Translations under genes and position numbers: made by a program
In this document: positions 1 to 23,182 of the stretch, one piece after another
Layout: each line of letters starts with the position of its first letter
Position numbering within the stretch: position 1 is the first letter of the stretch
IMG/VR virus record: IMGVR_UViG_3300029319_000487
Location: 1-23,182 of that record
Source: a virus
Length of the DNA stretch: 23,182 bases
Strand: one strand, 5' to 3'
Notes under the pieces: model-generated
Database searches by the model: none
What the model was told of the DNA's origin: nothing
Seen by the model: only the letters and a program-made list of their open reading frames with translations

Positions 1-174
1 ATTGCAGCAGTTGGCCCAGCAGCTTTGGGAACAGCAGGTCTGTGTGCTAACTGGAAAGATATTGGAACTTCTGACATTAGAATTGCATACATCTATAATG
101 GTGCAAATGATGATGCGTCAGCGGGTGCTGCTACAGTAACTATTAATTACTTACAGAACAATAACCTTTCATAA
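1..174 (+). CDS. C-terminal fragment of a phage structural protein
   Basis: The reading frame is open from the first base and stops at TAA 172-174, giving the last 57 residues of a protein whose start lies outside the window. The visible part is rich in Ala, Gly, Thr and Asn and ends in beta-type alternation (a stretch reading AATVTINYL near the end), as is usual for capsid or decoration proteins. It sits immediately upstream of the head-decoration-like and connector genes, so a head role (capsid or decoration) fits by position. I do not recognise the family from this fragment alone. The following hairpin would suit a highly expressed capsid-type gene. Confidence 0.7.
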   Translation: MAAVGPAALGTAGLCANWKDIGTSDIRIAYIYNGANDDASAGAATVTINYLQNNNLS

Positions 175-184
175 TAATTAATTT

Positions 185-206
185 AGTGTGGGCTTCGGCC
201 CACACT
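185..206 (+). terminator. UUCG-tetraloop hairpin, possible terminator or processing site
   Basis: Nine perfect base pairs (AGTGTGGGC with GCCCACACT) enclose a TTCG loop, an extra-stable RNA tetraloop. The flanks ATTT and AAAT could lengthen the stem with a bulge. Only a short, interrupted T stretch follows (211-214), so it may be a partial terminator, an mRNA 3'-end stabiliser or a processing site rather than a strong terminator. The ribosome binding site of the next gene, AAGGAG at 215-220, lies just downstream. Confidence 0.6.
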
Positions 207-227
207 TAAATTTTAAGGAGAAAAAAT

Positions 228-836
228 ATGTCAATTGTTTTAAAGAACTGGGTACGTGTAAGTGATGCAGTAACAGCTGATCCTGATTACTTTGTTACAG
301 CAGCGAGACCTAACACATCTGCAACTATGGCACAAACATCTTTATCATCTAATCATAATGGTGGCGGAAGAAACGTTACTGTTACGACTACAGGAACTGG
401 AGATAGCGGAAAAACAGCTACTATCACTGGAACTGATGTCGATGGAGCATCTCAAACTGAAGTAATAACTCTACCTGGATCTGCTACAGCAACAGCAGGC
501 ACTAAAATATTTTTAACTGTAACTGCAGTTGAAATGAGCGCACAACCAGCAGCTAACATAACAGTTGGTTTTGGAACTGCAGCTGGAGCAAAAATTGGTG
601 GTGGTGGAGTTTTTGGTAGTTTTAGAACTACGTCAGGCGGAAACGCTGGAACGTGTAGTTTTAGAACGGGTGGAACTGCAGGAACAGTACTTGCTACTGA
701 TAAATCAAGCGGAACTTCTGGAGGAAACAACGGTCCATTTTCTGCTCACGGAACTGGAGCAAAATTAGTAAACGGGATGTATGTTACTTATACTGTGGGT
801 GATTTTGATCAGATAGTAGTTTTTTACGCTGGATAG
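228..836 (+). CDS. Beta-rich head decoration-like structural protein
   Basis: This 202-residue protein starts at ATG 228 with AAGGAG seven bases upstream. Residues about 48-115 contain a pattern common in phage structural beta domains: Thr/Gly-rich strands, then TGTDVDG, a QTEVITLPG segment and a KIFLTVTAVEMSA-like strand. The C-terminal part (about 125-202) is Gly/Ser-rich and ends in hydrophobic strands (YVTYTVGDF, IVVFYAG). No signal peptide, membrane segment or catalytic motif is visible. It lies between a probable capsid-region gene and the connector genes, so a capsid decoration or neck role is the best reading. The function is inferred from composition and place, not from a diagnostic motif. 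Confidence 0.7.
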   Translation: MSIVLKNWVRVSDAVTADPDYFVTAARPNTSATMAQTSLSSNHNGGGRNVTVTTTGTGDSGKTATITGTDVDGASQTEVITLPGSATATAGTKIFLTVTAVEMSAQPAANITVGFGTAAGAKIGGGGVFGSFRTTSGGNAGTCSFRTGGTAGTVLATDKSSGTSGGNNGPFSAHGTGAKLVNGMYVTYTVGDFDQIVVFYAG

Positions 837-844
837 GAGTTTAA

Positions 845-1648
845 ATGGCCAATACAACATCCGATTCTTATTCGTTTGATCAGAATTTTTCTATTGATGA
901 AATAATTGCTGATGCCTATGAAAGAATAGGTTTGGTTGGAACTGCAGGTCACCAAATAAAAACTGCAAGAAGATCATTAAATATTCTTTTTCAAGAATGG
1001 GGTAACAGAGGAATACATTTTTGGGAAGTAGGAAATACTAATGTAAATTTAGTTGAAGGCTCTACTACCAATATTGATGCTACAGCAGAAGGTTCTGGTG
1101 TTTATACTTTTTACAGGAACTCAACCGATGTTCCTGGAGGAGGTGAACCACCACAAGCTACAACTGTTCCCACTGCAAACGTTTATGGTATTTCAGATAT
1201 TTTAAATGTTACATTTAGACAAAACTATAATACTACAAATCAATCAGATATTGGTTTAACAAAAGTTGCAAGAGACGCATATTCTGCAACAGCAAACAAA
1301 ACATCAAAAGGTACTCCATCTCAATTTTGGGTTCAAAGATTTATAGATAAAGTTACTATAACTATTTACCCCTTACCAAACGCTACGGCTGCAAGTAATT
1401 TTTTAAATGTTTATTATGTAAAAAGAATTCAAGATGCTGGTGCTTATACAAATGCTAGTGACTCACCTTTTAGATTTGTGCCATGTATGGTTTCAGGTTT
1501 AGCTTATTATTTAGCTATGAAATTTGCACCACAAAGAGTGCAAGAAACAAAATTAATTTATGAAGATGAGTTAGCGAGAGCATTAGCGGAGGATGGATCA
1601 GCGGCTAGTACGTACATTACACCGAAAACCTATTATCCAAATGTATAA
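845..1648 (+). CDS. P22 gp4-like tail accessory / head-completion protein
   Basis: This 267-residue protein starts eight bases after the previous stop; TAGGAG, overlapping that stop codon, serves as its ribosome binding site. The N-terminal region is helical and reads DEIIADAYERIGLVG, then RRSLNILFQEWGNRG and an aromatic stretch with HFWEV. That order (helix, Arg-rich helix, W-x-N-x-G turn) resembles the P22 gp4 / tail accessory factor family (PF11650), which binds under the portal and starts tail assembly. The C-terminal half returns to helix (YYLAMKFAP, then KLIYEDELARALAED), consistent with a connector ring protein. The stop overlaps the next start by one base (TAATG). The assignment rests on remembered family patterns and gene order. 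Confidence 0.65.
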   Translation: MANTTSDSYSFDQNFSIDEIIADAYERIGLVGTAGHQIKTARRSLNILFQEWGNRGIHFWEVGNTNVNLVEGSTTNIDATAEGSGVYTFYRNSTDVPGGGEPPQATTVPTANVYGISDILNVTFRQNYNTTNQSDIGLTKVARDAYSATANKTSKGTPSQFWVQRFIDKVTITIYPLPNATAASNFLNVYYVKRIQDAGAYTNASDSPFRFVPCMVSGLAYYLAMKFAPQRVQETKLIYEDELARALAEDGSAASTYITPKTYYPNV

Positions 1649-2463
1649 TGGCACGATTTTCAAAAGGAAGAAGAGCATTAGCAATATCAGATAGATCTGG
1701 TGCAGCATTTCCATATGATGAAATGGTTAAAGAATGGACTGGTGCTTTAGTTCACATTTCTGAATTTGAACCTAAACAACCTCAACTACAACCACATCCT
1801 GTAGGTGCCGATCCACAAGCTTTAAAAAATGCAAGACCTGCACGAACTGAATTTCCTGTACAAGATATTTTACCTAACGATCCGTTTACAACCACTGCTG
1901 CATCTGGAACTTTAAGTGTATCTTATCCATCTAATCAAATAAGTTATGGAACTTCTTATGTTAGATTTCAAGCTGTTAAAAAACCCGTAGGCGGTGTTGC
2001 TGTTTCTACTTTACAATTAGAAACTACACTAAACGGAAACATAAGTGATTCTGTTACGACAATTACCTTAACAGACGCAACCGAGTTTCCAACTTCTGGT
2101 TTTATTATGATAGAAAAAGTTGATACAACTCCTGACACAGATAACTATGGAAAATTTTTAAATGAAGTAATTCAATATACAGGTAAAGTTGGTAATAATT
2201 TAACAGGCTGTACACGTGGAACAGCAGCCCCTTTTAAAGGAGAAACTTTAGAAAACACAACAGCTACTACGCACAGCAGTGGAGCAAAAGTTTTTGGATC
2301 TTATTTAGCAACTGCTATTGGGACGACAGTTCAAACAGGTGCTCAACCACCAACAGAAACACAATATAATTCTATAACCGTGCCCCTTGTTTCAAATGCG
2401 ACTAGCACAGAAACAGGAGGTGGTTTTCAGTGTACAATTGGACCAATTAATGATAAAGCTTAA
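1648..2463 (+). CDS. Virion structural protein with a beta module shared with the nozzle protein
   Basis: This 271-residue protein is coupled to the gene before it through TAATG. Its basic N-terminus (ARFSKGRRALAISDRSG) and the segment with HISEFEPKQPQLQPHP look like conserved marine-phage structural proteins of unknown role. Residues about 124-216 form a distinct module: TTLNG, strands of VTTITLTDATEFP, EVIQYTG, NNLTGCTRGT, THSSGAKVF. The 739-residue nozzle protein carries a similar module at residues about 218-296. The protein lies between two connector-type genes, so a neck or upper-tail role is likely. I cannot assign a precise function. Confidence 0.7.
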   Translation: MARFSKGRRALAISDRSGAAFPYDEMVKEWTGALVHISEFEPKQPQLQPHPVGADPQALKNARPARTEFPVQDILPNDPFTTTAASGTLSVSYPSNQISYGTSYVRFQAVKKPVGGVAVSTLQLETTLNGNISDSVTTITLTDATEFPTSGFIMIEKVDTTPDTDNYGKFLNEVIQYTGKVGNNLTGCTRGTAAPFKGETLENTTATTHSSGAKVFGSYLATAIGTTVQTGAQPPTETQYNSITVPLVSNATSTETGGGFQCTIGPINDKA

Positions 2464-2468
2464 TTATT

Positions 2469-3200
2469 ATGGCTGGATATAATTTATCAAACTTACAGAC
2501 AGATATTAAAAATTACACTGAAGTAGATGCTAACGTGTTTACTGCTGCTATATTAAATAGATTTATAGAAAACGCAGAATATAGAATTGCTTATGATATT
2601 CCCATGGATTCCGACAGATTTGTTGAACAGGGAACAATGGCAACAGATGTAAACAACATAAGAGTTCCAGCAGGAACATTGTTTGTAAGAGGTGTGGAAG
2701 TATTTAACGCTACTAACTCAACTGAACAAGGGACTTGGTTAGAAAAAAGAGATCAAACTTTTTTAAGTGAATATGTAGGAAGACTAACCGGACCTGAAGG
2801 ATCTACTGCATCCGGAGCTGATGTTACTGGTAAACCAAAATATTATGCTATGTTTGGAGGAGCAACTGGCACAACTGACACTACATCAGGATCTATTTAT
2901 TTAGCTCCTACGCCAGATGTTAATTATATATTTAGAATATATTATAATAAAATTCCACCTGGTTTGGAAACAGAGACTTCTGGTACTTATATCAGCAAAT
3001 ATTTTCCTCAAGGTCTTTTATATGCCTGCTTAGTAGAGGCATATTCTTTCTTAAAAGGTCCAACTGATATGTTGACATTATACGAAGGAAAGTATAAACA
3101 AGAATTAACTAAGTTTGCAGCAATGCAAGTTGGTAGACGAAGAAGAGATGATTATACAGATGGCACAATCCGTATACCAATCGAATCACCGTCACCTTAA
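2469..3200 (+). CDS. SU10-type head-tail adaptor protein
   Basis: This 243-residue protein begins with AGYNLSNLQTDIKNYTE, followed by a helix with ILNRFIENAEYRIAYDIPMD. That opening is typical of the phage adaptor family named after podovirus SU10 (PF24175), whose members sit between portal and tail. The middle is beta-rich (RVPAGTLFVRGVEVF, then PKYYAMFGG and YLAPTPD), and a long C-terminal helical part follows (GLLYACLVEAYSFLKGP, then YEGKYKQELTKFAAMQVGRR). No clear Shine-Dalgarno sequence precedes the start, which lies five bases after the previous stop, so re-initiation is plausible. The gene context of connector proteins agrees with the call. Confidence 0.7.
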   Translation: MAGYNLSNLQTDIKNYTEVDANVFTAAILNRFIENAEYRIAYDIPMDSDRFVEQGTMATDVNNIRVPAGTLFVRGVEVFNATNSTEQGTWLEKRDQTFLSEYVGRLTGPEGSTASGADVTGKPKYYAMFGGATGTTDTTSGSIYLAPTPDVNYIFRIYYNKIPPGLETETSGTYISKYFPQGLLYACLVEAYSFLKGPTDMLTLYEGKYKQELTKFAAMQVGRRRRDDYTDGTIRIPIESPSP

Positions 3201-3215
3201 ATGGAGTAAAATATT

Positions 3216-3656
3216 ATGGCAATAACATCGGCAATTTGTAATAGTTTTAAAGTAGAAATCCTTAAAGCTGAACATAACTTTACAGCATCGTCTGGAAATA
3301 CTTTTAAATTAGCTTTATACACAAGTTCAGCAACTTTAAATAAATCAACAACTGCTTATTCAACATCAAATGAGATTTCAAATACATCTGGGTCTGCTTA
3401 TACTGCCGGTGGGAAAGCACTTACAAGTGTAACTCCGGTTTTATCTACAGACACTGCAGTTTGTGATTTTGCAGATATAAGTTTTACTTCTGCTTCTTTC
3501 ACTGCAAACGGATGTTTAATTTATAATGATTCACATTCTTCAGATGCAGCAGTTTGTGCGATTGCATTTGGTTCTGATAAAACTGTAACAAGCGGAACGT
3601 TTACAATTCAATTTCCAACAGCTGACGCTGATAACGCAATCGTTCGTATAGCATAA
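3216..3656 (+). CDS. Conserved phage virion protein (MAITSAICNSFK family)
   Basis: This 146-residue protein has GGAG upstream of its start. It matches a pattern I know from many tailed phages: MAITSAICNSFK, then HNF, a TFKLALYTSSATLNKSTTAY stretch, SAYTAGG, a DFADISFTSASFTANG segment and a C-terminal IQFPTADADNAIVRIA. The family is common in marine phages, usually among tail genes, and has no established biochemical role that I can name. The all-beta look and absence of catalytic motifs suggest a structural part of the tail or neck. Its stop region contributes to the ribosome binding site of the next gene. Confidence 0.75.
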   Translation: MAITSAICNSFKVEILKAEHNFTASSGNTFKLALYTSSATLNKSTTAYSTSNEISNTSGSAYTAGGKALTSVTPVLSTDTAVCDFADISFTSASFTANGCLIYNDSHSSDAAVCAIAFGSDKTVTSGTFTIQFPTADADNAIVRIA

Positions 3657-3671
3657 GGAGGTAAATCCTTA
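3654..3671 (+). promoter_or_regulatory. Strong Shine-Dalgarno inside a small hairpin
   Basis: AAGGAGGT at 3655-3662 is a near-perfect Shine-Dalgarno sequence for the ATG at 3671. It is also the left arm of a perfect six-base inverted repeat, TAAGGA (3654-3659) with TCCTTA (3666-3671), around a GGTAAA loop. The hairpin would cover both the ribosome binding site and the first base of the start codon, so initiation could depend on ribosomes arriving from the upstream gene. The stem is short and may not be stable. Confidence 0.4.
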
Positions 3672-4510
3672 TGGCCAATACTTGGAACGAGTCCGGCACA
3701 ACCTGGGGTACCAATCGTTGGGGAACTACTGATGCTTTTTCATTAGGTTGGGGAGCCAAAACTTGGAATCAAGGTGAGTGGGGCCAACTTAATGATCTTA
3801 CTCTTACACTTACAGGTGTTTCTTCTACTTCAAATGTAGGATCAGTTACAATTACATCAGAAATAAATACAGGATGGGGACAAGATGGTTGGGGTGTTGA
3901 AGACTGGGGTCGATCTGGATTAACACTTGTAATACCTACAGGTGTTCAAGCAACTACAGGTATTGGTTCTCTAGATCCTGCTGACGTAATGGGTTTAACT
4001 GGCGTATCTTCAACCTCATCAGTTGGATCACCAACAATTATTTCTGATTTTACTGGAACTCTTACAGGTGTTTCTGCAACATCAAGTGTCGGATCTTTAT
4101 CTCCAGCCGATGTTATGGGTCTAACTGGATTAGGTTCTACAACTTCTGTAGGTGCAATTGCACCGGCAGATGTCATGGGCTTAACTGGTTTATCAGCAAC
4201 AGTATCATTAGGCACACTTGAAATTTCTACAAATCCTATTGTAGATGTAACAGGTTTATCTATGACGTCTTCTGTAGGAGCAATATCACCAGCAGATGTT
4301 ATGGGATTGACAGGAGTTTCTGCAACTTCTTCAGCAGGTGCAATATCACCAGCAGATGTTATGGGATTGACAGGAGTTTCTGCAACTGCTAGTGTAGGAA
4401 CCGTAGCTCCTTTAGGGTATGAGTCAATAACTGGTAATCAAAGTGCAGGATATAGCTCAGTTACAGCTACACAAAGTGCAAATTATACAGCAGTCGATGC
4501 AGGGAATTAG
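3671..4510 (+). CDS. Trp-rich, tandem-repeat tail protein
   Basis: This 279-residue protein has a Trp/Gly-rich first quarter (WNESGTTWGTNRWG, GWGAKTWNQGEWG, later GWGQDGWGVEDWG). It is then made of about nine units of a TGVSATSSVGS-type beta repeat, five of them preceded by PADVMGL. The last 30 residues change to a YESITGNQSAGYSSVTATQS pattern. Repeats of this kind are typical of elongated beta structures in phage tail fibres and other virion appendages. It lies between a tail-family gene and a large fibre gene, so a fibre or tail-needle-like structural role is inferred. No enzymatic motif is seen. One pair of units is almost identical in DNA, pointing to recent repeat copying. Confidence 0.7.
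   Translation: MANTWNESGTTWGTNRWGTTDAFSLGWGAKTWNQGEWGQLNDLTLTLTGVSSTSNVGSVTITSEINTGWGQDGWGVEDWGRSGLTLVIPTGVQATTGIGSLDPADVMGLTGVSSTSSVGSPTIISDFTGTLTGVSATSSVGSLSPADVMGLTGLGSTTSVGAIAPADVMGLTGLSATVSLGTLEISTNPIVDVTGLSMTSSVGAISPADVMGLTGVSATSSAGAISPADVMGLTGVSATASVGTVAPLGYESITGNQSAGYSSVTATQSANYTAVDAGN
4281..4387 (+). repeat. 47-bp direct repeat with 60-bp period inside the tail repeat gene
   Basis: Bases 4281-4327 and 4341-4387 are identical, exactly 60 bases (20 codons) apart, and encode the repeated SPADVMGLTGVSAT segment. The other units of the same protein have diverged at DNA level while keeping the protein pattern, so this pair is probably a recent duplication or gene-conversion product. Confidence 0.85.
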
Positions 4511-4519
4511 AATATATTA

Positions 4520-4548
4520 TTGACATTAAGTATAAAACAAATTAAAAA
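4520..4548 (+). promoter_or_regulatory. Possible sigma70-type promoter before the fibre gene
   Basis: The 64-base gap before the fibre gene contains a perfect TTGACA (4520-4525). TAAAAA (4543-4548) lies 17 bases further on and matches TATAAT at four of six positions. The region is very A+T-rich, so a chance match is quite possible. AGGAG at 4561-4565 is the ribosome binding site of the fibre gene. Confidence 0.3.
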
Positions 4549-4574
4549 AAGATACTAATTAGGAGTACAAAATT

Positions 4575-6524
4575 ATGGCATCAACATATACGCCGCTAGG
4601 TATAGAACTTCAAGCAACTGGTGAAAATGCCGGTACATGGGGGACAAAAACTAATACTAATTTAAGTATAATCGAACAAATTTCAGGTGGTTTTACACAA
4701 CAAGCGGTTTCAGATTCTGGAGATACAGACCTTTCTGTATCTGATGGATCAACTGGTGCAACTCTTGCACACAGAATGATAGAATTTACAGGGACTCTTT
4801 CTGCTGGCAGGAACGTAACTATACCAATTGATGTCCAAACTTTTTATTTTTTAAAAAATTCTACAGGTGGTTCTCAGACTGTAACTTTTAAATATGTTTC
4901 AGGATCTGGTGATAGTGTAGCAGTAGCTAGTGGAGCAACTAAAATTGTATTCGCTTCTGCAAACGATGGAACTAATCCTGACATGATTGACATGGGTTTT
5001 GGTACAGGTGATGTAACACTTACAGGAACACAAACTTTAACAAATAAAACTTTAACTTCACCTAAAATTGGAACTTCAATTTTAGATACAAATGGTAATG
5101 AATTACTTAAACTGACTGCAACAGGCTCAGCAGTAAACGAATTAACATATGCAAATGCAGCTACAGGAAACAAACCAACACTTACTGCGTCTGGTGGAGA
5201 TACTAATATTGGTGTATCTATCCAACCAAAAGGTAGTGGACAAATTACTCTTGATGCTTTAACTTTTCCAGCAGCAGACGGTTCCGCAGATCAGGTGCTT
5301 AAAACCGACGGTAGTGGTAATTTAAGTTTCACTGATATGGGTGGTGGATCTGTAACTTGGCAAACAGGAAGTATTAAAACTACTGGATTTACTGCAACAG
5401 CAGGAGAAGGATATTTTTGTAATACTACGGGTGGTACTTTTACAGCAACCCTTCCTGCAAGTCCTAGTGCAGGTGATATTGTAGCTTTTAAAGATTATGC
5501 GGGTACTTTTGATACAAATAAATTAACAATTGGTAGAAATTCATCTAATATAGATGCAACAGCAGCTAATGTAGATTTAACTGATGAAGCTGAATCTATA
5601 ACATTTATTTATGTAGATGGAACTCAGGGATGGAAAGTAATTAACAATAGTAACCAAACTTTTGAACCAGCTTATGTAACAGCAACAGGTGGAACAGTTA
5701 CTTGTAGTGGAGATTACAAAATTCATACTTTTACAAGTCCGGGTACTTTTTGTGTAACTAACACAGGTAACGAATATGGTAATGATAAAGTTTCTTATTT
5801 AATTATAGCCGGTGGAGGTGGTGGTGGATCAACTAACTCTACTGACGATGGCGGTGGAGGAGGAGCAGGAGGTTATCGAGAAGGTAAAGATTCTTCTGAC
5901 CCTTATTCTGCAGGCCCTCCAGCTACTACTCATACCACATTATCAGCAACAGGAGCTTATGCTATAGCAGTTGGCGGCGGTGGTTCAGGTGGTCCTGGAA
6001 CTCCAGAGGTTCCTGGCACACAAGGTAGTGATTCATCATTTAATAGTATTGTTAGTGCCGGTGGTGGCGGAGCAAGAGGAAGTGGAAGCACTCCACCTCC
6101 TTCTGATGCTAACGGAGGATCCGGCGGAGGATCTGGAGGCGGTGGTGGTGTACCTGGAAAACCAGGTGGAACTGGAAACACTCCTGCTGTAAGTCCTTCT
6201 CAAGGAAATAATGGTGGTCAAGGAGCAACATCACCACCTGATGGTTCAGCCGGAGGCGGTGGTGGTATAGGTTCAGTAGGTGCTACAGCTGGTGGATCAA
6301 GTGCTAATGGCGGATCAGGAGTATCAAGTTCAATTAATGGAACACCAACAGCAAGAGCTGGAGGTGGCGGTGCAGCAACAGCATCTGGTCAAGACGGAGG
6401 TGGACCTAATGGAACTGCTGGAACAGCAAACACTGGCGGTGGTGGAGGTGGAAACCAAAACGGTAGTAGTGCAGGAGCTGGTGGATCAGGACTTGTAATT
6501 ATAAGGTATAAATACCAAAATTAA
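4575..6524 (+). CDS. Tail fibre with glycine-rich adhesin-like C-terminus
   Basis: This 649-residue protein starts with the phage-fibre opening STYTPLGIELQATGENAGTWG, followed by beta-rich shaft segments. Residues about 147-170 hold a GTQTLTNKTLTSPKI motif common in tail fibres, and about 230-255 a PAADGSADQVLKTDGSGNLSF motif. A domain at about 296-356 ends in VDGTQGWKVINN. From about 407 to 640 the chain is dominated by glycine runs (AGGGGGG, DDGGGGGAGG, SAGGGGARG) and closes with GGSGLVIIRYKYQN. This resembles the Gly_rich / polyglycine-II type domains found in phage adhesins such as S16 gp38 and in marine fibres. It is the best receptor-binding candidate in the window. The glycine region also holds Pro-Gly motifs (GGPGTPEVPGTQG, GVPGKPGGTG). 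The dioxygenase array begins two genes downstream. Confidence 0.8.
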   Translation: MASTYTPLGIELQATGENAGTWGTKTNTNLSIIEQISGGFTQQAVSDSGDTDLSVSDGSTGATLAHRMIEFTGTLSAGRNVTIPIDVQTFYFLKNSTGGSQTVTFKYVSGSGDSVAVASGATKIVFASANDGTNPDMIDMGFGTGDVTLTGTQTLTNKTLTSPKIGTSILDTNGNELLKLTATGSAVNELTYANAATGNKPTLTASGGDTNIGVSIQPKGSGQITLDALTFPAADGSADQVLKTDGSGNLSFTDMGGGSVTWQTGSIKTTGFTATAGEGYFCNTTGGTFTATLPASPSAGDIVAFKDYAGTFDTNKLTIGRNSSNIDATAANVDLTDEAESITFIYVDGTQGWKVINNSNQTFEPAYVTATGGTVTCSGDYKIHTFTSPGTFCVTNTGNEYGNDKVSYLIIAGGGGGGSTNSTDDGGGGGAGGYREGKDSSDPYSAGPPATTHTTLSATGAYAIAVGGGGSGGPGTPEVPGTQGSDSSFNSIVSAGGGGARGSGSTPPPSDANGGSGGGSGGGGGVPGKPGGTGNTPAVSPSQGNNGGQGATSPPDGSAGGGGGIGSVGATAGGSSANGGSGVSSSINGTPTARAGGGGAATASGQDGGGPNGTAGTANTGGGGGGNQNGSSAGAGGSGLVIIRYKYQN

Positions 6525-6544
6525 TATGGAGATTAAATAAACAT

Positions 6545-7012
6545 ATGGCACACTTTGCAAAAATAGGAATGAATGGAAAAGTTCTTCAAGTTTTAACACT
6601 TGCAGATAAGGATATGTTGGATGCTAATAATCAACCTGATGAAACAGTAGGTCAACAATATTTAGAACAACACAATAATTGGCCTGCACAAATGTGGGTT
6701 CAAACTTCATATAATACTTTTGAAAATGAACATAAGTTAGGTGGAACACCATTTAGAGGAAACTATGCTGGTGTAGGTTTTGAATGGGACGAAGATAACA
6801 ATATCTTTTGGCCTCCAAAAATTCACTCATCGTGGGTAAAAAATACATCTACTGCTAGATGGCAATCACCACTTGGTGATCCTCCTGCATTAACTGCAGA
6901 ACAACAATCACAGAATGATGCTGAGACACATTCTTGGCATTATGTTTGGAATGAATCAGCATATCAAGCTGACAATACAACTGGCTGGGACTTGACAAAC
7001 GCATTAGCATAA
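6545..7012 (+). CDS. Conserved marine-phage tail-region protein (MAHFAKI family)
   Basis: This 155-residue protein has GGAG upstream. Its opening, MAHFAKIGMNGKVLQVLTLA, and the later WVQTSYN, NYAGVGFEWDEDNNIFWPP and SWVKNTSTARWQSP segments match a small-protein family that I know from cyanophages and other marine phages. In those genomes it lies among structural or tail-fibre genes. It is rich in Trp and Asn, with no membrane segment or catalytic motif. The role is unknown; a fibre-associated or assembly protein is an inference from position. The C-terminal 30 residues (HSWHYVWNESAYQADNTTGW) look less conserved. Confidence 0.65.
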   Translation: MAHFAKIGMNGKVLQVLTLADKDMLDANNQPDETVGQQYLEQHNNWPAQMWVQTSYNTFENEHKLGGTPFRGNYAGVGFEWDEDNNIFWPPKIHSSWVKNTSTARWQSPLGDPPALTAEQQSQNDAETHSWHYVWNESAYQADNTTGWDLTNALA

Positions 7013-7030
7013 TTTATACCTGGTGGTGGT

Positions 7031-7534
7031 ATGCAAAAGAAAGTATTAAGTGAACAAGCGTTATATTACGGTGATGTGGAAATGCCTAAAGATTGGGACA
7101 TTGACCGAGATAAACTATCAGATGATATTTTACAATCAATACTTCAAAACAAAACTTTTCCGTTCTCAAAAACATTTGATAAGTTAAACACTTATATGAG
7201 AGATCATATAAAGGTAGACTATGGATTTACTTTAGTTAAAAAAGAAACGTGGGGTAATATCTACAAACCTAAAGAGACTACAATTCCATTATTAAATATA
7301 GACCCAATAGATTTACTAAACTCACCAGACTTTACATTTTTATATGGTGTAAAAGTTAAAGATTGTATAGTTCGAATACATTATGAAGACAACAGGCGTA
7401 AAGGTAGGTCTTGGGATATAGAACTTTTTAATAACAGATTTATAATGTTTCCATCAACTAATATGTATTACTTAACTAATAATCAAAAGGATAGTTTAAA
7501 TTTTGTACAAACTATAACGTATGAATATATCTGA
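7031..7534 (+). CDS. Dioxygenase-cassette protein, beta-barrel-like, no clear metal site
   Basis: I recall similar marine-phage proteins of this length but no assigned function. The 167 residues begin MQKKVLSEQALYYGDVEMP; a middle region has NIYKPKETTIPLL and a C-terminal part has RSWDIELFNNRFIMFPS followed by MYYLTNNQKDSLNFVQTITYE. The FIMFPS strand and the final hydrophobic strand look like the last strands of the double-stranded beta-helix fold used by the neighbouring dioxygenases. The distal metal His expected just after FPS is replaced by Tyr (about Y146), and no properly spaced HxD is seen. It overlaps the next gene by 14 bases, so it belongs to the same transcription unit. It could be an inactive relative or partner, or an unrelated cupin-like protein. 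Confidence 0.6.
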   Translation: MQKKVLSEQALYYGDVEMPKDWDIDRDKLSDDILQSILQNKTFPFSKTFDKLNTYMRDHIKVDYGFTLVKKETWGNIYKPKETTIPLLNIDPIDLLNSPDFTFLYGVKVKDCIVRIHYEDNRRKGRSWDIELFNNRFIMFPSTNMYYLTNNQKDSLNFVQTITYEYI

Positions 7535-8072
7535 TTATTTTTATTGGAACCAAGTGCTTTCAAAAGAAGAAATAAAAAAAATTAATTCTTTATTGAATAA
7601 ATACAAAAAAGAAAAAGAACCAGAACTTGCAAAAGCTAAAGATTCGAAAAAAACATCAACAGTTTACCCAATTAAAATTAAATTTTTAAAAAAAGAAATA
7701 AGTAAAATTCTTTACAATATTACCGTAGTCAATCAAGATCGTTACGGTTATGACCTATATAATTTCCATGATGATGATGAACTAAATTATAATATCTATA
7801 AGACAGGTGAAGAATATGAGTGGCACACAGATGGAGAAACTTATAAAGCTTCTGATATTAAGTTAACAGCTTTAGTGAATATATCAGAGAGTCCTTTTTC
7901 TGGGGGTAAGTTTAATTTATTAAGTTCAAAAAATGTGACCTTAGCCCCTGAATTAAGCAACCCGGGATCTATGATAGTTTTTAATTCCTTTATTTTACAT
8001 AAGGTAGATCCTATAATAAAAGGCACAAGAAAAACTTTAACTTTTTTTGCCAAAGGACCTGCGTTTAAATGA
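7521..8072 (+). CDS. 2-oxoglutarate/Fe(II) dioxygenase, prolyl-hydroxylase-like (array gene 1)
   Basis: This 183-residue protein carries a complete facial triad: H102-T-D104 in YEWHTDGE and distal H160 in FILHKVDP. R170 lies ten residues later (KGTRKTLTFF), where the family binds the 2-oxoglutarate carboxylate. A turn with SPFSGGKF and the strand GSMIVFNSF complete the beta-helix core of the prolyl 4-hydroxylase / PKHD superfamily. Such enzymes couple decarboxylation of 2-oxoglutarate to hydroxylation of a substrate; the substrate here is not visible. The N-terminal 45 residues are Lys-rich and helical. It overlaps the previous gene by 14 bases and the next by four (ATGA), which implies coupled translation. 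Confidence 0.85.
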   Translation: MNISDYFYWNQVLSKEEIKKINSLLNKYKKEKEPELAKAKDSKKTSTVYPIKIKFLKKEISKILYNITVVNQDRYGYDLYNFHDDDELNYNIYKTGEEYEWHTDGETYKASDIKLTALVNISESPFSGGKFNLLSSKNVTLAPELSNPGSMIVFNSFILHKVDPIIKGTRKTLTFFAKGPAFK

Positions 8073-8701
8073 ACTTAAATAATTATTATTGGTATTTTAA
8101 ATCAGCAATACCTCCAAAACTATGTGATGACATTATTAAACATGGTTTAGCAAAATCAGAAACTATGGCTACGATTGGTGGATATGGAAATAAAAAATTA
8201 TCAAAAAAAGAAACACAAGATTTAAAACTTAAAAGAAATTCAGACATAGTTTGGCTGAGTGATCCATGGATATACAGAGAATTACATCCATATATAAATC
8301 AAGCTAATAAATCAGCTGGTTGGAATTTTGATTGGGATTATTCTGAACAAATACAATTTACAAAATATAAGTTAAATCAATATTATGATTGGCATTGTGA
8401 TAGTTGGGAGAAACCTTATGATAGACCTAATACAATTGAACATGGGAAAATTAGAAAAATATCTATGACCTGTCAATTAACAGATGGTTCAGAATATAGA
8501 GGCGGTGAATTAGAGTTTGATTTTAGAAATTATGATCCTCCCATGAGAGATGAGTCAAAACATTTAAGGCAGGCAAAAGAAATATTATCAAAAGGTTCTA
8601 TTATTGTCTTTCCTTCTTTTTTATGGCATAGAGTTAAACCAGTGACGAAAGGAGTAAGGTATTCATTAGTTATGTGGAGCTTAGGATATCCGTTTAAATG
8701 A
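8069..8701 (+). CDS. PKHD-type 2-oxoglutarate/Fe(II) hydroxylase (array gene 2)
   Basis: This 210-residue protein is the most standard hydroxylase of the group. The metal triad is H109-C-D111 in YYDWHCDSW and H187 in SFLWHRVKPV; R197 follows in GVRYSLVMW for 2-oxoglutarate binding. It also has the ISMTCQLTDGSEYRGGELEF segment (core strand plus GGELEF turn) and the GSIIVFPSF strand of PKHD-type hydroxylases. Family members act on proteins or small molecules; the target here is unknown. Its N-terminus (NNYYWYFKSAIPPKLCDDIIKHG) looks like the helical lead-in typical of marine-phage versions. Start and stop both overlap neighbours through ATGA. Confidence 0.9.
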   Translation: MNLNNYYWYFKSAIPPKLCDDIIKHGLAKSETMATIGGYGNKKLSKKETQDLKLKRNSDIVWLSDPWIYRELHPYINQANKSAGWNFDWDYSEQIQFTKYKLNQYYDWHCDSWEKPYDRPNTIEHGKIRKISMTCQLTDGSEYRGGELEFDFRNYDPPMRDESKHLRQAKEILSKGSIIVFPSFLWHRVKPVTKGVRYSLVMWSLGYPFK

Positions 8702-9228
8702 AATTAAAAAATATAACACAAGATAAAGTAAAGGTAGATTATTTGTTAATAGAAGGGTTTTTAGATATTAATTCTGAATACTTTATTAAAGAAATAGAAA
8801 AAGGAATTATAAGAAATGATAATAATAATTTCAATACAAACGTACGAGGTTACATGACTTCTTATGAATATTTTAATAACGATAAAAATTTTTTAAAAAG
8901 TATTCTTCCTATATTTGATTATTTAGATTCTTTAGATAATATTAAACCATATAGACTTACAAGCTCTTGGGGGTTAAAAGAAAATTTTTCCCATTTTACA
9001 GAACCTCATGATCATTTACCTTGTTATTTATCTGGAGTTATTTATCTAAATAACCATAATCAAAATTTAATTTTTCCTGAACTTAATAAAAAAATTACAC
9101 CTAAATCAAATTCTTTTATTATTTTTTCTAGTTTTTTAATTCACAAAACAAATAGAAATATAACTGATACAGATAAATATGCCATATCATTTAATTTAAC
9201 AAAAGGACTGCAAACAAATGTACATTAA
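8698..9228 (+). CDS. 2OG-Fe(II) oxygenase of the HxH type (array gene 3)
   Basis: This 176-residue protein shows the pattern of the phage 2OG-FeII_Oxy_5-like family (PF13759): EPHDHLPCYLSGVIYL, with H104 and H106 as candidate metal ligands, then NLIFPEL. The strand SNSFIIFSSFLIHKTN supplies distal H149, and the family-type ending KYAISFNL follows. The residue expected to bind 2-oxoglutarate is Lys160 rather than Arg, a substitution also known in other dioxygenase groups. The gene is extremely A+T-rich; I count 10 G or C in 60 bases at 9061-9120. It shares ATGA with the gene before and overlaps the next by 11 bases. Confidence 0.75.
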   Translation: MKLKNITQDKVKVDYLLIEGFLDINSEYFIKEIEKGIIRNDNNNFNTNVRGYMTSYEYFNNDKNFLKSILPIFDYLDSLDNIKPYRLTSSWGLKENFSHFTEPHDHLPCYLSGVIYLNNHNQNLIFPELNKKITPKSNSFIIFSSFLIHKTNRNITDTDKYAISFNLTKGLQTNVH

Positions 9229-9850
9229 TAATTATTTTACCACAACTGTTTGGTCAGAACAAAAACTTGAGTTTTTAAAATCTTTAAATAAAGCATCTGA
9301 TAAATATATTAAAGAAGCAAGAAAAAAAAATAAAGAACATATAAAAAAATTTGGTGATTTTGGAATAAGCCATCATTCAACTCCTTTAGTAACTGATAAT
9401 GCTTTTTTAGATTTTAAAAAATATGTAGGTCAAAAGTCTTGGGAATATCTAGATCATCAAGGCTATGACATGTCGCACTATCAAGCTATGTTTAGTGAAC
9501 TATGGGTACAAGAATTTGCTAAACAAGGTGGTGGTCATCATTCAGCACATATACATTGGAATCAACATGTATCAGGTTTTTATTTTTTAAAATGTTCGGA
9601 TAAAACATCTTATCCAATTTTTCACGAACCTAGAACAGGTGCACGAGTTACTAAATTAAAAATGAAACCTAATATGAAAGGTATCTGGGGTGGTACAGAA
9701 GTAATACAAGTTAGACCTAAACCCGGGACATTACTTATATTTCCAGGATACTTGGAACACGAATATGCAGTGGATTTTGGAATTGAACCTTTTAGGTTTA
9801 TTCATTGGAATATACAAGCTGTACCAAAAGAAATGGCTAAAGATGTTTAA
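9218..9850 (+). CDS. 2OG-Fe(II) oxygenase of the HxH type (array gene 4)
   Basis: This 210-residue protein has the core GGGHHSAHIHWNQHVSGFYFL, where H111 and H113 are candidate metal ligands before the VSGFYFL strand. FHEPRTG follows, then the PKPGTLLIFPGYLEH strand with distal H181, and PFRFIHWNI with R193 as candidate 2-oxoglutarate ligand. This order is that of PF13759-like phage oxygenases. The N-terminal 50 residues form a Lys-rich helical region (EQKLEFLKSLNKASDKY and on). It shares the HxH architecture with array gene 3 but differs clearly in sequence. It overlaps the next gene by eight bases if that gene starts at 9843. Confidence 0.85.
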   Translation: MYINNYFTTTVWSEQKLEFLKSLNKASDKYIKEARKKNKEHIKKFGDFGISHHSTPLVTDNAFLDFKKYVGQKSWEYLDHQGYDMSHYQAMFSELWVQEFAKQGGGHHSAHIHWNQHVSGFYFLKCSDKTSYPIFHEPRTGARVTKLKMKPNMKGIWGGTEVIQVRPKPGTLLIFPGYLEHEYAVDFGIEPFRFIHWNIQAVPKEMAKDV

Positions 9851-10409
9851 AGAATATAAATTACCCAAAGAAAGTTTTATTGGAGGTTGGTTTATTCCTT
9901 TAGAAATCTGTGATGGATTAGTTTCTTATTATAATAAATTTAGTAAAAACACTACACCAGGTGTATTAAATGGAAATAAAGTAAAAAAAGATGTTAAGGA
10001 GTCTTTGGATTTACCAATAGGTATACATAACGTAGATGAAGAAATATTGGCTTATAGAATTAAATTACAAAACGTTTTAGAATTATATTTAAAAAAATAT
10101 CCCGAGGTAGATCAATATAATCACTTTAATGTTAAAAGATTTAATATTCAAAAATATAATAAAAATGGTGGATTTAAAAAATGGCACTGCGAAAGGGGAG
10201 AAAAATCTGACATGAGTAGGGTTTTAGTTTTTATGACTTATTTAAATGATATAGAAAACGGTGGAACTCATTTTAAATATCAAAAAATTACTACTCCATC
10301 GATAAAAGGTTTAACTTTAATATGGCCTACAGATTTTACTCATACTCATAAAGGTCAAATTGTAGACAAAGAAAAAATAATAACAACGGGCTGGTTTGAA
10401 TTTACATGA
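9843..10409 (+). CDS. Prolyl-4-hydroxylase-like 2OG-Fe(II) oxygenase, HxE type (array gene 5)
   Basis: I take ATG 9843 as the start, giving 188 residues beginning MFKEYKLPKESFIGGWF. The open frame extends back to an ATG at 9765, but that would overlap coding sequence of array gene 4 by 86 bases, and 9843 gives the short overlap seen throughout the cassette. The catalytic segment is FKKWHCERGE (H115, E117, so HxE rather than HxD), followed by MTYLNDIENGGTHF, a typical P4H-like strand and turn. The strand GLTLIWPTDFTHTHKG holds distal H167 or H169, and K178 in EKIITTGWFEF is the probable 2-oxoglutarate ligand. The IWP-THTHKG-TGWF ending is familiar from marine-phage P4H-like proteins. The next gene starts in the ATGA at 10406. 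Confidence 0.85.
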   Translation: MFKEYKLPKESFIGGWFIPLEICDGLVSYYNKFSKNTTPGVLNGNKVKKDVKESLDLPIGIHNVDEEILAYRIKLQNVLELYLKKYPEVDQYNHFNVKRFNIQKYNKNGGFKKWHCERGEKSDMSRVLVFMTYLNDIENGGTHFKYQKITTPSIKGLTLIWPTDFTHTHKGQIVDKEKIITTGWFEFT

Positions 10410-11029
10410 GTTTTAAAAAAAACAAATATATAGTTATTAGAAAAGCAATATCAAAAGATCTAGCAGCTTTTGTTGCAAACTATTTTTTAATGAAAAAACA
10501 GGTTTATGATACTTGTACACAAGCTAGATACATTTCTCCATTTGAAAGTTTATTAGGTTGTTATGAAGGTAAAGATGGACAGATCCCAGATACTTACTCT
10601 TGTTATTCAGACATAGCGATGGAAACTTTAATGTTAAAATGTCAACCACAAATGGAAAAAGTGACAGAATTAAAACTATATCCTGCATATACTTATGCAA
10701 GAGTTTACAAAAAAGGTGATGAATTAAAAAGACACAAAGATAGATTTAGTTGTGAAATATCTACCACTATGAATTTAGGTGGAAATGATTGGCCAATATA
10801 TCTAGAGCCGTCTGGAGAGAGAGGTAAAAAAGGTGTTAAAGTAAATTTAAAACCTGGAGATATGTTAGTATATAGAGGTTGTGAATTAGAGCATTGGAGA
10901 GAACCATTTAAAGGTAAAGAATGCATACAAGTTTTCCTGCATTATAACAATCGTAAGACCCCAGGAGCGAAGGATAATATGTTCGATAAGCGTCTACATT
11001 TAGGTCTTCCTAATTGGTTTAAACGATGA
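10406..11029 (+). CDS. 2OG-Fe(II) oxygenase family protein (array gene 6)
   Basis: This 207-residue protein has YTYARVYKKGDELKRHKDRF, giving H110-K-D112 as first metal motif, then the strand with SCEISTTMNLGG and WPIYLEP. LKPGDMLVYRGCELEHW supplies distal H163, and CIQVFLHYN is the closing strand. This layout is typical of a 2OG-Fe(II) oxygenase family common in marine phages. No Arg or Lys occupies the position that aligns by pattern with the 2-oxoglutarate ligand; Q175 is there, with K169 and K171 nearby, so co-substrate binding may differ. The first 90 residues form a helical domain with several Cys. It is the last gene before the hairpin at 11044-11083. Confidence 0.8.
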   Translation: MSFKKNKYIVIRKAISKDLAAFVANYFLMKKQVYDTCTQARYISPFESLLGCYEGKDGQIPDTYSCYSDIAMETLMLKCQPQMEKVTELKLYPAYTYARVYKKGDELKRHKDRFSCEISTTMNLGGNDWPIYLEPSGERGKKGVKVNLKPGDMLVYRGCELEHWREPFKGKECIQVFLHYNNRKTPGAKDNMFDKRLHLGLPNWFKR

Positions 11030-11035
11030 TATAAT
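11030..11035 (+). promoter_or_regulatory. Perfect TATAAT in the gap after the oxygenase array
   Basis: TATAAT begins directly after the stop codon of array gene 6 and lies ahead of the nozzle gene. The hexamer 17 bases upstream (11007-11012) matches TTGACA poorly, and any transcript would have to cross the hairpin at 11044-11083. In DNA this A+T-rich the match may be chance. Confidence 0.2.
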
Positions 11036-11043
11036 CTTTAGAT

Positions 11044-11083
11044 GGAGACTGTGTCAACACCACATACCACGCAGTCTCCTTTT
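11044..11083 (+). terminator. Terminator-like hairpin closing the oxygenase array
   Basis: GGAGACTG (11044-11051) pairs perfectly with CAGTCTCC (11072-11079). One T-G wobble and one G-C pair can lengthen the stem to ten, leaving a 16-base loop. TTTT follows at 11080-11083, giving a weak intrinsic-terminator shape. AAGGA at 11084-11088, the ribosome binding site for the ATG at 11097, follows at once, so the hairpin could also act as an mRNA boundary or translation control. Confidence 0.6.
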
Positions 11084-11096
11084 AAGGATTATATTT

Positions 11097-13316
11097 ATGT
11101 TACAAAAACTAGGATTTTTACCCGGATTTAATAAACAAGTTACGGCCACTGGAGCAGAATCTCAATGGACGGGAGGGCAAAATGTGCGTTTTAGATATGG
11201 TACTCCCGAAAAAATAGGTGGTTGGTCTCAATTAGGAGACAAAAAATTAACTGGCGCTGCAAGAGGATTGCATCACATGGTTAACAAAGAAGGTATTAAA
11301 TATGCCATTATAGGAACAAACAGGATTTTATACGCATATTCTGGAGGAGTATACTATGATATACACCCTTTAGTTAATCCATCAGGAACTGCTGTTACAA
11401 ATTTTTTTAGCACAACAAACGGACAACCTACTGTTACTTTAACTTTTCCTTCTGCGCACAATTTTAAAGTTGGGGACATTATACTATTTGGTGATGCGTC
11501 TACATTTTCTGCGATTACAGGCTCTAATTTTTCTTCTACAACTTTTTGTGATAAAAAATTTATGGTAAATTCTGTACCCACTACCACAACTTTAGAAATA
11601 AATGCTGGTGCTAATGAAACAGGATCAGGAGCAACTACCTCTGGAGGCATAACTTATTTTCAATACTATCATGTTGGACCAGCTGAACAGGTTGGAGTTT
11701 TTGGTTATGGTATATCACAATGGGGTGGTACAGTTACAAACCCACAAACAACAACTTTAAATGGAGCGTTAAACGCTGACTCTGCCGGAACTGGTGGAAC
11801 TGGAACTACAATTAATGTAGCCAGCACTACAGGATTTCCAAGCACAGGAACAAATTTTATACAAGTCGATAATGAGGAAATATCTTACACAGGTATTACA
11901 GCTACTAGCTTTACAGGAATAACTAGAAATGTTCGAGGCACAACTAACGCCTCTCACAGTAATGGTGCAACGGTTACTAATTTTAGTGCTTACTCAGCCT
12001 GGGGTCAAGCAGCATCGACAACGGATAAAGTTGCAGAACCAGGATTGTGGTCACTGGATAACTTAGGTTCAACACTAATCGCGTTGATACATAACGGAGA
12101 ATGTTTTCAATGGGACGCAGACGCATCAAATGCAACAGCCGTAAGAGCTACAATTATAACTGGTGCGCCGACCGCATCTAGAGATATGTTGGTATCTACA
12201 CCCGATCGTCACTTAGTATTTTTTGGAACAGAAACAACCATAGGTGATAAATCTTCACAAGATGATATGTTTATTAGATTTTCAAATCAAGAAGATATAA
12301 ATACCTATGCACCAACAGCGACCAATAGTGCTGGTACACAAAGACTGGCCGACGGATCACGGATCATAGGAGCTAAACTTGGTAGAAATGCAATTTACGT
12401 TTGGTCCGACACAGCCTTATTTACTATGCGTTTTGTTGGAGTCCCTAATATATTTGCGTTTGAACAAGTTGGTACTAACTGTGGATTGATTGGAAAAAAC
12501 GCGGCTGTTGAAGTTGACGGTGCTGCGTATTGGATGTCAGAAAATGGTTTTTTTAAATACACTGGTAAATTAGAATCTATGGATTGTTTAGTTGAAGATT
12601 ATGTTTATGATAATTTAAACACAACTTCTAATCAAATGATTTATGCTGGAGTAAATAATTTATTTGGTGAAGTCGTATGGTTTTACCCTGAAGCTAATTC
12701 TAATGTAAACACACAATGTGTTATATATAGTTATTTAGACTCAACTGTTAAAAGACCCATATGGTTTGTTAATGATAGTTCTCTTTTTATAAGAACTACT
12801 TGGCAAGACTCAGCTGTCTTTGGTTTACCTCATGCAACTCAATACGATGCTGGTGATGATTCATCATTTGATGTAACTGGAAACACGGACGGTATTTCAT
12901 ATTATTATGAACATGAAACTGGAGTTAATCAAGTAAGGTTAGGAACAACCACGGCTATTCCAGCTAACATTACTTCTGGAGACTTTGATATTACACAAAA
13001 AGTTGTTAGAGGAGCTGCAACTAATTTAGGAGATCTTAGAGGTGATGGAGAAAATATAATGAGAATTAGTAGAGTTATCCCTGATTTTATATCACAACAA
13101 GGCAATACGATCGTGCAATTGGATTTAAGAAATTATCCTAATAATGCTGCTGCCAGTTCACCTTTGGGTCCATTTACAATAACATCTAGCACAGAAAAAA
13201 TAGATACGCGTGCGAGAGCTAGAGCAATTGCATTAACTGTTTCTAATACAGCAGTAGATACTAATTGGAAATTAGGGACTTTTAGGTTAGATATACACGC
13301 TGGAGGAAGAAGATAA
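11097..13316 (+). CDS. Tail hub / nozzle protein, P22 gp10-like
   Basis: This 739-residue protein starts LQKLGFLPGFNKQVTATGAE, then a GQNVRFRYGTPEKIGGWSQL segment and GLHHMVNKEGIKYAIIGTN. That beginning is shared by many marine-phage proteins related to the P22 gp10 DNA-stabilising / nozzle group (PF11134). Residues about 100-175 and 218-296 are inserted beta modules. From about 315 the chain shows repeated blade-like segments (LWSLDNLGSTLIALIHNG, RHLVFFG, GRNAIYVWSDTALFTMRFVG, GAAYWMSENGFFKYTG), as in a beta-propeller hub. Such proteins close the tail below the adaptor ring. It follows the terminator-like hairpin, so it may head a separate transcript or rely on read-through. Its stop overlaps the next start (TAATG). 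Confidence 0.75.
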   Translation: MLQKLGFLPGFNKQVTATGAESQWTGGQNVRFRYGTPEKIGGWSQLGDKKLTGAARGLHHMVNKEGIKYAIIGTNRILYAYSGGVYYDIHPLVNPSGTAVTNFFSTTNGQPTVTLTFPSAHNFKVGDIILFGDASTFSAITGSNFSSTTFCDKKFMVNSVPTTTTLEINAGANETGSGATTSGGITYFQYYHVGPAEQVGVFGYGISQWGGTVTNPQTTTLNGALNADSAGTGGTGTTINVASTTGFPSTGTNFIQVDNEEISYTGITATSFTGITRNVRGTTNASHSNGATVTNFSAYSAWGQAASTTDKVAEPGLWSLDNLGSTLIALIHNGECFQWDADASNATAVRATIITGAPTASRDMLVSTPDRHLVFFGTETTIGDKSSQDDMFIRFSNQEDINTYAPTATNSAGTQRLADGSRIIGAKLGRNAIYVWSDTALFTMRFVGVPNIFAFEQVGTNCGLIGKNAAVEVDGAAYWMSENGFFKYTGKLESMDCLVEDYVYDNLNTTSNQMIYAGVNNLFGEVVWFYPEANSNVNTQCVIYSYLDSTVKRPIWFVNDSSLFIRTTWQDSAVFGLPHATQYDAGDDSSFDVTGNTDGISYYYEHETGVNQVRLGTTTAIPANITSGDFDITQKVVRGAATNLGDLRGDGENIMRISRVIPDFISQQGNTIVQLDLRNYPNNAAASSPLGPFTITSSTEKIDTRARARAIALTVSNTAVDTNWKLGTFRLDIHAGGRR

Positions 13317-14053
13317 TGGAAGCTTTATTAGCATCACTCGTATCTAAATATGGTTTTGATATAGCTGCTAAAATGTTAGGTTTAGACCAACAACGACAAA
13401 ACCCTAAATTTACTTTTGGAATGCCTTTTACTAGCCAACAAGTAAGTTTTAATCCTCTTAAAGCTATAGGAAGATTTGGTTTAAATAAAGTTATGAGTGG
13501 TGGTCTTGGTAGTATGGCGATTCCTGCAGCTTTGTTGGGAGGAGCTGTTATGTTGGGTAGAACATTTGATCCAACAAGACCAGGTTCACGTAATTACAAT
13601 CCTTATTTAAGTGAGCAAATAGATTATTTAGGCACAAGAGATAATTTTATTGGTAGAAATCCAAGTAGTGGTTTAATGCAATATGGACCAGGATCTGTAT
13701 TAAGAGGTCAAAATGTTGTATCTATGTTTGGAACAAATGATTATCGTGATCAATTAGAAAAGAAAAAAGATTATTTTGAAAACAGAATTAGTAAAGGAAA
13801 AAATTATAGTAAAACTCAATACGAAAAAACTCTTAAAGAAATAGATGATTTTGAACGAGCTGAAATAAATAAAGAGCTGGCTAAAGAAAAAAGAGCAAGA
13901 GATCAAGTTACAAGAAATCTTATGACACAAAATACCGCTTATACCGGCGGTGGCGGTGGTGGTGGTGGTAATATTTCAGGTAGTATAAGCAAAGGAGGAA
14001 CTGACGATACACCCGGAACTCCGTTTAGAAGAGGAGGAATTGCAAGTTTATAA
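13316..14053 (+). CDS. Probable internal virion protein ending in RRGGIASL
   Basis: This 245-residue protein has GGAGG at 13302-13306 as ribosome binding site. Its N-terminus is helical (EALLASLVSKYGFDIAAKMLG). A hydrophobic Gly/Ala segment lies near residues 60-82 (SGGLGSMAIPAALLGGAVMLG), followed by a charged helical region with many Lys and Glu (residues about 140-200). It ends in an eight-glycine run and the tail TPFRRGGIASL. Proteins with that tail are frequent just after the nozzle gene in marine phages and have no named function. The hydrophobic stretch and position suggest a virion-internal or ejected protein; this is inference. Confidence 0.65.
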   Translation: MEALLASLVSKYGFDIAAKMLGLDQQRQNPKFTFGMPFTSQQVSFNPLKAIGRFGLNKVMSGGLGSMAIPAALLGGAVMLGRTFDPTRPGSRNYNPYLSEQIDYLGTRDNFIGRNPSSGLMQYGPGSVLRGQNVVSMFGTNDYRDQLEKKKDYFENRISKGKNYSKTQYEKTLKEIDDFERAEINKELAKEKRARDQVTRNLMTQNTAYTGGGGGGGGNISGSISKGGTDDTPGTPFRRGGIASL

Positions 14054-14217
14054 TGGCAAAAATAGTACAAACATTAACTAGAGCAAGCACCGAATACAAT
14101 GAAGATGTAGCACAATCACTTATTAGAGATCTTGATGCTGTGTTAGAAAAACTAAACACAACGTTTCAAGAAGAATTAAAACAGGAGATAGAAGCTAGAA
14201 GTTTCTTTTTAGATTAA
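14053..14217 (+). CDS. Small helical phage protein (MAKIVQTLTRAS)
   Basis: This 54-residue protein starts at the ATG of TAATG overlapping the previous stop and ends at TAA 14215-14217, which again overlaps the next ATG. It reads MAKIVQTLTRASTEYNEDVA, then a helical, heptad-like stretch (LIRDLDAVLEKLN, FQEELKQEIEARS). I recognise this as a small conserved protein of marine phages; a short coiled coil is likely, the role unknown. One-base overlaps on both sides strongly support that it is translated. Confidence 0.8.
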   Translation: MAKIVQTLTRASTEYNEDVAQSLIRDLDAVLEKLNTTFQEELKQEIEARSFFLD

Positions 14218-14552
14218 TGGCAACAGTAAATCAGTATAAATTTGTAGGAATAGATAACAGCACTAGCGGTGCTGCATTAACTCCGTTTGGATCTGGTAAT
14301 CCATTGGTCAGCGAAACATATTTAATTAAGTCTATATTAGTTACATCAGCTGGAACACCTACAGTTACAGTTGTAAATGATAGTATTACAGCCATAAAAT
14401 CTGCAGCTTTAACAGCTAATACAACAACAGAATTATTAAGCCAACCGCTAATAGTAGAAGGTGGAAAAACTCTTACAGTACAATCAAGCAGCTCTGATTC
14501 GTTTGATGTAGCTATTAGCTATTTAAATATAAAGAAAGAGGTAACATCGTAA
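14217..14552 (+). CDS. Small beta-sandwich virion protein
   Basis: This 111-residue protein begins ATVNQYKFVGIDNSTSGAAL, then TPFGSGNPLVSETYLIKSILVTSAGTPTV and further alternating strands up to FDVAISYLNIKKEV. It has no Cys, no membrane segment and no catalytic motif; the look is that of a compact beta-sandwich such as a decoration or tail-attachment protein. It is locked between two very small genes by one-base overlaps. I recall similar marine-phage proteins but no known role. Confidence 0.7.
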   Translation: MATVNQYKFVGIDNSTSGAALTPFGSGNPLVSETYLIKSILVTSAGTPTVTVVNDSITAIKSAALTANTTTELLSQPLIVEGGKTLTVQSSSSDSFDVAISYLNIKKEVTS

Positions 14553-14731
14553 TGAGTGAAATAAAAATGCTAACACCAAAAGAGATAATAACAACGATTA
14601 AGAACAAAAAAACAGGTGAAATCTATAAGGATGAGGAGGCTCTAAAAGCAGCCAATATACCCGAGGAAGACGTGCAAAGAGATGTAACAGTTATCATGCC
14701 ACCTCTTGATTTGTTCGCAAAAACAAAGTAA
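14552..14731 (+). CDS. Small hypothetical phage protein
   Basis: This 59-residue protein starts in the TAATG shared with the previous stop, with AGAGGT upstream as a possible ribosome binding site. It reads MSEIKMLTPKEIITTIKNKK, then TGEIYKDEEALKAANIPEED and a short hydrophobic end (VTVIMPPLDLFAKTK). The TGEIYKDEEEAL-like segment looks like a short substrate or adaptor peptide, but I do not recognise the family. Overlap with the preceding gene and codon use like its neighbours support it as real. Confidence 0.7.
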   Translation: MSEIKMLTPKEIITTIKNKKTGEIYKDEEALKAANIPEEDVQRDVTVIMPPLDLFAKTK

Positions 14732-14743
14732 ACTAACAAAACC

Positions 14744-16087
14744 ATGGCAATAACAGATATATCAATTTCAGAAGAATTAATGACCAACGCACCATCTATT
14801 AAATATAGAGGAGACGAGGGTCCTAAATCACCACAAGAAATGCAAATGATGATGTCTTCATACGATTATAATGATGCAATGGGAGAAGCTTTTGAAGAAT
14901 TTCTACGTCTTAAAAAAATAAAAGAGATACCCATGGACATGGAATTTGATGAGTATTTAGATCAATTAGATATAGATATTCCTTATAGTAAAAAACAAAA
15001 AAATAAAGAAGGTATAATGATGGTGGATGATGTTCTTGATGAAGCATACGAACAGTATATCTATGATTTATTAGAACAAAGACCTGATGCTACACCGATG
15101 AGCAAAGAAGAATTTAGAAGAATGGTTATTATGGAAGGTATGATGGGTGGTGGTAACCCATTACCAGAAGATCCAACAAAACCAGTTAATCCTTTTGCAC
15201 CTAAACCAACAGGACCAACGCTACCAAACAAAAGAGAAATGGCAGCATACGGTGGTATCATGGGTCTAGATGGTAGAAAACAATATGGTATTGGATCGTT
15301 CTTTCAAGAAAAAATTTTAGACCCAATTAAAAAGAATCCTGTGGTTGCCGCTACACTTGCTGCATTAGGTTCAAATTATTTTGATGTTATTCCTGGCGAA
15401 AAAACTAGTAAAGGTTATTTAGATTTTATAATTGACCCAATAACTAACGTTATAACAAAAGAACGAGGTAAGGGAGATAACACTTATACTATCGGTGAAA
15501 AAATTACAGAAGGAATTGCACAAAATATTGTGCCAGCACTTGGTGGTATTGCAGCAGGTTTGTTTACTAAAAACACAGAGTCTGACACACCGGGTTTACC
15601 AAGCGATAATACAGCATTACAATTGGCGGACCTTAAAAAAGCTGCGAACTTAGCAACTCAAGCACAGGGATTAGCAGCAGGATTAAATTTCTTACCGACT
15701 GTTGCAGCTAGAAAATTTACACCAGAAGAAATGGCTGTTACTTACGCGAAATCAGCAGCTAACGGTGGTAGAATAGGTAGAGCTGAGGGTGGACTTATGG
15801 ACCTTGGTGGTTTAGAAAAAGATTACAGAAACACTGGTGGTTTTGTAGAGATCGGAGCTAAAGAAAAAGCGGACGATGTGCCTGCAAGATTAAGTGTAAA
15901 TGAGTTTGTATTTACAGCAGATGCTGTTAGAAACGCAGGTGGTGGAGATGTTGACAAAGGGGCAAAAGTTATGGAAAACATGATGAAACATTTAGAAGGT
16001 GGAGGACAAATATCTAGAGAGTCACAAGGTATGGGTGGTGCTAGAGACATGTTTGCAGTTTCTGAAAGATTAAGCGAGGTAGTATAA
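14744..16087 (+). CDS. Internal virion protein candidate with Gly-rich motifs
   Basis: This 447-residue protein has an acidic, Met-rich N-terminal half (residues about 25-130) and a Pro-rich linker. At about 169-188 it has GGIMGLDGRKQYGIGSFFQ leading into a helix (EKILDPIKKNPVVAATLAAL). A mildly hydrophobic middle contains IVPALGGIAAGLF, followed by a Gly-rich part with NGGRIGRAEGG at about 340-350. The C-terminus (ADDVPARLSVNEFVFTADAV, then GDVDKGAKVMENMMKHLEGGG) is a conserved ending in marine-phage proteins. There is no clear Shine-Dalgarno site; the start lies 12 bases after the previous stop. The function is unknown; gene order and amphipathic or Gly-rich composition suggest a virion-internal protein. 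Confidence 0.65.
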   Translation: MAITDISISEELMTNAPSIKYRGDEGPKSPQEMQMMMSSYDYNDAMGEAFEEFLRLKKIKEIPMDMEFDEYLDQLDIDIPYSKKQKNKEGIMMVDDVLDEAYEQYIYDLLEQRPDATPMSKEEFRRMVIMEGMMGGGNPLPEDPTKPVNPFAPKPTGPTLPNKREMAAYGGIMGLDGRKQYGIGSFFQEKILDPIKKNPVVAATLAALGSNYFDVIPGEKTSKGYLDFIIDPITNVITKERGKGDNTYTIGEKITEGIAQNIVPALGGIAAGLFTKNTESDTPGLPSDNTALQLADLKKAANLATQAQGLAAGLNFLPTVAARKFTPEEMAVTYAKSAANGGRIGRAEGGLMDLGGLEKDYRNTGGFVEIGAKEKADDVPARLSVNEFVFTADAVRNAGGGDVDKGAKVMENMMKHLEGGGQISRESQGMGGARDMFAVSERLSEVV

Positions 16088-16956
16088 TGGCAATAGAACA
16101 AGTACAAAATTTACCACAACAATACGTAACAGACCTTGGTGTTGACTATGGAAAACAATTAGCAGGTTTAACTGCAATACCTTTAGATACATCTAGATTT
16201 GCACCACAAGTAGCAGCGCAAGATGCATTACAAACACAAGCTTACAATTTAGCAAGTCAAGGTGTAGGTGCGTATCAACCTTTTATTACACAAGCACAAC
16301 AATTTCAAACTGATGCTGCTGGATTAACATCACCAACAGCTTATCAACAATTTATGTCTCCATATCAACAAGATGTTATCGATGCAACGATAGCAGACTT
16401 TGATAAACAAGCAGCTATAGATAGAAGAAACGCTTTGTTAAGAGCAGGAAGTGGCACAGTTGGTAATTTAGACTCTGGTAGATTTGGTGTTCAACTTGCA
16501 GAACAAGCAACACAATCTAATTTAGACAGAGCCGCGTTGCTTGCAACACTACGACAACAAGGATTTAACACAGCACAAAATTTAGCTAACAGAGCATTTG
16601 GTCAACAAAGAGCACTATCCGGTGATCAAATGGATTTAGCAACACAAGTTCCTGATTTACAAACAGCAGATATTAACCAGTTGGGTCGATTGGGCGGTCT
16701 ACAACAAGCACAACAACAAGCAATACTTGATGCACAAAGAGAAGCAAATAGACTAGAAGCGTTTGAACCTTATGAAAGATTAGGTACATACGGATCTGGA
16801 GTTGCAAGTCTATTCTCTGGTAATGCGCCGTTCGGTAACCAATCAACAGTAACACCGAATCCAACACCACTACAAACGGCTCTTGGAACAGCTAGTGTAT
16901 TAAGTGGTATCTTTGGTGGTAGAGATCAAAGTAAAGCATTACAATATATAAGGTAA
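16087..16956 (+). CDS. Gln/Ala-rich internal virion protein candidate
   Basis: This 289-residue protein is strongly Gln- and Ala-rich and almost wholly helical in appearance. It has a conserved marine-phage pattern: ALQTQAYNLASQGVGAYQPF, then SPTAYQQFMSPYQQDVIDAT, an Arg-rich NALLRAGSGTVGNLDSGRFG region, and LRQQGFNTAQNLANRAFGQQ. It ends in a Gly-rich stretch (ASVLSGIFGGRDQSKAL). Composition and place between other internal-protein candidates recall small ejection or core proteins of podoviruses, for example the role of T7 gp14, but no direct similarity is claimed. The start overlaps the previous stop (TAATG). Confidence 0.65.
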   Translation: MAIEQVQNLPQQYVTDLGVDYGKQLAGLTAIPLDTSRFAPQVAAQDALQTQAYNLASQGVGAYQPFITQAQQFQTDAAGLTSPTAYQQFMSPYQQDVIDATIADFDKQAAIDRRNALLRAGSGTVGNLDSGRFGVQLAEQATQSNLDRAALLATLRQQGFNTAQNLANRAFGQQRALSGDQMDLATQVPDLQTADINQLGRLGGLQQAQQQAILDAQREANRLEAFEPYERLGTYGSGVASLFSGNAPFGNQSTVTPNPTPLQTALGTASVLSGIFGGRDQSKALQYIR

Positions 16957-16958
16957 AC

Positions 16959-18038
16959 ATGAACAAAATAATGCGAAGACCAATGTTTAGAAAAGGTGGT
17001 AGTGCCGGTGAAGGTATTACGTCTGGATTAAGACAAGGTTATCAAGATCCTGCAGGTTCAGTTCAACAAAACGATCTATCTAAAATAGATATTAGAAACA
17101 TGAACATGCAACAGTTAAGAGATCTCGCATCAAACATGGCTTACCAAGCACCACCTATGGCACCAGATAGATCACTCGATGATTTTAAAATAGACTTTGG
17201 TTTAGATTTAATTGGTAGACCTGCAGCAGGTAATATATTTCAAACAGCTGCACTATCAGCTAAAGAACCATTTAGTAGATTTAGAGCAAGCAGAGCAGCC
17301 TACAATAAATCTATGCAAGATAGAGCTATTAACAGATACAATGCAGAAGCTAACATGTTTAAAACATTGATTGGTGCACAGGCTGACATACTTGGTTCTG
17401 AAACGGGTGGTAAAACATATAGAGATTTAGAAATAGCTAAACAACTAGAAAATATTATACCAAAAATTTATGAGTTAGAAGCAAAACAAAAAGACGGCAC
17501 AATCTCACAAGATGAAATTGTACAATTAGATATATTAAAAACACAAAAAAATAACTATACTAAATCTAATCCTGTAACAGAAGGTGCTATAGATATATTT
17601 ATCAAATCAAGTGAAGGTGCAACTTTATTTACTAGTATTACAGAAGAATTATTTAAAGAGGATAAAACTAGTGGAACAAATAAATACAAAAATGATAAAG
17701 ATCCTCAGATATATATTGATGCTATCGAACAAATTAAAAAAATACTTGGACAGTTTTCAAGTGGTGGTAGAGCGGGTTACGCTAATGGTGAAATGGTAAT
17801 GGAAGAACAAGTTACAGAGACCATGGCTCCCGGACCTCAAGCACCATCGATGGCTAATCCAATAAGCTATGATCAACTAAGAGCTAGATTACCAAAAGAA
17901 ATCACAGATGATATTGTACAACTGATGGCTAACAGTGCAGAAGCACTAGAAGACTTTGCATCAATATCAACACAACAAGACGTAGACCAATTTAATAAAA
18001 AATATAACGTTAATTTAGTATTACCAGCGGAGGCGTAA
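16959..18038 (+). CDS. Internal virion / ejection protein candidate with RKGG and GYANG motifs
   Basis: This 359-residue protein begins NKIMRRPMFRKGGSAGEGIT, a start typical of marine-phage proteins at this location. The segment DFGLDLIGRPAAGNIFQTAA followed by ALSAKEPFSRFRASRAAY is also of a recurring type. The middle is helical and Lys/Glu-rich. A Gly-rich stretch at about 265-276 (SSGGRAGYANGE) separates it from a C-terminal helical domain. It lies two bases after the preceding gene and one base before the giant protein, so it probably acts with that protein in the virion. The function is not known. Confidence 0.65.
   Translation: MNKIMRRPMFRKGGSAGEGITSGLRQGYQDPAGSVQQNDLSKIDIRNMNMQQLRDLASNMAYQAPPMAPDRSLDDFKIDFGLDLIGRPAAGNIFQTAALSAKEPFSRFRASRAAYNKSMQDRAINRYNAEANMFKTLIGAQADILGSETGGKTYRDLEIAKQLENIIPKIYELEAKQKDGTISQDEIVQLDILKTQKNNYTKSNPVTEGAIDIFIKSSEGATLFTSITEELFKEDKTSGTNKYKNDKDPQIYIDAIEQIKKILGQFSSGGRAGYANGEMVMEEQVTETMAPGPQAPSMANPISYDQLRARLPKEITDDIVQLMANSAEALEDFASISTQQDVDQFNKKYNVNLVLPAEA
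18029..18033 (+). promoter_or_regulatory. Strong ribosome binding site of the giant virion protein
   Basis: GGAGG lies six bases before ATG 18040 and within the last codons of the preceding gene. It is stronger than most sites in this module, consistent with substantial independent initiation of the 1461-residue protein. Confidence 0.6.
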
Positions 18039-18039
18039 C

Positions 18040-21000
18040 ATGGCTGAAACCGCCTACGAACGATTTCTCAAGGACACTACCAAAGACGAAGCTGTCGAGA
18101 TAGATATAAAAGATCAAAAACCCATTGATCTTGACGAAGTCAAATTTAAAATTCAAGAAACTTTAACGCAACAAACAGAACCTAAAAAACCTGTTAAGTG
18201 GTTATCTCTTCCTGATCCTAAAAACATCATGAATTTATACTACACACTTAATCCTACAAAAAGATTAGGTGATGCAATAGGGTTGAAGAAAGATCCTAAA
18301 GAACTTATTAAAGAATTACCCGATCAAGAAAAAGATTATATCTCAGGTCTTGATGAAATAGCCAGAGGTATAGACTCAGGGATTTATGATCTTCAACACA
18401 GTCTAGGTAGTTTATTATTTGCTGGAACAGACCTAGTAGCAAATACAGACCTTATGTCTAAGTTTGAAAAAATCATGGAAAAAGAAGGTAATTTAGTAAA
18501 TCGTCCTGAAACATGGAGAGGTGAGGTAACTTCTTTATTAACACAATTTGGTATTCCGGGAACTTTAGTAACTAAAGTTGTTGGAAGAATACCTTTAGTT
18601 GCAAAAATGTACAAAGCATCTAACAATATTAAAGGTAGTGTTCTTAGAAAAACAAGTAAGGTTGCAACAAGAGCCACCGAAGGTGCAACTATTGTAGGTG
18701 TTACAGATTTTTTAGCATCAGAGCCTGGAAGAGAATCTTTATTTTTTGAACCAGAAAAAACAGAGGGATTGACTGGTAGAAAAAAAGCTGCAGCAGAATT
18801 TAGAAATAGAATTAAATACGGAGCCGAAGGATCGTTAGTTGGTGGTGGTTTTCCTATTGTAGGTAAATTTACACAGCTTGGATATAAATATGGATTAGCT
18901 CCTTTTGTAAAAACTACTGCTAGTCTTGGTGCAAAGACAGTTGACAAGGCAGTATTTAGACCTGCAGAATTAATATTAGGTAGTAAGATTGCAAAACCAT
19001 TAACGACTAGAGCATCAAAAGGTATACAAAATGCAACTAATTTTACAGTCAGTAAACTTATGGCACCATTACTTGTGTCTGGTATGTCAAGAAAAGTGGT
19101 AAGACAATTACCGCCGTTTGAACAATGGAGATTAAAATCTGTAACAGATCCAAATCCAGTTAATAAATCTATAAAAAAATTAGATAACTTTTTATCTTTT
19201 TTTAGATCTTACGGTAAACAACCAAAAGATATTGAAGGTGTGTCTGAACAAGTGCAACTATACATAAAATCCAGAGCTAGAAAAATTGATAGAACATACG
19301 AAGGATTAGAAAAAACTGCGTATAATTTAGCTAAAACATTTCAAAATGATTACAACAAAGCTACCACATCAAGACCAATGCAAAAATATTTTTTAGATCA
19401 ACTAGATGAATATGCAAAAGGTCAAATAAAACTAACGGATCTACCAAAAGAATTACAACCAGGTGCAAAAGATTTAGTCAATGATGTTCAAAAAATAATG
19501 ACAGAATTTAAAAAAGTTTTACCAAAAGGTAAAGAAGCAGATGCTTTGGCTAAAGATCTTGCTAACATAGAAATAAAAGATGTAAAAAAATATTTAGTTA
19601 GATCATTTGAAACATTTAGAAATCCTGAGTATGTGCCACCAAAAGAAGCTGTAGATAAAGGTATAACTTATATTGTAGACAAAGTGATTAAGAAAAACAC
19701 AAGCTTAAAAGAATCAGCAAGGTTAGCTTTTCCAAAATTAAAACCAGAGCAAGCTTACAAAGAGTCAGCTAAAATGCATATAGAAGACATACTTCGAACT
19801 GGTAAGGCTGAAGGTAAATCACCACTTAAACAATTAAAAGAAATAGGAACTAGAATATTATTAAACGACAAATATAAATTTTTAAAAACCGGTGAAGAGT
19901 TACCGGATCAAATAAAAAATCTATTAGGACCTGAAAAAAATTTAAAAGCATCTGTTTCTTACACAACATCTGAAGCGATTGCATCTATGGCAAATAAAAA
20001 AGCTGCGGACTATATTGCTGAGTCTGGATTAAAAAATGGTTGGTTATTTAATACTTTAGAAGATGCCGTTAATGCTGGTTTTATTGGTGCACAAAAAATA
20101 ACTAAAGTTCCAAGATTAGGTATTATGAACTCTCAATTACTAGGTAAGTATGCATCACCTGAATACGTACAAATGTTTCAAGGTGTTGGAAATGATTTAG
20201 ATAAATTAGTGCAAATGGCAATATATCGTCACATGTTACAAGCTAAAGTTGGTGTGCAGATTGGTAAAACTTTATACTCACCACAAACACAAGTTAGAAA
20301 CGTAACGTCAGCTTCTTTCTTTTCTTTAATGAATGGTCACATTGGTAACAAAGCTAGTGTTACGGATGCAATGAGAATTGTTGCAAGAGATATATTTAAA
20401 GCTGGTCAAAAAGGAAACATCGATGAAGTTGAATTTAACAACTACGTAGAAAAATTAGTAAGACTTGGAGTGTGGGATGAAAACGTCGTAGCTGCTGAGA
20501 TGAAATCTGTTCTTGAAGATATCAGTAAAGGTGTAATTAACACAACCGATAAATTATTTGATAGACTTATGAAGTCTGCACCTACAGATAAAGTTGCAAG
20601 ACTGTATGCAGGTGGTGATAACCTGTGGAAACAATATGGTTGGGAGTATGGTAAATCACAACTATCAATGGCACTTAAAAATGTTGATGAAGTTGCTGAA
20701 TGGTTTAGATACATGGGTAAACCTTTTGATAAAATTAATACGATTACAGGTCAAAAGAAAACTTATGATGATGCAATAGAAGAAGCATCAGCTTTCTTGT
20801 TAAGAAATACATATCCAACTTACAGTAAGGTTCCACCATTCATACAAAATTTAAGAAAAGTTGCATTAGTTGGAAATTTTATATCGTTTCCTGCAGAGAT
20901 ACTTAGAACAGGAACAAATATTATTGCAACTGGTTTGAAAGAAGCAGCTCACCCTAACGCTGCTATTAGACAAATGGGTATTAGAAGATTAACAGGCGCA

Positions 21001-22425
21001 GCTTTAACAAGTTATGCAATAGGTAAAGGTGCAACTGAAATAGCACAGTTTTTAACAAACAGCACAGAGTCGCAGTGGGACGCATATAAAAGATCTTCAG
21101 CTGCGTCTTGGGATGCAACATCTAATCTTCTTGCAATTAAAGGTTGGAAAGATGGTGAAAGCGCTGCAATAAACTTTTCATACTTTAGCCCATACGATAG
21201 TTTGTACGAACCATTAGAAGCAGCTATTGCACAAGCACAAGCACAAAATTTAAACCCACAAGACACTGATCAATATGTTATGAATTTAATGTTTGGAGAA
21301 AACGGACCTGTTAGAAAATTTTTAGAACCATATTTTTCTGAGCCAATTGGGTTTGACAGATTTATAGATGTTACAATTAGAAATGGTAAAAAAGATCAAG
21401 GTGGTTCTGTTTATACACAATCAGATGATTTAGGAGATAAATTTACCAAATCATTTGCATACGTTCTTGATGGTATTCAACCGGGTGTTACAAAAAGTTT
21501 AGAAAAAGTTGGTAGCGCTTTATCAAAAGATTTATCTAAAGGTGGTAAGCCAGTTAATTTATTAGATGAATTGATTGCATTGTTTGCTGGTACTAGAATT
21601 ATTAGAATCGATGTTAAAAAAGATCTTAGATATTTTACATCTACGATGAACAGACTACTTAGAGCTGTTGACGAAACAGAAAATTTTTATAGTGTTGAAA
21701 ACTTTGCTGACAAACCACCATCAGATTTAGTAAAAACTTTTGAAAACATGCAGGACGAAGCATTTAGAATTCAAAAAGATATGTTTATCAGAATTAAAGA
21801 TTTAGAATTATTAGATTTATCTAAATCTCAAATATATGAAATAATGAGAAAACAAGGAACACCAAGAAAAACAATTAACAATTTATTGTCTGGTAGATTT
21901 ACACCAGTAAATTATTCTAAAGCTAGATTTGAAAACAAAGTACAGTTAGTAAAAGATCAAATGAAACAATTATCAGAAGACTCTGATCAATTTTTTTATT
22001 CCGCAAACAGAAGTTTTTTATTTCCACAAAGAGAATTAGACAAAGTTATTTCTAATTATAGTGGTAAGAAATTTTTTGAAGAAACATTTAATGAAGAAAC
22101 AAAAGAGTTTGAAGGTGGTTATTATCCTGACAAAACAAAATACAAGACAAATAGTGAAGGTCGATTAGTTTATGACTCTGATGGTAATCCAGTTAAAGAG
22201 CCAGGATTTATTGAAAGACAGTTTAGAAAAATTCCTCAACTTCTTAAAAATATAGCAATACCAGGTAGTCCTTTTGCATCAAAACCACAAGCACCGCCAT
22301 TAGGTAATACACCGATGCCTAAATTAATGGCTAGTGCCAACGTAAAAAATCCACAAACTAACTTGACACGTAATGAAGAAGCATTATTATCACCAACAGA
22401 AAAGGTAATAGCGAGTAGAACATAA
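18040..22425 (+). CDS. Giant (1461-residue) internal / DNA-ejection protein candidate
   Basis: This is the largest protein of the window, mostly helical and Lys-rich. It has amphipathic or mildly hydrophobic segments near residues 160-190, 255-300 (GSLVGGGFPIVGKFTQLG) and about 940-1010 (KVALVGNFISFPAEILRTG and on). A middle segment near 750-765 (QTQVRNVTSASFFSLMNG) is a pattern I know from large marine-phage virion proteins. No lysozyme or transglycosylase signature is evident. Podoviruses commonly encode one very large inner-core protein ejected with DNA (T7 gp16 is the model); size, gene order after smaller internal-protein candidates and position before the lysis genes fit that role. The C-terminal 60 residues are Pro-rich and may be flexible. 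Its stop overlaps the next start. Confidence 0.65.
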   Translation: MAETAYERFLKDTTKDEAVEIDIKDQKPIDLDEVKFKIQETLTQQTEPKKPVKWLSLPDPKNIMNLYYTLNPTKRLGDAIGLKKDPKELIKELPDQEKDYISGLDEIARGIDSGIYDLQHSLGSLLFAGTDLVANTDLMSKFEKIMEKEGNLVNRPETWRGEVTSLLTQFGIPGTLVTKVVGRIPLVAKMYKASNNIKGSVLRKTSKVATRATEGATIVGVTDFLASEPGRESLFFEPEKTEGLTGRKKAAAEFRNRIKYGAEGSLVGGGFPIVGKFTQLGYKYGLAPFVKTTASLGAKTVDKAVFRPAELILGSKIAKPLTTRASKGIQNATNFTVSKLMAPLLVSGMSRKVVRQLPPFEQWRLKSVTDPNPVNKSIKKLDNFLSFFRSYGKQPKDIEGVSEQVQLYIKSRARKIDRTYEGLEKTAYNLAKTFQNDYNKATTSRPMQKYFLDQLDEYAKGQIKLTDLPKELQPGAKDLVNDVQKIMTEFKKVLPKGKEADALAKDLANIEIKDVKKYLVRSFETFRNPEYVPPKEAVDKGITYIVDKVIKKNTSLKESARLAFPKLKPEQAYKESAKMHIEDILRTGKAEGKSPLKQLKEIGTRILLNDKYKFLKTGEELPDQIKNLLGPEKNLKASVSYTTSEAIASMANKKAADYIAESGLKNGWLFNTLEDAVNAGFIGAQKITKVPRLGIMNSQLLGKYASPEYVQMFQGVGNDLDKLVQMAIYRHMLQAKVGVQIGKTLYSPQTQVRNVTSASFFSLMNGHIGNKASVTDAMRIVARDIFKAGQKGNIDEVEFNNYVEKLVRLGVWDENVVAAEMKSVLEDISKGVINTTDKLFDRLMKSAPTDKVARLYAGGDNLWKQYGWEYGKSQLSMALKNVDEVAEWFRYMGKPFDKINTITGQKKTYDDAIEEASAFLLRNTYPTYSKVPPFIQNLRKVALVGNFISFPAEILRTGTNIIATGLKEAAHPNAAIRQMGIRRLTGAALTSYAIGKGATEIAQFLTNSTESQWDAYKRSSAASWDATSNLLAIKGWKDGESAAINFSYFSPYDSLYEPLEAAIAQAQAQNLNPQDTDQYVMNLMFGENGPVRKFLEPYFSEPIGFDRFIDVTIRNGKKDQGGSVYTQSDDLGDKFTKSFAYVLDGIQPGVTKSLEKVGSALSKDLSKGGKPVNLLDELIALFAGTRIIRIDVKKDLRYFTSTMNRLLRAVDETENFYSVENFADKPPSDLVKTFENMQDEAFRIQKDMFIRIKDLELLDLSKSQIYEIMRKQGTPRKTINNLLSGRFTPVNYSKARFENKVQLVKDQMKQLSEDSDQFFYSANRSFLFPQRELDKVISNYSGKKFFEETFNEETKEFEGGYYPDKTKYKTNSEGRLVYDSDGNPVKEPGFIERQFRKIPQLLKNIAIPGSPFASKPQAPPLGNTPMPKLMASANVKNPQTNLTRNEEALLSPTEKVIASRT

Positions 22426-22601
22426 TGGCTAGAAAATCGGCACTACAAAAAATAGAATCACACGAAAAGCTTTGCAGAATAATGCAAAAGCAAACGTTTG
22501 AACAAATAAAAGAAATGCAAGATCGAATTAAAAGATTAGAGTATTGGATTGTCGGTGGTATGGGAGCCGTATTAATAGTTTTATTAACAGATGTAGCATG
22601 A
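22425..22601 (+). CDS. Small membrane protein, XhlA-like holin or lysis accessory
   Basis: This 58-residue protein starts in TAATG at the end of the giant gene and ends in ATGA shared with the endolysin. Residues 1-40 form a charged amphipathic helix with heptad character (KIESHEKLCRIMQKQ, then EQIKEMQDRIKRLEYW). Residues about 41-54 are hydrophobic (WIVGGMGAVLIVLL), a single membrane segment near the C-terminus. That layout is the one seen in XhlA-type haemolysin/holin-associated proteins (PF10779). Coupling to an endolysin gene supports a lysis role. Whether it alone makes the membrane lesion cannot be decided here. Confidence 0.7.
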   Translation: MARKSALQKIESHEKLCRIMQKQTFEQIKEMQDRIKRLEYWIVGGMGAVLIVLLTDVA

Positions 22602-23074
22602 ATCTTTCACGAAATTTTACACTTTCAGAATTAACTAAATCGGATACTGCGATTCGTAAGGGCATTAATAATAATCCTAATGCAGAACAAATAGAAAAAT
22701 TAAAAGCACTTTGTGAAAATATCCTACAACCAGTACGTGATCACTTCGGTAGAGTAAAAGTAACTAGCGGATTTCGTAGCGTAGAACTATGCACGGCTAT
22801 TGGTAGCTCTGCAAATTCGCAGCACGCCAAGGCCGAGGCCGCAGACTTCGAAGTAATAGGCACAGACAACGCTGAATTATTTGATTGGATCAAAGATAAT
22901 CTTCAACCAGACCAGCTCATACTCGAGTTCTATACTCCAGGCGAACCTAATAGCGGATGGATTCACTGCAGCTGGGTAGAAGGAACACCGAGAGCATCAT
23001 ACTTACATGCGTATAAATCTGAAGGTAAAACAAAATATAAACCAATATTAGGAAGCGCTAAGGAATTAGTATAA
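22598..23074 (+). CDS. Peptidase M15 family endolysin
   Basis: This 158-residue protein starts at ATG 22598 within the ATGA shared with the small membrane gene. An upstream ATG at 22544 in the same frame is less likely because it would overlap that gene by 58 bases. It begins NLSRNFTLSELTKSDTAIRK, then PVRDHFGRVKVTSGFRS and the zinc site SQHAKAEAADFE (H76, D83). H123 in GWIHCSW is the third ligand, and E110 lies in DQLILEF. This is the full pattern of Peptidase_M15_3 (PF08291), which cuts peptide cross-bridges of cell-wall peptidoglycan. The usual Gly between His and Asp (SxHxxGxAxD) is Glu here. No signal peptide is seen, so a holin-type partner is expected. Confidence 0.88.
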   Translation: MNLSRNFTLSELTKSDTAIRKGINNNPNAEQIEKLKALCENILQPVRDHFGRVKVTSGFRSVELCTAIGSSANSQHAKAEAADFEVIGTDNAELFDWIKDNLQPDQLILEFYTPGEPNSGWIHCSWVEGTPRASYLHAYKSEGKTKYKPILGSAKELV

Positions 23075-23104
23075 AATTCTACGCGCGTTCACGTGTATAT
23101 CCCA

Positions 23105-23182
23105 CTAAATCCATGACTTTAATTCTTCTCCTAAAACTTCTGATGCTATGTTTATTTTTTTACGGAGAGCTTTTACGATTTT
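23105..23182 (-). CDS. 3' end of a probable convergent gene
   Basis: Reading the minus strand from the window edge gives 25 residues, KIVKALRKKINIASEVLGEE then LKSWI, and a TAG at 23107-23105. The stretch is open with protein-like helical composition, while the plus strand here is broken by stops. If real, this gene runs toward the lysis genes and marks the end of the rightward late module. Only the last 25 residues are visible, so no function can be given. Confidence 0.5.
   Translation of the reverse strand, partial: KIVKALRKKINIASEVLGEELKSWI

Follow-up and report, generated by a model that had tools for sequence, protein, structure and literature searches.

A conserved oxygenase and pseudo-oxygenase gene module beside the glycine-rich fibre gene of HTVC023P-type pelagiphages

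What does a marine phage gain from an unbroken run of 2-oxoglutarate (2OG)/Fe(II) oxygenase genes placed among the genes for its virion? Among marine phage genes that still lack an explanation, those for 2OG oxygenases are some of the commonest, and such a run occurs in a stretch of 23,182 nt (IMG/VR record IMGVR_UViG_3300029319_000487; hereafter the window), which represents part of an HTVC023P-type pelagiphage genome; the host is probably a SAR11 bacterium. An earlier note on this DNA had reported six coupled oxygenase genes (W2 to W7) preceded by a seventh, related-looking gene (W1). Its coordinates and the coupling of the six genes are correct (Table 1), with overlaps of 4 (W2/W3), 4 (W3/W4), 11 (W4/W5), 8 (W5/W6) and 4 bases (W6/W7). 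The start of W6 was placed at the ATG at 9843; a longer open reading frame from 9765 was rejected, as it implies an 86-base overlap with W5 and an N-terminal extension that the homologues lack.

The module is flanked by virion genes. Upstream lies a putative fibre gene whose Gly_rich_2 domain is C-terminal (residues 400-646), followed by W0, a small conserved protein found immediately 5′ of W1 in 76 of the 78 records that are not cut at that point. W0 homologues also lie next to the oxygenase arrays in two cyanophages, S-SM1 and S-RSM4. For the gene on the 3′ side, which the earlier note took for a nozzle gene, PHROGs offers no label narrower than virion structural protein.

Table 1. Features of the oxygenase locus and its flanking genes in the window
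Feature	Coordinates	Strand	Evidence
Glycine-rich tail-fibre/adhesin gene, candidate substrate	4575..6524	+	Pfam PF21722 1.4e-14; PHROG tail-fibre matches
W0, short conserved protein encoded between fibre gene and W1	6545..7012	+	phrog_7759 (unknown function)
W1, pseudo-oxygenase, first gene of conserved module	7031..7534	+	jelly-roll fold, metal triad lost
W2, accessory 2OG-Fe(II) oxygenase (HxD..H..R), insert at junction W1/W3	7521..8072	+	PF13640 2.3e-9
W3, core 2OG-Fe(II) oxygenase, PKHD/P4H-like	8069..8701	+	PF13640 4.7e-14
W4, accessory oxygenase (HxH..H), insert at junction W3/W5	8698..9228	+	PF13759 9.5e-6; phrog_81 7e-20
W5, core oxygenase, three-histidine site	9218..9850	+	PF13759 3.9e-13
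W6, accessory oxygenase (HxE..H), insert at junction W5/W7	9843..10409	+	PF13640 3e-8
W7, core oxygenase, 'ferrochelatase' label in many phages	10406..11029	+	AlphaFold2 model, Foldseek
Virion structural protein, 3′ of module	11097..13316	+	phrog_3287

Six oxygenases and a metal-less relative

All six proteins from W2 to W7 carry a facial metal triad (HxD/E/H...H), as the earlier note had claimed, with the motifs HTD (W2), HCD (W3), HDH (W4), HIH (W5), HCE (W6) and HKD (W7), each followed by a distal histidine. The motif alone is weak evidence, because a loose version of it appears in 9-71% of shuffles of the same proteins, and the motif scan was dropped as proof of identity for that reason. 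Unlike the motif, profiles and models make the identity solid. W2, W3 and W6 exceed the Pfam cut-off for PF13640, as W5 does for PF13759, of which W4 falls 0.6 bit short (26.4 bits against a cut-off of 27). W7 has no match in the Pfam search, and its fold was established from an AlphaFold2 model (pLDDT 94.5), for which a Foldseek comparison with the PDB returned prolyl-4-hydroxylase (4iw3/4j25), SnoN and EctD, the best 50 matches being 2OG oxygenases. W2 to W7 are six consecutive double-stranded β-helix 2OG/Fe(II) oxygenases, and the absence of fold or metal site from several of them, which would have counted against the earlier claim, is not seen.

Conservation of the predicted sites is high. 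H109, D111, H187 and R197 of W3, which has PiuC-type matches in the PDB (E 0.003), are each at least 97% conserved in 183 homologues, as are H110, D112 and H163 of W7 in 190; the site of W5 comprises H111, H113 and H181 (169 homologues). The HxH form in W4 and W5 is normal for PF13759, and the HIH of W5 aligns with 3bvc and 2rg4. A basic residue past the distal histidine, of the kind that binds 2OG in this superfamily, is conserved in W3 (R197) and W5 (R193), and W2 has an arginine there by sequence; W7 has a conserved Q175/H179 rather than arginine or lysine. W2 to W7 are predicted from these sequences to be 2OG- and Fe-dependent enzymes, and the likeness to collagen/HIF-type prolyl 4-hydroxylase is one of fold, seen in the models of W1 and W7. 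Alignments within the window rule out tandem duplication of one gene: W2 and W3 form the only clear pair (29% over 127 aa), W4 and W5 have a common Pfam family and nothing more, and neither W6 nor W7 has a full-length paralogue.

These assignments bear on two published labels. Homologues of W7 occur in 156 phage records, and the 'ferrochelatase' label that such genes carry is rejected, since there is no such domain or fold: Pfam and PDB sequence searches gave no ferrochelatase match for W7, and the ferrochelatase model is absent from the Pfam matches of seven members of the family. The label of T4-type DNA endonuclease V (DenV), attached to one family of inserts, is likewise rejected. No such Pfam match was found in eight members, four of which match PF13640, and H99, D101, H143 and R154 are invariant. 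The phage genes here labelled 'ferrochelatase' and 'DNA endonuclease V' are oxygenases.

W1 proved to be related in fold, as the earlier note had suspected, and it overlaps W2 by the reported 14 bases, but it has no metal site. Its model (pLDDT 88.8) has the β-helix fold, and the best matches in a fold search are the PF13759-type structures 3bvc and 2rg4, followed by PHD2 and TlxI. In nearly all of 129 homologues, L87, N89 and Y146 stand where H, H/D and H would be expected; two distant homologues retain HHH and the distal histidine. Having lost its metal site, W1 is therefore no ordinary active oxygenase. A PDB sequence search with the W1 profile gave no oxygenase match, and the kinship is visible only by fold comparison and through the distant homologues. 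Among the four core genes defined below, purifying selection is strongest on W1 (dN/dS 0.146, the lowest). W1 is a conserved pseudo-oxygenase.

A fixed core with optional inserts

The genes W1, W3, W5 and W7 follow one another in this order in 81 of 81 records, with overlaps at 271 of 311 gene junctions, whereas W2, W4 and W6 are optional inserts, one at each junction of this core. The constant unit is one pseudo-oxygenase and three oxygenases, and the set of six singled out by the earlier note is not a unit. The note's broader view, that the genes form a dedicated, position-fixed system rather than scattered metabolic genes, is upheld by the core order and overlaps and by the position of the module behind a receptor-binding fibre gene; random placement in related genomes is not what the records show.

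Insert content differs from contig to contig, and all three junctions are occupied in two contigs only. W2 occurs in seven other contigs, always before W3; W4 has three close relatives (73-95% identity); and W6 has homologues in HTVC008M, S-SM1 and S-RSM4. Among 60 inserts, 30 match PF13640 and 20 match PF13759 (the sets can overlap); a control set of 60 genes drawn from these contigs gave a single match to each of the two families. Tryptophan halogenase and carbamoyltransferase genes are occasional inserts. The accessory slots overwhelmingly hold one kind of chemistry.

The fibre as candidate substrate

A glycine-rich gene occupies the position of the fibre gene in 87 of 91 loci. Such a fibre lies directly upstream in 61 of 68 HTVC023P-type loci and 44 of 56 other phage loci (about 80-90% overall), compared with 5 of 204 and 9 of 202, respectively, among more distant genes. 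The linkage recurs in podoviruses and myoviruses, and in each of four myophage genomes (141-194 kb) the only copy of PF21722 adjoins the array. Receptor-binding fibre tips can be built from glycine-rich domains of this type, as Pam3 gp24 shows (PMC9608196). PDB sequence searches with W0 and the glycine-rich domain for a fibre-chaperone pair like Pam3 gp24/gp25 returned nothing significant.

Other observations count against the fibre. Among eight more cyanophages that carry a homologue of W7, three (S-PM2, S-SM2 and S-T4) lack the Gly_rich_2 gene, and their oxygenases adjoin other tail genes; the W7 homologue of Syn30 is not near any fibre; myophages carry further oxygenases elsewhere in the genome; and S16 gp38 and similar glycine-rich adhesins of other phages are not known to depend on oxygenases. 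A search of the glycine-rich domain for a target motif (Pro-Gly, Asn and others) found several dipeptides enriched and none specific. Fibre glycine content does not differ with insert presence, nearly all fibres being glycine-rich. Gene neighbourhood by itself does not identify a substrate.

On balance, we give a probability of roughly 0.45 to the proposal that the locus encodes a fibre-linked cassette for oxidative modification, which tailors the receptor-binding fibre. The phage would make a glycine-rich receptor-binding fibre and, from genes directly downstream, the constant set of W1, W3, W5 and W7, with accessory oxygenases (here W2, W4 and W6; elsewhere also a halogenase or carbamoyltransferase) slotting into the junctions. 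The enzymes would act on side chains of the fibre tip as it is made, hydroxylating them or oxidising them in some other way ahead of assembly, and W1 might be a catalytically inert adapter or heterodimer partner, on the model of TlxI and TlxJ. By exchanging accessory enzymes, phages may then alter the chemistry of the tip surface and thereby receptor recognition.

Alternatively, the oxygenases, together with the halogenase, carbamoyltransferase and nearby glycosyltransferases, might oxidise LPS or other glycans, or proteins, at the surface of the infected cell, perhaps to block superinfection or release progeny. Their place beside fibre genes would then follow from this region being a variable island of genes for host interaction, as the available text of PMC3909814 portrays it in marine phages. 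HTVC023P does have a glycosyltransferase downstream. Glycans and small molecules are also among the substrates of PhyH/PKHD-type enzymes and carbamoyltransferases. Modification of the host surface nevertheless seems unlikely, given the tight coupling to fibre and structural genes rather than to a glycan pathway, and the recurrence of the glycine-rich fibre linkage in both podoviruses and myoviruses.

We also doubt that the array arose as a side effect of gene exchange, with the junctions behind the fibre acting as a recombination hotspot that gathers short mobile oxygenase genes of unrelated functions (repair, metabolism). The variation of inserts between contigs and the scatter of myophage oxygenases elsewhere in the genome would fit such a hotspot, as would the frequency of oxygenases as auxiliary metabolic genes (AMGs), single ones included, in the available text of Wittmers et al. 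(2022; PMC9599517). Against it stand the four-gene core, invariant in order, overlapping and under purifying selection, and the largely uniform chemistry of the inserts.

A metabolic role, in which 2OG is drawn down to succinate or iron is managed, has been proposed in the form of 2OG/NtcA signalling in cyanophages (PMC3037559) and of a 'ferrochelatase' partnership in pelagiphages (PMC9599517). It is very unlikely here: the 'ferrochelatase' is itself an oxygenase, a conserved metal-less W1 would be of little use for bulk turnover of 2OG, and the genes lie next to the fibre gene instead of among those for metabolism or replication. Modification or repair of nucleic acid by AlkB/TET-like enzymes is highly improbable: the W7 family is weakly similar to Tet-like dioxygenases by profile (E 0.023) and some cyanophage oxygenases adjoin uvsW/uvsY, with a repair role suggested (PMC2984593), but those are other loci, the window's array lies among virion genes, and no DNA-binding or base-modification partner was found within the window. 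The evidence favours the virion fibre over the host surface or nucleic acid as substrate, short of proof.

Known arrays and implications

The array type and its superfamily label are already published. Arrays of this kind, large ones included, are present in public cyanophage and pelagiphage genomes; the number of genes is therefore not exceptional. Working on the same phage group, Wittmers et al. (2022) described eight non-orthologous 2OG-Fe(II) oxygenases of HTVC023P-type pelagiphages as 'partner-AMGs' with a neighbouring 'ferrochelatase' (available text of PMC9599517), and HTVC023P itself has homologues of W3, W5 and W7. In that text the oxygenases are often nearby but 'not adjacent', whereas here the genes overlap; the ferrochelatase is an iron partner, whereas here that gene is an oxygenase; and no fixed core order, pseudo-oxygenase or fibre linkage is described.

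T4-like cyanophages (S-SM1, S-RSM4, P-RSM4, S-CAM8 and syn9) and pelagimyophages (HTVC008M and Mosig) resemble the window in having overlapping oxygenase runs beside fibre genes, with homologues of W3, W6, W7 and the 'endonuclease V'-type oxygenase. Several have a carbamoyltransferase or tryptophan halogenase nearby, and some of the arrays are longer than that of the window. They differ in their variable gene order and in W1: among annotated phage records, no HTVC023P-type W1 was found beyond HTVC023P and 023Pt_psg01. Metaviromic islands have been tabulated in which Fe(II)-dependent oxygenases accompany fibre and other host-recognition genes in variable islands, the available text giving neither mechanism nor gene order (PMC3909814).

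For W1, the nearest parallel is TlxI, the non-catalytic partner of TlxJ in a fungal 2OG oxygenase heterodimer (PMC12141560; PDB 7vbq/7vbr). Both are proteins of oxygenase fold encoded beside active relatives, W1 being a putative non-catalytic subunit, and the W1 model matches the TlxI fold; TlxI, however, lacks the 2OG-binding arginine, whereas W1, known from sequence and model, lacks the metal ligands, and the substrates are unrelated. Our literature search found no description of the invariant core, of W1 as a pseudoenzyme, of the link to fibre genes or of the oxygenase identity of 'ferrochelatase' and 'DNA endonuclease V', and no precedent for hydroxylated phage fibres or fibre-modifying oxygenases.

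The analysis corrects two widely copied labels that had fed hypotheses of iron metabolism and DNA repair, and brings a conserved pseudoenzyme to notice. The link to the fibre turns an open question about auxiliary metabolic genes into a direct test of fibre mass. Tentatively, the locus may represent a means of chemically diversifying receptor-binding proteins, in which an invariant oxygenase core, with a pseudoenzyme adapter as its organiser, together with exchangeable oxygenases, halogenases and carbamoyltransferases, would add chemical decorations to a glycine-rich adhesin; host recognition might then vary through post-translational chemistry as well as through sequence.

Oxygenase genes beside a tail fibre gene

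The window belongs to a 24,567-base IMG/VR virus record and represents part of the structural-gene region of an HTVC023P-type pelagiphage. Over the oxygenase region itself it shows DNA similarity with Pelagibacter phage HTVC023P and with 023Pt_psg01, a phage whose name places it among the HTVC023P-type genomes of PMC9599517. Virion and tail protein genes are followed by a glycine-rich fibre gene, the small gene W0, the oxygenase genes and a virion structural gene. HTVC023P and 023Pt_psg01 encode repeat proteins similar in style to the window's, downstream of the oxygenase module, and the putative lysis gene has DNA similarity to HTVC027P.

Features of the window and of comparison loci (L-numbers)
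Feature	Position	Family or note
Repeat protein	3671-4510	units like 'MGLTGVSATSSVGAISPADV'
Glycine-rich fibre	4575-6524	PF21722
W0	6545-7012	small conserved protein
W1	7031-7534	core
W2	7521-8072	insert
W3	8069-8701	core
W4	8698-9228	insert
W5	9218-9850	core
W6	9843-10409	insert
W7	10406-11029	core
Virion structural protein, 3′ of oxygenase genes		phrog_3287
Putative lysis gene	22544-23074	peptidase M15-type
Embedded glycine-rich fibre genes	L178:7256-8701; L210:4042-5367
Halogenase-like and carbamoyltransferase genes	L040:1629-3113; L139:3097-4581; L047:4695-6353; L059:7932-9284
Cys-rich protein	L154:11317-12018; L157:7941-8642	weak 4Fe-4S profile matches

The six adjacent, coupled 2-oxoglutarate (2OG)/Fe(II) dioxygenase genes reported in the earlier note are real, with successive overlaps of 4, 4, 11, 8 and 4 bases from W2 to W7; W1 and W2 overlap by 14. 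The motif by which they had been recognized is no proof alone, as shuffled proteins often pass so loose a pattern, and their identity as oxygenases comes from profiles and modeling. Curated Pfam cut-offs are exceeded by W2, W3 and W6 for PF13640 and by W5 for PF13759; W4 scores 0.6 bit under its cut-off and has a strong PHROG oxygenase match. W4 and W5 carry a three-histidine metal site (HxH...H), as in 3bvc and 2rg4, structural-genomics entries without known function; in W5 this site is conserved at 97% or more (169 homologues). A Pfam search with W7 gave no match, and its PHROG bears the name ferrochelatase. This label is a misnomer, because the structure model (pLDDT 94.5; alignment of 35 sequences) resembles Pseudomonas prolyl-4-hydroxylase, SnoN, EctD and other 2OG oxygenases, and because H110, D112 and H163 are kept in at least 97% of 190 relatives. 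Simple tandem copying was rejected as the origin of the six genes, as only the W2/W3 pair aligns clearly.

W1, considered a seventh related-looking gene, had no match in a profile search. Its structure model (pLDDT 88.8) matches 3bvc, 2rg4, PHD2 and TlxI, and in a 32-member alignment L87-L-N89 and Y146 occupy the positions of HHH and the distal His in the distant relatives L178 and L210; 122 of 129 homologues have Leu at position 87 and 126 have Tyr at position 146. The model and these triad-replacing residues show an oxygenase fold lacking the metal site, so that the proposed kinship extends to the fold and not to the metal site. W1 is not decaying, because its median dN/dS (0.146) is below those of W3, W5 and W7 (0.22-0.24). 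Non-catalytic TlxI and active TlxJ form a required heterodimer of 2OG oxygenases (PMC12141560), and by analogy W1 may work in a comparable way. In L178 and L210, where the W1 homologue keeps its metal site, a glycine-rich fibre gene sits between that homologue and W3.

A conserved core with variable inserts

The loci covered were 148 from viral contigs that carry W7 or W1, 80 more-distant W7 relatives, and relatives of W2 and W4. The order W1, W3, W5, W7 is fixed in 81/81 records having all four. All three junctions are filled only in the window and L239. W0 lies immediately 5′ of W1 in 76 of the 78 records uncut at that point. Module genes overlap at 271 of 311 junctions. Extra genes stand at W1/W3 in 19 of the 81 records, at W3/W5 in 12 and at W5/W7 in 29. 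The inserts number 60, the window's W2, W4 and W6 included. PF13640 is matched by 30 of them and PF13759 by 20, with possible overlap between the two sets; tryptophan halogenases and carbamoyltransferases account for two each. Of 60 control genes taken from these contigs, one matches each of the two oxygenase families. That the locus is an opportunistic gene hotspot seems unlikely. Tryptophan halogenase-like and carbamoyltransferase genes also recur in or beside arrays elsewhere, including P-RSM4, S-CAM8, syn9 and HTVC008M.

Homologous arrays adjoin fibre genes in the podovirus HTVC033P, the pelagimyophages HTVC008M and Mosig, and the cyanomyophages S-SM1 and S-RSM4. The S-SM1 run is longer than the window's and includes W6 and W3 together with two 'endonucleases', two copies of W7 and additional PF13640/PF13759 genes; contig L195 has eight genes in its run. 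A conserved Cys-rich protein is encoded within the S-SM1 and S-RSM4 arrays. The 'DNA endonuclease V' family (phrog_274, T4-GC 100), which occurs as a module insert, is an oxygenase family too, because H-x-D...H...R is invariant and a profile search of its members returned no endonuclease match. In cyanophages and pelagiphages, carriers of this label and of 'ferrochelatase' (phrog_2954, T4-GC 615; 156 phage records have W7 homologues) are 2OG oxygenases, for the members tested.

Fibre linkage and a proposed function

In 87/91 loci, the gene immediately 5′ of the module, beyond W0, has a segment in which Gly makes up 30% or more of the residues. In a second count, the upstream gene was glycine-rich in 61/68 HTVC023P-type loci versus 5/204 more distant genes, and in 44/56 other phage loci versus 9/202, comparisons whose p-values overstate significance since related contigs were counted and the background omits the nearest three upstream genes. 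PF21722 occurs once in each of HTVC008M, S-SM1, Mosig and S-RSM4 (141-194 kb), adjoining the array every time. Fibre linkage is general; linkage to a glycine-rich fibre is common and not universal, because eight further cyanophages vary. P-RSM4 and S-CAM8 show the arrangement again, a carbamoyltransferase lying between fibre and oxygenases, syn9 has such a fibre within about 6 kb of its oxygenases, beyond a halogenase, and the linkage is weak in S-RIM32 and Syn30; no glycine-rich fibre was found in S-PM2, S-SM2 and S-T4, where the oxygenases adjoin other tail genes.

Cyanophages with many oxygenases have been published (PMC3037559), as have several oxygenases with 'ferrochelatase' neighbours in HTVC023P-type phages (PMC9599517) and oxygenases within host-recognition islands (PMC3909814). 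A search of open-access papers found none that describes a fixed core, a pseudo-oxygenase, linkage to glycine-rich fibres or the mislabelling.

Modification of the host surface by these enzymes is, like the hotspot, an improbable explanation; a role in 2OG or iron metabolism is much less credible, and nucleic-acid modification the least plausible of all. On the likeliest reading, which goes beyond the demonstrated anatomy, active-site residues, conservation and linkage, the oxygenases would modify the fibre. Fibre and enzymes would be co-produced late in infection, the fibre being the target prior to assembly, and W1 may aid the binding or folding of a partner. The fibre of Pam3 has a receptor-binding tip made of a glycine-rich domain similar in style (PMC9608196). 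Accessory enzymes would alter the outcome of modification, which may affect host range.
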